From positions 496,001 through 560,000 of the forward strand of contig JAFLBI010000001.1 in assembly GCA_017303835.1 (NCBI GenBank): a stretch of DNA of 64,000 nt. The letters are read 5' to 3'. Positions 1-64,000 of this stretch are shown here, in pieces; within the stretch, counting starts at the first letter, position 1; every line of letters begins with the position of its first letter. The position numbers and the translations under genes are program-made. Below the pieces are notes generated by a model. It was not told where the DNA came from. It did not search any database and saw only the letters and a list, made by a program, of their open reading frames with translations. Origin of the DNA: Chitinophagales bacterium (GTDB lineage: Bacteria; Bacteroidota; Bacteroidia; Chitinophagales; Chitinophagaceae).

Positions 1-1100
1 AAGAACTGCCCGGTGATATAGTCCACCACACTGGTGAGACTATTGGTTTCTTTATAAACGGCTAATTGTCTATCGGCACCCGTTCCAAATTCCAGCATTT
101 TGTGAACGTGCTGAATAACATGGCGTGAGCCCAGTTCATCTACCACATCATCCACAAAATCAAGCAGTTCATAAATCAGGAGGCGGGTATTGACTTCAGT
201 TTCCTTGCCAAAATCTATCAATGTGCCATCAATACCATAACGGCTGGCTCTCCATTTATTTTCATTGATCAGGGCACGCTGATACAACATGAAATTCATG
301 TTCTTGCTACGTAGTTTGTACAGTTTGGCACATATGGCCTGGAAAAGGGCAGCAATGGCGATGGTATCCATCACATTCATGGGTACATCGCAAATTCGAA
401 ATTCAACTGTATTGAAGAAAGGATGTACACGCAAATCCCACCAGATCTTTTTTGCGTTGTCGATACAATTGGTTTTGATCAGCAGGTTTACGTAATTATC
501 ATATGCTTCAATGCTTTCGAAATAATCTGGTATGCCTGTTCGGGGGAATTTGTCAAAGACTTTTGTTCGGAACGATTTATAACCAGTTTGACGGCCTTCC
601 CAGAAAGGTGAATTGGTACTCAACGCATAAACGTGTGGCAGAAAATAACGAGCTGAGTTTGCGATATGAATGGCCATCTTGCGGTCTTCCATCCCAACGT
701 GTACGTGCAAACCAAAAATCAGGTTACTACGGGCAGCTTCCTGCAGTTCATTCACGATCTGATTATAGCGAACGTGGTCTGTTATAAGCTGACTTTCCCA
801 ATGACTGAAAGGGTGGGTGCCCGAAGCTCCAATGGATAGACCGATATCTCCCGCAATCTTGGCGATGGTGCCTCTTAACGTGAGTACATCCTTATAGGCT
901 TCGTCCACATTAGCGCAGATATCAGTACCCACTTCTACCACTGCCTGGTGCATTTCTGCCTTAACCTTATCCTTAATTATCTTTTGTCCTTCCTGTACAA
1001 TACGTTGTTCATGGCTTTTCAATTCGCGTGTCTGCGGATCAATCACCATGTATTCTTCTTCCACACCAAGTGTGAAATGTTTGAAACTGTAGTTAGCCAT
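1..1100 (-). CDS. YbdK-type carboxylate-amine ligase (GCS2 family), 3' end cut off
   Basis: The first 366 codons are visible; the C-terminus lies outside the window. It starts at the ATG at 1098-1100 with MANYSFKHFTLGVEEEYMVID. The GVEEE motif (residues 12-16), the HVHVGM motif near residue 131 and the later FRICDVPM stretch mark the glutamate-cysteine ligase type 2 (YbdK) family, which joins a carboxylate to an amine at the cost of ATP. E. coli YbdK has weak glutamate-cysteine ligase activity; the true substrate of this subfamily is generally unknown. The ATP-grasp gene lies 15 bases upstream on the same strand, so the two are probably co-transcribed. A second ligase next door suggests a small peptide-like product rather than ordinary glutathione synthesis (inference). 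The family call is firm; the substrate is not known. Confidence 0.93.
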   Translation of the reverse strand, partial: MANYSFKHFTLGVEEEYMVIDPQTRELKSHEQRIVQEGQKIIKDKVKAEMHQAVVEVGTDICANVDEAYKDVLTLRGTIAKIAGDIGLSIGASGTHPFSHWESQLITDHVRYNQIVNELQEAARSNLIFGLHVHVGMEDRKMAIHIANSARYFLPHVYALSTNSPFWEGRQTGYKSFRTKVFDKFPRTGIPDYFESIEAYDNYVNLLIKTNCIDNAKKIWWDLRVHPFFNTVEFRICDVPMNVMDTIAIAALFQAICAKLYKLRSKNMNFMLYQRALINENKWRASRYGIDGTLIDFGKETEVNTRLLIYELLDFVDDVVDELGSRHVIQHVHKMLEFGTGADRQLAVYKETNSLTSVVDYITGQF

Positions 1101-1115
1101 ACATCAGTAATTTGA

Positions 1116-2069
1116 TCAGTACAACACTTGTTTACTGCTGCTACGTTTAATGTATTCACCCCAGGTAAGATTGTCTGCATTGGGGGTATGTGCCTGTGCT
1201 TTTTCGATTGCGAAATTGGCTGCAGTTTCAACTACCCATGCAAAGTTCTCTTCACCTACACTGTTTTTATCTGCATCAGGAGCAGGGTTGCAGAAATCGA
1301 TAGCATAAGGCACGCCATCTCGAACAGCCAGTTCTACAGTATTGAAGTCATAACCCAGGTATTGGTTGATACGTAAGACAATGTCTTCCATTTCTTCCAG
1401 CCTTTTCTTAGAAGGCTTGAAGTCTGCAACATAGCGCAAGTGATGCGGGTTGCGTGGTTCATAAGACATAATACGTACATGTTTTCCGCCAATGCAATAG
1501 CAGCGGTAATATTCTTCGAATATGATTTCTTCCTGAAGCAACATAACCAGTTGTCCCGTTTCTGCATGCTTCTCAAAGAAATCATCCATGCTTTCAAGTT
1601 TATACACGTTTTTCCATCCGCCACCTGCGAAAGGTTTCATGTAAGCAGGGAAACCAACATAATTAAAAATGCCTTCCCAGTCTAAAGGATAGGAGAGATT
1701 GGCAAAGGATTGGTCGGTGGTATCATCAGGATGATCGCGTGAAGGTAGAATCACTGTTTTAGGAACAGGCACATTGATCTTAGTGGCCAAACAGTTGTTG
1801 AAGAATTTTTCATCTGCGCTCCACCAGAATGGATTATTAATAACGGCTGTACCACACAAAGCTGCATTCTTTAAAAATGCTCTGTAGAAAGGAACATCCT
1901 GACTGATGCGGTCTACAATGACAGCATAATCCGTTGCAACACCTTGCATCACTTTTTCTATGCGAACAGGTTCTGCAACAATGCCGGGAATGTTTTTACT
2001 GTTGATTCTTTCCACAAATGCATCTGGAAAGCTTCTTTCTCTTCCATGGAGGATACCAATCTTTTTCAT
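1116..2069 (-). CDS. ATP-grasp domain protein (RimK-like amidoligase candidate)
   Basis: A 317-residue protein, without signal peptide, that looks like a complete cytoplasmic ATP-grasp enzyme. The N-terminal part (1-110) resembles a pre-ATP-grasp fold. The lysine-glycine stretch GFPAYMKPFAGGGWKNVY (about residues 138-155) fits the ATP-binding lid, LLQEEIIFEEYYRCYCIGG is the next conserved block, and YAIDFCNPAPDADKNSV near the C-terminus would carry the magnesium ligands. ATP-grasp enzymes form amide or ester bonds through an acyl-phosphate. The gene stops 15 bases before the YbdK-type ligase, suggesting an operon in which the two act in sequence on one metabolite (inference from context). Published surveys of amidoligases (Iyer, Aravind and colleagues) describe ATP-grasp and GCS2 genes occurring together. 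The substrate is unknown. Confidence 0.85.
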   Translation of the reverse strand: MKKIGILHGRERSFPDAFVERINSKNIPGIVAEPVRIEKVMQGVATDYAVIVDRISQDVPFYRAFLKNAALCGTAVINNPFWWSADEKFFNNCLATKINVPVPKTVILPSRDHPDDTTDQSFANLSYPLDWEGIFNYVGFPAYMKPFAGGGWKNVYKLESMDDFFEKHAETGQLVMLLQEEIIFEEYYRCYCIGGKHVRIMSYEPRNPHHLRYVADFKPSKKRLEEMEDIVLRINQYLGYDFNTVELAVRDGVPYAIDFCNPAPDADKNSVGEENFAWVVETAANFAIEKAQAHTPNADNLTWGEYIKRSSSKQVLY

Positions 2070-2210
2070 ATAGATTTTTTTGCTTGCTAATATTGATCAG
2101 AACCTGAATATAAGTAAACTAAGGCTTACGACAACAGAATATCCACCATTTTGTGTGCAACTTATCAGCACAGAGCGTAATTTTTTGTGCTGTATTCCTT
2201 ATTTTGGCCC

Positions 2211-3029
2211 ATGACCGAAACCCAAACGCTTTCGCCTTCCCGTTTGCTGGTAGAACAGTTCACCATACTGTCTGAATACTTAGAGCGGGAGGTAACCATA
2301 GATGCATATTTACCCAAAGAAATTCCGGTTCCTGAGCAGCTTAGCCTGCTATTGATTAATGATGGACAGGATTTGCCTAAAATGCCTTTTATCACTATAC
2401 TGGAAGATTTGCTTGCAGCAGGTGAGATCGAACCTTTAATCTGTATTGGTATTCATTGTGGGCCAGAAAGAAAAATGGAATATGGCACTGGCTATTCAGC
2501 AGATTTCAAAGGCAGAGGTGCTAAAGCAGGGTTATATGGTAAGTTTATATTCGATGAGTTGCTCCCGTCTATCCGGAAGCGGTTTCATATGCCACATTTC
2601 AAAGACAAATCATTTGCCGGCTTTTCACTTGGAGGCTTAAGTGCATTGGATATTGTCTGGAATCATGCGGGTGAGTTTGTGCGAGCCGGTGTATTTAGTG
2701 GCTCGCTCTGGTGGAGAAGGAAGGCTTATGAAGATGGTTACGATGATGAGCAAGATAGACTCATGCATTTACAAATCAGGAAAGGTGGTTTCGCTCCATG
2801 GTTGCGCTTCTTTTTACAATGTGGTGGTTTAGATGAAGCGGAAGACAGAAACAAGAATGGTGTAATAGACTCAATTGATGATGCTTTGGATTTGATTGTA
2901 GAGCTTAAAGCAAAAGGTTATACCGACGAACATATTCATTATGTAGAATTGCCTGAGGGCAAGCATGATGTGCCTACCTGGGCTGAGGCATTTCCTGCAT
3001 TTTTGAAATGGGGATGGGGTAGAAAATAA
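2211..3029 (+). CDS. Alpha/beta-hydrolase esterase (Fes/esterase D-like) with an EF-hand-like loop
   Basis: I chose the ATG at 2211 (MTETQTLSPS, 272 residues) over an in-frame GTG at 2187, because the family N-terminus aligns there. The nucleophile elbow GFSLGG puts the catalytic serine at residue 139, and GKHDVPTW supplies the likely catalytic histidine at 252; this is the putative-esterase (Fes/IroE/esterase D) family. No signal peptide is visible, so it is probably cytoplasmic. Residues 212-223 read DRNKNGVIDSID, an exact calcium-binding EF-hand loop pattern, inserted before the C-terminal helix. The gene is divergent from the ATP-grasp/YbdK pair across a 141-base gap, so it may belong to the same pathway, perhaps hydrolysing its product (inference). 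The substrate is unknown. Confidence 0.87.
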   Translation: MTETQTLSPSRLLVEQFTILSEYLEREVTIDAYLPKEIPVPEQLSLLLINDGQDLPKMPFITILEDLLAAGEIEPLICIGIHCGPERKMEYGTGYSADFKGRGAKAGLYGKFIFDELLPSIRKRFHMPHFKDKSFAGFSLGGLSALDIVWNHAGEFVRAGVFSGSLWWRRKAYEDGYDDEQDRLMHLQIRKGGFAPWLRFFLQCGGLDEAEDRNKNGVIDSIDDALDLIVELKAKGYTDEHIHYVELPEGKHDVPTWAEAFPAFLKWGWGRK

Positions 3030-3040
3030 TTGAAATGATT

Positions 3041-3081
3041 AATAAAAGAAAAGCTCCTCATTGAGGAGCTTTTCTTTTATT
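3041..3081. terminator. Bidirectional intrinsic terminator
   Basis: A perfect 20-base inverted repeat (3041-3060 with 3062-3081, one-base centre). A-rich outer arms give a U-run on both strands. It lies between the convergent esterase and TonB-receptor genes and can serve both. Confidence 0.9.
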
Positions 3082-3096
3082 AGCTTAATCAGTTGA

Positions 3097-6000
3097 TTAA
3101 TTGAAATTGTAGCGAAGGCCCAACTGCATACCCCATACACTACCTGTGTTGTAGCTGTATTCATATGGTTTTGTTGGTAAGCTTCCGTTTACAACACGCA
3201 TCCTGTATACAGGCTGACCTGCTGGGAAACTGGTGAAGCCAGTTTGGCCACCAACGCCTGCTAATACGAGTGGATCACCAACCAGAACAAACTCGCGTGT
3301 GCCCCAGTTCTTATTCAGGAAGTTCAAGACATTGAACATGTCAAGGTTGAACTGCAGTACATTTTTCTTTCCTGACTTGCTGGTGAAGAAAGCAACATCT
3401 TGTCTGAAGCTGAAGTTCAAGCTGTGGAAGTAAGGCAGGTAAGCAGCGTTACGCTCAACATAACCACCTTTCTTCTTTTTTAAATAGTAGTTATTATTGA
3501 TGAACTGGTTAAATGCATCAATTTGTTGTTGTGCACTGAATGGTGTTGCACCTGTAATTGGCGCAAAATTCAGCTGACTTGCATTGGTTGGCACATACAG
3601 CAGATCGCCACCGTTTTGACCATCATTGTTCATGTCGTTGTTGTAACGGAAACTGAAATTACCCATGCTCGCATAATCGTAGAAGAAAGTAAAGGTTGAT
3701 GCGAAATGCTTGAAGTATTCTTTTCTGTATGAAAGTAATGCTACAACTCTATGTGGTCGTAAATCACTGTTATCACCATACTCTAACATGTTTGGAGTAC
3801 CAACACCTGCAATACCACCCCATGCACTACCAGCTTGTGCACCAGGGTTTCCTGTAAGCTCAGAAGCTGATGAATAGGTATAGGCAACAGATGCATATAA
3901 TCCACTCTTCCAACGCTTATTCGCAGAAACTGTCATGAAAGTAGAAAGACCCTTGCGAGCTGTGTTCTCTAAAACAATTGCCTGCTGAATGTTAGGATAA
4001 ATTCTACGCAGTGAGTTGTTCAAACTTGTATTACCACCATTGTCGTAGCGGGGTCTGCTATCCATGCCCGTGAAAGTTGCATTGGGTGCTTTCAAAGCAG
4101 CGTTTCTCATTTGTACTGCATTGATATCAGTAGCAATAGAGCCTTCCAGTGTCAGGTTTACATCGTTCGGTAAACGCTTGTCAATGGCGAAATAGGTTCT
4201 CCAGATTTGAGGGAACTTAAATTGAGGATCAATCAATACAAAGTTAACTGGAGCGCCGCTGGCTGGTGTTGGCAATAAGCTTTTCCATCTGTCAAGTCTT
4301 GGATCAAAGCGGATGCCGGCCAATGTTGCTGCACCTGCAGATGAAGAGTTGGATATGGCGCCCTGGAACTGAGCAGTACCAGCGTTTGTTGGCATGTTTG
4401 TAAGCCAAACAAATGGAATGCGGCCAGTAAATACGCCTGTACCACCTCTGATGACGAGTGATTTATCACCTTCTACATCCCAACGAACACTAACTCGTGG
4501 TGAGAGTAAAAGGCGTTGCTGAGGCCATTTGTAAGTAGAATAGTTGCGCATTTGTCCATCTTGTCCAGGGAACTGTAATGCGTCAATATTTGGATTACCC
4601 AATGGACCTTTGAAGTACACAGGTAAATCACCTCTTAAAGCCAATGTTACTTTAAGGTCTTTGTTTACATTGATTTCGTCCTGAAGATATCCACCCCACT
4701 GTCCAACTTTCAATTCAGCAGAATATACCTGGCTTTTGCCTGGTACAAGCGAGTATGTATAGGCATAAAAAACAGGCGCCTGATCAGTCAGGAAATCACG
4801 TAAGCTGTTGAATGCATAATAGCTTTGTGCGCCAGGCATAAAGCTGTTACCTACATACTGCTGTTCGTAAGTAAGACCAGCAATCAAAGTATGCTTACCA
4901 GCAGTATAAGTTGTGTTATTTGTAACGCTGAAAACACGGTTGATTACATCGTTATTGTAAGAAAATGGTTCCAGACCAAAACTGAGTTGGTTCTGACCAT
5001 TGCCATTGAAGATATCAACAAAAGGAAAATCTACAGATGGTGTTGTACGTGTAGCTCTTGTATATGAGAAAGTAGCAAGAAACTGGTTAGACAGTTTGCC
5101 TCTTGTACTATTCAATTCGAAAGTACCACTGCGCACAATGTTTTTAAATCTGTAGATAGAGTTTGCAAAAGACATAGAGAATGCGCCAAAGCGGCTATTG
5201 GGCAGCGATGTACCAATAGAAGTAGGGGTATTGCCTATACGCTGTACATTAAAACCACCTTGGTTGATGATTGAGTTACCGTTAAGCTGTTCGTCATTAT
5301 TGTTTACATAGTCTGTATAACGGAACGTGGCTTTGTGCATACTGTTGATGTTCCAGTCTATTTTAGCTACAATCTTGTAGTTGTCGGCCTTATAGTTAGG
5401 GAAGTTGTCGAATGCGCCTGTATTGTAGCCATGTCTGGTGGACAAATAATTGGACAAAGCACGGAGTGAGTCAATAGGAACATTGGATTGATTCAGTCCG
5501 CCTGTACCACCTTGAGCACGCCAGATAATACCTGGGAATTCACGTCTTTCCAATTCACCGTTTACAAAGAAGAACAATTTGTTCTTGATGATTGGACCAC
5601 CGAAGGTTACACCATAGAAGTTTACTTTATTCACCTGCAATGGAGGCAAAACAGAGTCGCGCACTTTTTTACCATTCATGTCCTGTGTACGCTGGAAAGT
5701 GTACAAAGAAGCTTTGAAGTTATTGGTACCGCTCTTAGTAACTGCGTTGATACCTGCTCCTGTAAAACCTGATTGGCGGATATCAAACGGCGCAATATTC
5801 ACAGAAATTTCTTCAATCGCATCCAAAGGAATAGGAGAAGAAATAGAACCACCAGGCAGTGGGTCGCTGCGCAAGCCAAAGTTGTTATTCAGGTTGGCAC
5901 CATCAATCTGGATATTGTTGTAACGACCATCACGACCGCCAAAGCTATTGTTTGCGCCAGCTTGAGGTGTTAAGGCTGTAAAATCTACCAGGTTTCTGGA

Positions 6001-6453
6001 GAAGTTCGGCACATTCCTTAACTGTTCTGAACCAATCACAGTAGAAGCACCGGTTTTATCTGCTTGAGAGCGATAACGTCTTGCAGCACCTGTTACAGTT
6101 ACAGATGTAAGCTCTTTGAAATCTTCTCCTGCAACTACATTCACAGAATAGGGCTCACCCAGTTGAAGGGTAATGTTTTCCAGAGTTTGCTCTTTGTAAC
6201 CGGCAAACTGGAATAAGATTTTGTAAGGTCCGCCAATACGGGCGTTGGAGATGGTGAAAACACCGCCTTTGATCGATGCTGTCTTGTAAACAGTACCAGT
6301 AGGGAGGTGGGTTGCCGTAATGGTGGCTCCTTCCAAGGCGCCGCCTTTGGGATCTTTGATAGTTCCTGTGATGGAACTGTTGGTTACCTGTGCTACTGCA
6401 GCAAATGGCAGTAAGAACAGGATGATGAGTTTGATGATTTGCTTGCTCAGCAT
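3097..6453 (-). CDS. TonB-dependent receptor, Oar-like, with carboxypeptidase-regulatory domain (copy 1)
   Basis: An outer-membrane receptor of 1118 residues. I set the start at the ATG at 6451-6453 (MLSKQIIKLIILFLLPFAAVAQ), because a signal peptide begins there; the frame is open further upstream but reads through promoter sequence. After cleavage near residue 22 come a carboxypeptidase-regulatory/CnaB-like domain (about 25-110, TGTIKDPKGGALEGATITA), a plug domain (about 120-250, including the conserved NNIQIDGANLNNNFG) and a long beta-barrel ending in an aromatic C-terminal strand (QLGLRYNFN) as the BAM machinery requires. This architecture matches Oar-like receptors, not SusC: no SusD gene is adjacent. 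It is a tandem paralogue of the next gene upstream on this strand. The cargo is unknown; peptides, siderophores or export have all been proposed for relatives. Confidence 0.92.
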   Translation of the reverse strand: MLSKQIIKLIILFLLPFAAVAQVTNSSITGTIKDPKGGALEGATITATHLPTGTVYKTASIKGGVFTISNARIGGPYKILFQFAGYKEQTLENITLQLGEPYSVNVVAGEDFKELTSVTVTGAARRYRSQADKTGASTVIGSEQLRNVPNFSRNLVDFTALTPQAGANNSFGGRDGRYNNIQIDGANLNNNFGLRSDPLPGGSISSPIPLDAIEEISVNIAPFDIRQSGFTGAGINAVTKSGTNNFKASLYTFQRTQDMNGKKVRDSVLPPLQVNKVNFYGVTFGGPIIKNKLFFFVNGELERREFPGIIWRAQGGTGGLNQSNVPIDSLRALSNYLSTRHGYNTGAFDNFPNYKADNYKIVAKIDWNINSMHKATFRYTDYVNNNDEQLNGNSIINQGGFNVQRIGNTPTSIGTSLPNSRFGAFSMSFANSIYRFKNIVRSGTFELNSTRGKLSNQFLATFSYTRATRTTPSVDFPFVDIFNGNGQNQLSFGLEPFSYNNDVINRVFSVTNNTTYTAGKHTLIAGLTYEQQYVGNSFMPGAQSYYAFNSLRDFLTDQAPVFYAYTYSLVPGKSQVYSAELKVGQWGGYLQDEINVNKDLKVTLALRGDLPVYFKGPLGNPNIDALQFPGQDGQMRNYSTYKWPQQRLLLSPRVSVRWDVEGDKSLVIRGGTGVFTGRIPFVWLTNMPTNAGTAQFQGAISNSSSAGAATLAGIRFDPRLDRWKSLLPTPASGAPVNFVLIDPQFKFPQIWRTYFAIDKRLPNDVNLTLEGSIATDINAVQMRNAALKAPNATFTGMDSRPRYDNGGNTSLNNSLRRIYPNIQQAIVLENTARKGLSTFMTVSANKRWKSGLYASVAYTYSSASELTGNPGAQAGSAWGGIAGVGTPNMLEYGDNSDLRPHRVVALLSYRKEYFKHFASTFTFFYDYASMGNFSFRYNNDMNNDGQNGGDLLYVPTNASQLNFAPITGATPFSAQQQIDAFNQFINNNYYLKKKKGGYVERNAAYLPYFHSLNFSFRQDVAFFTSKSGKKNVLQFNLDMFNVLNFLNKNWGTREFVLVGDPLVLAGVGGQTGFTSFPAGQPVYRMRVVNGSLPTKPYEYSYNTGSVWGMQLGLRYNFN

Positions 6454-6470
6454 AATTAGGTTTTTACGCT

Positions 6471-6479
6471 GCAAAGAAA
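6471..6479 (-). promoter_or_regulatory. Likely -7 promoter element of TonB receptor copy 1
   Basis: On the minus strand this reads TTTCTTTGC, one mismatch from the Bacteroidota -7 consensus TAnnTTTG, 18 bases upstream of the start codon. Exactly the same nine bases precede the paralogous receptor gene (9909-9917). Confidence 0.5.
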
Positions 6480-6570
6480 CCCTATTCTCAGAGAAGCGCG
6501 CTAACAAAGTTTTAACAGTTGGGCATAAGATGTATGAAATAGATGCAGCGTTTTGAAAGTTTTGTAAAAC

Positions 6571-6599
6571 AAAAAGAGCCTCTTTTGGAGGCTCTTTTT
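6571..6599 (-). terminator. Intrinsic terminator of TonB receptor copy 2
   Basis: Twelve-base perfect stem (6571-6582 with 6588-6599), five-base loop, and a U-run on both strands. It follows the stop codon at 6618 and separates the two receptor genes into different transcription units. Confidence 0.88.
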
Positions 6600-6617
6600 G
6601 GCGTGAGGATATGCTAA

Positions 6618-9600
6618 TTAATTGAAATTGAAGCGAATACCCAGCTGGCTGATCCAACGGTTAGAGAACTCAGGTACTACAGATGTACTGTTGTTCCAAG
6701 GGTTCACGATAGTTGGGTTGAAAGAGTAAGTTGGGTTGAGTGTACCTGTCTGGTATCCACGGAACTGGATCAGACCAAACTGATCGTTTGACATGAAGTA
6801 AGTACGACCCCAGTTTCTGTTCAGCATGTTTGTGAAGTTGGCAACTTCATAAGTTAACTGGAACTGATAACGCTGCTTGCCCATCTTGATATTGAAATCC
6901 TGAGCCACTTTCAGGTTCAGAATATTGGTGAAAGGCAGACGTGAAGCGTTTCTTTCTGCAAACTTACCTCTGTTATTGTTGAGGTAGTTATCTTTTGCGA
7001 TGTATGAGTTCAGGGCTGCTACCTGCTGAGCACCAGTATAAGTAACACCAGCTACAGTTGTAGACAGAATCTGACCACCTGCCAACAGTTGCTGTAAATC
7101 ACCAGCAGTTGGGATGTAGATCAAATCATTACCACCTGCAGGACCATCATCACGAGTCATAGAGTTCTGAGCATACACATAGCTGAATGGGTTACCAGAC
7201 TGACCTTGATAAGTCAGGGTGATAGTTGTAGCCAGCGCTTTGTTTGCATAAGTGAACTTCTTGCTAGCGATAGCAAAGATTCTGTGACCCTGGCTGAAAT
7301 CAGAGTTTGAACGGCCAATAGTATTTCTGCCATTTACTGTTTCCATGAATCTCCACTGGCTCAGGTTAACAGAGCTTGTTGCTTCATTCACCACTACAGA
7401 GTTACCAAAGCTATAGTTCGCTTCGAAGAAGAAACCATCGCGGGTACGCTTACTTACGGTAGCTGCCAGGTTGTAAGCAAAACCTTTAGGACCGTTGTTG
7501 TTTGTTAACAGGATAGCGTTATCATAAGGGTTGCTAGTACCAACAATTGGTAATGTAACAGGAGCAGGGTAAACTGTTCTTGCGCCAGCACCTGTTGAAA
7601 CACCCTGAGGTTGTCTCAGGTTGATGTTTGTATAGTAGATCTCATTAATGTTCTGGCTGTACAAACCTTCCAAAGTCATGTTCCAGCCGTTGTTGAACTT
7701 CTTATCGATAGCCAATGAAGTTCTGAACAGCTGAGGCATTCTGAACTCTTCAGAAATCAGGTTCAAACCACCTTTAGAAGTAGAGATACCTACTTCGCTA
7801 GGTAACCACTGCTGGTAAGGATTAGCTCTGAAGCGAATCTGGTTCCAAGCTGCTACGTTCTGGCTTGAGTTAGCTGTATAACCACTCTGGAAGATACCAT
7901 TGTTGTTGAAGATACCACCAGGCCATACCAAAGGAATACGACCAGTGAAAATACCCATACCACCACGGATCACTACGTTCTCTTCTGGAATCTTATAAGT
8001 GAAACCGAAACGAGGAGAGATCGCGATTGGGAACTTAGGTCTCATACCTGAGCGAGCACCCTGGAGATCGTAATTAGATGCAAATACTGGTAAAGCTGTC
8101 GTGTTTGTGAAATCGTCTGTCCAAGGAATAGACAATAATCTGTAGTAGTCTGCTCTGATACCAAAGTTCAAAGTCAGGTTTTCGCTTGGTCTGATTTCAT
8201 CGTTCAGGAAGAATGAACCCTTGGCAATCTTGAATCCGGCACCTGCTTTTGTATCATCAGTAAATACACGGTCGTAAGGTACGCCCAAAGTATAAGTCTG
8301 AGGTCTTGCGCCAGTAAGGAAATCGTTCAGGTTAGCAAATGTGTAGTTGCCGAAAGTGTTTTGTACGAAAGCGTTGAACACATCATTGTATTCATAATCA
8401 ACACCTGTACTCATTGAGTGTTTGCCAAGGTTGAATTTGAATATATTAAAGATGCTGAAGTTCTTTTGCTTAAGCAAGTTGATGGTTGAGCTGTTGTCTG
8501 GGCCAAAAACGAAAGCACCAGAACCATCGTTGATACGAACACGTGGGAATGGATCACCGATAGGATCACGATCATCCAATACATCTGTGTAAGTAACCAA
8601 TAAACGGTTGCTTGCGCCCTTATTGCCAACCAAGCTCTTCAATTCCAAAGAAGTTGAGTTAGTTCTGTTGGGGAAGTAGAAACCGTTGTTGTAGAAGTTG
8701 ATTGTACCTGCGTTACTACCTGAAGTATTGAAACGCTCCAGTTTAGTGTAACGGTTAGATGCAGACAGTTTGTGTCTGTCGTTGATGTTCCAGTCCAAAC
8801 GAACTGTGATACGATCAGCATTTGTCTTCTCTTCGTTATTCAGGAAACCACCTGGATCATAACCATAGGTAGTCTTCAGTGTGTTCACCAGACTATTAAT
8901 GGTGTTGATGTCTTTGGTGTTACCAGTATACTGAGAGAATTCAAAAGGCTGAGGACGTGTGTTTCTTTCTAATTCAGCGTTGATGAAATAGAACAGTTTG
9001 TTCTTCTTCAATGCACCACCTACACGGAAACCATACAATGAGTTAGTAAAATCTGGGAGCTTGGTAGCGAGTTCTTTTGCAACCAATGGGTTTTTACCAG
9101 CCAGATCCTGGTTTCTTGTAAAGTAGTAAACAGATCCCTCGGTTCTGTTTGTACCAGAACGGGTTACTGCGTTAATGCCACCACCGGTAAAATTACCGAG
9201 AGAAGCATCATAAGGAGAAATTACTACCTGGAACTGGTCAATCGCATCGATAGAGAGCGGAGACAAACCAGTTTGACCACCGTTGGTACCGTTTGCAGAC
9301 AAGCCAAATACATCGTTGTTTACAGCACCATCTACATAGAAGGAGTTGTAACGGTTGTTCTGACCTGCAATCGTAATACCTTCACCGCTGGTTACTTTAG
9401 CCTGAGGTACATTACGCAAGAAATCGTACAGGTTACGACCTACTGAAGGCAGGTTCTGCATTTTCTCACGGCTGATCAGCGTTTCAGTACCGCCTTTACC
9501 AGAAATTTCAGTTGTTTTTCTAGTACCGGTAACAGTTACGTTGCCGAGTTCCTTGGCTTGGTTGAACATGACGAAATCAACCTTGTAGGTTTCACCAAGG

Positions 9601-9890
9601 CTCAGGTAAACATCACCTTTCTTTTCTACTGCAAAATTCACGAAGCTAACCTCTACAGTGTAAGGGCCGCCTGCGTTCATATTGCTAATGTCAAAACGTC
9701 CACCCGTACGGCTCTGTACGCGGTATTTCGTTCCTGTGGGTTCATGTATGGCAGTTACTGTTGCGCCAACGAGAGGCTCTCCAGAACTTGTTTTTACTGA
9801 ACCACTCATGCTACTGGTCGTGTTCTGTGCCCAAGCTAAAGCGGGGAGCATAACAGCCAGTAAAAATTGTAATAACTTTCTCCTAAGCAT
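6618..9890 (-). CDS. TonB-dependent receptor, Oar-like, with carboxypeptidase-regulatory domain (copy 2)
   Basis: A 1090-residue outer-membrane receptor starting at the ATG at 9888-9890 with a clear signal peptide (MLRRKLLQFLLAVMLPALAWAQ). The order is: signal, carboxypeptidase-regulatory-like beta-sandwich (about 25-110, SGSVKTSSGEPLVGATVTA), plug (about 115-240, with RYNSFYVDGAVNNDVFG and GGGINAVTRSGTN), and a barrel ending in QLGIRFNFN. It shares order, motifs and length with the downstream copy but the two have diverged considerably, so the duplication is old. No SusD-like lipoprotein, sigma or anti-sigma gene is nearby. A terminator between the copies and a similar promoter-like element before each indicate independent expression. 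The substrate cannot be told from sequence. Confidence 0.92.
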   Translation of the reverse strand: MLRRKLLQFLLAVMLPALAWAQNTTSSMSGSVKTSSGEPLVGATVTAIHEPTGTKYRVQSRTGGRFDISNMNAGGPYTVEVSFVNFAVEKKGDVYLSLGETYKVDFVMFNQAKELGNVTVTGTRKTTEISGKGGTETLISREKMQNLPSVGRNLYDFLRNVPQAKVTSGEGITIAGQNNRYNSFYVDGAVNNDVFGLSANGTNGGQTGLSPLSIDAIDQFQVVISPYDASLGNFTGGGINAVTRSGTNRTEGSVYYFTRNQDLAGKNPLVAKELATKLPDFTNSLYGFRVGGALKKNKLFYFINAELERNTRPQPFEFSQYTGNTKDINTINSLVNTLKTTYGYDPGGFLNNEEKTNADRITVRLDWNINDRHKLSASNRYTKLERFNTSGSNAGTINFYNNGFYFPNRTNSTSLELKSLVGNKGASNRLLVTYTDVLDDRDPIGDPFPRVRINDGSGAFVFGPDNSSTINLLKQKNFSIFNIFKFNLGKHSMSTGVDYEYNDVFNAFVQNTFGNYTFANLNDFLTGARPQTYTLGVPYDRVFTDDTKAGAGFKIAKGSFFLNDEIRPSENLTLNFGIRADYYRLLSIPWTDDFTNTTALPVFASNYDLQGARSGMRPKFPIAISPRFGFTYKIPEENVVIRGGMGIFTGRIPLVWPGGIFNNNGIFQSGYTANSSQNVAAWNQIRFRANPYQQWLPSEVGISTSKGGLNLISEEFRMPQLFRTSLAIDKKFNNGWNMTLEGLYSQNINEIYYTNINLRQPQGVSTGAGARTVYPAPVTLPIVGTSNPYDNAILLTNNNGPKGFAYNLAATVSKRTRDGFFFEANYSFGNSVVVNEATSSVNLSQWRFMETVNGRNTIGRSNSDFSQGHRIFAIASKKFTYANKALATTITLTYQGQSGNPFSYVYAQNSMTRDDGPAGGNDLIYIPTAGDLQQLLAGGQILSTTVAGVTYTGAQQVAALNSYIAKDNYLNNNRGKFAERNASRLPFTNILNLKVAQDFNIKMGKQRYQFQLTYEVANFTNMLNRNWGRTYFMSNDQFGLIQFRGYQTGTLNPTYSFNPTIVNPWNNSTSVVPEFSNRWISQLGIRFNFN

Positions 9891-9908
9891 AGTGTAAATT
9901 TTACGGGT

Positions 9909-9917
9909 GCAAAGAAA
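9909..9917 (-). promoter_or_regulatory. Likely -7 promoter element of TonB receptor copy 2
   Basis: Minus-strand TTTCTTTGC, 19 bases upstream of the start codon, identical to the element before copy 1 and one mismatch from TAnnTTTG. Confidence 0.5.
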
Positions 9918-10051
9918 ATGAATAAAATTGGGTTATCGGGCCGCTTGTATTAACAAAATATTAATAGGAAAGTTTTTATCCATTTTTTCGCAATTTGGTT
10001 GAATAGAAAGTGCTGATTAGCACTGCTTTAGCTAAACAGGTCCGAAAACAG

Positions 10052-10059
10052 TAGTTTTG
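10052..10059 (+). promoter_or_regulatory. -7 promoter element of ribBA
   Basis: TAGTTTTG matches the Bacteroidota -7 consensus TAnnTTTG exactly. It ends only six bases before the first ATG of ribBA, so transcription should start at or next to that ATG. I see no convincing -33 TTTG. Confidence 0.55.
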
Positions 10060-10065
10060 CAGCCC

Positions 10066-11277
10066 ATGAGTATGTTAAACACCATTTCCTCAGCTATTGA
10101 GGCCATCCGGTCAGGAGAGATGATCATCGTTGTAGATGATGAGGACAGAGAGAATGAAGGCGATTTTATCGTGGCAGCACGATTTGCGAGCCCTGAAGTC
10201 ATCAATTTTATGAGTAGGGAGGGGCGTGGCCTAATTTGCGCAGCGCTTACGGAAGACCGATGCAGGGAGCTTCAGTTGGAGCCAATGGTGCGTTCCAATA
10301 CCTCTTTGCACGAAACAGCTTTTACCGTTTCAGTTGACTTAATTGGTCAGGGAACCACAACCGGGATTTCCGCAAGCGATAGATCCAAGACCATTCAGGC
10401 GCTGATTCATCCGGAAACCAAGCCAGAAGATCTTGGCAGGCCAGGGCATATATTCCCCCTTAGAGCAAAAGACGGGGGTGTTCTTCGCCGGGCAGGCCAT
10501 ACAGAGGCAACAGTTGATCTGGCAAGGCTTGCCGGATTGGAACCCGCCGGTGTTTTGGTGGAAGTGATGAATGAAGACGGTACTATGGCCCGTTTGCCGC
10601 AATTACTAGAGATTGCCAAGAAGTTTAATCTCAAGATTATCTCGATAAAGGAGTTAATTGAATACAGACTTAAAACTGATTCACTCATTGAGGAAATTGT
10701 GCGCGTAGATATGCCTACTCAGTATGGCCATTTTACGCTGGCGGCTTTCAGAGAAAAGCAAACTGGTGCCGAACACCTAGCACTTGTAAAGGGAAGCTGG
10801 AAGGAAGGAGAGCCTGTACTTACCAGAGTGCATAGTAGTTGTTTTACTGGTGATATTCTGGGTAGTTTCCGTTGTGATTGTGGAGATCAGTTGCACAAAG
10901 CCATGCAGATGGTGGAAGCTGAAGGAAGGGGTGTAATTCTGTACATGAATCAGGAAGGCCGTGGTATAGGCCTGATTAATAAATTAAAAGCCTATCATTT
11001 GCAGGAACAAGGCTATGATACCGTTGAAGCAAACCTAAAACTGGGCTTCGGTATGGATGAGCGCGATTACGGTGTTGGCGCACAAATACTGCGCTATCTC
11101 GGTGTTACCAAGCTCAGATTAATGAGTAACAATCCACGCAAGCGTGCAGGTTTGAAGGGGTATGGATTAGAATTGGTGGAAGTAGTGCCTATTAAAATAC
11201 ATGCAAATCCTTACAACGAAAAATACCTTAAGACCAAGCGTGATAAACTTGGCCATGAAATAATGGATGAGAAATGA
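10066..11277 (+). CDS. ribBA: Bifunctional 3,4-dihydroxy-2-butanone-4-phosphate synthase / GTP cyclohydrolase II
   Basis: A 403-residue cytoplasmic enzyme making both precursors of riboflavin: DHBP from ribulose 5-phosphate and the pyrimidine precursor from GTP. The N-terminal half (about 1-205) is DHBP synthase, with the signature [16 protein letters not shown] and the later [16 protein letters not shown]. The C-terminal half (about 210-403) is GTP cyclohydrolase II, with the zinc-binding cysteines in [19 protein letters not shown] (near residue 260-277) and the NQEGRGIGL motif. Both active sites look intact. I start at the ATG at 10066; a second ATG at 10072 is equally possible. No other riboflavin gene and no FMN riboswitch is visible here. 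It stands alone, between a divergent TonB-receptor gene and a bidirectional terminator. Confidence 0.97.
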
Positions 11278-11281
11278 ACAT

Positions 11282-11317
11282 AAAAAATCCCCTCACAGTA
11301 CTGTGAGGGGATTTTTT
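11282..11317. terminator. Bidirectional intrinsic terminator
   Basis: A perfect 36-base palindrome (18+18) with A-run and T-run ends, between the convergent ribBA and the following minus-strand gene. Its last base overlaps that gene's stop codon. Confidence 0.9.
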
Positions 11318-12147
11318 TATTGCTTTTGCAGTTTTGATTTGGTTTCGTCTAACTCTTTTTTGAGTTGAATAACGTACAAGGTTAGCTCTTCTACTTTCTT
11401 TAATAAGAGGGCATTCATTTTGCCAAGGTCAACACCGTCTTTCACAACTTCAGCAGTGGTTGGTATATCTGGAAGATGTTTGTTTTGTTGAATGTATTGC
11501 TCCAACTGCGGCAGTGGCATTAAAGGATATTGTTTGTCGAATACATGATCAAACCAATCAGCGGATCCCTTAACAGCAACTTTTACTTTTTCTGTAAGGA
11601 TACCTTGTTCAACGTAAAGCTTGTAGCCATCGAATCCTGTGGGAACATTACCAATTTTCACCCTTCCCTGATAAGAGTCAATTGAAAAGAATTCTTTTTC
11701 CTGAGGATCTGTTGGTCCTTTATAGCTGATCTTGAAGGTTTGTGGTGTTTTCAGTTTATTATCGCCGGACACGCGTGCGCCAATTGTCCAAAAGCTATTG
11801 TTCTTGGGATTGTTGTCGCCATTAGAGAACATAATCGAAGGTTCGTTCTGTCCTTGTGCTGCCCACTCATTACTCAGCTTGAGCAATACATTTTTGTCCT
11901 TTACATTACCTGCACCTCTTTTGATTTCCAGTAAAGCGGTAGGAGTTCGGGTACCGATACCTACAAAACCTTTCAGCGGGAAAATATGATCACCCAGGGT
12001 GTCAGCAGCAATTGCCTGCTGATCCTTATCAGTTAAAGTACCCGCAAATGGGTTTGGTTTACCTGTTTTGGTGGCAGGAGGGGGAGTTGTCTGTGCTGAG
12101 AGCGCAGTAACTGCCATAAAGCAAATCGCACTAAAAACGGTTTTCAT
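11317..12147 (-). CDS. Secreted protein with C-terminal coiled coil (tail-fibre-like Bacteroidota family)
   Basis: A 276-residue protein with an N-terminal signal peptide (MKTVFSAICFMAVTALSAQ). A proline/threonine-rich stretch follows, then a segment like those of repetitive surface and tail-fibre-like proteins of this phylum (GFVGIGTRTPTALLEIKRG, residues about 60-80). The C-terminal third has the recurring pattern YPLMPLPQLEQYIQQNKHLPDIPT followed by a heptad-rich helix that probably forms a coiled coil (about 225-276). Such C-termini are common in secreted Bacteroidota proteins and resemble the stem/chaperone region of phage tail fibres, but the S74 peptidase catalytic residues are not evident. 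The function is unknown; a trimeric surface or periplasmic protein is my best guess. It is transcribed alone. Confidence 0.8.
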   Translation of the reverse strand: MKTVFSAICFMAVTALSAQTTPPPATKTGKPNPFAGTLTDKDQQAIAADTLGDHIFPLKGFVGIGTRTPTALLEIKRGAGNVKDKNVLLKLSNEWAAQGQNEPSIMFSNGDNNPKNNSFWTIGARVSGDNKLKTPQTFKISYKGPTDPQEKEFFSIDSYQGRVKIGNVPTGFDGYKLYVEQGILTEKVKVAVKGSADWFDHVFDKQYPLMPLPQLEQYIQQNKHLPDIPTTAEVVKDGVDLGKMNALLLKKVEELTLYVIQLKKELDETKSKLQKQ

Positions 12148-12256
12148 ATGCTATGTGATTCAGGTGTAACTCAAAGTTATTCTTTCAGGCAGCATTCAGC
12201 AAAGAATTTGCCCTATAGCGATGAAAGAACGTTTTTTCACGAATATTAGTATGTAA

Positions 12257-12283
12257 AAAAGGCAGTCTTTGTAACTGCCTTTT
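12257..12283 (-). terminator. Intrinsic terminator of phoH
   Basis: Ten-base stem (12257-12266 with 12274-12283), seven-base loop, U-run on the minus strand just past the phoH stop codon. Confidence 0.8.
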
Positions 12284-12298
12284 GAAAACTTTAAGAAA

Positions 12299-13267
12299 CT
12301 ATTCTTTTTCTTCTCTTTCCTTCTCTCTGTCGTAGGCTTTGATAATGGCTTTTACCAGTCGGTGTCTTACTACATCTTCCTCGTCCAATTGAATATGCGC
12401 TATGCCATCGATGTTTTGTAAAATGCGAATGGCCTTGTTCAAACCACTATGTTGGTTTCTGGGCAGGTCAATCTGAGTAGGGTCACCTGTAATGATGGCT
12501 TTTGCATTGGCGCCGATACGAGTCAAAAACATTTTGAGCTGCAGATCATTGGTGTTTTGCGCTTCATCCAGAATGATGAAAGCATTGTCCAAAGTACGGC
12601 CACGCATGTATGCCAGAGGTGCGATTTCGATGGTGCGTGTACTCATGTAGTAGCCGAGCTTATCTGCTGGTATCATATCATCCAAAGCATCATACAGCGG
12701 ACGCAGGTATGGATCAATCTTTTCCTTCAAGTCGCCTGGCAAAAAACCAAGGCTTTCGCCGGCTTCAACAGCAGGTCTTGTGAGGATGATTTTCTTAACC
12801 ATCTTATTCTTCAAAGCACGTACGGCCAATGCAACAGCAGTATAGGTTTTACCAGTACCGGCAGGACCAATCGCAAACACAACATCATTCCTGTCTGCTG
12901 CTGCCACCATTTTCTTTTGATTCTGTGTTCTGGCGCGAACAGTTTTACCATTGGGGCCAAATACAAGAATGTCATTGGGGTTACGGTCAACAAAATTGTC
13001 AATTGTTTCAGCATCGTCGCCGCCAAGAATTTGCTCAAAATAGTTTTCGCTCAGATGTCCGTTTCTTTCCAGATACTGCACAATGAGACCGATCTTCTCC
13101 TTAGCAGATTCAATCTGCTCAGGCGCACCACTCAGTTTGATCTGAGAGCCTCTGGAGAGGATTTTCAGTAGTGGAAATTTTTTCTTGAGTAAATCGAGCT
13201 TGCCGTTGTTGACACCAAAAAATTCAATGGGATTAACCGTTTCGAGGTTGATAATTGTTTCTGTCAA
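12299..13267 (-). CDS. phoH: PhoH family P-loop ATPase
   Basis: A 322-residue cytoplasmic protein with the PhoH ATPase domain. Walker A GPAGTGKT lies at residues 134-141, Walker B IILDEAQN near 230, and the conserved ITGDPTQIDLPR follows. Residues 1-100 form the KH-like N-terminal region seen in full-length PhoH proteins. Family members are linked to RNA metabolism and often sit near ybeY; here ybeY is not adjacent. The only usable start is a TTG at 13265-13267 (TTG ACA GAA), since an in-frame stop occurs upstream with no ATG or GTG in between. A good -7 element lies 56 bases upstream, leaving a leader of ordinary length. The product name is secure, the exact role is not. Confidence 0.95.
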   Translation of the reverse strand: MTETIINLETVNPIEFFGVNNGKLDLLKKKFPLLKILSRGSQIKLSGAPEQIESAKEKIGLIVQYLERNGHLSENYFEQILGGDDAETIDNFVDRNPNDILVFGPNGKTVRARTQNQKKMVAAADRNDVVFAIGPAGTGKTYTAVALAVRALKNKMVKKIILTRPAVEAGESLGFLPGDLKEKIDPYLRPLYDALDDMIPADKLGYYMSTRTIEIAPLAYMRGRTLDNAFIILDEAQNTNDLQLKMFLTRIGANAKAIITGDPTQIDLPRNQHSGLNKAIRILQNIDGIAHIQLDEEDVVRHRLVKAIIKAYDREKEREEKE

Positions 13268-13323
13268 ACTACTGCCGTTTAGAATGAATAATCGGATTCC
13301 TGTTCGATACGTACTAACCTAAC

Positions 13324-13331
13324 CAAATTTA
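13324..13331 (-). promoter_or_regulatory. -7 promoter element of phoH
   Basis: Minus-strand TAAATTTG, an exact TAnnTTTG match, 56 bases upstream of the TTG start. No clear -33 element. Confidence 0.45.
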
Positions 13332-13431
13332 ATCTTTTCACTTACGTATTTCCTAATACAGATTATACACAAATGTGGAAATAAAGCAGAAAGCTTTACC
13401 CCGTTTGCATTGCTGCAATATGAAGTTTTGG

Positions 13432-14082
13432 TTAACCGATTTTTTTGAGTGTAGCAATGGTTGCAACAGGATCCGCCGATTTGAAAACAGTATTACCGGC
13501 AACCAATACGTCTGCACCGGCAGCTATGATGGATGCAGCATTGTCTAAAGTAACTCCTCCGTCTATTTCAATTAATGCACTGGAGCCTGTTTGCTGAATC
13601 AGGGCTTTCAGCGATTTGATTTTTTGCAGTGTGTGCGGGATGAATTGTTGGCCGCCAAAACCTGGGTTCACACTCATCAGACAAACAAGGTCAATATCCT
13701 GTATAATGTCTTCAAGGCCGGATACGGGTGTGTGTGGATTTACTGCCACACCTGCTTTCATGCCCAGCGATTTGATTTGCTGAATATTTCTGTGTAGATG
13801 TGGGCAAGCTTCAACATGCACCGTAAGTATATCGGCACCTGCTTTTTTGAAAGCTTCTGCATATTGACCAGGCTCCAGAATCATCAGGTGTACATCGCAG
13901 ATTTTTGTGGTGGCTTTTCTGATATGCTCAATCACAGGCAATCCAAAACTAATATTGGGTACAAATCGTCCATCCATCACATCCAAATGAAACCAGTCAG
14001 CTTCGCTTTTATTCAGCATCTGACAATCGGCTTCCAGTTGAAGAAAATTCGCACTCAGTAAGGATGGGGCAATCAGGGCCAT
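13432..14082 (-). CDS. rpe: Ribulose-phosphate 3-epimerase
   Basis: A 216-residue TIM-barrel enzyme interconverting ribulose 5-phosphate and xylulose 5-phosphate in the pentose phosphate pathway. The start at the ATG at 14080-14082 gives MALIAPSLLSANF, the usual family N-terminus, and avoids seven extra residues that would run into the promoter. WFHLDVMDGRFVPNISFG holds the metal-binding His-Asp pair, VHLMILEP the second His, MSVNPGFGGQ the phosphate-binding loop, and EIDGGVTLDNA the second catalytic Asp. All expected residues are present and the length is normal. It is monocistronic with its own promoter. Confidence 0.97.
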   Translation of the reverse strand: MALIAPSLLSANFLQLEADCQMLNKSEADWFHLDVMDGRFVPNISFGLPVIEHIRKATTKICDVHLMILEPGQYAEAFKKAGADILTVHVEACPHLHRNIQQIKSLGMKAGVAVNPHTPVSGLEDIIQDIDLVCLMSVNPGFGGQQFIPHTLQKIKSLKALIQQTGSSALIEIDGGVTLDNAASIIAAGADVLVAGNTVFKSADPVATIATLKKIG

Positions 14083-14100
14083 GGGAGCATATTTAAAACG

Positions 14101-14108
14101 CAAAATTA
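14101..14108 (-). promoter_or_regulatory. -7 promoter element of rpe
   Basis: Minus-strand TAATTTTG, exact TAnnTTTG match, 18 bases upstream of the rpe ATG; implies a leader of roughly a dozen bases. Confidence 0.55.
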
Positions 14109-14131
14109 ATTGGTCCTACTTGAAGCAGTAT

Positions 14132-14941
14132 TTATTTTTTCAATCTGTCCAAAGCTTCACTTGCCTGAGTCATTTTTGGATCTATCAGTAGCGCAGCTTC
14201 ATAGTGTTTGATAGCCGCATCTTTTTGCCCAGCTTGTTCCTCGCATTTGGCTCTCCAGTAAAATAAATCAGGATCTGTTGGAATCAAAGGCTGCACTTTC
14301 GTTATGTAGGCCAACGCTTCAGGATACTTGCCCTGATCGTAATCAAGGAATACCATCTCAAGATGTGCACGTGTATATCGGAAATCTGTATTGATGCAGG
14401 ATTGAAAAAACTGCTTTGCTGCTTCTGGTTTACCGGTTCTTGCGTAAAACAAACCACGAATAAAGTTGGCATGGGTGTAGTAGGGCTGTCCAATTCTCAG
14501 TTGATCCAGCTCCTTGCACAGGTCAAGGCAGGATGGGTTTTTCTGCTCAGCAAGTAAATGTGCCAAGTATAATAATGCTTCAGGATTCTTGTTGTAAATT
14601 TTGAGTGAGTTGATATAAGCTTTTATCGCCAGCCCAGTGTCTTTTGCTTTTTCGGCTAAGCCTGCGGTGAAAAACCATAATCCTGCATTTAGGGAGTCTG
14701 AGCGTAATAAGATTGCTGACTGCTCCAGCGCTTTCGGATATTGTGCTGTACTGTCTAAGTATTGGACATATTGAGCCCTAATTTCATTGCTGTCTGGAAA
14801 TTGTTGCAATAATTTTTCAAAAGCAGCCACTTGCGGATCCTGATTTTCAATCTTTGTTTTATTGCTCTTTTTTTCAGCTTCTACTGAACTATTCTGGCAG
14901 GCTGCTAAAGTGAGTGTGCAATACAAAATCCATCTTTTCAT
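14132..14941 (-). CDS. TPR-repeat lipoprotein
   Basis: A 269-residue protein with a lipoprotein signal (MKRWILYCTLTLAAC, lipidated Cys at 15). A charged linker is followed by four to five tetratricopeptide repeats, e.g. AFEKLLQQFPDSNEIRAQYV, YPKALEQSAILLRSDSLNAG, TGLAIKAYINSLKIYNKNPE, and AAIKHYEAALLIDPKMTQAS near the end. It is probably a protein-binding scaffold anchored to a membrane facing the periplasm. It lies 49 bases downstream of rpe's start, on the same strand and upstream in transcription, so it may be co-transcribed with rpe. Its partner is unknown. Confidence 0.85.
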   Translation of the reverse strand: MKRWILYCTLTLAACQNSSVEAEKKSNKTKIENQDPQVAAFEKLLQQFPDSNEIRAQYVQYLDSTAQYPKALEQSAILLRSDSLNAGLWFFTAGLAEKAKDTGLAIKAYINSLKIYNKNPEALLYLAHLLAEQKNPSCLDLCKELDQLRIGQPYYTHANFIRGLFYARTGKPEAAKQFFQSCINTDFRYTRAHLEMVFLDYDQGKYPEALAYITKVQPLIPTDPDLFYWRAKCEEQAGQKDAAIKHYEAALLIDPKMTQASEALDRLKK

Positions 14942-15008
14942 GCCTTAAAATTAGGGGAGTGGTTAGTGGTGTGACAAAAATCTGACCTAAAAACCTGTTG
15001 AGGCGGCT

Positions 15009-15016
15009 ATTTTTGC
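15009..15016 (+). promoter_or_regulatory. -7 promoter element of the TolB-like gene
   Basis: TATTTTTG, exact TAnnTTTG match, 17 bases before the ATG at 15034. Confidence 0.5.
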
Positions 15017-15033
15017 CGCATAATTAACAAAAC

Positions 15034-16107
15034 ATGCGTGTAAAAACCCTTTTGACGATCAGCTTTCTGATGCTTGTTTCATTGGTGCAAGCGCAAGGCT
15101 CAGACTCCTTGCAATATGCAGCTGAAAAGCATTTTAAGAATGTTCGTCAGCTCACTTTCGGTGGTGATAATGCCGAAGCTTATTGGAGCTATGATGGTAA
15201 ATATGTCATTTTTCAAAGAACCAACCCTAAAGAGGGATTGCAGTGCGACCAGATTTTTATCGGTAAAGTGCCACAATCTCCTAATGAACCTTTTACATAT
15301 CGATTGGTGAGTACAGGAAAGGGTAGAACTACTTGTGCATATTTCCTTCCTGATGGTAAGCATATCATTTACGCTTCAACACATGATGGGGGTAATGATT
15401 GTCCGCCAGTGCCAGATAGGAACAAATATGGCAATCGTTATATATGGCCGCTGTACAATACCTATGATATTTTCATGGCTGATACTTCCGGTAAGATTGT
15501 GAAGAAGCTCACAACAGCCAAAGGTTATGATGCAGAAGCAACACTTTCTCCTGATGGTAAGAAAATGATTTATTGCAGTGATAAGGATGGCGATTTAGAG
15601 TTGTATGTAATGGATTTGAAAACAGGTAAAGAAAAAAGAATCACAACTGCATTGGGTTATGATGGTGGTGCGTGGTTTAGCCCAGACGGGAAAAAGATTG
15701 TCTGGAGAGCCAGCAGACCTAAAACGCCGGAAGCAATTAAGGAGTATCAGGAATTGTTGAAAGATGGCATGGTGGCACCTACGAATATGGAAGTTTGGGT
15801 AGCTGATGCAGATGGTAGCAATGCCAAGCAGATCACTGAATTGGGGCAGGCAAACTGGGCGCCAAATTTTACACCTGATTCAAAGCATATCATTTTTTGC
15901 AGCAATCATGAATACAAGCGTGGATTTCCCTTTAACATGTATATGGTAGACCTAGATGGAAAGGGAATGGTAAAGATCAGCCGCGATAAGGGGTTTGATG
16001 CTTTCCCTATGTTCAGTCCTGATGGCAAAAAAATCATTTTCGCTTCTAACAGAAACAATGGCGGCACAAGGGATACCAATCTCTTTCTTGCTGATTGGGT
16101 AGATTAA
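15034..16107 (+). CDS. Secreted TolB-like beta-propeller (PD40/WD40-like) protein
   Basis: A 357-residue protein with a signal peptide (MRVKTLLTISFLMLVSLVQAQ). It is built from PD40-type blades with the repeated pattern SPDGKKI.. near residues 175, 220, 280 and 325 (LSPDGKKMIYCSDKDGD, FSPDGKKIVWRAS, FTPDSKHIIFCSNH, FSPDGKKIIFASNR), which form a TolB-like propeller. The N-terminal blade YWSYDGKYVIFQ belongs to the same series. There is no peptidase domain and no OmpA domain, unlike longer relatives. It is presumably periplasmic and binds another protein. It is not part of a tol-pal cluster here, so calling it tolB would be wrong. Confidence 0.88.
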   Translation: MRVKTLLTISFLMLVSLVQAQGSDSLQYAAEKHFKNVRQLTFGGDNAEAYWSYDGKYVIFQRTNPKEGLQCDQIFIGKVPQSPNEPFTYRLVSTGKGRTTCAYFLPDGKHIIYASTHDGGNDCPPVPDRNKYGNRYIWPLYNTYDIFMADTSGKIVKKLTTAKGYDAEATLSPDGKKMIYCSDKDGDLELYVMDLKTGKEKRITTALGYDGGAWFSPDGKKIVWRASRPKTPEAIKEYQELLKDGMVAPTNMEVWVADADGSNAKQITELGQANWAPNFTPDSKHIIFCSNHEYKRGFPFNMYMVDLDGKGMVKISRDKGFDAFPMFSPDGKKIIFASNRNNGGTRDTNLFLADWVD

Positions 16108-16129
16108 TTAGTTGCAGCAGCTATCATTG

Positions 16130-16165
16130 AAAGCCCCGGCAATTTATAGCTGAGGGCTTTTTTTA
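16130..16165 (+). terminator. Probable intrinsic terminator of the TolB-like gene
   Basis: AAAGCCC (16130-16136) can pair with GGGCTTT (16154-16160), followed by a T-run. The loop is long (17 bases), so this is weaker than the other terminators in the window. Confidence 0.55.
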
Positions 16166-16230
16166 TGCAAGGCAAGGAATTTGTCTGTTGCTGCTAAGCT
16201 TGTAATATTGCAGTAAACAAATCAAATCAT

Positions 16231-16665
16231 ATGTACAACGGAATCCTTCATTTGCACAACTTGCTCAGGTGGATTATCCTCATACTCCTGATAGTTAATC
16301 TGGTAAATGTTTTCGGTGGAAAAAAGAATGTTAAGCTGAGTCTCTATCTGATGATCAGTGCACACTTGATGCTGGTAATTGGCTTATACCAATACATTGC
16401 CGGCGATCTTGGAATGGCTACTTTAAAAGCTGCCGGTATGGGTCAGGTGATGAAGAATGCAGCTGCTAGGTATTGGGCTGTGGAACATATTACCGGTATG
16501 GTAATCGCTATTGTTTTGATTACACTGGGCCATGGTAGAGTAAAGCGTGATGCTGATACGAAAAAAGCAAAGCTGTATTTTTCTCTGGCATTATTGCTGA
16601 TCTTGTTGATGATGCCTTGGCCATTCCGTGAGGCTATTGCACGCCCCTTGTTTCCTGGTATGTAA
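16231..16665 (+). CDS. Four-helix membrane protein with conserved histidines, function unknown
   Basis: A 144-residue integral membrane protein with four predicted helices (about residues 12-31, 37-60, 84-105, 112-131). Histidines sit at helix ends: HLHNLLRW at the N-terminus, AHLMLVIGLYQYIAG in helix 2, VEHITGMVIA in helix 3 and LGHGRVKR after it. This resembles small heme-b-type membrane proteins, but I see no definite cytochrome signature and will not call it one. It has no signal peptide and stands alone between two terminators. Confidence 0.82.
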   Translation: MYNGILHLHNLLRWIILILLIVNLVNVFGGKKNVKLSLYLMISAHLMLVIGLYQYIAGDLGMATLKAAGMGQVMKNAAARYWAVEHITGMVIAIVLITLGHGRVKRDADTKKAKLYFSLALLLILLMMPWPFREAIARPLFPGM

Positions 16666-16685
16666 TCGGAGTTTTTAAATAAATC

Positions 16686-16711
16686 AAAAGGGCACCAATT
16701 GGTGCCCTTTT
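16686..16711. terminator. Bidirectional intrinsic terminator
   Basis: A 26-base perfect palindrome with A/T-run ends, between the convergent membrane-protein gene and the hybrid kinase gene. Confidence 0.88.
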
Positions 16712-16712
16712 C

Positions 16713-19700
16713 TTATGTGTTTAAGGTGACTTTCACTTCGCAACCTTTACCTGGTGAGGAAGAAATATCAACCCGTCCATCAAATAGAGATGCTCTTGTG
16801 CGCATATTGAGCAAACCAATACCACTTGTTCGTTTCTTGGTATCAAAGCCAATGCCATCATCTTTGATATTAATGTCAATGGTTTTAGACGATTCATGGT
16901 GGATAATGGAAATCCAGATATTGCTTGCTTTTGCGTGCTTGTAAATATTATTGAGTTGAATTTGAATGATGCGGTAGATGTTCATCTTTAGGTTGTGCGA
17001 AACATCATAGTCGTCAAAATTGATAATGTCCTTATGTATTTGAATTTCTGTATTGCCCTTCAGTTCGTAAACGATTGTGTCGATTGTTTCTGAGAGTTTG
17101 GAGTTGATTACGGAAGGTAATACCAGTAAGTGTGAGAGCTTTCTAATCTCATCAATCGCATTTTGCAATATCTGCTCTGTTTGCTGATAGCTTTCTTCAT
17201 CATTGCGAGAGAATTTCAAGAACATCTTTGCACTCGCTAAAAGCTGATTGATATTATCGTGTAATTCTCTGCCTATTTGCGTTCTTTCTTTTTCCTGTGC
17301 GGCAATAATGGCATCGGTCATCTTTTTCTGGAATTCGCTTTGTTCTTCTTTCAGCTGTTTTTCCAGTAATACCTTTTCGGTGATATTTTCCTTAATGGCA
17401 ACATAGCTTACCGTCTTTCCTTCATTGTTGATGATTGGTGCAATGGAAGCAGATTCCCAATACAGGTCGCCATTCTTTTTCTTATTGCAGAGAATGCCGC
17501 TCCATGTTTTTCCAGCTTTCAGATCATGCCACATTTCTGCATAGGTGCTGTCTGGTGTTTTACCTGATTTGAGTACACGCGGATTTTTTCCAACGACTTC
17601 CATATCTGAATAACCTGTCGTATGACAAAAAGCTGGATTTACATATTGTATGCTGCCATTCGTGTCGGTTACCACAATAGAGGAGGGGCTCTGCTCAACC
17701 ATTTGTGAAAAGATTCTTAGGTCTGCCTGTATTGATTTCACTGAATGGATATTCTGGAATACACCTACTAGTTTGATGGTACTGCCATTGGCAACAATCG
17801 GTTGGCCGATAGCTCTTACCCACAGTTCTTTCCCCTTGCCTGTAATGATTTGAAGTTCCAGATCAAATTCTTCTTGTTGCTGTACCGCCTTTTCAATAGC
17901 CTGTCGAATCATGATTCTGGAAAGCCCTTCTTTGTAGAAGTTTACTGCAGTGTCTAATTCTGGTGAAAAGCTGGGACTTACTTCATGAATTTCCTTAACC
18001 ATTTCTGACCAGAAAAGCTGGTTAGTAGTCAAATCTAATTCCCATGCGCCGATTTTTGCAAGGCGTGCAGCTTCTTCGTATAAACGCTCTTTTTTCCGTT
18101 TTTCTGTGATATCTGTGACTGTAACAACCCTAAGGGTTTCTCCATTTTCGCCAACAAATAATTTTGTTGTTAGAAATACATCTACCAGCGTGTTATTTTT
18201 TCTAAGTGCAGTCCATAAGTTTGGTATCCCATCTTTATCGCTCATGCTGCTCTTGTTAAATGCAGCAGCTTTTTCTCGCAATTCGTCTGGTAGTAAGTGC
18301 GTAAAATTTGTACCTATCAATTCTGCTTCTTCATAGCCAAATATTTCACAGAATTGTGGGTTAATTTTTATTAGTTTATCATTATTGTCAACAACACATA
18401 TCCCCATGCCAGCACCATCGAAAATTGACTTCAGCATCATTTCGGCTGAAGCTAGTTTGTTAAAGGTGTCAATATCTTTCGTGACATCTAGTAGTCCAAC
18501 GGAAATAACCGAGATTTCTTGTTGTTGATCCAGAACCGGTGTGAAATTCACCATTAAGTGAATTGGCTTTTCACTCTCTTTTTCTTTGAATATGTATTGG
18601 GTATTGATGTTCTGGCCAAGCAGACATTTCTTAAAGTTTTCAATAAAGTCGGGTAATAATTCGGCAGGTATGTAATCAATGATTGAGTGCTCTTTATGCA
18701 GGTTGTTTTTGCCTGTTCGGGTCACCAGTTTTGTGGCTTCTTCATTAAAATCTATGATGGTGTAGGTGTGGTCAATGAGAATGAAAGACTGTAAAGTGTT
18801 TTTCAGCAATGCCTGCATGTTCTTTCTCGCATTCTCTAACAAGCGCTCTTTTAAGCTTAATTCTTCGTTATTGGTTTTTAATTCCGCATAAGCAATCTGA
18901 ATTTCTTCATTGGTTGACTGTAGTTCCTCATTGGTTGTTTCCAATTCTTCATTGGAGGATTGCAGCTCTTCATTTGTGGATTGCATTTCCTCATTTAGCG
19001 ACTGCAATTCTTCATTGGTGGTCTCCAGTTCTTCGATATAGGTCTGTAAGTGCTCTTTGGTGGCAGCAAGCTCATGTTCTAGTTCCTTGATTCTGCCTGA
19101 GCTTACTTCGCTGGATTCAATGCCTGTTTTTTCTGTATAAATGGTCATGTCTTCCATGTCCATTTCTTCAAAGATGACAAGCGATAGTTTATTTTGGTCT
19201 CCGGCAGAAAGTAAGGGTTTTATGATAAGGCGTATATAGCTGTCTTTTTCTCCGTTCTTGATTTTTTTGATACCGCTTTTACACTCATTACCTTCTTTGT
19301 TTGATTTTGCGAGCAGCGAACGTAGCTCGATGAGTAAATCCTGACGAATCATTTTCAGGATATTGACATTCATACTGCCAGCAGGCAGGCTCAGGAAATT
19401 TTGAACATTGCCATAAATCTCTATGATGTCAAAACTGTCATTAACCAATACATAAGGGTGATCGTAATTAATGTACAATGTTTCTTTAATCAGATCTGGT
19501 ATGCTGGTTTCATTTTTCTGCGGCTTATTGATTACTGGTTGATGTGGTAATCTGCCGGTTTTAAAAGAACTGAGCTTAATTGTATGCAATGCGTTCCCAA
19601 TCTTTCGCTGAAACAGTTTGCTTTTACCGTCAAGCGTAGAAAACAGATCACTGTATTGTCCAACGGTTTCTGATTTTCCAAGGAAGAGGTACCCGTTGGG

Positions 19701-21053
19701 GTTTAAAGCATAATGGAAAACTGGTATAATATGTTTTTGCAATCCAGCGCCAAAATAGATCAGCAGGTTTCTGCAGCTGAGCAAATCTAATTTCAAGAAT
19801 GGTGGATTGCTGACAAGGTCATGTCTTGAAAATAAAACCAATGATCGGATGGGTTTAATCAACTCATATTTATCACCTCTCCGTATAAAATAACCCTTGA
19901 TGTATTGAGCGGGTAGACCCTTTACACTTTGTTCATCATACACTGCTTTTCTAGCATGTGCAATGGCTTCTTCATCTATGTCTGTTGCGAAAATCTGGAT
20001 ATTGAATTCATGCACTCGATGCTTGAGTAAATCAGTCAGCAAAAGGGCAATGCTGTAAGCTTCTTCGCCCGTGGCACACCCAGGTACCCAGATACGTATG
20101 TTGTCGCCCGTCTTTTTACTGGTAATGATCTTTTCAAGAATGGGCTGAATAGCCATATAGGCGTCATGATCCCTGAAAAATGAGGTAACGCCAATGAGAA
20201 TACTGTTGAATAAAGCTTCTGCCTCTCCTGGCGTTTTCAGCAAATAGTCAACATAGTCCTCTATGTTTGAAATCTTCAAAGCCACAAATCGCTTTTCCAG
20301 TCTTCTGCAGATAGTGGATGGCTTATAGTTTGAGAAATCTGTTCCAGCTCTTTCAGAAAGTATTCTGAATATTTTTCCGAGAGGAGTATTATCGTCTGGT
20401 ATGCTGTTTACAATTACCCTTTTGGCTCCCGGGTTTAACATGGCTTCTCGAATTTCTTCACCCATTTTATCGGGTGCCAACACTAGGTCTACCATGCCAG
20501 TCTCAATTGCGGCCAAGGGCATGCCATTGTACTTTGCTGTATGCGGCTCTTGCACTATGGTGAGTGCTCCAGCTTCTTTTAACACTTTGATACCTGCTGC
20601 GCCATCTGTACCGGTGCCTGATAAAATTATGCCAACACTGTGCAGCCCTACAGATGATGCCATAGATTGGAATAAGACATCCACGCATGGTTTGGGGCCT
20701 GTTGGCATCAAGGTTTTACGCAGTTCTATGAAATTGCCTACTATAGCGATATCCTTATCAGGTGGCGTGATGTAGACTTTCTTTGATTCTATAAGTTCCC
20801 CGTGTATGGCTTCTGATACACTCAGTTGGGTTTCTCTGCTAAGCAATTGCACCAGCATGCTTTTGTGTGTGGGACTCATGTGCTGGGCAATAATAATGGC
20901 AAAATTATTGAGGTCGGAGGGTAGGTTAGATAAAAACTCTTGTAATGCTTCTAATCCTCCCGCAGATGCGCCAATTGCAATTAGGTATAAGTCGTTATTG
21001 GTTGCAATGTTTTTGGCTGGCTTTACTGCTTTATTGGTAGCGGGCTTTGACAT
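16713..21053 (-). CDS. CheB-CheR-PAS-histidine kinase hybrid signalling protein
   Basis: A 1446-residue protein joining chemotaxis-type modules to a sensor kinase. CheB methylesterase comes first (about 20-205), with catalytic Ser30 (GASAGG), His58 (AQHM) and Asp150 (GTGTDG). CheR methyltransferase follows (about 220-490), with the SAM site WVPGCATGEEAYS at 322-334, then ATDIDEEAI and SCRNLLIYF. Residues about 665-740 are a striking coiled coil of repeated ETTNEELQS units. Then come three to four PAS domains (about 745-1240), a HisKA_3 dimerisation domain with the phospho-acceptor His in GRELHDN near 1265, and a HATPase ending the protein (DDGIGFD, GIGLLNMRTRA). No receiver domain and no membrane segment are present, so it is soluble. 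No chemotaxis operon is nearby; a separate LuxR-type regulator, typical for HisKA_3 kinases, must be elsewhere. The family is sometimes annotated as a chemotaxis methyltransferase hybrid. Confidence 0.95.
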   Translation of the reverse strand: MSKPATNKAVKPAKNIATNNDLYLIAIGASAGGLEALQEFLSNLPSDLNNFAIIIAQHMSPTHKSMLVQLLSRETQLSVSEAIHGELIESKKVYITPPDKDIAIVGNFIELRKTLMPTGPKPCVDVLFQSMASSVGLHSVGIILSGTGTDGAAGIKVLKEAGALTIVQEPHTAKYNGMPLAAIETGMVDLVLAPDKMGEEIREAMLNPGAKRVIVNSIPDDNTPLGKIFRILSERAGTDFSNYKPSTICRRLEKRFVALKISNIEDYVDYLLKTPGEAEALFNSILIGVTSFFRDHDAYMAIQPILEKIITSKKTGDNIRIWVPGCATGEEAYSIALLLTDLLKHRVHEFNIQIFATDIDEEAIAHARKAVYDEQSVKGLPAQYIKGYFIRRGDKYELIKPIRSLVLFSRHDLVSNPPFLKLDLLSCRNLLIYFGAGLQKHIIPVFHYALNPNGYLFLGKSETVGQYSDLFSTLDGKSKLFQRKIGNALHTIKLSSFKTGRLPHQPVINKPQKNETSIPDLIKETLYINYDHPYVLVNDSFDIIEIYGNVQNFLSLPAGSMNVNILKMIRQDLLIELRSLLAKSNKEGNECKSGIKKIKNGEKDSYIRLIIKPLLSAGDQNKLSLVIFEEMDMEDMTIYTEKTGIESSEVSSGRIKELEHELAATKEHLQTYIEELETTNEELQSLNEEMQSTNEELQSSNEELETTNEELQSTNEEIQIAYAELKTNNEELSLKERLLENARKNMQALLKNTLQSFILIDHTYTIIDFNEEATKLVTRTGKNNLHKEHSIIDYIPAELLPDFIENFKKCLLGQNINTQYIFKEKESEKPIHLMVNFTPVLDQQQEISVISVGLLDVTKDIDTFNKLASAEMMLKSIFDGAGMGICVVDNNDKLIKINPQFCEIFGYEEAELIGTNFTHLLPDELREKAAAFNKSSMSDKDGIPNLWTALRKNNTLVDVFLTTKLFVGENGETLRVVTVTDITEKRKKERLYEEAARLAKIGAWELDLTTNQLFWSEMVKEIHEVSPSFSPELDTAVNFYKEGLSRIMIRQAIEKAVQQQEEFDLELQIITGKGKELWVRAIGQPIVANGSTIKLVGVFQNIHSVKSIQADLRIFSQMVEQSPSSIVVTDTNGSIQYVNPAFCHTTGYSDMEVVGKNPRVLKSGKTPDSTYAEMWHDLKAGKTWSGILCNKKKNGDLYWESASIAPIINNEGKTVSYVAIKENITEKVLLEKQLKEEQSEFQKKMTDAIIAAQEKERTQIGRELHDNINQLLASAKMFLKFSRNDEESYQQTEQILQNAIDEIRKLSHLLVLPSVINSKLSETIDTIVYELKGNTEIQIHKDIINFDDYDVSHNLKMNIYRIIQIQLNNIYKHAKASNIWISIIHHESSKTIDINIKDDGIGFDTKKRTSGIGLLNMRTRASLFDGRVDISSSPGKGCEVKVTLNT

Positions 21054-21125
21054 ATTCAGAAATATAGCAATGTCAATTTAATAACAAGGAATTATATGTT
21101 ATATGATTAATGTCAGAAAAAAGCA

Positions 21126-21623
21126 TCAACCGCTTTTTTTGTATTCTTTGATCTCGCAATGTTGAATTTCATTGCCATCAATCTTAAACCTGACAAGGGT
21201 TGCTACCTGATGCCAGCCTTGTTTACCTGCTGCACCAGGGTTCATGAATAAACAGGACTGAGCATGATCATACTGGATATTTAAAATGTGTGAATGTCCT
21301 GTAATGAACAATTGGGGTTGGTGGAGGGCTAGTAGTTTTCTTGCTGTAGGATTGTATTTAGGTGGCTTACCACCGATATGGGTCATAAACACTTTTACTG
21401 CTTCGCAATGCCATACAAGATCTTCAGTTGTTACACTTCTGATATCTTGTCCGTCGATATTGCCATAAACAGCTCTCACTGGTTTGAAAGCCCTTAGTTG
21501 CTCCAGTAATTCCAGATTACCAATATCACCGGCATGCCAAATTTCATCACAATGCTGGAAGAATGGAAAGACCTGATCGCTCAAGTGGCCATGTGTGTCT
21601 GAAATCAGTCCAATGCTGGTCAT
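21126..21623 (-). CDS. Metallophosphoesterase, YfcE/MJ0936 family
   Basis: A 165-residue cytoplasmic phosphodiesterase. The metal-binding motifs are all present: DTH (Asp9, His11), GD (Asp33), GNID (Asn55), TH (His82) and GHSH (His110, His112). Length and order match the YfcE family, which cleaves phosphodiesters in vitro but whose physiological substrate is unresolved. It starts at the ATG at 21621-21623, 72 bases upstream of the hybrid kinase gene on the same strand, so co-transcription is possible. Confidence 0.93.
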   Translation of the reverse strand: MTSIGLISDTHGHLSDQVFPFFQHCDEIWHAGDIGNLELLEQLRAFKPVRAVYGNIDGQDIRSVTTEDLVWHCEAVKVFMTHIGGKPPKYNPTARKLLALHQPQLFITGHSHILNIQYDHAQSCLFMNPGAAGKQGWHQVATLVRFKIDGNEIQHCEIKEYKKSG

Positions 21624-21819
21624 GTGTTTTGCCCTATTTTTACGCTACGATTGCCAAATTAAGCGATTCGGCCATGCCACTCTGCAGAAACTTTACGTAC
21701 TGGATTGATAAGCGCCGCTGGAAATATGTGTTCCTGCTGGCTACACTTGAATTGTCTTTGCTGATGTAGTTGTAACGGGTAACCATTCATTACTCGCTAC
21801 ACTCGCATGCATACAAATA

Positions 21820-21848
21820 TTCTATCATCTATTCTATCATTCTATCAT
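21820..21848 (+). repeat. Three short direct repeats TTCTATCAT
   Basis: Copies at 21820-21828, 21832-21840 and 21840-21848, i.e. spacings of 12 and 8 bases, just upstream of the homogentisate dioxygenase gene. It could be a binding site or simple low-complexity DNA. Confidence 0.6.
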
Positions 21849-21870
21849 CCACTCATTCAATCATTGAACC

Positions 21871-23028
21871 ATGCCTCATTATTATAGTTTGGGCAATCTG
21901 CCTCACAAACGTCATACGCAATTCAGAAAACCAGACGGACAATTATACAGTGAACAATTGTTCTCTACCGAAGGATTCAGCAATGATTATTCTATTCTCT
22001 ATCATTGCCATCCGCCAACACAAATCATTCATACAGATGAACCATATAGTGTAGCGCCTCAGGTAGCTGAAGAAAAAATGCTCAAGCACAGAAGCTTTGA
22101 AGGGTTTAATATCAAACCCGCAAAAGATTTTTTAACTAGTCGTATTCCTGTTCTTGTGAATAATGATTGTCATATTGTATTGGCAGCCCCTCAGCAAAGC
22201 ATGCAGCATTATTTCTACAAGAATGCTGATGCAGATGAAATGATTTTTGTGCATGAGGGTAGTGGTGTGCTGCATACACAGTATGGGGAATTAGCTTTTG
22301 GTTACGGCGATTATCTGGTGATTCCTCGTGGTACTATTTATCAGATCAGTTTTGCCGATGAGCATAACCGTTTGTTTATTGTAGAAAGCTTCAGCCCGAT
22401 TCGTTATCCTAAGCGCTACATGAGTAAGTACGGTCAGTTGCTGGAACATTCACCTTTCTGTGAAAGGGATATTCGGGCTCCAAAGGATTTGAAAACATTT
22501 GATGAAAACGGTGATTTTGTCATCAAAACAAAGAAGAAAGGTGTAATGTATGGCCTGCATTATGCGCATCATCCATTCGATGTAGTGGGCTGGGATGGGT
22601 GCTGTTATCCTTTTGCTTTCAGTATTCATGATTTTGAACCCATTACCGGTCGCGTTCACCAACCACCTCCCGTGCATCAGACATTTGAAGCACACAACTT
22701 CGTTGTCTGCAGCTTTGTGCCCAGATTGTATGATTATCATCCTCAGGCCATTCCTGCACCATATAACCATAGCAATATCGACAGCGATGAAGTGCTTTAC
22801 TATGTGGATGGTGATTTTATGAGCCGTAAGAATGTAACAAGAGGAATGATTACCCTGCATCCGGCTGGCATCCCACATGGTCCACATCCTGGAGCAGTAG
22901 AAAAAAGTATAGGAAAAAAGGAAACTCAGGAATTGGCAGTGATGGTGGATACTTTCCATCCATTGATGCTGACCAAGCAGGCTTTGGAAATTGAAAATCC
23001 GGGATATACCATGAGCTGGGCAGAATAA
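21871..23028 (+). CDS. hmgA: Homogentisate 1,2-dioxygenase
   Basis: A 385-residue cupin-type iron enzyme opening the ring of homogentisate to maleylacetoacetate in tyrosine/phenylalanine degradation. The iron ligands expected from the human enzyme are recognisable: His300 (APYNH), Glu307 (DSDEVLYY) and His336 (IPHGPH). The N-terminus MPHYYSLGNLPHKRHTQFRK is typical. Other genes of the pathway (hppD, fumarylacetoacetase) are not next to it. The 248-base upstream region contains three TTCTATCAT repeats and no clear TAnnTTTG promoter. It has no signal peptide and is cytoplasmic. Confidence 0.95.
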   Translation: MPHYYSLGNLPHKRHTQFRKPDGQLYSEQLFSTEGFSNDYSILYHCHPPTQIIHTDEPYSVAPQVAEEKMLKHRSFEGFNIKPAKDFLTSRIPVLVNNDCHIVLAAPQQSMQHYFYKNADADEMIFVHEGSGVLHTQYGELAFGYGDYLVIPRGTIYQISFADEHNRLFIVESFSPIRYPKRYMSKYGQLLEHSPFCERDIRAPKDLKTFDENGDFVIKTKKKGVMYGLHYAHHPFDVVGWDGCCYPFAFSIHDFEPITGRVHQPPPVHQTFEAHNFVVCSFVPRLYDYHPQAIPAPYNHSNIDSDEVLYYVDGDFMSRKNVTRGMITLHPAGIPHGPHPGAVEKSIGKKETQELAVMVDTFHPLMLTKQALEIENPGYTMSWAE

Positions 23029-23083
23029 AGCCTTGGTCTTTCCATAGTTTTTCCTAAATTATACCATCAAAACCCAAAGCCAT

Positions 23084-23491
23084 ATGATCAAATTCAACAA
23101 CATTCAAGTGGGCGATTACCTGATGGGTGAGTACGAAGGAAAAATGTGGAGGGGAGAGGTGGTTCGTCTAAACGGAGATGAAAAGCAGGTTTGCCTGCAA
23201 ACCGATGTACAGGAATTCTGGTTCGAAACAGATTACTTACATCCTATTCCTATCAACGATGCAGAACTCACTGCCATGCATTTCGACAAAGAAGTGTTTG
23301 ATGATGGGGCTGTGAAATACAAAAAAGGAGCATTTCGTATTGTGATCAATAAGGCGGATGATTTCAGCGGCATGGATATCTGGTACCGGGAAGACAGGAG
23401 ACATCATCCTGCAATTCAGTATATCCACGAATTGCAGAATCATTACCATGATATGACCAAGGTGCACCTTACTGCAGAACCAGTTCATTAG
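23084..23491 (+). CDS. Conserved hypothetical protein
   Basis: A 135-residue soluble protein with no signal peptide or membrane segment. The N-terminal half (VGDYLMGEYEGKMWRGEVVRLN, residues 8-30) has the look of a small SH3-like beta-barrel, and the C-terminal half contains WYREDRRHHPAIQYIHELQNHYH, rich in histidine and aromatics. I do not recognise a named family. It follows hmgA by 55 bases and ends at a strong terminator, so the two probably form one transcript; a role in tyrosine degradation is possible but only by position. Confidence 0.82.
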   Translation: MIKFNNIQVGDYLMGEYEGKMWRGEVVRLNGDEKQVCLQTDVQEFWFETDYLHPIPINDAELTAMHFDKEVFDDGAVKYKKGAFRIVINKADDFSGMDIWYREDRRHHPAIQYIHELQNHYHDMTKVHLTAEPVH

Positions 23492-23510
23492 ATTGATAAG
23501 TAATGCTTTA

Positions 23511-23541
23511 AAAAAATATCAGGCCATGCCTGATATTTTTT
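23511..23541 (+). terminator. Intrinsic terminator after the hmgA unit
   Basis: Fourteen-base perfect stem (23511-23524 with 23528-23541), three-base loop, U-run. An ATG in the loop region (23526) is in frame with the next gene but is an unlikely start for that reason. Confidence 0.88.
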
Positions 23542-23573
23542 TTGGCCATATCGGAATCGTTTTGCAAACTTTG

Positions 23574-23602
23574 TTAACCAAATGGTTAAATCAAGTGGTT
23601 AA
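23574..23602 (+). promoter_or_regulatory. Probable TetR autoregulatory operator
   Basis: TTAACCA-AA-TGGTTAA (23574-23589) is a perfect 16-base inverted repeat. A third half-site TGGTTAA follows at 23596-23602, overlapping the proposed GTG start. Its position between a terminator and the TetR gene is where an autoregulatory operator is expected. Confidence 0.7.
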
Positions 23603-24215
23603 AATAGAAAAAGATTCCAGTACAGAGCAAAGGATATTAGATGCAGCGAAAAGGGTGTTCTTTCAGAAGGGCATGGCCGGTGCGCGCATGCAGGATATTG
23701 CGGATGAAGCAGGTATCAACAAAGCTTTGTTACATTATTATTTCCGAAGCAAAGAGAACTTGCATGAAGTGATCTTTCAGCAGGCATTCGGGCAGATGAT
23801 GCCCAGGGTTGCTGGTATTTTTGGCGCTGATACTGTTTTCGAAGAAAAATTGCGTGCTTTTATTGATGTCTATATCAGTATGGCTTTAGCCAATCCCTTC
23901 CTGCCCATGTTTGTGTTAGGTGAGATGCATAGTGGGGCAGATTCTATTGTGAAAAAGCACTTTTTAGCCAATATGCAACAGCTCCCTTTCGATAAAGTGC
24001 GTCAGGATATTAAGGATGCGGCTAAACGTGGGGAGATTATACCTATTGAGCCCTTGCAATTGATGTTAAATGTGATGGCATTGTGCTTGTTTCCTTTTAT
24101 TGCGCGGCCGCTGTTTCAAACCATTAACCAGATTCCCGATGTGCAATATGAAAAGCTGCTGAAGGCTAGGAAAAAAGAAGTTGCAGATTTTATACTCAGA
24201 TCAATTCGTCCCTGA
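23595..24215 (+). CDS. TetR/AcrR family transcriptional regulator of the exporter operon
   Basis: About 206 residues. The HTH domain occupies residues 5-55 (EQRILDAAKRVFFQKG, then MQDIADEAGINKALLHYYF as the recognition helices), followed by an all-alpha ligand-binding domain. I place the start at the GTG at 23595 because the only upstream ATG (23526) sits inside the preceding terminator; a TTG at 23571 is another option. It is the first gene of a six-gene exporter operon: the tolC-like gene begins two bases after its stop. By analogy with E. coli CecR (YbiH), which controls ybhGFSR, it should repress the operon and release it on binding a toxic compound (inference). The inverted repeat at its start is the likely target. 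Confidence 0.9.
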   Translation: MVKIEKDSSTEQRILDAAKRVFFQKGMAGARMQDIADEAGINKALLHYYFRSKENLHEVIFQQAFGQMMPRVAGIFGADTVFEEKLRAFIDVYISMALANPFLPMFVLGEMHSGADSIVKKHFLANMQQLPFDKVRQDIKDAAKRGEIIPIEPLQLMLNVMALCLFPFIARPLFQTINQIPDVQYEKLLKARKKEVADFILRSIRP

Positions 24216-24216
24216 T

Positions 24217-25479
24217 ATGTATCAAAAACAATTTACTTGGATATTGTTTGGCGTGCTGATAGCTTGTAGTATAGAAGCGCAGTCCATATTAAAACTGGAA
24301 GAAGCGCAAGCTAGAGCTGCAGCCAATTATCCCTTACTCAGACAAAAAGCATTGGCGCAGCAACAGGCACAGTTAAATGTGTCTAACCTGCAAAAAAATT
24401 TATTGCCGCAAGTATCGCTTGGCGCGCAGGCAACCTATCAGTCAGAAGTAACACAGTTGCCGATTAAACTGCCCAATATTACTGTGGATCCTTTGAGTAA
24501 GGATCAGTACCGTGCTTTGCTGGATGTAAATCAGTTGATTTATGATGGTGGTGTTATCAGACAGCAGCAATCCTTGCAGCATTTGGGTGAAAAAATCGCT
24601 AGCCAGCAAGTAGCAATAGAATTGCAAAAACTGCGCGAACGGATTAATCAGATTTACCTGGGGGCTTTGTTGCTGGAATATCAGTTGGGACAAACGGCAA
24701 TTGTGGAGAAAGATCTACAGGCGGGGCTTAGTCGAATCAAAGCGCAAGTAAGTAATGGTACAGCAGTAAAAGCGGCTCAGGCAAGTATTGAAGCAGAGTT
24801 AATTCGCAATCAGCAAAGAGCAATTGAAATCAGTTTTAGTAAGCAGGGTTTGCTGGATGTGTTGGCTGTATGGATGGGAGATACTACAAGTGTGCAGTAT
24901 CAATTGCTAAAGCCAGAAGAACAGATTGCTGCAGCTGACATCAGCAGACCTGAATTAACTTATTTCATGCTGCAGGATAGTGTGTACCAATTACAAAACA
25001 AGTTGGTGGATCAAAAAGCGGCGCCAAAACTGAGTGCTTTTGCACAAGGTGGTTATGGCAGACCGGGTTTAAACATGCTCAAAAATGAGTTTGCTTTTTT
25101 CTATACCACTGGTTTGCGCTTGCAGTGGTCTATCTCCAGCTTGTACACCAATAAACAGGAGAAGGAGTTGACCCGCATCAGCAGCAGAATGAATGAAGTG
25201 CAGAAAGATCAGTTCATGTTACAAACCAATGCTGCTTTACGTCAGCAGTTGGCAGAAATAAATAAATACAAGCAGTTATTGTCAACCGATCAACAGCTGA
25301 TTGGGTTGCGCGTCAAAGTAAAAGAAACAGCTGCTGCACAATTAGAGAATGGTTTGATCACGCCGGCTGACTATGTGCGTGAAGTGCAGGCAGAAGATCA
25401 GGCCAGGCAGAACGCCTTGATTCATGAAATGCAATTATTGCAAGCAATTATTCAATACAATACTATTTCAGGAAAATAA
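24217..25479 (+). CDS. TolC-like outer-membrane channel of the ABC exporter
   Basis: A 420-residue protein with a signal peptide (MYQKQFTWILFGVLIACSIEAQ), starting at the ATG at 24217, one base after the tetR stop codon. Long glutamine-rich amphipathic helices (e.g. RQKALAQQQAQLNVSNLQKN) alternate with short strands, as in the outer-membrane efflux protein (OEP) fold, where two repeats per subunit build a trimeric tunnel. It should connect the periplasmic adaptor encoded next to the outside. Its stop codon overlaps the following start (TAATG). E. coli ybhGFSR has no dedicated TolC, so this operon is more self-contained. Confidence 0.92.
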   Translation: MYQKQFTWILFGVLIACSIEAQSILKLEEAQARAAANYPLLRQKALAQQQAQLNVSNLQKNLLPQVSLGAQATYQSEVTQLPIKLPNITVDPLSKDQYRALLDVNQLIYDGGVIRQQQSLQHLGEKIASQQVAIELQKLRERINQIYLGALLLEYQLGQTAIVEKDLQAGLSRIKAQVSNGTAVKAAQASIEAELIRNQQRAIEISFSKQGLLDVLAVWMGDTTSVQYQLLKPEEQIAAADISRPELTYFMLQDSVYQLQNKLVDQKAAPKLSAFAQGGYGRPGLNMLKNEFAFFYTTGLRLQWSISSLYTNKQEKELTRISSRMNEVQKDQFMLQTNAALRQQLAEINKYKQLLSTDQQLIGLRVKVKETAAAQLENGLITPADYVREVQAEDQARQNALIHEMQLLQAIIQYNTISGK

Positions 25480-26429
25480 TGATATCAACTATGAAGCGTT
25501 ATCTATCAGCTATTGTTGTACTACTCATCTTTGGCCTCGCAGCCTGTAAATCTGGTAAAGATCAGTTTGATGCTACAGGTGTGTTTGAGGCAGATGAAGT
25601 GATTGTTGCGGCAGAAAATGCCGGTCGCATTGTTCAGTTTGACGCCAACGAGGGGGATAGTTTGGTCAAAGACCAGGTGACGGTCTTTATTGACCCTGTT
25701 GGATTAGCGTTACAGAAAGCACAGGTAGAGGCGAGTATGCAAGCTTTGCAGGAAAAGACGATGGATGTTAGGCCGCAGATTAAATTGTTGGAAGAACAAT
25801 TGGCGGTACAACAGGCGCAACTGAATACTTTGGAAAAAGAAAAGCAGCGCTTTAGTAAACTGGTACAAGCCGATGCCGCACCAAAAAAACAGCTGGATGA
25901 TTTGTTGGCGCAAATAGATGTATTGAAGCAGCAACAGGCCGTAACCAAACAACAAATTGCAGTACAGCAGCAGATTACCGGTACGCAGAACCGTTCTATT
26001 TTAAGCGAGCAAAAGCCCTTAGAAAAAAGAGCAGCCCAATTGCAAGATCAGTTAGCAAGAACTCAAGTAAAAAATCCTTTAGCAGGTGTATTACTTACGA
26101 AGTATGCTTTAGCAGGTGAAATGACTGCTCCGGGTAAAGCATTATATAAAGTTGCTAATCTTAGTACGTTAACCTTACGCGCTTATGTTAGTGGTGCGCA
26201 ATTGCCAACAATTCGCTTGAAACAAGCTGTGCAAGTGATGACTGATAATGGCAAAGGTGGTTATGATACCCACCAAGGTGTGATTACTTGGATTAGTGAT
26301 AAAGCAGAGTTTACGCCTAAGACGATTCAAACAAAAGATGAGCGTGCCAATCTGGTGTATGCCATTAAAGTACAGGTTAAAAATAATGGGTTTTTAAAAA
26401 TTGGTATGTACGGTGAATGTAAGTTCTAA
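25479..26429 (+). CDS. HlyD-family periplasmic adaptor (YbhG-like), lipoprotein
   Basis: A 316-residue membrane-fusion protein. The lipobox LAAC puts the lipidated Cys at residue 23 when started at the ATG at 25479; an ATG four codons later is also possible. A lipoyl-like half-motif (GRIVQFDANEGDSLVKDQ, about 50-68) precedes a long coiled-coil hairpin (about 80-190, rich in Q and K), a second lipoyl half (TQVKNPLAGVLLTKYALAGEM) and a beta-barrel domain. It bridges the inner-membrane ABC transporter and the TolC-like channel. Both ends overlap neighbouring genes by one base (TAATG), implying coupled translation. Confidence 0.92.
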   Translation: MISTMKRYLSAIVVLLIFGLAACKSGKDQFDATGVFEADEVIVAAENAGRIVQFDANEGDSLVKDQVTVFIDPVGLALQKAQVEASMQALQEKTMDVRPQIKLLEEQLAVQQAQLNTLEKEKQRFSKLVQADAAPKKQLDDLLAQIDVLKQQQAVTKQQIAVQQQITGTQNRSILSEQKPLEKRAAQLQDQLARTQVKNPLAGVLLTKYALAGEMTAPGKALYKVANLSTLTLRAYVSGAQLPTIRLKQAVQVMTDNGKGGYDTHQGVITWISDKAEFTPKTIQTKDERANLVYAIKVQVKNNGFLKIGMYGECKF

Positions 26430-27358
26430 TGCAAGCAATTAACGCAATACAAATTCATAAGACGTATCGAAACGGGAAGAAACACGTAACTGCTTTGCAG
26501 GGGGTTGACCTACAAGTAAAGCGTGGCGAATTATTCGGTTTGATTGGTCCGGATGGTGCAGGCAAAACCTCGCTCATCAGAATTATTGCTACCCTCTTAC
26601 TGGCAGATAAAGGTGAAGCCAAGTTAGATGGATTGGATGTAGTAAAAGAGTACAAGTCTATCAGAAAGCGCATTGGCTATATGCCGGGTAAATTTTCTTT
26701 GTATCCTGATTTAACGGTGGAAGAAAACCTATCTTTTTTTGCTACGATTTTTGGAACCACGATTGAAGCCAATTATGCATTGATTAAAGATATCTACCAG
26801 CAGATTGCGCCTTTTAAAACAAGAAGGGCTGGGAATCTTTCCGGTGGTATGAAGCAAAAACTGGCACTGAGTTGCGCCTTGATACACCGTCCCTCCGTTT
26901 TGTTATTGGATGAGCCCACTACTGGAGTGGATGCAGTATCCAGAAAAGAGTTTTGGCAAATGCTGAAGCAATTGCAACAAGAAGGAATTACGATTCTGGT
27001 CTCAACACCTTATATGGATGAAGCAGCCATGTGTGATCGTGTGGCTTTGATCCAAAACGGTAAAATCATGCGTACAGATACACCTGAAAACATTGTTGCA
27101 GGTTTTGGTGAATCCTTGTGGGCAATTGGTGGTGCGCCCATGCATCAACTCCTGCAGGTGTTGCGGAGTTATCCTGAAACTAAAACAGTATTTCCTTTCG
27201 GTGAAGTTTGTCACTGGACAAGTAAAGAAGCAGATATAGATCTAGATAATTTGCGCATATACTTATCAAAGCAGGAATTAGGTGAGATAGAAATAGCGTC
27301 TGTGTCACCGGGTATAGAAGATGTATTCATGAAATTAATGCTGGAACATGGGGTATAA
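26429..27358 (+). CDS. ABC transporter ATPase, YbhF N-terminal-half-like
   Basis: A 309-residue nucleotide-binding protein with all canonical motifs: Walker A GPDGAGKT (40-47), signature LSGGM (137-141), Walker B VLLLDE (157-162). It corresponds to the first half of E. coli YbhF, which carries two ABC domains in one chain. The C-terminal 80 residues past the ABC core are an extension of unknown role. It overlaps the next ATPase gene by 11 bases, and the two products should heterodimerise on the permeases (inference from the fused homologue). Confidence 0.93.
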   Translation: MQAINAIQIHKTYRNGKKHVTALQGVDLQVKRGELFGLIGPDGAGKTSLIRIIATLLLADKGEAKLDGLDVVKEYKSIRKRIGYMPGKFSLYPDLTVEENLSFFATIFGTTIEANYALIKDIYQQIAPFKTRRAGNLSGGMKQKLALSCALIHRPSVLLLDEPTTGVDAVSRKEFWQMLKQLQQEGITILVSTPYMDEAAMCDRVALIQNGKIMRTDTPENIVAGFGESLWAIGGAPMHQLLQVLRSYPETKTVFPFGEVCHWTSKEADIDLDNLRIYLSKQELGEIEIASVSPGIEDVFMKLMLEHGV

Positions 27359-28091
27359 GTATGCAATAACGGCTGATCAACTAACCAAACAGTTTGGTGA
27401 TTTCATTGCGGTGGATCATATCAGCTTTGCTGTGCAACAAGGTGAAATATTTGGTTTTCTTGGTGCCAACGGTGCAGGTAAAACTACCGCCATGCGCATG
27501 CTCTGCGGATTAAGTTTACCCAGTTCTGGTAAAGCTACTGTGGCTGGCTATGATGTATTCACAGAAACAGAGCAGATTAAACAAAGTATTGGCTATATGA
27601 GTCAGAAGTTTTCGTTGTATGAAGACCTGACTGTTGTAGAGAATATGCGGTTTTATGGGGGTATTTATGGTATGCGTGTAGCTGCTATAAAAGACAGAGC
27701 AAAGGAAATCTTGGCACAACTGCATTTGGAAGGAGAGAAAGATACACTGGTTAAATCATTGCCACTTGGTTGGAAGCAGAAGTTGGCATTTTCTGTAGCC
27801 ATGTTTCACCGTCCGGGTATTGTTTTTCTGGATGAGCCTACCGGTGGAGTAGACCCAATCACCCGGAGGGAATTCTGGAAAATGATCTATGCGGCTGCTG
27901 ATGCAGGCACCACCATTTTTGTGACAACACATTATATGGATGAAGCTGAGTATTGTAATCGGGTGTCTATCATGGTAGACGGACAAATTGCAGCGATGGA
28001 TACTCCCGCAGGGTTAAAAAAACAGTTCACTACAGATAGCATGGAAACCGTATTTCTTCAATTAGCCAGAAAAGCCGTGAGGACAGAATAG
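27348..28091 (+). CDS. ABC transporter ATPase, YbhF C-terminal-half-like
   Basis: A 247-residue nucleotide-binding protein. Walker A GANGAGKT (39-46) and Walker B IVFLDE are intact, but the signature region reads LPLGW (138-142) instead of LSGGM. The second half of E. coli YbhF shows the same type of deviation, so it is a family trait making one ATP site degenerate, not a recent mutation. The reading frame begins inside the previous gene (11-base overlap) and the permease gene starts one base after its stop codon. Confidence 0.93.
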   Translation: MGYKYAITADQLTKQFGDFIAVDHISFAVQQGEIFGFLGANGAGKTTAMRMLCGLSLPSSGKATVAGYDVFTETEQIKQSIGYMSQKFSLYEDLTVVENMRFYGGIYGMRVAAIKDRAKEILAQLHLEGEKDTLVKSLPLGWKQKLAFSVAMFHRPGIVFLDEPTGGVDPITRREFWKMIYAAADAGTTIFVTTHYMDEAEYCNRVSIMVDGQIAAMDTPAGLKKQFTTDSMETVFLQLARKAVRTE

Positions 28092-28092
28092 T

Positions 28093-29199
28093 ATGCAACA
28101 GTTTCTATCATTTGTACGAAAAGAATTTTACCATATCCTGCGCGACAGGCGAACACTGTTCATTTTATTTGGTATGCCCATCGCACAAATCATGTTGTTT
28201 GGTTTTGCCCTAACCAATGAGGTAAAGAATTCAAAGATTGCCATACTCGATCCATCGCGTGATAACTTATCAATGCGCATTACGGAACGCTTAGAAGCTA
28301 GCCGTTACTTTGATCTGGCTACTTCGCCGCGAACCATGCAGGAAGTTGATGCTGCTTTTAAAAAAGGACAAATTAGATTGGCTGTCATATTTCCGCAGAA
28401 CTTTCAACAACAGGTGTTGCATGGCAATACAGCAACTATACAGCTGATTGCAGATGCGTCGGATCCTAACACGGCAACTACCTTGGTGAATTATGCCAAC
28501 GCCATTATACAAGATGAGCAATTTGCATTGAATGGGTTGCAAAAAGTTCCATACCGAATTGAGCCCCAGATGCGCATGCTGTATAATCCTCAATTGAAAG
28601 GAGCGTACAATTTTGTACCCGGTGTTATGGCAATGATTTTATTGCTGGTGTGTACGATGATGACTTCGATTGCCATCGTTAAAGAGAAAGAAACAGGTAC
28701 AATGGAGATTCTGTTGGCTTCACCTTTGAAACCCATACTGGTAATTATTGCTAAAGCAGTACCTTATCTGGCAGTTAGCGCAGTTAATGTAGCGAGTATC
28801 TTACTGTTGAGTGTATTTGTACTCGACTTGCCTGTGCAGGGTAGTCTGGCTTTGTTGATAGGCGAGAGTCTTTTATTCACAGTTACATCACTAACACTTG
28901 GTTTGCTGATTTCATCTGTGACCAATTCTCAGCAAGTGGCTATGCTGATTTCGCTCATGGGCATGTTCTTGCCAACACTTATGTTCAGCGGATTTATGTT
29001 TCCGATTGAGAACATGCCTTTACCCATGCAGATTATCTCCAATATTGTTCCTGCTAAATGGTTTTTCTATATCGTGAAAGCGGTCATGATTAAAGGATTG
29101 GGCTTGCATGCAATCTGGAAAGAGACTTTGATATTGGCAGGTATGACTACTTTCTTACTATTGATTAGTATTCGTAAATACAAAATTCGTCTTGCCTGA
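28093..29199 (+). CDS. ABC-2 type permease (YbhS/YbhR-like), first of two
   Basis: A 368-residue inner-membrane protein. A first helix (about 22-42, TLFILFGMPIAQIMLFGFAL) is followed by a periplasmic domain of about 130 residues and five clustered helices (about 175-365). The motif VKEKETGTMEILLASPLKP before helix 3 is characteristic of ABC-2 permeases. With the next gene it forms the membrane heterodimer of the exporter. Its stop and the next start overlap (TGATG). Confidence 0.93.
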   Translation: MQQFLSFVRKEFYHILRDRRTLFILFGMPIAQIMLFGFALTNEVKNSKIAILDPSRDNLSMRITERLEASRYFDLATSPRTMQEVDAAFKKGQIRLAVIFPQNFQQQVLHGNTATIQLIADASDPNTATTLVNYANAIIQDEQFALNGLQKVPYRIEPQMRMLYNPQLKGAYNFVPGVMAMILLLVCTMMTSIAIVKEKETGTMEILLASPLKPILVIIAKAVPYLAVSAVNVASILLLSVFVLDLPVQGSLALLIGESLLFTVTSLTLGLLISSVTNSQQVAMLISLMGMFLPTLMFSGFMFPIENMPLPMQIISNIVPAKWFFYIVKAVMIKGLGLHAIWKETLILAGMTTFLLLISIRKYKIRLA

Positions 29200-30317
29200 T
29201 GCGCACTATCCGATTCATACTTGAAAAAGAATTCAGGCAGGTGTTTCGTGATCCGGCTATCCTGCGGATGATGTTTATTATGCCGGTGATTCAGTTGGTG
29301 ATTTTGCCTTTGACGGCAAATTATGAAGTGAAGAATGTGCAACTGGCAATCGTGGACCATGATAAATCAACCTATACCAGACAGCTGATTCAAAAAGCTT
29401 CAGCATCTGGCTATTTCATTATCCCAGGAAGCTTTGATAATTATGCAGATGCCATGGAATTGGTTGAACATGATAAGGCAGATATCATTTTGGAAATTCC
29501 AGCTGGCTTTGAACGTAGTCTGGTGAAAGAAGACCAGGCGCAGATCTTTATGGCCGTTAATGCCATCAATGGCGCTAAAGCCAATATTGGTGCAGCTTAT
29601 TTGAATCAGTTGATTCGTGAGTTTAATCAGGATATTCGCTTACGCTGGATACAAATTCCCCGTTCAGGGATGTTGCCAACGATACAAACAGAACAACGCT
29701 TTTGGTTCAATATTCATATGAATTATCAACAGTTCATGGTGCCGGGGATTCTGGTGATATTACTGACCATGGTTGGGGCATTCTTGTCTGCTTTGAATAT
29801 CGTAAAAGAAAAAGAAGTGGGTACAATCGAGCAGATCAATGTTACGCCGATTAAAAAACATCACTTCATTCTGGGTAAACTGATTCCTTTCTGGATCATG
29901 GGTTTGATCGTTTTAACATTAGGTCTAACTATCGCACGTGTTGTTTATGGCATAGTGCCTGTAGGTAATCTTGCACTCATTTATCTTTTTTCTGCTGTGT
30001 ATTTATTGGCGGTTTTAGGTCTTGGCTTATTGGTATCCACTTTCGCACAAACCCAGCAGCAGGCTATGCTAATCTCCTTTTTCCTGATGATGGTCTTTAT
30101 TCTTTTAGGTGGTTTATATACTTCCATTGATAGTATGCCCGATTGGGCGCAATGGTTAACCAAGTTTAATCCGGTTACCTACTTTATTGAAGTGATGCGG
30201 ATGGTGGTACTTAAAGGAAGCACTATCGGTGATATTTTACCGCAGTTGGGTAAAGTGGCTGTTTTCGCGGTTGTGCTGAATGTTTGGGCTATATTGAGTT
30301 ACCGGAAAAGGGCATAA
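29199..30317 (+). CDS. ABC-2 type permease (YbhS/YbhR-like), second of two
   Basis: A 372-residue paralogue of the preceding permease with the same plan: N-terminal helix, large periplasmic domain, then five helices; VKEKEVGTIEQINVTPIKK is the conserved coupling segment. It is the last gene of the exporter operon; the next gene begins 66 bases downstream and has a different kind of product. Relatives export cationic drugs and, in E. coli, affect sensitivity to chloramphenicol and cefoperazone; the substrate here is unknown. Confidence 0.93.
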   Translation: MRTIRFILEKEFRQVFRDPAILRMMFIMPVIQLVILPLTANYEVKNVQLAIVDHDKSTYTRQLIQKASASGYFIIPGSFDNYADAMELVEHDKADIILEIPAGFERSLVKEDQAQIFMAVNAINGAKANIGAAYLNQLIREFNQDIRLRWIQIPRSGMLPTIQTEQRFWFNIHMNYQQFMVPGILVILLTMVGAFLSALNIVKEKEVGTIEQINVTPIKKHHFILGKLIPFWIMGLIVLTLGLTIARVVYGIVPVGNLALIYLFSAVYLLAVLGLGLLVSTFAQTQQQAMLISFFLMMVFILLGGLYTSIDSMPDWAQWLTKFNPVTYFIEVMRMVVLKGSTIGDILPQLGKVAVFAVVLNVWAILSYRKRA

Positions 30318-30383
30318 TCTTTTTGCCTTAACGCATTGATGATTTCAAGATCAGCCTGTTTATATTCGCAAAAACATGGCTGC

Positions 30384-33161
30384 ATGAAAAAGTTGGTAAT
30401 GTTTTTGCTGCTGTTTGTTGCCTGCAAAGTTTTTGCACAAGAGTTTGGTGGCAATCCTGCTTCTGTTAAGTGGAAACAAATTAATACAGATTCATTCCGA
30501 ATCATATTCCCAGCTGCAATTCAAGGTCAGGCGCAACGCATTGCTAGTTTGTTAGACCAGATGCGGGTAGCACACACGCAAGGCATCGGAAAAAAGCTGG
30601 ACAAAGTCAGTATTGTTTTACAGCCCTATACAACGGTGTCTAATGCCTATGTTGGCTTGGCGCCTTACAGAAGTGAGTTCTTCATGACGCCTCCGCAAAA
30701 TGTATTTGAATTAGGCTCCAATAACTGGGCCAATATGCTCGCCTTACATGAGTTTAGACATGTGCAGCAATATTCCAATTTCAATAGAGGTGGTTCTGCT
30801 TTTATAGGTGCTTTGTTTGGTCAGGCAGGCAGGGCAGTAGCGAATGCCTTGGCAGTACCTGATTGGTTTTTTGAAGGTGACGCCGTAGTGAATGAAACCA
30901 TCTTGTCTGCACAGGGTCGTGGACGAACACCGCTGTTCATGAACAGTTTTCGCGTACTACATGATGCCGGCCGAAAAGATGGTTATCAGCAATGGCGCAA
31001 TGGTTCTTTTAGAAAATATTACCCCAATCATTATGAGTTGGGTTATTTATTGGTGCAGTCAGGAAGAAAAAAATATGGCCCTGATATCTGGGCGAAAATT
31101 ACTAGTGATGCGGCAGCTTATCGTTCACTGATTTATCCATTTCAATCAGCATTTAAAAAACATACAGGTTCAGCTTATCGAGATTTTGTTCAAAACACGA
31201 TGGGCTTGCTGCAAACCGAATGGGCAAATCAACCCAAGACTGCGATGAACTGGTTGAGCCAGCCTTTGAAAGGTGATGTGGTAGATCAGCAGTATGTGTA
31301 CCCAGCTGAAGAAGGGGTAGTGTATCTACAAAAAAGCAGGAGTCGTGTTCCCGCATTTTATCTGAACGATCTGAAAGGTAATATACAGCGTATCGCTACC
31401 AGATCTATTGCGGTGGATGATTATTTCTCTTACAGAAATGGTAGATTGGTATTCGCTGCATTTCATGCGGATGCCCGTTGGGGTAATAGAGACTTTACAG
31501 ATATCCGCATCCTGAGTTTGTTAGACAGACAGGAAAAAGTGATTCGTTCAAAAGTGAAACTGTTTTCACCTGATATCAGTGTTGATGGAGAAAAGATTGT
31601 AGCAGTACACAGCAGTGATGCAGATAGTGCTGCTTTGGTGTTAATGGATAAGACGGGTAAAGTAATCTATGAAATGGGTTTTCCAGGACATATTATTACG
31701 CATCCTAAGTTTGATAAGAGTGACCATACAGTATTTGCTGCAGCACGAAATCTTTCAGGGGCTATGGGCTTATTGCAATGGCAGCCTGCAGCGCAAAAGC
31801 TGGATACTTTGTTATCCTTTGCCAACAGACCTTTAGGTTTCTTGCAAGTACAGGGAGATACGTTGTTCTTCACTGCAACACAGGACGGGCGTGATGCACA
31901 GTATGCCATGTCTTTGTCGAGCAGACAGGTATGGTTGATGGCTACACATCCTACCGGCTGGTACCAATCTGCAATGGTGCATGGTCAAATAATCGGCTCT
32001 GTGTTTACGGCAGATGGCTTTAGGCTGGCAGCCATGCAACCTCTTTGGCAAAAGGTGAATCTTGATCAGCCTGTGCAGGCTTTGTATACGGGCTATAATG
32101 GGCAGGATACACCCAATAGTACATTTCGTACACAAAATAGCTACGCAATTACCCCTTATCGAAAGACAAGAGGCTTTGTCAATATTCATAGCTGGATACC
32201 CAATTATACTGATCCCGAATGGAGCTTTACTGCTTATGGTGAAAATGTGTTGAGTACGCTTCAAACAGAGTTTGGTTATACCTATAATGAAAACGAGGGT
32301 AGCAGCAAGTTGGCCTTTGGTGGGGTTTATGGCGGTAGTTATGTACAGCCCGTAGCTGGAGTGGCCAAAACATGGAACAGAAGTTTTCGATACAGACCCG
32401 ATACTACTTTACACTGGAATGAAACAGAATGGTATGCCGGCTTGCAATTGCCTTTGAATTTTACCGCAGGCAGATTGTATAAAAGGCTGCTCTTGCGTTC
32501 AACCTATCATCAGGAGGGGGTGGCTTGGACAGGTATTGCACAGCGACTTGCGCGAAACAGAACGGTTGGCTACGCACAGGCAGAGCTGCAATACACCATG
32601 CAGATGCAAAAAGCCATGCAGCAGATATTCCCGCATTTTGCACTGAGTGTCTTAACAAGGTATCGTTCAGCAACGGGAAACACCACTGCCAATCAACTGC
32701 TGTTTAGTGGGTCTTTGTACTTACCCGGATTGCATCGCAATCATAGTGTGGTGCTTAGTCTTGCAGCGCATGCGCGTGATACCATGAATCAATATGTATT
32801 TAGTAATAGTTTTCCTTTTTCAAGAGGGTACACTTCAGTTGACTATCCGCGGATGTGGAAATATGGAGTAAACTATCATTTGTCTCTACTTTATCCGGAT
32901 GCTGGTGTGGCCAATTTTGTTTACCTGCTTCGGGTAAGGGCCAATGCATTTTTTGATCATACTATTGCCAAGAGCTTGCGTACGGGCAGAACTTTCTGGT
33001 TTAGATCGGCAGGAGCAGAGCTCACTTTTGATACGCGTTGGTTTAACCAGCAGCCATTATCAATAGGGATACGTTATAGCAGGTTGTTGGATCAACCTTT
33101 TGTGGCAAGTGATCCGCTCAATGCCTGGGAAATCATCCTGCCCATGAATCTCTGGCGTTAA
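30384..33161 (+). CDS. Large secreted gluzincin-like protein with propeller-like and barrel-like regions
   Basis: A 925-residue protein starting at the ATG at 30384 (MKKLVMFLLLFVACKVFAQ); the signal peptide decides the start, though the frame opens 48 bases earlier. Residues 122-126 read HEFRH, an HExxH zinc site, and DWFFEGDA at about 160-167 supplies the third ligand Glu164, so residues about 30-290 look like an MA-clan (gluzincin) peptidase. The middle (about 300-590) contains repeated strand patterns resembling a TolB-type propeller (LFSPDISVDGEKIVAVHSSDADS). The last 300 residues are rich in alternating aromatic strands and end [11 protein letters not shown], suggesting an outer-membrane barrel. 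This would be a surface-tethered peptidase, but the propeller and barrel assignments are inferred from composition. Confidence 0.85.
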   Translation: MKKLVMFLLLFVACKVFAQEFGGNPASVKWKQINTDSFRIIFPAAIQGQAQRIASLLDQMRVAHTQGIGKKLDKVSIVLQPYTTVSNAYVGLAPYRSEFFMTPPQNVFELGSNNWANMLALHEFRHVQQYSNFNRGGSAFIGALFGQAGRAVANALAVPDWFFEGDAVVNETILSAQGRGRTPLFMNSFRVLHDAGRKDGYQQWRNGSFRKYYPNHYELGYLLVQSGRKKYGPDIWAKITSDAAAYRSLIYPFQSAFKKHTGSAYRDFVQNTMGLLQTEWANQPKTAMNWLSQPLKGDVVDQQYVYPAEEGVVYLQKSRSRVPAFYLNDLKGNIQRIATRSIAVDDYFSYRNGRLVFAAFHADARWGNRDFTDIRILSLLDRQEKVIRSKVKLFSPDISVDGEKIVAVHSSDADSAALVLMDKTGKVIYEMGFPGHIITHPKFDKSDHTVFAAARNLSGAMGLLQWQPAAQKLDTLLSFANRPLGFLQVQGDTLFFTATQDGRDAQYAMSLSSRQVWLMATHPTGWYQSAMVHGQIIGSVFTADGFRLAAMQPLWQKVNLDQPVQALYTGYNGQDTPNSTFRTQNSYAITPYRKTRGFVNIHSWIPNYTDPEWSFTAYGENVLSTLQTEFGYTYNENEGSSKLAFGGVYGGSYVQPVAGVAKTWNRSFRYRPDTTLHWNETEWYAGLQLPLNFTAGRLYKRLLLRSTYHQEGVAWTGIAQRLARNRTVGYAQAELQYTMQMQKAMQQIFPHFALSVLTRYRSATGNTTANQLLFSGSLYLPGLHRNHSVVLSLAAHARDTMNQYVFSNSFPFSRGYTSVDYPRMWKYGVNYHLSLLYPDAGVANFVYLLRVRANAFFDHTIAKSLRTGRTFWFRSAGAELTFDTRWFNQQPLSIGIRYSRLLDQPFVASDPLNAWEIILPMNLWR

Positions 33162-33750
33162 CGCTTATCCTTGGGTATGTACTGATTGGCCCGAATATTT
33201 TTTCGGCCAGGCTGGCGGTTTCTATCAATCTCTTGGTGCGTGTTGCTGGTGTTTTTGCATTGCCAATCCATTCCAGAATCCCTCTTTTGGTGGAAGGGGG
33301 AAATGCGTCAAAGTTTTTAGCCGCTCCGGGGTATGCTTTAAAAGTATCTTTCAGGTCTTTGGGAATGATGAGTTGATCCACTTCATTCAAGGCATCCCAT
33401 TTGCCATTCTTTTTGGCAATATCGATCATGGCCTGACCAGCAGGCATCATCAACCCGGCTTTCTGCAATTTGGCAACCCGGGTTTTATTGAGGGCACTCC
33501 AATTACTTGAGGGCTTTCTTTTAGCAAAGAATAGATAATAGCTTTCTTCATCCCGCTTATTGGGCTTGCTGTCAACCCAGCCAAAGCAAAGGGCTTCTTC
33601 CACCGCTGCATCGTAACCAATAGCGTGTGTGCCGCTTTCTTTTTTATACAGAATCAGCCAGATACTGTCTTTTTTCTGGTGATACTTGTCCAGCCAGTTC
33701 CGCCAGGCAGCCCGGTCTTTGGGGTAGAAAGCATCCTTTTCTTCGTTCAT
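33133..33750 (-). CDS. YdeI/OmpD-associated family protein
   Basis: A 205-residue soluble protein started at the ATG at 33748-33750 ([20 protein letters not shown]). [51 protein letters not shown] is the diagnostic N-terminal block, and the C-terminal part ([26 protein letters not shown]) matches the second conserved block of the YdeI family. Members have been linked to bacteriocin or peptide resistance, but no mechanism is established. The gene overlaps the 3' end of the convergent metallopeptidase-like gene by 29 bases, so no terminator separates them. Confidence 0.9.
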
Positions 33751-33871
33751 TTTCAATGTGTTTGCGCTAGTTTTGCCCGGCAAAAAGGCAAATCGGGCTG
33801 TGGATATGTGGGTTTTCCCACAAATTCGGGAATTTTTTCCACTAAATTTTCATATTTCAGCCGATGTCTAC

Positions 33872-33879
33872 TATCTTTG
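33872..33879 (+). promoter_or_regulatory. -7 promoter element of the infA-rplQ operon
   Basis: TATCTTTG followed by CAGCCCC, an exact TAnnTTTG match, 16 bases upstream of the infA ATG. It is the obvious promoter of the ribosomal-protein operon. Confidence 0.65.
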
Positions 33880-33895
33880 CAGCCCCAAATTTTGT

Positions 33896-34114
33896 ATGTC
33901 GAAACAACCGTTGATTAAACAAGATGGCGTTATTCTGGAAGCTTTGAGTAATGCTATGTTCAGGGTGAAGCTGGAAAATGGCCATGAAATATTGGCTACG
34001 ATCTCAGGAAAAATGAGGATGCACTATATCCGCATTTTGCCAGGCGACAAAGTAGGGGTGGAGATGAGTCCGTATGATTTGAGCAGAGGTAGAATCATCT
34101 TCCGATATAAATAA
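33896..34114 (+). CDS. infA: Translation initiation factor IF-1
   Basis: A 72-residue OB-fold protein ([20 protein letters not shown]) that binds the ribosomal A site during initiation. Length and sequence are standard, including the [28 protein letters not shown] core. The frame is open upstream, but the family N-terminus and the promoter fix the ATG at 33896. It is the first gene of the alpha-type operon; secY and map, its usual upstream neighbours, are absent. Confidence 0.98.
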
Positions 34115-34171
34115 GTAGAATCAGCTTTAAGCCCGTGCTTAAGCTTAATAAACAGGTAAAACTGAATAACA

Positions 34172-34288
34172 ATGAAAGTAAGAGCTTCTGTAAAAAAGCG
34201 TAGCGCCGACTGCAAGATTGTACGCAGAAAGGGCAAGCTGTACATCATTAACAAAAAGAATCCTCGCTTTAAGCAGCGTCAGGGATAA
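34172..34288 (+). CDS. rpmJ: 50S ribosomal protein L36
   Basis: A 38-residue protein beginning [20 protein letters not shown] and ending NPRFKQRQG. It lies between infA and rpsM, its normal place. One of the four zinc ligands expected in the zinc-binding form is Cys14; the others are missing ([20 protein letters not shown] has no Cys or His), so this is the zinc-free form. Confidence 0.97.
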
Positions 34289-34321
34289 TCCGTTATTAAA
34301 CCAAGAAAATAAGCAATCATT

Positions 34322-34702
34322 ATGGCCCGTATTGCCGGTGTTGATTTACCCAAGAATAAAAGAGGAGAAATAGGTCTTACCTATATCTTCGGTATCGGTC
34401 GTTCTACTGCCCGTCAGATTCTGGACAGTGCGAACATCAGTTACGATAAGAAAGTAAACGAGTGGAATGACGACGAACTGTCTGCCATCCGTAATTTCAT
34501 TACCAACGAACTGAAAGTAGAAGGTGCGTTGCGTTCTGAAGTGCAGATGAACATCAAGCGTTTGCTGGATATCGCCTGCTACCGTGGTCTCCGTCATCGT
34601 AAAGGTCTGCCTGTTCGTGGTCAGCGTACCAAGACAAACAGCCGTACGAGAAAAGGTAAGCGTAAGACAGTTGCCGGTAAGAAGAAGGCACCTAAGAAAT
34701 AA
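34322..34702 (+). CDS. rpsM: 30S ribosomal protein S13
   Basis: A 126-residue head protein contacting the P-site tRNA. It begins [20 protein letters not shown], contains the [19 protein letters not shown] signature and has the basic tail [18 protein letters not shown]. It is 33 bases after rpmJ and part of the same operon. Confidence 0.98.
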
Positions 34703-34712
34703 GCTTAATCGC

Positions 34713-34750
34713 CTGAAAGCGCTCCCAGAAAATGGTTGCGCTTTCGGTCT
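34713..34750 (+). promoter_or_regulatory. Hairpin followed by T-rich run in the rpsM-rpsK gap
   Basis: Ten-base stem with one G-U pair (34713-34722 with 34738-34747), 15-base loop, then TCTTTTAT. It could be an attenuator or a partial terminator inside the operon. The large loop makes it weaker than the terminators. Confidence 0.45.
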
Positions 34751-34830
34751 TTTATACAACTGCTGGATCACTCTGTCAAAAACAGGGTAGGAGGCAGAAA
34801 TTTTAGAAGAATACCTCAAACAAAAAGTAA

Positions 34831-35241
34831 ATGGCAAAACCAGCAAAAGCACAAAACAGTGCAAAAGCAGCCGCCAAAAAGCGGAACGTAAAAGTGGATG
34901 CTGCAGGTGATGTACACATCAACGCAACATTCAACAACATCATTATCAGCTTTACCAACAAGCAGGGTCAGGTAATTTCTTGGTCTTCTGCAGGTAAAAT
35001 GGGTTTCAAAGGTTCTAAGAAGAACACACCGTATGCAGCACAGATGGCTGCCGCAGATGCTGCGAAAGTAGCTTCTGAAGCAGGTCTGAAGCGTGTAGAC
35101 GTTTTCGTGAAAGGTCCTGGTGCCGGTCGTGAAAGCTCTATCCGCATGATTGCAAACTCTGGTATTGAAGTTACTTCTATCAAGGATATCACACCGCTAC
35201 CACACAACGGTTGTCGTCCTCCGAAGCAGAGAAGAGTTTAA
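34831..35241 (+). CDS. rpsK: 30S ribosomal protein S11
   Basis: A 136-residue platform protein. The lysine/alanine-rich start ([20 protein letters not shown]) is followed by the conserved core [20 protein letters not shown] and the C-terminal [13 protein letters not shown]. It lies 128 bases after rpsM, a longer gap than usual, containing a hairpin. Confidence 0.98.
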
Positions 35242-35247
35242 CAGCGC

Positions 35248-35351
35248 GTCCCGTGAAAGCGGGACAGCTTAACATACTGAGTCCAGTAGCGATTCATTTT
35301 AAAAAAGGTTGCCCGATTAATTTTTTACGATTTTTTACCGATCGGCGCAAC
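35248..35351 (+). promoter_or_regulatory. Structured leader upstream of rpsD
   Basis: Two inverted repeats lie in the 142-base rpsK-rpsD gap. The first is a six-base GC-rich hairpin (35248-35253 with 35260-35265). The second is a ten-base stem (35308-35317 with 35341-35351, one bulge) enclosing two copies of ATTTTTTAC. Neither ends in a terminator-type U-run. S4 is the known autorepressor of this operon in other bacteria, so a binding site is conceivable (inference). Confidence 0.4.
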
Positions 35352-35383
35352 GAAATCTAAAAAAATCGAAATGAATAAACACT

Positions 35384-35989
35384 ATGGCACGTTACACAGG
35401 TCCAAAGACCAAAATTTCCCGCATTTTCGGAGAGCCCATCCTCGGCAACTCCAAGTCACTGTCTAAGAACAGCAACCCTCCAGGTCAGCATGGTGCTGCA
35501 CGTAAGCGTAAGAGCTTAGGTGAATATGCCCTGCAGCTGCGCGAAAAGCAGAAGGCCAAGTACACTTACGGTGTATTGGAGCGTCAGTTCCGCAAAACAT
35601 TTGAAGAAGCAGCCCGTCTGAAGGGTGTAACCGGTGAAAACCTGATCAAGCTGTTAGAAGCTCGTTTGGATAACACGGTTTACCGTATGGGTCTTACTGC
35701 CAGCCGTCCTGAAGCTCGTCAGCTGGTTAGCCACAAGCACATCACTGTAAATGGTGAAGTGGTAAACGTACCTTCTTTCCAACTGAAGCCAGGCGATATC
35801 GTTGCTTATGCTCCTAAGAGCGTAAACAGCTCATCTGTACTGAGCAAAGTACGTGGTAAGAATCCTAAGTTCAACTGGGTTGACTGGAACGAAACCGAAA
35901 AGAAAGGTACTTTCATCAGCTACCCTGAGAGAGAGAGCGTTCCTGAGAACATCAAAGAACAACTGATCGTTGAATTGTACTCTAAGTAA
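35384..35989 (+). CDS. rpsD: 30S ribosomal protein S4
   Basis: A 201-residue primary 16S-binding protein, and in E. coli the translational repressor of this operon. The N-terminus [20 protein letters not shown] and the S4 RNA-binding domain (about 92-155, [20 protein letters not shown]) are standard. No zinc-binding cysteines occur in the N-terminal region. Confidence 0.98.
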
Positions 35990-36077
35990 TAGGTACAATT
36001 GATTGATTCTGTTCGTTTTCGAAACTGACATCTAATTCAAACAAGCCTGGCAACAGGCAATAAAACCGGAGTGTAAA

Positions 36078-36080
36078 ATG
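36078..36080 (+). other. Start codon of rpoA, with upstream GGAG-like sequence
   Basis: ACCGGAGTG lies about six to eight bases before this ATG. It is one of the very few Shine-Dalgarno-like sequences in the window, where most starts have none. Confidence 0.35.
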
Positions 36081-37076
36081 GCTATTTTAAACTTCCAGAA
36101 GCCCGACAAAATCGTTCTGCAGAAAGCTACAGATTTTGAAGGTCAATTCGAGTTCCGTCCGCTTGAACCCGGCTACGGTCTCACTATCGGTAATGCCCTC
36201 AGAAGAGTATTGCTGAATTCTTTAGAAGGTTATGCAATCAACGGTATCAAGATTGACGGTGTAGACCATGAGTTTGCCACCATCAAGGGTGTTACTGAAG
36301 ACGTAACTGAAATTATCCTGAACCTGAAGCAGGTACGTTTCAAGAAAACTGTTGACCACGATGTGGCACAGGAGAAAGTAACCCTGTCTATCAAAGGTCG
36401 TACTGAATTTACTGCAGCTATGATTGGTGAAGTATCTCAGCAGTTTCAGGTAATGAACCCTGAACTGGTGATTTGCACCATGGATACTACTGCAAAAATT
36501 GATATCGAACTGACTATCGCACGTGGTCGTGGTTATATCCCAGCTGAAGAGAATCGTCTGAAAGATGGTCCTTTCGGGTATATCGCTATCGACTCTATCC
36601 ACACACCGATCAAAAATGTGAAATACAGCATTGAGAACTATCGTGTGGAGCAGCGTACAGACTATGAGAAACTGATCCTTGAAGTTTCTACAGATGGTAC
36701 TATCCATCCTGAAGAAGCTGTGAAGCAGGCTTCTCGTATCCTGATCCAGCACCTGATGATCATCACTGATGAAAACATCACTTTCGATTCGAAAGAAGAT
36801 AAGAAAGAAGATGTGGTAGATGAGCAGGTACTGCAATTGCGTAAAGTATTGAAAACACCACTGGAAGATCTGGATCTGAGCGTACGTGCTTTCAACTGTT
36901 TGAAAGCTGCTAAGATCAACAGCCTGAGCGAACTGGTTCAGTACGAGCAGGAAGACCTGATGAAGTTCCGCAACTTCGGTCAGAAGTCACTGAGCGAGAT
37001 CGAACAGGTACTGACTGAAAGAGGTCTGAGCTTCGGCATGGATCTGGGTAAGTTGGGTGTAGACGATCTGTCCTAA
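36078..37076 (+). CDS. rpoA: DNA-directed RNA polymerase subunit alpha
   Basis: A 332-residue subunit that dimerises to nucleate core polymerase. The N-terminal assembly domain (about 1-230; [20 protein letters not shown]) is joined by an acidic linker ([13 protein letters not shown]) to the C-terminal domain (about 255-325), which holds [16 protein letters not shown] and [15 protein letters not shown] for contacting UP elements and activators. Full length and intact. Confidence 0.98.
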
Positions 37077-37154
37077 TCACAATCGCCGAAAGGCAATTTA
37101 TCATCAGTAGTCTGCATGCCTTGACACGGTGCAGATGAAATAAAACTAAACGTC

Positions 37155-37691
37155 ATGCGTCACGGAGACAAAATCAACAACCTCGGCCGTAAGAAGGCCC
37201 ACAGAGAAGCATTGCTGAGCAACTTAGCAAGCCAGCTGATCACACACAAGCGTATTGTTACTACTTTGGCTAAAGCCAAGGCACTGCGTGCTTATATCGA
37301 GCCACTGATTACCAAGACTAAGAAGACTGGTTCTCAGGAGCAAGTAATGCACCAACACCGCGTAGTGTTCAGCCATTTGCAGGATAAAGCTGCTGTGAAA
37401 GAACTGTTCACTGTAGTTGGTCCAAAAGTAGCTGCTCGCCCAGGTGGTTATACCCGCATTCTGAAGCTCGGTATCCGCGTAGGTGATAACGCTGAGCAAG
37501 CAATGATTGAACTGGTTGACTTCAACGAAATCTACGGTAAAGGTGTTGCTAAGCAGGAAACTGCCAAGAAAACCCGTCGTAGCCGTGCTACTACTAAGAA
37601 AGCGAAAACTGAAGAAGCTGCACCAGCAGCTGAAGCAGCCGCTCCTGCAGCAGAAGCACCAGCATCAACAGAAGAAAAAGCAGCTGAATAA
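37155..37691 (+). CDS. rplQ: 50S ribosomal protein L17 with C-terminal extension
   Basis: A 178-residue protein, longer than the usual 115-130. Residues 1-135 are the L17 core ([20 protein letters not shown]). The rest is a basic segment ([15 protein letters not shown]) followed by an alanine/glutamate-rich low-complexity tail ([19 protein letters not shown]). Such tails are common in Bacteroidota L17 and are probably disordered. Last gene of the operon before the terminator. Confidence 0.97.
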
Positions 37692-37712
37692 TGTTTCAGC
37701 GCTTTCCATATC

Positions 37713-37745
37713 AAAGGCAAAACCATTTCGGTTTTGCCTTTTTTC
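37713..37745 (+). terminator. Intrinsic terminator of the infA-rplQ operon
   Basis: Twelve-base perfect stem (37713-37724 with 37730-37741), five-base loop and a T-run. Confidence 0.9.
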
Positions 37746-37812
37746 ATGTTAGCAACTTTTCACGCATAATCTGCGTAGTTTATCATTTTTTTGCAACCGA
37801 AAAACCCTTCTC

Positions 37813-38907
37813 ATGCCTCACCAACAAGCTCCCGCAATTCTGCTATTAGCCGATGGTCATGTGTTTTATGGCAAAGCATTCGGCATGCCTGGCACCACCA
37901 CGGGAGAGATTTGTTTCAATACCGGTATGACCGGCTATCAGGAAGTATTTACCGATCCAAGCTATACCGGACAGGTATTGATCATGAACAGTGTACACAT
38001 CGGTAACTATGGAGTGAAAGATTCTGATGTAGAAAGCAGCTCAGTAAAAATTCGCGGATTGATATGCCGTAACCTCGAAGATCAATACAGCCGTATGATG
38101 GCCAAGGGGTCATTAGGTGAATACCTTGTTGCCAATAAGATTGTAGCGATCGAAGGTGTGGATACCAGAGCACTGGTAGCCCATATTCGCACCAAGGGTG
38201 CCATGAACTGTATCATCTCTACTGAGATTACTGATCTTGACGCCCTGAAGCGTGAATTGGATGCCTGCCCCAATATGGATGGTCTGGAATTAGCCAGTAC
38301 AGTAAGTACTACAGAAGAGTATGAGTTGGGTAATCCAAACAGCGATGTAAAAGTGGCTGTACTGGATTTTGGTGTGAAGCAGCATATTCTGCAGTGTTTG
38401 GTAGATCGTGGCGCCCATGTGCGTGTGCATCCTGCCAAGACGCCATTTAGTCGTTTACAAGAATTCCAGCCTAAAGGATATTTCATTTCTAACGGTCCCG
38501 GTGATCCTGCCGCCATGCCTTATGCTATTGAAACAGTGAAAGCCATTTTGGATGAAGCTAAACCAACATTTGGCATTTGTCTGGGGCATCAGCTACTAGC
38601 TTTGGCAAATGATATTCCTACTTTCAAAATGCACCATGGTCACCGCGGATTGAACCATCCGGTGAAAAATATCATTACCGGACAATGTGAGATTACCACA
38701 CAGAACCACGGATTTGGTGTTGATCCGGAAGCGGTACGAAAGCATCCCAATGTGGAGATTACCCACGTGAACCTGAATGATGACAGCATTGAAGGTATCC
38801 GCCTCAAGCATAAGCCCGCATTCAGCGTACAATACCATCCGGAAAGCACACCTGGTCCACATGATAGCCGCTATCTGTTTGATCAGTTTGTACAGATGAT
38901 GCAGTAA
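37813..38907 (+). CDS. carA: Carbamoyl-phosphate synthase small subunit
   Basis: A 364-residue glutamine amidotransferase delivering ammonia to CarB for arginine and pyrimidine synthesis. The N-terminal CPSase domain (about 1-150) is followed by the class I GATase domain with nucleophile Cys256 (FGICLGHQ), His342 and Glu344 (QYHPEST). All catalytic residues are present. carB is not adjacent; the gene is flanked by two terminators and must assemble with a CarB made elsewhere. Confidence 0.97.
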   Translation: MPHQQAPAILLLADGHVFYGKAFGMPGTTTGEICFNTGMTGYQEVFTDPSYTGQVLIMNSVHIGNYGVKDSDVESSSVKIRGLICRNLEDQYSRMMAKGSLGEYLVANKIVAIEGVDTRALVAHIRTKGAMNCIISTEITDLDALKRELDACPNMDGLELASTVSTTEEYELGNPNSDVKVAVLDFGVKQHILQCLVDRGAHVRVHPAKTPFSRLQEFQPKGYFISNGPGDPAAMPYAIETVKAILDEAKPTFGICLGHQLLALANDIPTFKMHHGHRGLNHPVKNIITGQCEITTQNHGFGVDPEAVRKHPNVEITHVNLNDDSIEGIRLKHKPAFSVQYHPESTPGPHDSRYLFDQFVQMMQ

Positions 38908-38933
38908 TTGTAAGCAGAAATTAAAAAATAATG

Positions 38934-38958
38934 AAAAAGCACCTATAGGGTGCTTTTT
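38934..38958 (+). terminator. Intrinsic terminator of carA
   Basis: Ten-base stem (38934-38943 with 38949-38958), five-base loop, continuing T-run. It directly abuts the promoter element of the efflux operon. Confidence 0.85.
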
Positions 38959-38966
38959 TACTTTTG
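38959..38966 (+). promoter_or_regulatory. -7 promoter element of the RND efflux operon
   Basis: TACTTTTG, exact TAnnTTTG match, 49 bases before the first start codon and starting at the last T of the carA terminator's run. Confidence 0.5.
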
Positions 38967-39015
38967 TATGCAAATGATTTGTAAATTGTTAGCATCACTT
39001 TATTAATCATAGCTC

Positions 39016-40152
39016 ATGAGAAAAATGCTGATGCCGCTCCTGTTGATTGCGGCTTTCCAGGCCTGTACATCTGACAAAAAAGATCCCAAAGCTGTTCCAT
39101 CTTTTGATGTGAATGTGGTGCCTGTTGGTACTAAGACAGTTCCTGTTTTTAAAGAGTATGTAGGTCAGACTTATGGTAAGTCAGATGTGTCTATTCAATC
39201 CCGTGTTGACGGCTGGATCACAGGTATCCATTTCAAGGAGGGTGATTATGTGAAGCAAGGTCAATTGTTGTACACCATCGATGATCAGCCCATTCAAAAT
39301 AAAATTGAAGCAGCTTCTGCTAGATTGGCGCAAGCAAATACACAGTTGGTGCGCACGAAAGCTGATTTAGATAGGGTACAACCACTTGCAGATATGAATG
39401 CGTTGAGTAAGCGTGATCTGGATGCTGCAAAAGCCGCATACAATGCTGCAAAAGAAGAAGTAAATATTGCACAAGCTGGTTTGCAGAATAGCAAGCTGGA
39501 ACTGAGTTATACAAGAATAACCGCACCCATCAGCGGTATCATTGGATTGAGCAAAATGCAGGTTGGTGATTATGTGGGTAAGCTGGGTTCTGCTCCATTG
39601 AATACTGTTTCATCTACAGATCGTGTGCGTGTTCGTTTTTCCGTTTCTGAAACAGAATTTCTGACCTATCTCAAAGCAGTATCTGAAAAGAAAAGTGGAG
39701 AGTTGTCGCCCAATATGCCGGTGTCTTTATTGTTGAGTGATGGTACAGTGTATGATGAACCCGGTAGTATTGATTTGGCCAACAGAGAGATTGATCCACA
39801 AACTGGTTCTATTATTGTGCAAGCTTTATTCTCGAATACCAAAGCTATTCTTCGCCCAGGGCAATATGTAAAGTTGAAAGTGAAGACGGGAGAATATGCT
39901 GATGCATTGTTGGTTCCTCAACAAGCAGTCAATCAATTACAAAATATTTATCAGGTATTTGTGTTGAACGACAGCAGTAAGTTAACACCTACCATTATAC
40001 AAGTTGGTGAAAGAGTAGGTAGCAACTGGATTATTAAGTCGGGCATTACAGCACAAACAAAAGTGGCTGTTATCGGCAGCGCTGTTATCAAACCGAATAC
40101 GCCGGTTAAACCTGTGATGATGCGCTGGAGTTATGATTCCACTTCCAATTAA
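39016..40152 (+). CDS. RND efflux periplasmic adaptor, lipoprotein
   Basis: A 378-residue membrane-fusion protein of the AcrA/MexA type. The lipobox FQAC puts the lipidated Cys at 17 (MRKMLMPLLLIAAFQAC). A lipoyl half (GWITGIHFKEGDYVKQGQLLYTID), a coiled-coil hairpin (about 95-155), a second lipoyl half (ITAPISGIIGLSKMQVGDYV), a beta-barrel and a membrane-proximal domain follow. It starts the three-gene efflux operon. No local regulator is visible, so control is elsewhere or constitutive. Confidence 0.95.
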   Translation: MRKMLMPLLLIAAFQACTSDKKDPKAVPSFDVNVVPVGTKTVPVFKEYVGQTYGKSDVSIQSRVDGWITGIHFKEGDYVKQGQLLYTIDDQPIQNKIEAASARLAQANTQLVRTKADLDRVQPLADMNALSKRDLDAAKAAYNAAKEEVNIAQAGLQNSKLELSYTRITAPISGIIGLSKMQVGDYVGKLGSAPLNTVSSTDRVRVRFSVSETEFLTYLKAVSEKKSGELSPNMPVSLLLSDGTVYDEPGSIDLANREIDPQTGSIIVQALFSNTKAILRPGQYVKLKVKTGEYADALLVPQQAVNQLQNIYQVFVLNDSSKLTPTIIQVGERVGSNWIIKSGITAQTKVAVIGSAVIKPNTPVKPVMMRWSYDSTSN

Positions 40153-40187
40153 TCAATCCTGTATTCCGCTAAAGCCAAATCTAATTT

Positions 40188-43100
40188 ATGAGTGAATTTT
40201 TTATACGCAGGCCCATATTCGCGATGGTGATTTCTATCCTCATTGTGATTCTGGGTTTATTGACCCTGCAAAGTATTCCGGTATCCAAGTATCCGGAGAT
40301 TACACCACCCATGGTACAGGTAACTGCAGCTTATACAGGTGCCAATGCTGTGGACATGGAGAAAACTGTAGCAACGCCTATTGAACAGCAAGTGAATGGT
40401 GTGGAGAACATGCTCTACATGAAATCGGTGAACTACAATGGTACCATGGTATTGCAGGTATCTTTTGATGTAGGCACCAACCTGGATAATGCGAATATGC
40501 TGACGCAGAATAAAGTGTCCAGCGCCAATCCATTTCTGCCTCCGGAAGTAATCAGTCTTGGTGTAAACGTAAAGAAATCATTGACCTTTCCACTCTTGCT
40601 CTTTTCAGTGTATTCACCTGATAAAACCTTTGATGGAAATTTCATCAACAACTATGCATTCATCAACTGTATTGATGAATTGAAAAGAATCAAAGGGGTA
40701 GGTGATGTAAGTGTGATGGGTGGCTCTGAATATGCGATGCGTGTTTGGGTTAAGCCTGATAGGCTGGCTAACTTAAATCTTACACCACAGGATGTGATCA
40801 ATGCCATCAAAGCGCAGAATAATATTGTACCGGGTGGAGCTTTTGGTGCAGAGCCTGCAAAATCAGGGGTACAGAATACCTACACCGCAATTTTGCAACA
40901 GCGTCTTACATCTGAAGATGAGTTTGGTAATATTATCCTCAAGGCTAATAATAATGGCGCTATTGTAAGACTCAAAGATGTGGCAAGAGTTGAGTTAGGT
41001 TTACAGTCGTACAACCTGAGTAGTAATCTGGATGGCAGCCCTTGTGCAGCAATTGCTGTGTATCAGGTGCCTGGAGCCAATGGTTTGGATGTGGCCAATC
41101 AAGTGAAGAAAGCCATGGATCAACTGGCAGAACGTTTTCCTGCCGGAATGCGCTACGCAGTGAGTATGGATACCACAGCCGCAATTACGGTTGGTATTGA
41201 AGAAGTAATCCATACTTTATTTGAAGCTGTTGTGTTGGTAATTCTTGTGGTATTTCTTTTCCTGCAAGACTGGCGCGCTACTTTGATTCCCTTATTGACT
41301 GTACCCGTTTCACTCATTGGTACATTCATTGTTTTCCCAATGCTTGGCTTTTCGGTAAACCAGTTGTCTTTGTTGGGTATGGTGTTAGCCATTGGTCTGG
41401 TAGTAGATGATGCGATTGTTGTAGTGGAAGCAGTGATACATGAAATGGAGCATGGGCTTTCACCTAAAGAAGCCACACGAAAAGCGATGAAGGATGTGAG
41501 TGGTCCGGTAGTAGCCATTGCGGTTATTCTTTGTGCTGTATTCATTCCTGTGGCTTTATCGGGTGGTATTACCGGCAGGTTGTATCAGCAGTTCGCCATT
41601 ACAATTGCCATCTCTGTTGCTTTCTCGGCATTCAATGCCCTTACATTGAGTCCGGCCCTTTCAGCTATTTTGTTGAAACCCAAAAAAGTGGGTGGTAAGA
41701 AAAGCTTACTCACCAAATTCTTTGATGGCTTCAACCATTATTTTGATCGCTTTACCGGTCAGTATACAAGAGTTGCAGGTTTTGCTGCAAGAAAACTCGT
41801 GTTAACCATCATGATACTGATTGGTATTGTGATAGCAACAGTTTTCCTGGGTAAAGCAGTGCCCGGTGGTTTTGTACCTGAAGAAGATGAAGGCTATTGC
41901 ATGGTGGGTATTCAATTACCCGATGCTGCATCTCAATCACGTACTGAAACGGTCGTAAAGAAAATAGAACTCATCTGTAGTAAGATTGAGGAGATAGAAC
42001 ATTATACTTCCATCACCGGATTTAACTTGATGTCTGGTACTTCCAGTTCCAATGCAGGTATGCTCTTTGTTACACTCAAACCATGGGATGAGCGAAAAGC
42101 AACTGCTGCAGAAGTGATTGATAAACTCAATAAAGCTTTGGCATTAAAAATAACCGAAGCAACAGCTATTGCTTTTGGTCCGCCACCTATTCAGGGTTTG
42201 GGTTCTGGTGCCGGCTTTACCATGATGATTCAGGATAAATCTGGTAATACACCACAGTATCTGGCACAAGAAACACAGAAGTTTATTGCTGCTGCATCAC
42301 AAAGACCAGAGATTGCAAAGATCTATACCATGTATCGTGCCAATGTGCCTCAGAAAATGGTGATGGTGGATAAAGAGAAAGTGCAAAAGATGGGTATTCC
42401 TCTCACGGAGGTAAACAATGTGATTGCTGCTTATATGGGCGGTGTGTTTGTCAATAATTTCAATGCGTATGGCAGGCAGTATCGAACCTATGTACAAGCA
42501 GATGCAGAATATAGAATGAAGCCGGATGATATCAACCAGTTTCAGGTAAGGCATCCATCAGGTAGCATGGTGCCGCTTGGTACCATTGTGCGTGTAGTGG
42601 ATACAACAGGTGCTTCGTATACGAACCATTTCAATATTTATCGCGCAGCAGAAGTTACTGGTGTACCTGCGCCGGGATATAGTTCCGCTCAGGCATTGGA
42701 TGCTTTGGAGGAAGTGGCTGCTCAGGTATTACCCAAAGATCTCGGTTATCAGTGGAGCAATACTTCTTATCAGGAGAAAGCAGCAGCAGGTAAGGGTGGT
42801 GTAGTATTTGTGATGGCATTAGTATTTGTGTTCCTGATTCTTGCAGCACAATATGAAAGTTGGAAACTACCCTTCAGTGTGTTATTGGGTACGCCTTGGG
42901 CCGTGATGGGTGCGCTGCTTGGATTGTTTATTGGTGGCATGTTTGCAGCTACTTATGTCAACAACGTGTTTGCACAAATTGGTTTGGTGATGCTGATTGG
43001 CTTGAATGCCAAAAACGCGATTCTGATTGTTGAGTTTGCCAAAATGAAAATGGAGCAAGAGGGGATGCCAGCTTTACAGGCAGCCATTGAAGCAGCTCGC

Positions 43101-43346
43101 TTGCGTTTCAGACCAATCCTGATGACATCTTTTGCATTCATCCTTGGTGTTGTACCCTTGATGCGTGCAAGTGGTGCGGGTGCAGAAGCAAGAAAAGTCA
43201 TGGGTACTGCTGTATTCAGCGGAATGGTGGTTGCTACCATTATAGGTGTGATATTGATTCCCGCATTCTTTGTTTTGATAGAAGGCGGTAAGAAGCCTAA
43301 GCAGCAACCAGTAACAGATCATAATCCTTCAACTTCAGCTCATTGA
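40188..43346 (+). CDS. RND multidrug efflux permease (HAE-1 family, AcrB-like)
   Basis: A 1052-residue inner-membrane proton-driven pump with 12 transmembrane helices and two large periplasmic loops. The proton-relay aspartates fall at 407 and 408 (AIGLVVDDAIVV), the same numbers as in E. coli AcrB, and the relay lysine is Lys942 (GLNAKNAILIVEFAK). The N-terminus MSEFFIRRPIFAMVISILIV is typical of HAE-1 pumps. Substrates are probably hydrophobic drugs, bile-like compounds or dyes; this cannot be refined from sequence. The stop codon lies two bases before the next ATG. Confidence 0.96.
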   Translation: MSEFFIRRPIFAMVISILIVILGLLTLQSIPVSKYPEITPPMVQVTAAYTGANAVDMEKTVATPIEQQVNGVENMLYMKSVNYNGTMVLQVSFDVGTNLDNANMLTQNKVSSANPFLPPEVISLGVNVKKSLTFPLLLFSVYSPDKTFDGNFINNYAFINCIDELKRIKGVGDVSVMGGSEYAMRVWVKPDRLANLNLTPQDVINAIKAQNNIVPGGAFGAEPAKSGVQNTYTAILQQRLTSEDEFGNIILKANNNGAIVRLKDVARVELGLQSYNLSSNLDGSPCAAIAVYQVPGANGLDVANQVKKAMDQLAERFPAGMRYAVSMDTTAAITVGIEEVIHTLFEAVVLVILVVFLFLQDWRATLIPLLTVPVSLIGTFIVFPMLGFSVNQLSLLGMVLAIGLVVDDAIVVVEAVIHEMEHGLSPKEATRKAMKDVSGPVVAIAVILCAVFIPVALSGGITGRLYQQFAITIAISVAFSAFNALTLSPALSAILLKPKKVGGKKSLLTKFFDGFNHYFDRFTGQYTRVAGFAARKLVLTIMILIGIVIATVFLGKAVPGGFVPEEDEGYCMVGIQLPDAASQSRTETVVKKIELICSKIEEIEHYTSITGFNLMSGTSSSNAGMLFVTLKPWDERKATAAEVIDKLNKALALKITEATAIAFGPPPIQGLGSGAGFTMMIQDKSGNTPQYLAQETQKFIAAASQRPEIAKIYTMYRANVPQKMVMVDKEKVQKMGIPLTEVNNVIAAYMGGVFVNNFNAYGRQYRTYVQADAEYRMKPDDINQFQVRHPSGSMVPLGTIVRVVDTTGASYTNHFNIYRAAEVTGVPAPGYSSAQALDALEEVAAQVLPKDLGYQWSNTSYQEKAAAGKGGVVFVMALVFVFLILAAQYESWKLPFSVLLGTPWAVMGALLGLFIGGMFAATYVNNVFAQIGLVMLIGLNAKNAILIVEFAKMKMEQEGMPALQAAIEAARLRFRPILMTSFAFILGVVPLMRASGAGAEARKVMGTAVFSGMVVATIIGVILIPAFFVLIEGGKKPKQQPVTDHNPSTSAH

Positions 43347-43348
43347 TT

Positions 43349-44749
43349 ATGCGTATTAGCATTCAACCATATCAGTATGTGTTTATTGGCCTGATGGCTT
43401 TACAATCTTGTATCATCAGCGCCAAAGACCAGCGTACACCACAAGCAGTGCCGCAGTCTTTTAAAACAGCAAATCTTCAGGGTAATCAGGTAACAGATAC
43501 AGCACAACTAGTGAAGTGGTGGGATTTGTATCAGGATCCTGTATTGCAACAATTGATCAGAACAGCACTTGATAGCAATAGAAATCTCTTGATTGCGGCA
43601 ACAAGGGTAGAGCAGGCAAGACTGGCTGCTGCTAATGCACAAGTGGCTTTGTATCCACAATTCGGATATAATACGCAAGCAGGTGCGGCCAGCGTTGGCA
43701 GAGATGCACAAAGAACAGGCACGGCTTTGGATGGCGGTGTGTTTCGTGCATTGGGTGCCATAAACTGGGAGATAGATATCTGGGGCAGACTAAAACAATT
43801 GTCCACTGCTGCAGCACAGGAGCTGCTTGCTTCAGAAGCTAATAGAAAAGCTTTACAGGTAAGCCTGATCGCAGAAGTGGCTACCAATTATTTTCTCTTG
43901 CGTGATTTGGATAACCGTTTGGCTATTGCACAAAGCACTTTGGCCGGACGAAAAGAAAGTACCCGCATCATCGCAGAAAGATTCAGTAAAGGATATGTAG
44001 CTGAACTGGATAAGCTACAAGCCGAGCAGCAAGAGGCATTGGCCGCTGCAACTATTCCTGCTTTTCAAAGAGCGATTATACAAACTGAAAATGCTTTGGG
44101 ATTACTACTGGGTAATTTCAATGATACAGTGGTGAGAGGTCGTGCCAATGCTGAGCAAACTTTGGTGCCATCTATTCCTTCGGGCTTATCTTCAACCTTA
44201 TTGCTCAGGAGACCGGATATTCAACGTGCAGAAGCCGCTTTTCAAGCACAACTTGCTAGAGTAGGTGTGGCCAAAACCAGTTTGTATCCAAGCTTGAGTT
44301 TAACAGGTTTGTTGGGTTTTGCCAGTCCGCAGTTGAGTTCTCTACTTGGTAGCAATGGGTTTGTAGCTTCCGGATTGGCAGGGTTAACAGGGCCTATTTT
44401 TCAATTTGGTCAGAATAAGCGCAGAATCGCGATTCAGGAGCAAGCTTTGAAGGAAGCAGGTTTTGCTTATGAACAAACAGTAATAACTGCTTTCAGGGAT
44501 GTTAATATTGCTTTAACTGCATACAGAACATTTGATGAGGAATACCAAATTCGCTTTAAGCAGGCAGCTGCTGCGCGAAAAGCATTGGTATTGTCCAAAG
44601 CTCGTTACGATTTTGGTTATACTTCTTACTTAGAAGTGCTGATACAGGAAACCAATTTGTTTGAGGCAGAACTACAGGCGTCTCAGGCATTACAGCAGAA
44701 GCTTAGTTCTGTAGCCGGGCTCTATCGTGCATTGGGTGGAGGTTGGTAG
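43349..44749 (+). CDS. RND efflux outer-membrane lipoprotein (NodT/OprM family)
   Basis: A 466-residue outer-membrane channel. I start at the ATG at 43349 rather than the TTG two codons earlier. The lipobox LQSC gives lipidated Cys21. Long helical repeats (ALDSNRNLLIAATRVEQARLAAANAQ) and the conserved NWEIDIWGRLKQLS and RRPDIQRAEAAFQAQLARVGVAKTSLYPSLSLTG blocks are diagnostic for the NodT family. It completes the tripartite pump with the two genes upstream. Confidence 0.95.
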   Translation: MRISIQPYQYVFIGLMALQSCIISAKDQRTPQAVPQSFKTANLQGNQVTDTAQLVKWWDLYQDPVLQQLIRTALDSNRNLLIAATRVEQARLAAANAQVALYPQFGYNTQAGAASVGRDAQRTGTALDGGVFRALGAINWEIDIWGRLKQLSTAAAQELLASEANRKALQVSLIAEVATNYFLLRDLDNRLAIAQSTLAGRKESTRIIAERFSKGYVAELDKLQAEQQEALAAATIPAFQRAIIQTENALGLLLGNFNDTVVRGRANAEQTLVPSIPSGLSSTLLLRRPDIQRAEAAFQAQLARVGVAKTSLYPSLSLTGLLGFASPQLSSLLGSNGFVASGLAGLTGPIFQFGQNKRRIAIQEQALKEAGFAYEQTVITAFRDVNIALTAYRTFDEEYQIRFKQAAAARKALVLSKARYDFGYTSYLEVLIQETNLFEAELQASQALQQKLSSVAGLYRALGGGW

Positions 44750-44786
44750 CATTATCGCCTTACCTTTACGCCTTTAAGTTATTTGC

Positions 44787-45209
44787 ATGAAGATCGCCAT
44801 TATTAACGGACCCAACCTGAACCTACTCGGCACACGTGAGCCGGAAGTGTATGGTGCTGAAAGTTTTGAGCAATATTTTGCCCAATTGCATAAAGCTTAT
44901 CCTAATCTGAGCTTTAGTTATTTTCAGAGCAATGTGGAGGGAGAGTTGATTAACGAATTACAGCGCGTGGGTTTTGATTATAATGGTATCATCTTTAATC
45001 CAGGTGGATATACCCATACTTCCGTAGCCATTGGCGATGCCATTGCAGCAATTACAGCACCAGTTGTTGAAGTGCATATCAGTAATATCGCTGCGCGTGA
45101 AGATTTTCGAAAAATTTCACATGTGTCTGCTAAGTGTAAAGGCACAATAAGCGGTTTGGGTTTAAAGGGATATGAACTGGCTCTGCAATACCTGATTCAG
45201 GGTAAATAG
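44787..45209 (+). CDS. aroQ: 3-dehydroquinate dehydratase, type II
   Basis: A 140-residue shikimate-pathway enzyme converting 3-dehydroquinate to 3-dehydroshikimate. NGPNLNLLGTREPEVYG (residues 8-24) carries the catalytic Tyr22 and the flexible-lid Arg; QSNVEGELINEL, NPGGYTHTSVAIGDA and EVHISNIAAREDFRKIS hold the remaining active-site residues. Normal length. It is 37 bases after the efflux operon and seven bases before the next gene. Confidence 0.97.
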   Translation: MKIAIINGPNLNLLGTREPEVYGAESFEQYFAQLHKAYPNLSFSYFQSNVEGELINELQRVGFDYNGIIFNPGGYTHTSVAIGDAIAAITAPVVEVHISNIAAREDFRKISHVSAKCKGTISGLGLKGYELALQYLIQGK

Positions 45210-45216
45210 AAAATAC

Positions 45217-46746
45217 ATGCGTGTTTATCAGCGGCGATTAATTTGGCTGATTGGTTTTGTCAGCATAATTAAACTTCTTGTTGCAGGTTCTATGGAACTG
45301 GGCAATGATGAAGTGTATTACTGGACTTATGCATTACAGCCAGATTGGAATCATTTCGATCATCCACCAATGGTGGGCTTGCTGATACGACTCAGTACGT
45401 TTAACCTGCTCTTGGTGAATGATCTTACGATGCGTTTAGGTGCAATAGCTTGCAGCGGCCTTGCTGCTTGGTTATTGTATCGTACAGGTGATAGCATTGC
45501 GCATGAAAGAACAGGATGGTATGCAGCACTCATTTATTTGGCAGCCGTTTACAGCAGTATCATTGCAGGTTTATTCATTATGCCAGATTCACCGCAGGTA
45601 TTGTTCTGGGTATGGGCTTTATACCTGATGGCGCGATTGTTAGAGCAGGATGGAAGGGGTAGCCATTATTGGCTATTACTGGGTCTGGCAATTGGGTTGG
45701 CTACCTTAAGTAAAGTACATGGTTTATATCTCTGGGCTGGTTTTGGATTGTTCATACTGATAAGCAGAAGAAATTGGTTGAAGCATTGGGCTTTGTACGT
45801 CGGTGTTGTAATTACCTTGATGTGCATTGTACCCATTGTGTACTGGAATTATGCGAATGATTTTATCACCTACAAATTTCATTCGGAGCGGGTAACCAAT
45901 ACTTCTTTGCAATGGGATATGCTGTTGCGCGAAATCTTGGGCGAATTAGCTTATCAAAACCCTTTTGTGTTTGTTGCCATTGTCTTGGCTTTATTGCGTA
46001 TCAAACAGTTGAAATATCGGTTTCTTTTCAATGATGTTTGGGTTTGGATACTTTGTATGAGCGTGCCAATGATTGTCTTGTTCTGGGGTGTATCCTTATT
46101 TAATCCTACTTTACCGCATTGGGCAGGTCCGGGATATATACCACTATACCTTCTTGCCGCATTGTATCTGGATAGTATCAGTACCTATGTGTATCCTTTG
46201 TTGATCCGATTGGCAGGGGGCTTAATCGTATTTCTGCTGGCAGTAGCTTTATTGCTGGTGAATTTTGCGCCCATGAATTTTGGTAGTCAGGATTCTGAGA
46301 AATATGGAGAGTATTGTCCCACGCTGGATGTATCGGGTTGGAAGGATTTGGGTAAGCAAGTAAAGCAATTAATGAAGCAGGATATTGATGATGGAAGAAT
46401 GCCTCCCGATGCTGCTTTCTTATCGCATAAATGGTTCCCTGCTGGGCATTTAGAATTTTATGTGTCTAAGCAAATAGGCAAGCCACTAATTGGTGCCGGT
46501 TCATTACAAGACATACACAAGTTTGCCTGGCTGAATCAAACACGGCCGCAACTGAAAATAGGGCAGGATGCTTATTGTATTATACCTTCTAATATGAATC
46601 TCAAGATCATGGATCTATATGGGAAGTATTTCCGGTCTATTGAAATACCTGCAGTGATCAAGCAAATGCGTGGTGGTAAAGCAGTAAGGTATTTTTATGT
46701 GTACCGAATGCATGAATGCATTGCACTTCCGCCGATGGGCTTCTAA
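45217..46746 (+). CDS. Glycosyltransferase family 39 membrane protein (ArnT/PMT-like)
   Basis: A 509-residue polytopic membrane protein with about 10-11 helices. The first loop has GNDEVYYWTYALQP and FDHPPMVGLLIR; the acidic pair at 31-32 and Asp48 match the catalytic loop of GT39/ArnT-type enzymes, which transfer sugars from a polyprenyl-phosphate donor on the outer face of the inner membrane. A soluble C-terminal domain (about 380-509) follows. The acceptor (lipid, protein or polysaccharide) is unknown. It is seven bases after aroQ and abuts the 3' end of tamB exactly, with no terminator between. Confidence 0.9.
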   Translation: MRVYQRRLIWLIGFVSIIKLLVAGSMELGNDEVYYWTYALQPDWNHFDHPPMVGLLIRLSTFNLLLVNDLTMRLGAIACSGLAAWLLYRTGDSIAHERTGWYAALIYLAAVYSSIIAGLFIMPDSPQVLFWVWALYLMARLLEQDGRGSHYWLLLGLAIGLATLSKVHGLYLWAGFGLFILISRRNWLKHWALYVGVVITLMCIVPIVYWNYANDFITYKFHSERVTNTSLQWDMLLREILGELAYQNPFVFVAIVLALLRIKQLKYRFLFNDVWVWILCMSVPMIVLFWGVSLFNPTLPHWAGPGYIPLYLLAALYLDSISTYVYPLLIRLAGGLIVFLLAVALLLVNFAPMNFGSQDSEKYGEYCPTLDVSGWKDLGKQVKQLMKQDIDDGRMPPDAAFLSHKWFPAGHLEFYVSKQIGKPLIGAGSLQDIHKFAWLNQTRPQLKIGQDAYCIIPSNMNLKIMDLYGKYFRSIEIPAVIKQMRGGKAVRYFYVYRMHECIALPPMGF

Positions 46747-49700
46747 TTATTTCTTTGATGCTGCTGTGTCTGTTTTTGCAGGTGTGCCTGCATCTTCGTC
46801 TTCTTCTTTTCTACCAAAAATTTTCTCAAAATCTTTTCTATAAGAGATACTGATACCTTGTCTGTTGGTACGTCCGAAATTGTTGCCATTAACACCCATG
46901 CTGTTTTTACTGAAGACAATCGCACGGAGTTTTTTATCGCGTGAAAGCACAAATTCTACATTGAAATCCGGCAACCATTGTACTTGTCCGTTAGCGATAG
47001 CTGAGCTATTGCCAAGGCTGAAATCGAAGTCGTTGCCAAAAGTTACAATCACATTATCATTAAGCAAACTCTTACCCACTTTGAAATTCACTCGGGTTCT
47101 GTCTAAGGATGAAGTAGCTTGTACATTATTGATCAATGAACCGCTGCTATATACTGAAGTATTCAAATCGAAACGCCAAGATTTGTCGCCGGTGATTTTG
47201 TACAGTAGGTTGGATACGGCTTTGTTCACTTCTTTAGTCAACAACGAAGAGATTGAATTGATTCCTGTTGAAGCTATTAGTGTTTGTCCACCGGGTATAT
47301 TGCTACCGCCTTGTGGTGCAAAACCACCAAATACAATCAGATAGGAGACCTGTTTTAATATTTCGGCTTCGTCTCGCTCAATTCTGTTGATGAATTGCTG
47401 GAAGGAAGGGTCTGTTCTTGCTACACTTCCCTGTGGAAAATCCAGTCGGAACTGGATACTTGGCTGCATGAGTTTATCTCTTAGCTCAGCTACTACAATA
47501 ACATCTGTTCTGGCTCCGCGCATTTTATCGCTGAAGCTGTAGTTCTGGTTGCCTATCAATTCGCCGAGATTAATGTTCTCTGCAATATATCGTGCATCAA
47601 TGTGGAGGTCAGCCAAAAAGGGATCACCATTCCATTCAATATAGTTATTACCATCTCCTGAAAGCAGGAATGGTTTTGTAAAAATGGATTGGAAATTGAA
47701 ATTGTAACTACCTTTTTCAATTGTATACCGGCCCTTCATACTCAGTGGCTCTGTGCTGCCCGCTTTGATTCTCAAGCGACCATTGCCAGTTGCTTTGATG
47801 ACATCACCGGTTAGATCGTCGATGATTACATCAATCTGTACCTTATTGTTAGCAATAATATCTAAGTCAACAGAGAGATTGAATCCGCTACTGCTGTCGC
47901 CTGCGGTCATTTCTGTTCCATATTCTTTGAATACGATAAAATCAGCGTCACCGCTTTCTCTGCTGTATGAGTTCGGGATATAGATATGTGAACTATCGTT
48001 GGCTTCAGCTACCAAAGTCATTTTGGCCGCAGATTCTGGTCCCTTTAGGTTCATGGTGGCTTTACCAATTGCCCTTCCATAGAAATTTTCATTGTCTTTC
48101 AACTTGGTGTCAATCAAGAGCAGTTTTTCTGTTGACATATCAAAGTCGAAAGTCATGTTGCTAAAGCCTTTCTCATAAAGCTTGCCTTTTACCAGGCCTT
48201 TGTTGAGGTACTTATCTTTTATTTCAATTTCACCAATGTTGATGCCATCTTCTTCAAACTTTATTTCGGCTGAGTCAATGGTATAATACACTTGTGTATA
48301 ATTCACCAATAGCCCGGCATTGCGCAAACTGATTTTACCGAGAAGATCAGGCTTTTCCGGATTACCTTTTATTTGTAACTGTCCGCTGGCACATCCCTTG
48401 ATGTCTGTAAACAAATCTGAAAGGAACAGGTCAACCAGATCAATTTTGGAATTGTAAAGGTCAATGGTGGTATTCAGTGGGGTAATAGAGTCTTTTGTGT
48501 TATAACTGCCTTTGCTGTTAAAAGAATAGCCTTCGTTTGGCGATTGAATATTCCACTTGATTTCTCCACTTTTACTGCTGTAGAAGGCCTGTACATTTAC
48601 TAATCCCAATGAGTCATCATTGAATCGGAACTGTTCTGCCTTCAGTTGTGCATCCGCTGTGAAATCTCCAAAGAAATCGCCCAGTCTGATATCGCCGCTT
48701 GTTTCACCTTCCAGTCTTGGATCTTTTAGGAAAAGCTGAGTGATATCGCCCAATACCACTTTATTGAGCTTCATGACGAGGTTGTTGGTATTGCCGCCAT
48801 CTTCTTCCTCTGTCTCAACACTGATCTCTTGAAATCCTTGCGTGAATTTTACATTCTTGGCATCCACAAAATTCTTCCGTACTACCAACTCGCCATCTTT
48901 TTCAATTTTCCATTTCTTCTCGTTCAATACAAAACTGGATGGGTTGAAGTGTAGCCTGAAACCGTCTTCTAATGTGTAAACATCACCAAATAAATCGGCT
49001 TCATTTAATGCGTTGATGCCGCTTGTTTTGATATGAATATTGGATTTGTCATTTGCTGAATTGAGTAGAATAGAGGCTTGTGGAATGGTTAAACTATCGC
49101 CTATCTGAGCTTCCTTGATATCGATTTTCAGGTTGAGCGATTTGTAATTGCCGCTTCCATTAATGCTGGCATTATACAAAGCGTATTGGTCATATTTCAC
49201 CACTGGTATATCTCCGAGAAGATAAAAGCTGCCTGTGTCTGATGTATTAACTGCACCTACAATATTCAAGTAATTCAGGCCAGATAGTTTTTTATCAATG
49301 ATAGGTGCATACTTTTCGAAAACACCAGTTTTAATGGCAACAATAAAATTCTGAGAAGCTGGTTTCTTTGCAGGGCGTGGAATTAAAGAAGGAAAGTAGT
49401 TATGGAAGAATGCCTGTAAACTATTTGGCAGATCAAGTATTTTATACTGCTCGCCGGTTACAATAACGGAGAATTCATTGCTTCTTAATACAAGAAAGCG
49501 TTTGCCTTGCTCATAAATTGATTGAAGTGAAGCAGAGTCGAAAGCCAGTTTTTCACCCTCATACGTAAGATTGGCGTTTAAGATTTTGGCCGTACCAAGG
49601 AACTGATCAATATCATTACCAGTAAAGTTGACGTCCAAAAGCCCCGACAAACCAAATTTATCATTGGTGAATTTCAATTGTTGAAAGTCTGCATTGGCAA

Positions 49701-51528
49701 TATCACCAAGAATGTTGAAGCGTGGGTCTGGCTTTGATAAATCAACTTCTACAATACTGGTAAAGTCGAAATTTGGATCATCAATCTTTAATTCGCCATT
49801 AAAATATTTCTTTTGAAAAGTACCATTGGTAGTGATATTGGAATAGGTGTATCCATTAAATTCTAAAGAGTTGAAATTGCCATCAATGCTGGTGCGAAGC
49901 TTGTCCAGCATAAAACTGCTGCCGTTGATCTTTCCATTGAAGTCGATAATGCCTAATTGCGGAACGGCAACAAATTTTCCTAGGTTGAATTTTTTGGTAT
50001 TCAAGCTGCCCGTATAAACAGGTTCTCCTTTCGCAGGAAGTTTGAGACTAAGATTGGCGCTTAAGCTACCGAGTTGCGTACTGAGCAATCCATTTGTAGT
50101 AAAGTCGGAAATCGTTCCCTTGAAATTGCCACGAAATATCACATTGCCCAAAGCTGCCAAATCTGGGTTGCTTAGTTTTTTTAAATCAGGTACAATAACA
50201 GTGAGGTCTCTTTGGTTAGTTTGTACTGTACCATTATTAAAAGTGATTAGTGTTTTATTGATATCGGGAAGGCCTTTCATCAACAGTTGTCCGTTGATGG
50301 TGCTACTGCCTGCGCGTAAAGCCAGCTGATCAACTGAAAAATCTTCCACAGTGCCCAGGAACTTGCCGCTGACATTTGCGCGCTTATTCCAGTTTTTGAC
50401 TTCAGGCGCAAAAAAAGCAATATCATCGCTATGTACATCGGCATTGATGAAGCGAGCTTCCATAGTAACTTTTGCGATGTAATCATTGAAGTCTTTATTG
50501 AAGTCCTGATACTTCATCGCATAATAGTTACCCAGTCTGCTTTTATTCGTTTGCAGGTCAAGATTGGCAAACTCCATAATTTGAGGAGTAAGCCTGAACT
50601 TGGTTTTCAGCTTCCTTAATTCAAAGCCACTTTTTTCTTTAGCACTGAGCGTGATGTCTGCGCGTATGGTATCCTGCTGGAAACTGAAATTTTTGAAAGT
50701 AGCGTTCAACATGGAAATACGCAAGTGTTCACCATCAAAGCCCTTGTCAGCAGCTTCCAGATTAGCATCTTCAATAAAGTAGCCATTCTTGAGGCTGATT
50801 TTTTTTGCCTGCACATAAATTCCGGCATCATTAAAATATAATCCTTCGTTCTTTTTCTTCTTTCTTCTTAGCGAGTCTGGGCGTAGACCGTCAAAATCTG
50901 CCAGACTAAATCCTGGTCTGTCAAGCATCACTTCATCCAGTACAAAAATGCCTTTGTTGAAATCAACAGATTCCATGTCGGCCAAAAGACCCATGACTTT
51001 TAGTTGCATGCGCTGGCCAACCCAGAGATCATTTTGTAAGAAGCGTACATTTTTCAGGTCAATTTTCTTCAGGTCTAGTTGCAGGCCTTTTTGTTTGGAT
51101 GGAGTGGGCTTTGGCTTGCTGGTATCGCTGCTGCTAAAATGATCTTCAATAAATGCGTAGTTCCAGACGGAGTCTTTACGTTGTAATTTGATAACTGCAT
51201 CTTCTAATCCAACAAACTTGATGGTTGCTTCATCTTTTAGAAAGAACCAGTCGGTAATGCGCAGCCTAAAATGCCCGGCATAAAGCAGGGTGTCTTTTTG
51301 TAGGTCACGAATCATGATGCCTTGCAAATCGGCACGGTTAAAGAGCGAAAAAGCCACTTTTTTAATACTGACTTCTGTTTTAAGCTCTTTGGCTAGTTTA
51401 TTGGTAGCGATACCAACGAGCCAATTCTGAACAGGTGTTGTTTGTAGCGCCAGAAATATCAGCAGTATCAGGCTGATAAGAATAAAAATGATGCGTCTGC
51501 TTATTTTCAGAAAACGGTTCAGGATCCC
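46747..51528 (-). CDS. tamB: Translocation and assembly module protein TamB (no in-frame ATG)
   Basis: A protein of about 1590 residues with a C-terminal TamB (DUF490) domain (last 350 residues; e.g. VGKSLLNDNVIVTFGNDFD) and a long beta-helical AsmA-like middle. It should span the periplasm and work with a BamA/TamA-type partner in moving lipids or proteins to the outer membrane. The 5' end is odd. The only canonical in-frame start is the GTG at 51355-51357, but coding continues upstream of it through a clear membrane anchor (RRIIFILISLILLIFLALQ, about 51440-51500) to an in-frame stop at 51550-51552. I therefore set the start at the ATC at 51528 (ATC CTG AAC CGT), which would give a normal-looking N-terminus, as a near-cognate or mutated start. 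A one-base slip in the C4 run at 51536-51539 could instead join a TTG at 51551-51553. Confidence 0.85.
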   Translation of the reverse strand, partial: GILNRFLKISRRIIFILISLILLIFLALQTTPVQNWLVGIATNKLAKELKTEVSIKKVAFSLFNRADLQGIMIRDLQKDTLLYAGHFRLRITDWFFLKDEATIKFVGLEDAVIKLQRKDSVWNYAFIEDHFSSSDTSKPKPTPSKQKGLQLDLKKIDLKNVRFLQNDLWVGQRMQLKVMGLLADMESVDFNKGIFVLDEVMLDRPGFSLADFDGLRPDSLRRKKKKNEGLYFNDAGIYVQAKKISLKNGYFIEDANLEAADKGFDGEHLRISMLNATFKNFSFQQDTIRADITLSAKEKSGFELRKLKTKFRLTPQIMEFANLDLQTNKSRLGNYYAMKYQDFNKDFNDYIAKVTMEARFINADVHSDDIAFFAPEVKNWNKRANVSGKFLGTVEDFSVDQLALRAGSSTINGQLLMKGLPDINKTLITFNNGTVQTNQRDLTVIVPDLKKLSNPDLAALGNVIFRGNFKGTISDFTTNGLLSTQLGSLSANLSLKLPAKGEPVYTGSLNTKKFNLGKFVAVPQLGIIDFNGKINGSSFMLDKLRTSIDGNFNSLEFNGYTYSNITTNGTFQKKYFNGELKIDDPNFDFTSIVEVDLSKPDPRFNILGDIANADFQQLKFTNDKFGLSGLLDVNFTGNDIDQFLGTAKILNANLTYEGEKLAFDSASLQSIYEQGKRFLVLRSNEFSVIVTGEQYKILDLPNSLQAFFHNYFPSLIPRPAKKPASQNFIVAIKTGVFEKYAPIIDKKLSGLNYLNIVGAVNTSDTGSFYLLGDIPVVKYDQYALYNASINGSGNYKSLNLKIDIKEAQIGDSLTIPQASILLNSANDKSNIHIKTSGINALNEADLFGDVYTLEDGFRLHFNPSSFVLNEKKWKIEKDGELVVRKNFVDAKNVKFTQGFQEISVETEEEDGGNTNNLVMKLNKVVLGDITQLFLKDPRLEGETSGDIRLGDFFGDFTADAQLKAEQFRFNDDSLGLVNVQAFYSSKSGEIKWNIQSPNEGYSFNSKGSYNTKDSITPLNTTIDLYNSKIDLVDLFLSDLFTDIKGCASGQLQIKGNPEKPDLLGKISLRNAGLLVNYTQVYYTIDSAEIKFEEDGINIGEIEIKDKYLNKGLVKGKLYEKGFSNMTFDFDMSTEKLLLIDTKLKDNENFYGRAIGKATMNLKGPESAAKMTLVAEANDSSHIYIPNSYSRESGDADFIVFKEYGTEMTAGDSSSGFNLSVDLDIIANNKVQIDVIIDDLTGDVIKATGNGRLRIKAGSTEPLSMKGRYTIEKGSYNFNFQSIFTKPFLLSGDGNNYIEWNGDPFLADLHIDARYIAENINLGELIGNQNYSFSDKMRGARTDVIVVAELRDKLMQPSIQFRLDFPQGSVARTDPSFQQFINRIERDEAEILKQVSYLIVFGGFAPQGGSNIPGGQTLIASTGINSISSLLTKEVNKAVSNLLYKITGDKSWRFDLNTSVYSSGSLINNVQATSSLDRTRVNFKVGKSLLNDNVIVTFGNDFDFSLGNSSAIANGQVQWLPDFNVEFVLSRDKKLRAIVFSKNSMGVNGNNFGRTNRQGISISYRKDFEKIFGRKEEDEDAGTPAKTDTAASKK

Positions 51529-51649
51529 GGCTTTAGGGGTTAAAAATACTCAATCGGTTTGCTTAAGGCAAATTCAATACCAAAGATGCTTTTCCCACAG
51601 TAAAATCAGCCGGCTTACACGTTAAACAGCGAAATTTTAACAGCCCGGG

Positions 51650-52192
51650 TCAGGGTTTTTGTTGAAACTGTGCCTGCATTTGCTGGAGATAGGCATCGCT
51701 GCCTCCTTTAGGTATACTCAGGCTTTTCCAATCCTTGTCCCGAATGATTTTGCCGATATACAGTATCTGGCCAATATGATAGGGGTAATGTGCCAGCTGA
51801 CGCAGTATTACGTCATATACCAGATGCGGTTCTGCACGAATGGTGACTGTTTTCATCAAATCCGCCTCTTGCAGGCTTTCCAGTGTATTGAAAACAACCT
51901 GCCAGCCTGTATTCCAGAAACTCAGCAGATCAGCTTTGGTGCAGTCCATGGCCTCAAATTCAGCATCGCGCTTGCGCCAGGATTTCTCGCCATCCTCCGT
52001 TAGGAAATTGGTCCAGCGACTCATCATATTGCCATACATGTGCTGTATGATAATCGCAATACTATTGCTTTCAGGTGAGGGACGGAAAAAGAAGTCTGCA
52101 TCTGCTAACTGATCAAATGTTTTGTCGCCAAGCTCTTTATACGCTTTAAATCGTTTAATGCTATCCTTGAGAAAACCTTGTGCAAGTGTCAT
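51650..52192 (-). CDS. DUF1572 / DinB-like protein
   Basis: A 180-residue protein started at the ATG at 52190-52192 (MTLAQGFLKDSIKRF); extending upstream would overlap the previous gene. It belongs to the DUF1572 branch of the DinB/YfiT four-helix fold: His51 (IIQHMYGN), His135 and His139 (LAHYPYHIGQI) form the metal-binding triad. Relatives include thiol transferases, but the substrate is unknown. It sits ten bases downstream of the gamma-glutamyltransferase gene, so a shared thiol/glutathione-type role is conceivable. Confidence 0.9.
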   Translation of the reverse strand: MTLAQGFLKDSIKRFKAYKELGDKTFDQLADADFFFRPSPESNSIAIIIQHMYGNMMSRWTNFLTEDGEKSWRKRDAEFEAMDCTKADLLSFWNTGWQVVFNTLESLQEADLMKTVTIRAEPHLVYDVILRQLAHYPYHIGQILYIGKIIRDKDWKSLSIPKGGSDAYLQQMQAQFQQKP

Positions 52193-52202
52193 AGTCAAAT
52201 TT

Positions 52203-53924
52203 TTAATAGCCGGCAACACTGTCATCGCCACGTTTGTCGGCTGCTGTTTCTTTTTTTCCATTAACAACTTTAATTACTTCTGTTCTGCCAATAGCACTTC
52301 GCTCTACAAGCTTGTAACCCATTGCTGTTAATGCAGCCCTTGTTGCTTCAGGAAAATCTCTTTCAACATAGACTTCATCTGGTAACCATTGGTGGTGGAA
52401 CTTGGGTTTGTTCACCGCATCCAATGCACTCATGTTGAAATCAATGATGTTTAATATGGTTTGGTAAACCGATGTTGGGATAGTGGTGCCACCAGGAGTA
52501 CCTACAACGATTAGTGGCTTGCCGTCTTTTACCACAAGACTTGGCGTCATGGAGCTAAGCATTCTTTTACCTGGAGCGATGGCATTTGCTTCTCCACCAA
52601 CAGCACCATACATGTTGGGAACGCCCGGTTTTATGCTAAAATCATCCATTTCATTATTGAGGATAAAGCCAGCGCCACCTACCACAGTTCTGGAACCATA
52701 GCCGCCATTGAGCGTAGTGGTTACTGCAACCATATTACCATCCTTATCCATCACGCTGAGGTGTGTGGTTTCTTCACTTTGTGGAGCGAAGCCTGCTTTT
52801 ACCTGGCTGCTCACACCAGCTTTATCAGGTGTGTAGTCTTTCATGCGTTCAGCTACATAGGCATCACTAATCAGGGTTTTTACAGGTACTTTCCAGAAAT
52901 CAGGATCGCCCATGTGTTCTGCTCTGTCGGCATAAGCTCTTCGTTCAGCTTCAATCATGAGCTGTACAGTTTTTGGATGATGGAAGCCCCAATCGCTCAG
53001 CGGATAATTTTGCACCATTTTCATCATTTGTGCCAACAGAATTCCACCGCTGCTGGGTGGTGCAAAACTGATTATTTGATGTCCCTTGTAGTCGAAGCTG
53101 ATTGGGGTGCGCAATTTGGCTTTGTAATTCTTCAAGTCGTCTAAGCTAATCAGGCCTTTACCTCGTTCCATTTCTGCAACAATGAGTTCTGCTGTCTGAC
53201 CTTCATAAAAGCCCTTGGCGCCCAATAACTGAATACGACGCAGTGTTGCAGCCAATTCTTTTTGTACCAAGGTATCGCCAGCTCTCCAACGCATATTTGG
53301 CTTAACAAAAGCGGTGGGCTTGGTGCTGTTTTTTAAGAATGCATCTCTGGTTGTATTTAGGCTATTCGCTTCCCGATCTGAAAGTACAAATCCAAATTCT
53401 GCAAGATCAATCGCAGGTTGAATGAGGTTTTCCCATTTCAATTTGGCATGTGCCATGGTGGCTTCTAATCCGGCAACTGTGCCCGGTATACCGGAAGCTA
53501 AATGACCGTTTTGAGAGAGATTGATTTGTGCATTGCCGTTAGCATCTAAATACATATCTCTATGGGCTTTGCCGGGCGCAGCTTCGCGATAATCAATACC
53601 AACCAGTTCTCCATTGGCTTTTCGCGCAAGCAGAAAACCACCACCGCCAATATTACCAGCACCGGGATACACAACTGCCAGTGCCCATTGTGTAGCAATT
53701 GCCGCATCAAAAGCATTGCCACCCATGCGCATGATCTCTGCACCCACTTTACTTGCAATAGGATGCGCGCTACTGACAGCCGCTTTGCTGTACACGGCTG
53801 ATTTGACAATCTCGTATTTGTAGGGGTCAACCGGACCACCGGGATAAGCAAAACGGAATTTATCCTGTGCGTTGCTGCTGATGATAGCCAGGAGCAGTAA
53901 AAGCTGAAGCGAAAATCTTTTCAT
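52203..53924 (-). CDS. ggt: Gamma-glutamyltransferase (gamma-glutamyltranspeptidase)
   Basis: A 573-residue secreted Ntn-hydrolase precursor with a signal peptide (MKRFSLQLLLLLAIISSNAQ), which fixes the start at 53922-53924. Self-cleavage before the nucleophilic Thr (near residue 386, TTHLSVMDKDGN) yields large and small subunits. GGYGSRTVVGGAGFILNNEMDDFS and SMTPSLV are conserved substrate-binding parts. It removes or transfers gamma-glutamyl groups from glutathione or similar peptides in the periplasm. It forms a two-gene unit with the DinB-like gene. Confidence 0.96.
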   Translation of the reverse strand: MKRFSLQLLLLLAIISSNAQDKFRFAYPGGPVDPYKYEIVKSAVYSKAAVSSAHPIASKVGAEIMRMGGNAFDAAIATQWALAVVYPGAGNIGGGGFLLARKANGELVGIDYREAAPGKAHRDMYLDANGNAQINLSQNGHLASGIPGTVAGLEATMAHAKLKWENLIQPAIDLAEFGFVLSDREANSLNTTRDAFLKNSTKPTAFVKPNMRWRAGDTLVQKELAATLRRIQLLGAKGFYEGQTAELIVAEMERGKGLISLDDLKNYKAKLRTPISFDYKGHQIISFAPPSSGGILLAQMMKMVQNYPLSDWGFHHPKTVQLMIEAERRAYADRAEHMGDPDFWKVPVKTLISDAYVAERMKDYTPDKAGVSSQVKAGFAPQSEETTHLSVMDKDGNMVAVTTTLNGGYGSRTVVGGAGFILNNEMDDFSIKPGVPNMYGAVGGEANAIAPGKRMLSSMTPSLVVKDGKPLIVVGTPGGTTIPTSVYQTILNIIDFNMSALDAVNKPKFHHQWLPDEVYVERDFPEATRAALTAMGYKLVERSAIGRTEVIKVVNGKKETAADKRGDDSVAGY

Positions 53925-54047
53925 GGAAAGCGATTGATCTTGCCAAGATAGCAATTCAATAGAAGAAAATGTGGTTTCGCAAACCATTGGCAGAGAAAAT
54001 ACGTATCTCCATTGTCAACCTTTATTGGTTAACAGCAGCTTGGGGTA

Positions 54048-54074
54048 GTGCCTGGATGATATCCGGGCACTTTT
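54048..54074 (+). terminator. Orphan plus-strand intrinsic terminator
   Basis: Ten-base stem with one G-U pair (54048-54057 with 54061-54070), three-base loop, followed by TTTTATT on the plus strand. On the minus strand the hairpin is followed by ACTACCCC, so it does not serve the SIMPL gene well. No plus-strand gene ends here, which makes its purpose unclear. Confidence 0.55.
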
Positions 54075-54747
54075 ATTGTAACTGGAATTTTACACGTAAT
54101 CTGCTCGTGATCTGTATGCGCTGCAAATCAATGATGTTTTCTGTATTGCTTTCAGATTTTCTAAGGCGCATATTCATTTGCGCATCTTTAGCAAACAATG
54201 TATCGGATTGAACAGGTTCTTCTATAATGCTTAAAACACTACCTAATTGCTGGCCACCAATGGTTGCAAGTTTGGCGGCTTTTTGCCGGGCGTTTTCCAA
54301 AGCGCGCATACTCAAAATACTGCGTACAATGGGTGCCTCATAATGTTCTAATCTATCCATGCGTACATTTTGTATGCCCAGGTTGTCCAATAAGTTGAGT
54401 GTAGAAACAAGGGTTTTACTATCGTATAGTTTCAGCATGTATTCTCTTGGAGAGCCATCATTCTTTTTTAATGCGTACTGGCGGATATTATTGAGCTGGT
54501 CCTGAATGGATAATTGTATCTCTGGATCAACGCCAATACTTCTTAGTCCGCTAATGACCTTGAGCTCTATTTCTTCTAATTGGACTTTTGTTCTGCTTTC
54601 TTTTTCGGTTATACCAAAGCGCAGATAAATCTGGTTGGGTAGCACAAGTGAATCAGCGCTTCCGGTTACTTCAATGAAAGCATTGCTTTGTGAAAAAGCA
54701 GTAATCGTTAGCAAAAAGCCATAGACCAGCAGCAGAATTGGTTTCAT
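54073..54747 (-). CDS. SIMPL-domain (DUF541) periplasmic protein
   Basis: A 224-residue protein with signal peptide (MKPILLLVYGFLLTITAFSQ) and a single SIMPL domain (about 25-220; IEVTGSADSLVLPNQIYLRFGITEKE, then ENARQKAAKLATIGGQQLGSVLSIIEEP). The family forms periplasmic beta/alpha oligomers of unclear function, linked to stress in E. coli YggE. It stands alone on the minus strand. Confidence 0.9.
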   Translation of the reverse strand: MKPILLLVYGFLLTITAFSQSNAFIEVTGSADSLVLPNQIYLRFGITEKESRTKVQLEEIELKVISGLRSIGVDPEIQLSIQDQLNNIRQYALKKNDGSPREYMLKLYDSKTLVSTLNLLDNLGIQNVRMDRLEHYEAPIVRSILSMRALENARQKAAKLATIGGQQLGSVLSIIEEPVQSDTLFAKDAQMNMRLRKSESNTENIIDLQRIQITSRLRVKFQLQ

Positions 54748-54813
54748 GGATTGGTAATTGCATTCCGAAGATACAGGAATTGATCACTAAGCGCGTATAA
54801 AAAAGGACGAATA

Positions 54814-55533
54814 CTATGCAGCTTGCTGTGTGATGTATCTTACCAGACTTCTTTTTGCAATCGGCAAAAGGGTTTCTTCTATTGGGAAACTGAAACTGGT
54901 TTCAATAGCATATACAGCTGGATTGGGGATAGCCGTTCTGTTACGAATCAATTCAGCTTTGATGTTTTCAAACGTGTTCACAAAGTTGCGTTGCCAAACA
55001 TCCACAAACTCTGTACGCATGCTTCTGTATTGTGCATCGTGTTTTTCGAAAATACTTAAGCGGTATTGGTAAACCCAGGTATTGTGGGCTTTACCCTCAC
55101 AAAGCATAAAATACCCTTCCTGATGGTCTAATGGTATGATGCCTACCGGTGCTATTTGCAATTTGTCTTCCACAAACTCGTAAATCTCCGTGCCGTCATG
55201 AATGCTTTGCTTCATTCTGTCTGTTGCAAAATGAATAATTGATTCGAGTTCTTGCATCAGCTCATCATCCTCAATCATGGATTCATACAAGAGTTGCAAT
55301 TTCTCCAGTTGCATGCCCGTAAATTTTTTCGGGAATTGCTCCTGCAGATATTGTTTATTCTCTTTGAATGCAATAAGGTTATTGTAATGGAAGATTAAAT
55401 CGGCCAGTTGTGGGTATAATTTCTGTTCGTTAAAATGACGATTGATTTCTTGCAAATAGGCGAGAAGCGTATACTTCTTCAGTTCAAAATCAATGTATCC
55501 ATCGGCAAACCAGGTTTGAGACAGTGTTTTCAT
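54814..55533 (-). CDS. Conserved hypothetical protein
   Basis: A 239-residue cytoplasmic protein without signal peptide, membrane segment or known motif. The N-terminal 120 residues look helical (e.g. KYTLLAYLQEINRHFNEQKLYP); the C-terminal part is a mixed alpha/beta region (APVGIIPLDHQEGYFMLCEG). I do not recognise the family. Good codon usage, a sensible start and clean flanks support that it is real. Confidence 0.82.
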   Translation of the reverse strand: MKTLSQTWFADGYIDFELKKYTLLAYLQEINRHFNEQKLYPQLADLIFHYNNLIAFKENKQYLQEQFPKKFTGMQLEKLQLLYESMIEDDELMQELESIIHFATDRMKQSIHDGTEIYEFVEDKLQIAPVGIIPLDHQEGYFMLCEGKAHNTWVYQYRLSIFEKHDAQYRSMRTEFVDVWQRNFVNTFENIKAELIRNRTAIPNPAVYAIETSFSFPIEETLLPIAKRSLVRYITQQAA

Positions 55534-55628
55534 AGCGGCTGATTTTCACACATAATTTACTGCAGCAGTTCGAGCTAATGCAGTTTTGTTTATCAACAGT
55601 ATGTGAAAATGCATAACTGGCTTAGGCG

Positions 55629-56336
55629 TTAGTCAACAGCCCCGGCTGCTTTTTTGCTGCCCTTGGTTCTTTCCAGATCAAATTGTAAACCTATCAAAAA
55701 GAAGTTTCTTCCTGTCTCATCATTGATTCGATAATCAAACTGTGAGAGATAGCCGGTCTGGATACTCACATTGGAACTAATACTCTTACTGATACCAATA
55801 AACACACGATTGCGCTCGAAATAAGGCGCGCGATCTGTAAAGAAGAGTTCATTGTATGCACTGATTGTTGGCGCTTGCTTATTCGTAGTAGATAAAGGCA
55901 AGGATACATTCAGGCGATACCTGAATCTGTTACGATAACCATCACTGGTAAATCTTTGTTCAGCTCTATAGCGATGCTCGAATCGAAGCCGTTTCAATTG
56001 TTGTTGCATCACCAATTGCTGCCATAGACGGGTTTCATCATTGTTCATAGGTGTTTTGAAATTGCCGCCTTCTGCATAGGTGTTGTAATCGCCGCCCCCC
56101 AATGTAAATGCAAATTGATCGCTGAGTCGATAGGTGATGCCCAGTTTCCACTCATAATAGTGGTAGTTATTGTAAAAACGCAGGGAGCGCAATTGTGCTT
56201 CGCCAAAACCACTCCATTTGTTGTTGTGTGTGTATTTCAGGTTGATGACATTCCAACTACCTAAGGCATCGGTTTGGGCATGCAGTTGAAATGCAACGCA
56301 AACAAAAATTAGTATAGTGAGTAGCAGTTTTCGCAT
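55629..56336 (-). CDS. DUF2490 outer-membrane beta-barrel protein
   Basis: A 235-residue protein with signal peptide (MRKLLLTILIFVCVAFQLHAQ) and alternating aromatic strands (NKWSGFGEAQLRSLRFYNNYHYYEWKLG, RFEHRYRAEQRF) typical of DUF2490, a family predicted to form a small outer-membrane barrel. Its start codon begins inside the U-run of the terminator of the upstream gene, so it has almost no leader of its own. Confidence 0.9.
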   Translation of the reverse strand: MRKLLLTILIFVCVAFQLHAQTDALGSWNVINLKYTHNNKWSGFGEAQLRSLRFYNNYHYYEWKLGITYRLSDQFAFTLGGGDYNTYAEGGNFKTPMNNDETRLWQQLVMQQQLKRLRFEHRYRAEQRFTSDGYRNRFRYRLNVSLPLSTTNKQAPTISAYNELFFTDRAPYFERNRVFIGISKSISSNVSIQTGYLSQFDYRINDETGRNFFLIGLQFDLERTKGSKKAAGAVD

Positions 56337-56364
56337 AAAAAAGGTGCTCTCTGCGGAGCACCTT
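56337..56364 (-). terminator. Intrinsic terminator of the E2 gene
   Basis: Nine-base perfect stem (56341-56349 with 56356-56364), six-base loop, U-run on the minus strand directly before the DUF2490 start codon. Confidence 0.85.
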
Positions 56365-56387
56365 GCAAGTAAATATAAAATCAGGTT

Positions 56388-58064
56388 TTAAATAACAGCG
56401 ATTCTGTTAATTGATTCCACAACGATCTCACGGTTCACATCCCAGGCTTCAAATTCCTTAGCCACGTCTGTGAGGAATTGTGCGCCAATGCTACCATCTA
56501 CGATTCGATGATCATAGCTCATGCTGAGGTACATCATATGACGGATACCAATGAAATCACCCTTGTCGGTTTCAATGACCACAGGACGCTTCTTAATGGC
56601 ACCTACAGCCAGAATAGCCACTTGGGGCTGGTTGATAATAGGTGTGCCCATCAAGCTGCCGAATGTACCCACATTGGTGAGCGTGAATGTGCCACCTTGC
56701 GTATCATCAGGCTTCAGTTTGTTATTGCGGGCTGAGTCGGCCAGATGGTTTACCCAGCGGCTCAAACCAAGTAGGTTCAGCTGATCTGCACTCTTGATAA
56801 CAGGAACGATGAGGTTACCTGTTGGCAGGGCAGTAGCCATACCGATATTGATGTCTTTCTTTAGAATAATCTTATCGCCCTCTACAGATGCATTGATCAT
56901 GGGGTAACGCTTCATCACTTTCACAATAGCTTCAATGAACATCGGTGTGAAAGTAAGTTTGCCGCCTTCCAGTGTTTCAAACTTCTCTTTGATTCGGTTG
57001 CGCCAGTTCACCATATTGGTCACGTCTGCTTCAACGAAAGAAGTCACGTGCGGACTAGTCTGCTTGCTCATCACCATGTGATTGGCGATTAGCTTACGCA
57101 TACGATCCATCTCAATGATTTCTGTTGCACCAGAAGAGAATACAGGCGGTGGCGTACCGGCTGCAGTGGTTGTAATCACCTGTGGTGCAGTTTGTGCAGG
57201 GGCCGGACTAATCACTTGCTGAACAGGAGCGGGCTGAGGTGCTGGCGCTACTGGCTGTGGAGCAGGTGCAAATCTTGGCGTTGGCTGAATGGGTGCGGCA
57301 ACTGGTTCTGGCGTAGGCTGCGGTTCAGTTGTGTAAACTGGTGCTGCAGGAGCTGTGTATACAGGCTCTGGCTCAGGCATGGCTACAGGCGCTGGAGCAG
57401 GAGCAGCAACAGGCTGTGCCACAGGCGTAGGTTCTGGAGCAGGTGTATATGCAGGTGCTGCAGTTGGTGCAGGCTGTGGTGCCACAAACGCAGGTACTTT
57501 GCCAGCGCGTTTGTCAGCAACATACTGCAGCACATCTTTCTTGGTAACACGACCTTCAGCACCGGTACCGGGAATTCTTTCCAGTTCGCTCAAGCTGATG
57601 CCTTCGCTGTTGGCGATGTTTAATACCAATGGTGAGTAGAAACGGTTATTGCCAGGAACAACAGGTGTGTTGGTAGGCACATAAGGAACAGTTTCAGGTT
57701 CTACAGGCGCTGGCGGCGGGGTGGGTGCGGAATAAACGGGCTGTGGTTGTGGCTGAGGAGCCGGCGCAGGTGCAGGTTGTGGAGCTGCTGCGGCTACAGG
57801 TGCTGCTGGTGTTGCAACGGCACCACCTGTCTCAATACGTGCGATAACAGCACCAATAGGTACCACATCGTTTACGTTGTAGAGAATTTCGGTAATGACA
57901 CCTGCGGCAGTAGAGGGAACCTCACTGTCTACCTTATCTGTTGCAATATCCAATACAGTCTCTTCGAGTTGAACGGAGTCGCCCACTTTCTTGTGCCATT
58001 TCAGAATGGTCGCCTCCATAATGCTTTCGCCCAGTTTGGGCATTACCAGTTCAGCAATTGCCAT
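56388..58064 (-). CDS. 2-oxo acid dehydrogenase E2 (dihydrolipoyl acyltransferase)
   Basis: A 558-residue E2 core subunit. The N-terminal lipoyl domain (1-80) carries the lipoylated Lys44 (DIATDKVDSE). Long Ala/Pro linkers flank an E1/E3-binding domain (about 145-190, YSPLVLNIANSEGISLSELE). The catalytic domain (about 320-558) has the active-site motif YDHRIVDG near residue 517. It could belong to the branched-chain, pyruvate or 2-oxoglutarate complex; the sequence does not decide this, and no E1 or E3 gene is adjacent. The C-terminal half of the linker (about 190-300) is unusually rich in Pro, Ala and Gln. Confidence 0.93.
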   Translation of the reverse strand: MAIAELVMPKLGESIMEATILKWHKKVGDSVQLEETVLDIATDKVDSEVPSTAAGVITEILYNVNDVVPIGAVIARIETGGAVATPAAPVAAAAPQPAPAPAPQPQPQPVYSAPTPPPAPVEPETVPYVPTNTPVVPGNNRFYSPLVLNIANSEGISLSELERIPGTGAEGRVTKKDVLQYVADKRAGKVPAFVAPQPAPTAAPAYTPAPEPTPVAQPVAAPAPAPVAMPEPEPVYTAPAAPVYTTEPQPTPEPVAAPIQPTPRFAPAPQPVAPAPQPAPVQQVISPAPAQTAPQVITTTAAGTPPPVFSSGATEIIEMDRMRKLIANHMVMSKQTSPHVTSFVEADVTNMVNWRNRIKEKFETLEGGKLTFTPMFIEAIVKVMKRYPMINASVEGDKIILKKDINIGMATALPTGNLIVPVIKSADQLNLLGLSRWVNHLADSARNNKLKPDDTQGGTFTLTNVGTFGSLMGTPIINQPQVAILAVGAIKKRPVVIETDKGDFIGIRHMMYLSMSYDHRIVDGSIGAQFLTDVAKEFEAWDVNREIVVESINRIAVI

Positions 58065-58160
58065 AGCTAACGTGCTGTTTTTATGGGTGATGTACCCGCT
58101 AATCCATCCAATACTACCGGCTGTATCACAAGCAATCTCAGTATGTTTTTATGCAGCAGG

Positions 58161-58187
58161 CTATTTGAAAATCTTCATTTTCAATAG
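58161..58187. other. Imperfect hairpin between cinA and the E2 gene
   Basis: CTATTTGAAAAT pairs with ATTTTCAATAG (one bulged T, loop CTTC). No U-run follows on either strand. The 217-base gap otherwise shows nothing I can name. Confidence 0.35.
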
Positions 58188-58281
58188 TTCAGCAGACATA
58201 ATTTATCTCACTGACAATCAACTAAAATGCACACAGCCACTTACTAATGAACAAATGTAGAAGAATGCTGTGGAAAATTGT

Positions 58282-59538
58282 TCAGGTCTTATCCACAATC
58301 AACTCTCTCAAGTATAACAAAGCTTGGGTAGCTGTTAATTCAATATTCCTTTTTCTATCGAATCGAAAATGCATTTTTTTGGCCATTACTTTTTCCTTGC
58401 TGGCAACTGCCATCCAAACAGTGCCCACTGGTTTATCGGGTAAGCCGCCACCGGGCCCCATAATACCGCTTACTGCTACTGCATAATCTGTTTTCATGTT
58501 TGCCAAAGCCCCCTTTACCATCTGGGTAACTACCTTCTCACTTACAGCACCATGCTGGGCCATTTCTTCGTGATCTACTCCTAGGAGTTGTTCTTTCAAA
58601 TCGTATGCATAACTCACCACGCTACCCATGTAGTAATCAGATGAGCCGGCAACACTGGTCAACAGGTGGGCAATATAACCGCCGGTGCAGCTTTCGGCAG
58701 TAGACACTGTCTGGCCTTTAGCCTTTAATAGTTTTCCGATAACCACCTCCACCGGTTCGTCATGATCAGTGATTAGCACATCATGTACTGCATCCTTAAG
58801 TTGTTGAAAATGATGGTCAATAAGCCTATCTAATTCAACTTTATTTACAGACCAGCCGCTTAGTCTTAAACGTACCATCCCGTAGTTAGGCAGGTAAGCT
58901 AGTTTGAGTTCAGCAGGCAGGATAGCTTCCACATCCTTGATTCTTTCTGCTAGAAATGATTCGCCTACGCCGGCTGTCAGCAGGGTTCTGTGCGCAACAT
59001 ATCCGGCTTGGTATTTTTCCTGAATCAGCGGTAGCACATGGTTATGCATAATCCATTTCATCTCATGTGGAACGCCTGGCATAGAGATAAAGATCTTGCC
59101 ATTCTTTTCGAACAACATGCCTGGGGCTGTACCTCGCTCATTTATTAAGACGGTGCAGGTGTCCGGCACTTCGGCTTGTTTGCGGTTACGCTCAATCATC
59201 GGGCGCTTCAGGATGTTCTCAAAAATATTGGTTACATGGTCCAAAGTAGGTTGGTGCATCACCATCTTGCCGCCAAAGTATTCACACAATAAAGGCTTGG
59301 TGATATCGTCAGCTGTTGGGCCTAAACCACCTGTAATCAGGATAATATCGGCCTCATCTTGTTCTGCATCCAGCGCATCCCAGATATCCTGCCACACATC
59401 ACCTACAGCCACACGATGCCTTACAAGAACGCCCTGCTTGTTCAATTCCTGAGCAATCCAGGCGCTGTTGGTATCAATCACCTGTCCAATCAGCAGTTCA
59501 TCCCCAATCGTGATCACCGATGCAAAAACTTTTTCCAT
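58282..59538 (-). CDS. cinA: CinA family protein / nicotinamide-nucleotide amidohydrolase
   Basis: A 418-residue two-domain protein started at the ATG at 59536-59538 (MEKVFASVITIGDELLIGQV). The N-terminal MoaB/MogA-like COG1058 domain (about 1-170; ITGGLGPTADDITK) is joined to the C-terminal PncC domain (about 250-418; TAESCTGGYIAHLLTSVAGSSDYYMG and SGIMGPGGGLPDKPVGTVW), which deamidates NMN in pyridine-nucleotide recycling. Relatives are also called competence/damage-inducible, which is a historical name. Confidence 0.95.
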   Translation of the reverse strand: MEKVFASVITIGDELLIGQVIDTNSAWIAQELNKQGVLVRHRVAVGDVWQDIWDALDAEQDEADIILITGGLGPTADDITKPLLCEYFGGKMVMHQPTLDHVTNIFENILKRPMIERNRKQAEVPDTCTVLINERGTAPGMLFEKNGKIFISMPGVPHEMKWIMHNHVLPLIQEKYQAGYVAHRTLLTAGVGESFLAERIKDVEAILPAELKLAYLPNYGMVRLRLSGWSVNKVELDRLIDHHFQQLKDAVHDVLITDHDEPVEVVIGKLLKAKGQTVSTAESCTGGYIAHLLTSVAGSSDYYMGSVVSYAYDLKEQLLGVDHEEMAQHGAVSEKVVTQMVKGALANMKTDYAVAVSGIMGPGGGLPDKPVGTVWMAVASKEKVMAKKMHFRFDRKRNIELTATQALLYLRELIVDKT

Positions 59539-59572
59539 GCTTTTGGCTAATTTGAGCGAAAGTAAAACAGTT

Positions 59573-60955
59573 ATGATGAAGGCCTGTTCGCGCTTGCTTA
59601 TTTTATTTCTGCCCTTTTTCGCGCTTGCGCAAAAAGAAACGGAGCTGGAACAGGCCATGCGGCGCTTTATGGCAGATGAACAAATGCGGTATGGACAAGC
59701 GGGATTGGTAGTAAAGGAGTTGCAAACCAGCAAAGTGCTGATTGATTGGAATGGGTCTATCGGACTGGCACCGGCCAGCACGCAGAAAATCTTTACAGCA
59801 GCAGCGGCCTTGGATCAGTTGGGGGTGGGCTTTCAATACAATACCTCGCTTTTGTATGATGGGCAAGTGAATAAAGGTGTTTTGTATGGCGATTTAATTA
59901 TCCAAGGCTCCGGCGATCCCAGCTTTGGCAGTTGGCGATATGCGCAAACAAAAGCACAGCAGGATTTGTCTGCCTGGACAAATGCTTTGAAAAATGCCGG
60001 TATCAGGGAAGTGCGTGGACAAATTAAAGTCAATCAAAACGGGTTTAGTCAGCAACCATTACCTGGTGGATGGATATGGGATGATATGGGTAATTATTAT
60101 GGTGCGGGGTCTTGGGGAATCAATTGGCGTGAAAATCAATTTGATCTCATCATGGTGCCTGGTGACAAAGCAGGAGATAGTCTCAAGGCATGGCGCATGG
60201 AGCCAATGATTCCTTATTTGCAATTCCAAAATCGTATTACTACGGGTAAGCCGGGTAGTGGCGACAATGGCTATATCTATTCGCCACCTTATGCAACGCA
60301 TGGTTTTGCAGAAGGCACCATCCCCGCTGGTGTCAACAGTTTCACGATAGCTGGGGCGATGCCCAATCCTTTTTCTGTATTAGCACAAACACTGGAGCGT
60401 AATCTACAAGCTGCAGGCATAGCATTTAATAACAATACGACCACGAGTGCAAAGCAAGATGGGGTGTTGTTGCACGCTTATGCATCGCCAAACATGGATA
60501 GTCTTGTGTATTGGTTTATGCAGAAAAGTATCAATCTCTATGGAGAAGCTTTGCTGAAAACATTGGCTCAACAAAAAAATGGTATCGGTAGTACAGATGC
60601 AGGTGTGCAATGGATGCGCAAATACTGGCAGGAGCGGGGTATTGATCCCAATGCGTTACGCATGGTGGATGGGAGCGGACTCTCGCCATTGAACAGAAAT
60701 ACAGCTTATGCACAAATTGCCGCATTAGAATTTGCAAGCAGGCAAACCTGGTTTTCGGCTTATTTGCAGTCCTTTCCCATCAATAATCAAATGCAATTGA
60801 AAAGTGGTACGATACAAGGTGCTAAAGCCTATTGTGGGTATTATACCAATGTTTCAGGAACCACTTACCTGATTTCATTTCTAGTCAATAATTACAACGG
60901 CAGCGCATCAGCCATTACGCGCAAGATGTTTGCAGTGCTGGATGTATTAAAGTAA
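59573..60955 (+). CDS. dacB: D-alanyl-D-alanine carboxypeptidase/endopeptidase (PBP4 family)
   Basis: A 460-residue periplasmic penicillin-binding protein (S13) that trims or cleaves peptidoglycan cross-links. The signal peptide (MKACSRLLILFLPFFALAQ) sets the start at 59573 or 59576. The active-site SxxK is Ser69-Thr-Gln-Lys72 (PASTQK), the SxN motif is in GSGLSPLNRN, and KSG (LKSGTIQGAKAYCGY) replaces KTG. It is divergent from cinA with only 34 bases between the starts. Confidence 0.95.
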   Translation: MMKACSRLLILFLPFFALAQKETELEQAMRRFMADEQMRYGQAGLVVKELQTSKVLIDWNGSIGLAPASTQKIFTAAAALDQLGVGFQYNTSLLYDGQVNKGVLYGDLIIQGSGDPSFGSWRYAQTKAQQDLSAWTNALKNAGIREVRGQIKVNQNGFSQQPLPGGWIWDDMGNYYGAGSWGINWRENQFDLIMVPGDKAGDSLKAWRMEPMIPYLQFQNRITTGKPGSGDNGYIYSPPYATHGFAEGTIPAGVNSFTIAGAMPNPFSVLAQTLERNLQAAGIAFNNNTTTSAKQDGVLLHAYASPNMDSLVYWFMQKSINLYGEALLKTLAQQKNGIGSTDAGVQWMRKYWQERGIDPNALRMVDGSGLSPLNRNTAYAQIAALEFASRQTWFSAYLQSFPINNQMQLKSGTIQGAKAYCGYYTNVSGTTYLISFLVNNYNGSASAITRKMFAVLDVLK

Positions 60956-60979
60956 TTATCTTCATCGCAAACACTGCAT

Positions 60980-61411
60980 ATGAAAAAAGCACAGAATTTT
61001 CAGAACCACACCCGTCTGGTTCGCGGATGGCATTTTTACACATTCGCTTTACTACTTGCAACCTTAATTGGTTCATTTGTGAACTTATATCATGCTGCGC
61101 CTGAAGTACATTATAGCGCTGCTTTAATTTGCTGCATATTACTCGTGATGGGCGCTTTCTTCTGGTACATTCGTGCATTTGCTTTGAAAGCGCAGGATAG
61201 AGCCATTCGTGCTGAAGAAAATTTTAGACATTTTATTTTAACAGGCAAGCCGCTTCCAAGTGGTCTGCGCTTGAGTCAGATTATTGCGCTGCGTTTTGCA
61301 TCGGATGCAGAATTACCTGCATTGGCTGAGCGTGCTATTCAGGAAAAATTATCCAATAAACAAATTAAGCAGGCTGTTCAGGAATGGCGTGCCGACTATA
61401 ATCGTGTTTAA
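60980..61411 (+). CDS. DUF6526 membrane protein
   Basis: A 143-residue protein with two transmembrane helices (about 20-41 and 46-68) and a cytoplasmic C-terminal half ending LSNKQIKQAVQEWRADYNRV. The N-terminal KAQNFQNHTRLVRGWHF and the block RAEENFRHFILTGKPLPSGLRLSQIIALRFASDAELP match DUF6526, a Bacteroidota/Firmicutes family of unknown function. It follows dacB by 24 bases. Its stop codon overlaps the convergent thioesterase stop codon by four bases. Confidence 0.88.
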   Translation: MKKAQNFQNHTRLVRGWHFYTFALLLATLIGSFVNLYHAAPEVHYSAALICCILLVMGAFFWYIRAFALKAQDRAIRAEENFRHFILTGKPLPSGLRLSQIIALRFASDAELPALAERAIQEKLSNKQIKQAVQEWRADYNRV

Positions 61412-61821
61412 GCAATGAAATAGGGCAGGAGCTTTGCCTTCAAAACATCCGGCATGCCGGTTTTCTGTTTGGTCGCAGCATCAATGAAATAAAGTACTAC
61501 TCTGCCAACTGTTAAGAGTTTTTCCGATTCATTATATACTTCCTGATGAAATTCTATCCGTTGATCATCAGGAAGTTCTTTTAAGATGGTTCTGATGGTG
61601 AGCAGTTCATCATAATGAGCAGGGCGAAGGTATTTGGCATGCCACTCCACAATCGGCATCACCACACCCATCGCTTCCATGTCTTTATAAGTGAATCCCA
61701 GTTGGCGAATGCTTTCTGCTCTGCCTACTTCAAAGTATTGGGCATAATTGCCGTGATATACTACATCCATCTGATCAGTCTCTGCATATCGAACGCGAAT
61801 CTTCGTCTCGTGTTGGAACAT
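61408..61821 (-). CDS. Acyl-CoA thioesterase, YbgC/4HBT hot-dog family
   Basis: A 137-residue hot-dog-fold thioesterase. I start at the ATG at 61819-61821 (MFQHETKIRVRYAETDQMD), because the extra upstream residues include the promoter. The catalytic Asp is Asp16 in TDQMDVVYHGNY, the family signature. It cleaves acyl-CoA or acyl-ACP thioesters; the chain length is not predictable. Confidence 0.92.
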   Translation of the reverse strand: MFQHETKIRVRYAETDQMDVVYHGNYAQYFEVGRAESIRQLGFTYKDMEAMGVVMPIVEWHAKYLRPAHYDELLTIRTILKELPDDQRIEFHQEVYNESEKLLTVGRVVLYFIDAATKQKTGMPDVLKAKLLPYFIA

Positions 61822-61838
61822 CTTGCTTGCTTTGTTGA

Positions 61839-61846
61839 CAAAGTTA
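61839..61846 (-). promoter_or_regulatory. -7 promoter element of the thioesterase gene
   Basis: Minus-strand TAACTTTG, exact TAnnTTTG match, 17 bases upstream of the ATG. Confidence 0.5.
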
Positions 61847-61977
61847 GCGGGGTGGGATGTTTTTCCACAAATGCACGCCTGCTCAATATTCACGGAGTGC
61901 TAACAGTAACTTTAACTGGTTTTGCTTTTCCTTAAGAAAGAAAGCCAAATATTTGCCCAAATACCTACCCTCAACTC

Positions 61978-64000
61978 ATGAAGCAATTCCTGACGATTGG
62001 TCTCCTGTTACTATGCACTGGTAGTGTCACTGCACAGTCCACTCTGCAGTACAACGATCCTGATGCCAGATTCAAACAGGCAAGAGAACTCTTTCAAAAA
62101 GAACAATACAGCCTCGCTTGGCCTGTCTTTCGCAGCATGTACAATAATGGCATACCGCAGAGTACAATGCCTATTACCACTGCAGAAGAGGTGAAGTATT
62201 ATTATATCATCAGCGGATTGAAACTGCAAGACGCAGCAGCTGAGCCTTTGGCCAAAGATTTTTTGGTGCAGGAGAAAAATCTACCCAGAAAAGAAATGAT
62301 GGCCTATGAACTGGGTGAATATTATTACCGCAATAAGCAGTATGCAGAAGCATTGGAAGCCTATGAGAAAGCAGGTATTGGTAACCTCACCAATCGGCAG
62401 ATTGCTGATATGAAGTTTCACCAGGGCTATGCTTATTTCGCGCAATTGCAGTTTGATAAGGCCAAGCCATTGTTGAATACAGTTCGACAATTACCGAAGG
62501 ATCCCAATTATCCGGAAGCCAATTATTATTATGCATTTATTGCATTCAGTGATAAGGATTATGATGCAGCCTTACAGGGTTTTAGAATAGCAGAGAAATC
62601 TGCACCATATACGACCATCGTTCCATTCTATATTGCTGAGATTTATTACTTCACCGGCAGGCGGGATGAAGCCATTGCTTATGTGGATCAGTCGCTGCGT
62701 GCAGGCGGACAATACTACGATCTTCAACTTCGCCAGTTGATGGGGCACATGTATTTTGAAAAACGCATGTATCCACAAGCCCTGCCTTTTTTAGAACAGT
62801 ATGTACAGAAGCAGGATAAAGTGCGCCGTGAAGATTTGTATGAACTGGCTTATTGCTATTACGAAGCCAAGAGTTGGGCTAAAGCCATTGAAGGCCTGAA
62901 GCAAATTGGTGGTAAGGAAGATTCGCTCGGACAAAATTCTATGTATTTACTGGCGGATGCCTATTTGAAGACAGGGGATAAAGCCAATGCCAGGAACGCT
63001 TTTCTGTTTTGTGCTTCTAATAACAGCAATCCATCGCAGAAAGAAATTTCTACATTCTCCTATGCCAAGCTATCTTATGAGTTGGGCTATATGGATGTGG
63101 CTTTGAAAAGCTTTCAGGAGTTTTTGAAACTGTATCCTGCATCCAGCTTTATCAACGAAGCCAGAGAATTGGAGATCGCCGCTTTAGCCAAAACAAGCAA
63201 TTACAAAGATGCATTGGTGCGATTTGAGCAGCTGACTAATCCCGGTGAAGATGTGCGTAAACTGCATCCGGGTATCTTGTATGGCAGGGCAGTAGAGTTG
63301 ATCAACGATCAGCGTTTAACAGATGCAGCACCATTACTGGATAAGGTATTGGAGCTGCCTTATAATAATCAGCAATTGCCATTTACTTTATTCTGGAAAG
63401 GTGAGTTAGCCTATCGCAACGGCAAAACAGAAGAAGCTTTGGAATACTTTATGCGCTATCTGGCTAATCCGCAAATAAGTGGTGAGGTAAATCCTGTAAA
63501 TGCAAAATATGCTGTGGGTTATTGTTTGCTGAAAAAGGAAAGTTACAAGGCTGCAGCCGGTTTCTTTGATCAAGTAGCAGCTAATCTTACTTACAATGCA
63601 ACAGCATTAGAGCAGGATGCGTATCTGCGTCTGGCGGATTGTTATTTCATGAACAAGGATTACAAGCGCTCGGCAAAAATGTATGATGAGATATTGGCTT
63701 TGAACCAGAAAGGTGCTGATTACGCTTTGTTTCAAAAAGCCATTATTGCAGGCGCTTTGAATAAACCGCTAGAAAAACTGAGTTTGCTGCAATCTGTGGA
63801 ATCTCGTTTTCCTACTTCTGATCTGGTGCCTGATGCGCAATTGGAAATAGCCAATACACATTTGGCTGATGAGCGCTTTAACGAAGCCATCAATCCTTTG
63901 CAGCGAGTGATCAAGAATGGTAAAGCTGCTGCTTTGAAACCGCAGGCTTATTTGAAATTGGGGGTGGCTTATTTCAATCTCGATAAAAATGATGAATCAC
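61978..64000 (+). CDS. Secreted tetratricopeptide-repeat protein, 3' end cut off
   Basis: The first 674 residues are visible, in an uninterrupted frame to the window edge. A signal peptide (MKQFLTIGLLLLCTGSVTAQ) fixes the start at 61978. It is followed by at least twelve TPR units, e.g. YYYRNKQYAEALEAYEKAGI, AADYALFQKAIIAG-type spacing, and DERFNEAINPLQRVIKNGK near the edge. The layout resembles large Bacteroidota TPR proteins that scaffold envelope complexes. No catalytic domain is visible so far; the partner is unknown. Confidence 0.9.
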   Translation, partial: MKQFLTIGLLLLCTGSVTAQSTLQYNDPDARFKQARELFQKEQYSLAWPVFRSMYNNGIPQSTMPITTAEEVKYYYIISGLKLQDAAAEPLAKDFLVQEKNLPRKEMMAYELGEYYYRNKQYAEALEAYEKAGIGNLTNRQIADMKFHQGYAYFAQLQFDKAKPLLNTVRQLPKDPNYPEANYYYAFIAFSDKDYDAALQGFRIAEKSAPYTTIVPFYIAEIYYFTGRRDEAIAYVDQSLRAGGQYYDLQLRQLMGHMYFEKRMYPQALPFLEQYVQKQDKVRREDLYELAYCYYEAKSWAKAIEGLKQIGGKEDSLGQNSMYLLADAYLKTGDKANARNAFLFCASNNSNPSQKEISTFSYAKLSYELGYMDVALKSFQEFLKLYPASSFINEARELEIAALAKTSNYKDALVRFEQLTNPGEDVRKLHPGILYGRAVELINDQRLTDAAPLLDKVLELPYNNQQLPFTLFWKGELAYRNGKTEEALEYFMRYLANPQISGEVNPVNAKYAVGYCLLKKESYKAAAGFFDQVAANLTYNATALEQDAYLRLADCYFMNKDYKRSAKMYDEILALNQKGADYALFQKAIIAGALNKPLEKLSLLQSVESRFPTSDLVPDAQLEIANTHLADERFNEAINPLQRVIKNGKAAALKPQAYLKLGVAYFNLDKNDES

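Follow-up and report, generated by a model that had tools for sequence, protein, structure and literature searches.

A conserved CTG codon as the very probable start of tamB in a member of the Chitinophagaceae

The tamB locus

The stretch of DNA analysed here (the window) comprises 64,000 nucleotides of a Chitinophagales bacterium of the family Chitinophagaceae and carries tamB on the minus strand (Table 1). The gene product is TamB by its match to PF04357 in the C-terminal part (E 4e-36; 125.5 bits against a cut-off of 22.4), and the tamB stretch has a single match in its own genome. As to the Bacteroidota trait that tamB does not share an operon with tamL, four neighbouring proteins (DUF1572, gamma-glutamyltranspeptidase, PMT, and SIMPL) were scanned, and none of them was named TamL-like. 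From the TGA that closes it upstream, the tamB frame reads VFLTPKAGI-L-NRFLKISRRIIFILISLILLIFLALQTTPVQNW, and its first canonical codon is a GTG past the anchor. The original prediction that this frame runs from the TGA to the GTG for 64 codons without ATG, GTG, or TTG, with an anchor helix inside, was confirmed on the minus strand. Of the 46 longest non-overlapping ORFs that span 120 codons or more from stop to stop in the window, none of the 45 apart from tamB has more than 28 codons from the upstream stop to the first canonical codon. When residues are numbered from the CTG, the 19-residue hydropathy mean is highest at residues 11–29 (2.71), whereas windows starting at residues 56–300, from the GTG onward, reach at most 0.86. 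The N-terminal inner-membrane anchor that serves as a criterion for TamB is predicted from this hydropathy.

Table 1. Features around the 5′ end of tamB, in positions of the window
Feature	Positions	Strand	Basis or remark
tamB coding sequence if read from CTG, 1591 aa	46747..51522	-	translation; PF04357 in C-terminal part
GTG, first canonical in-frame codon, past anchor; rejected as start	51355..51357	-	
Membrane anchor helix (predicted), residues 11–29 from CTG	51436..51492	-	Kyte-Doolittle 19-residue mean 2.71
ATA, codon 7, conserved at synonymous site	51502..51504	-	98/101 CTG loci
CTG, proposed start codon	51520..51522	-	homologous CTG in 101/121 family loci; kept in nearest relative
ATC, other candidate start, rejected	51523..51525	-	AGC in nearest relative
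Predicted 5′ leader, ~13–14 nt	51523..51536	-	from transcription start 4–5 nt beyond -7 element, as in F. johnsoniae
C4 run suspected of indel	51536..51539	-	identical in nearest relative
TATTTTTA, predicted -7 promoter element	51541..51548	-	box position conserved; element TAHHTTTG (PMC6847099)
In-frame TGA closing tamB frame upstream	51550..51552	-	
TTTG, possible -33 element	51569..51572	-	sequence and spacing

The start codon in the nearest relative and in the family

A near-cognate start at ATC or CTG had been predicted at 51523–51528, which reads GGGATC and is three bases off the true positions of these codons; the proposal itself found support for CTG and none for ATC in the nearest relative. 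The nearest relative (L003, about 90% protein identity) has AGC for the window's ATC, while the CTG, the C4 run, and the -7 box are unchanged, and only one base differs between the two sequences from the -7 box to the CTG. Because this relative has no ATC there yet keeps the CTG, the start is most readily placed at CTG and not at ATC, and no base seems to be missing since the C4 run is the same. Another locus, L032, is identical to L003 at the start and may come from the same genome.

Comparison of the relatives' N-termini, proposed as a check along with the original prediction, spoke for CTG: in 121 distinct Chitinophagaceae loci (126 fetched, of which the duplicates L002, L032, L046, L060, and L131 were dropped), the homologous codon is CTG in 101, TTG in 13, ATG in four, GTG in two, and ACG in one (L136, on a contig without an upstream stop). 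This codon was located with a profile built without residue 1. Twenty-four loci, most of them encoding an additional membrane segment or having a displaced start, were assigned by eye (CTG 12, TTG 8, ATG 3, GTG 1), so the canonical starts among these 24 are partly there by choice; the 97 loci left to the profile have CTG 89, TTG 5, and ATG, GTG, and ACG once each. Unedited, the profile got to the start in 106 of the 121 loci (CTG 90, TTG 5, ATG 1, GTG 1, and nine others including one CTA and one TTA). The CTA (L008) was reassigned to a GTG one codon upstream and the TTA (L036) to a TTG two codons upstream, and one of the 90 CTG codons (L007) is a chance match at a second membrane segment. Representatives sharing less than 75% identity (92 loci) gave CTG 73, TTG 12, ATG 4, GTG 2, and ACG 1.

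At the start column, CTG accounts for 101 of the 114 Leu codons as against 31% in codons 2–60 (p 3e-37, uncorrected for kinship), where TTG makes up 16%; an ordinary Leu would use other codons about half the time. A tree of the 121 loci, from which the first eight codons were excluded, requires 13 changes between CTG and the rest, compared with a mean of 18.8 for shuffled labels. No canonical in-frame codon occurs back to the stop in 77 of the 101 CTG loci; the gap from stop to CTG is at most three codons in 31 loci, and the stop abuts the CTG in two (L015 and L150). The other 24 CTG loci have a canonical in-frame codon upstream, at most three codons away in 10, and could start there, which weakens the case for CTG in those loci. 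Named isolates with the CTG include Chitinophaga oryziterrae (L049), Niastella yeongjuensis (L053), and Niabella ginsengisoli (L061).

Codons 2–6 look translated, because codon 3 in the 101 CTG loci is Lys in 56 and Arg in 35, the latter encoded by every one of the six Arg codons, and codon 4 is mostly hydrophobic. The base at +4 is A in 97 of these loci, a feature often seen where bacterial coding sequences begin (PMC5850271).

An additional hydrophobic segment precedes the usual anchor in 17 tamB loci (L007, L011, L048, L063, L068, L070, L073, L079, L080, L082, L087, L090, L118, L119, L122, L128, and L143), of which 12 nevertheless have CTG at the start, each of them together with ATA at codon 7.

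Promoter and leader

In 80 of the 101 loci, a -7 box of the Bacteroidota type ends 15–22 nt upstream of the CTG, against a mean of 1.8 and a maximum of 6 in shuffled sequences. In Flavobacterium johnsoniae, transcription begins 4–5 nt beyond the -7 box and the leader has a mean length of 33 nt (PMC6847099). With the box so close to the CTG, the tamB leader should be very short.

The ATA at codon 7

Codon 7 is ATA in 98 of the 101 CTG loci, whereas ATA makes up 26% of the Ile codons at positions 11–60 of the same loci and 15% in the genes of the window. It is also ATA in 21 of 24 loci of other families with ATT or ATC at the homologous codon (the exceptions are L103, L111, and L182). Where a canonical start is present, ATA occurs in 12 of 19 family loci (at codon 7 or 8), and it occurs in 19 of the 42 remaining loci of the class; the difference from the rare-start loci gives Fisher p values of 8e-5 in the family and 7e-4 in the class, both uncorrected for kinship. 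A CTG start does not account for this conserved ATA, which may be a second start, a pause at a rare codon, or an mRNA site. General richness in A was rejected as the reason, as AAA is used for Lys in 51% and 59% at codons 2 and 3 against a background of 74%, though in 93% at codon 6. A hairpin at the start was also rejected, because the region is less structured than its base-shuffled copies (mean folding energy -5.8 versus -7.3 kcal/mol), and pairing is among the weakest in the AAAATA stretch.

Other families, the rest of the order, and controls

Outside the family, 66 loci of the class were compared (26 best matches and 40 chosen from the match list). ATT (11) or ATC (13) stands at the homologous codon, with no ATG, GTG, or TTG back to the stop, in 24 of them, which represent 17 of the 33 other families sampled. 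These 24 were picked by eye from the table, L103 and L192 after a register shift; clear cases are L197 (TGA GCC ATT), L209, L196, L106, and L098. At this codon, AUU or AUC seems to serve as the start in other families of the class. T precedes the codon in 21 of the 24 loci and A follows it in all 24. The bases at -1 and +4 can pair with the loop of the initiator tRNA (extended pairing), and the T before and A after ATT or ATC would fit such pairing. The remaining class loci offer ATG, GTG, or TTG, in some cases at the homologous codon itself (ATG in L093, GTG in L105, and TTG in L207). Of 21 loci from the remaining families of the order, 20 had a profile match, and inspection by eye showed in all 20 an ATG, GTG, or TTG ahead of the membrane segment or where it begins.

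Upstream of tamB in L104, L108, and L110, the frame reads like the antisense of the N-terminus of a gene that we take to be tsaD, which seems to lie divergent from and very close to tamB there.

A general quirk of these genomes was rejected with infC as a control that took in loci of the family and the order: a canonical in-frame codon precedes the conserved core in 30 of 30 loci, and it is ATG in this genome. In nine infC loci from other families of the order (L219, L220, L223, L224, L227, L240, L241, L244, and L246), TTG is the only such codon, with neither ATG nor GTG before the core. A variant initiator tRNA was likewise discarded as the cause, the 29 best-matching loci from relatives (L280–L308) and the genome's own L263 all having the CAU anticodon and the GGG/CCC stem. 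The own genome has two initiator-like tRNA-Met(CAU) genes, the usual L263 (C1:1308737–1308808) and an odd L272 (C2:415292–415366), which has an A1.A72 mismatch and U29-A41 and lies amid small ORFs; the odd copy was seen only in this genome, the 29 relatives' loci being of the usual kind.

Alternative readings

Of the readings that compete with the CTG, initiation at the AUA of codon 7, either as the true start or as a second start beside CTG, is unlikely, if less so than the others. The protein would be six residues shorter and retain its anchor, and the reading draws on the near-constancy of ATA in the CTG and ATT/ATC loci, its lower frequency beside canonical starts, and a leader that would measure about 32 nt, close to the average in F. 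johnsoniae (PMC6847099). As a sole start, however, AUA accounts neither for the constraint on codon 1 nor for the coding character of codons 2–6, and the base after it has no preference for A (T 48, A 23), unlike the base that follows the CTG. The codon is also never ATG in the 171 tabulated loci, an argument of little weight, given that a weak start may be the one favoured.

The other readings are far less probable. An error in sequencing or assembly that dropped or added one base near the C4 run had been suspected because a one-base shift would fuse the TTG at 51551–51553 to the anchor; the run and this TTG do lie where the original prediction put them. Such an error is nevertheless highly improbable, as the C4 run is identical in the nearest relative, a canonical codon is likewise absent from 77 of the 121 family loci, some of them from isolates, and the TTG sits right by the -7 box, ahead of the point at which transcription is predicted to begin. 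A start in another frame followed by a frameshift was rejected as well, ATG, GTG, or TTG occurring in any frame at -20 to -1 in 33 of the 101 CTG loci against 38 expected from shuffles. The ATC next to the CTG resembles the likely ATT and ATC starts of other families in the class, but with AGC in its place in the nearest relative and a codon that varies among the other family loci compared, it is a most implausible start. Equally little can be said for a TamB without an anchor, translated from the GTG at 51357 or beyond: this GTG is the first canonical codon and is what an ORF finder restricted to ATG, GTG, and TTG chooses, yet starting there would lose the basic stretch and anchor that the family loci conserve. 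The worry raised earlier that the anchor is lost was judged unlikely, given support for a near-cognate start and none for a base error.

Proposed explanation and its meaning

Judged by conservation, tamB very probably begins at the CTG. We have high confidence in the fuller explanation, in which tamB has a promoter of its own immediately upstream and is translated from this CTG, probably at a low rate, the rare start being kept by selection. The promoter directly upstream would drive tamB, and initiation at the CTG would give a protein of 1591 residues with a short basic stretch (M-NRFLKISRR) followed by the membrane anchor. Because the initiator fMet-tRNA would be inefficient on CUG and the leader would have only about 13–14 nt, TamB output is probably low and throttled. 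Many relatives keep CTG or another rare start, which suggests selection, not sequencing error, and such selection would hold the rare start across Chitinophagaceae. The long persistence of a weak start suggests that TamB has to be produced slowly, or at a rate adjustable through the fidelity of initiation. More tentatively, and with rather less than even confidence, much of the class may share a two-part signal, a weak start (CUG, AUU, or AUC) followed at a fixed distance by AUA as codon 7, which would keep an essential envelope protein low and possibly sensitive to IF3; the start would drift among weak codons, the weakness itself being selected. Against CTG, neither the wild-type nor the M1 initiator tRNA initiates efficiently on CUG in E. 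coli (PMC11497404), and a CUG upstream of Caulobacter dnaA bound the 30S subunit in vitro and was unused in vivo (PMC8443254).

Bacteria very rarely conserve a CUG start. One reconstruction has 2 of 61,358 ancestral AUG starts turned into CUG (PMC5622118), and a survey cited in PMC9845219 lists 20 ORFs with a CUG start, or 0.024%, in 69 model genomes. CUG in one family and AUU or AUC in others, at an apparently essential outer-membrane gene, suggests selection for weak initiation and offers a clean test system. In practice, gene finders restricted to ATG, GTG, and TTG would cut off the TamB anchor, which matters for tagging and depletion. A literature search, mostly outside subscription papers and preprints, found no report of a rare tamB start.

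Comparison with known systems

The same gene has been studied in F. johnsoniae (Fjoh_4592) and Capnocytophaga canimorsus, where TamB is anchored in the inner membrane; tamB is monocistronic, it could be deleted in neither species and is thus apparently essential, and its depletion harmed C. canimorsus (PMC12045153). A TamB depletion strain of F. johnsoniae was unobtainable for reasons that the authors left unexplained, and the accessible text of that report contains no statement on the tamB start codon of either species (PMC12045153); that a misplaced start lies behind the failed strain is only a guess. Chloroplast genes are alike in keeping non-AUG starts over long evolution, although psbC, the example studied, starts with GUG and not with CUG, the start proposed for tamB (PMC9845219).

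What marks the conserved-rare-start genes of the infC and pcnB type, a codon other than AUG, GUG, or UUG kept at the start among relatives, is found in tamB as well. Both E. coli genes, infC (encoding IF3) and pcnB, start at AUU, as Butler and Brombach reportedly described in 1987. The likeness lies in a conserved gene that retains a rare start codon, and the difference in the codon, which for tamB is CTG in one family and ATT or ATC in others. Since TamB is not a translation factor, no self-regulatory loop is evident for it, unlike infC, and infC itself, unlike tamB, has a canonical in-frame codon in all loci compared in this family and order. The phenomenon itself belongs with infC and pcnB; what is new, as far as could be seen, lies in the gene, in a CTG maintained across an entire family, in ATT or ATC elsewhere, and in the linked ATA codon.
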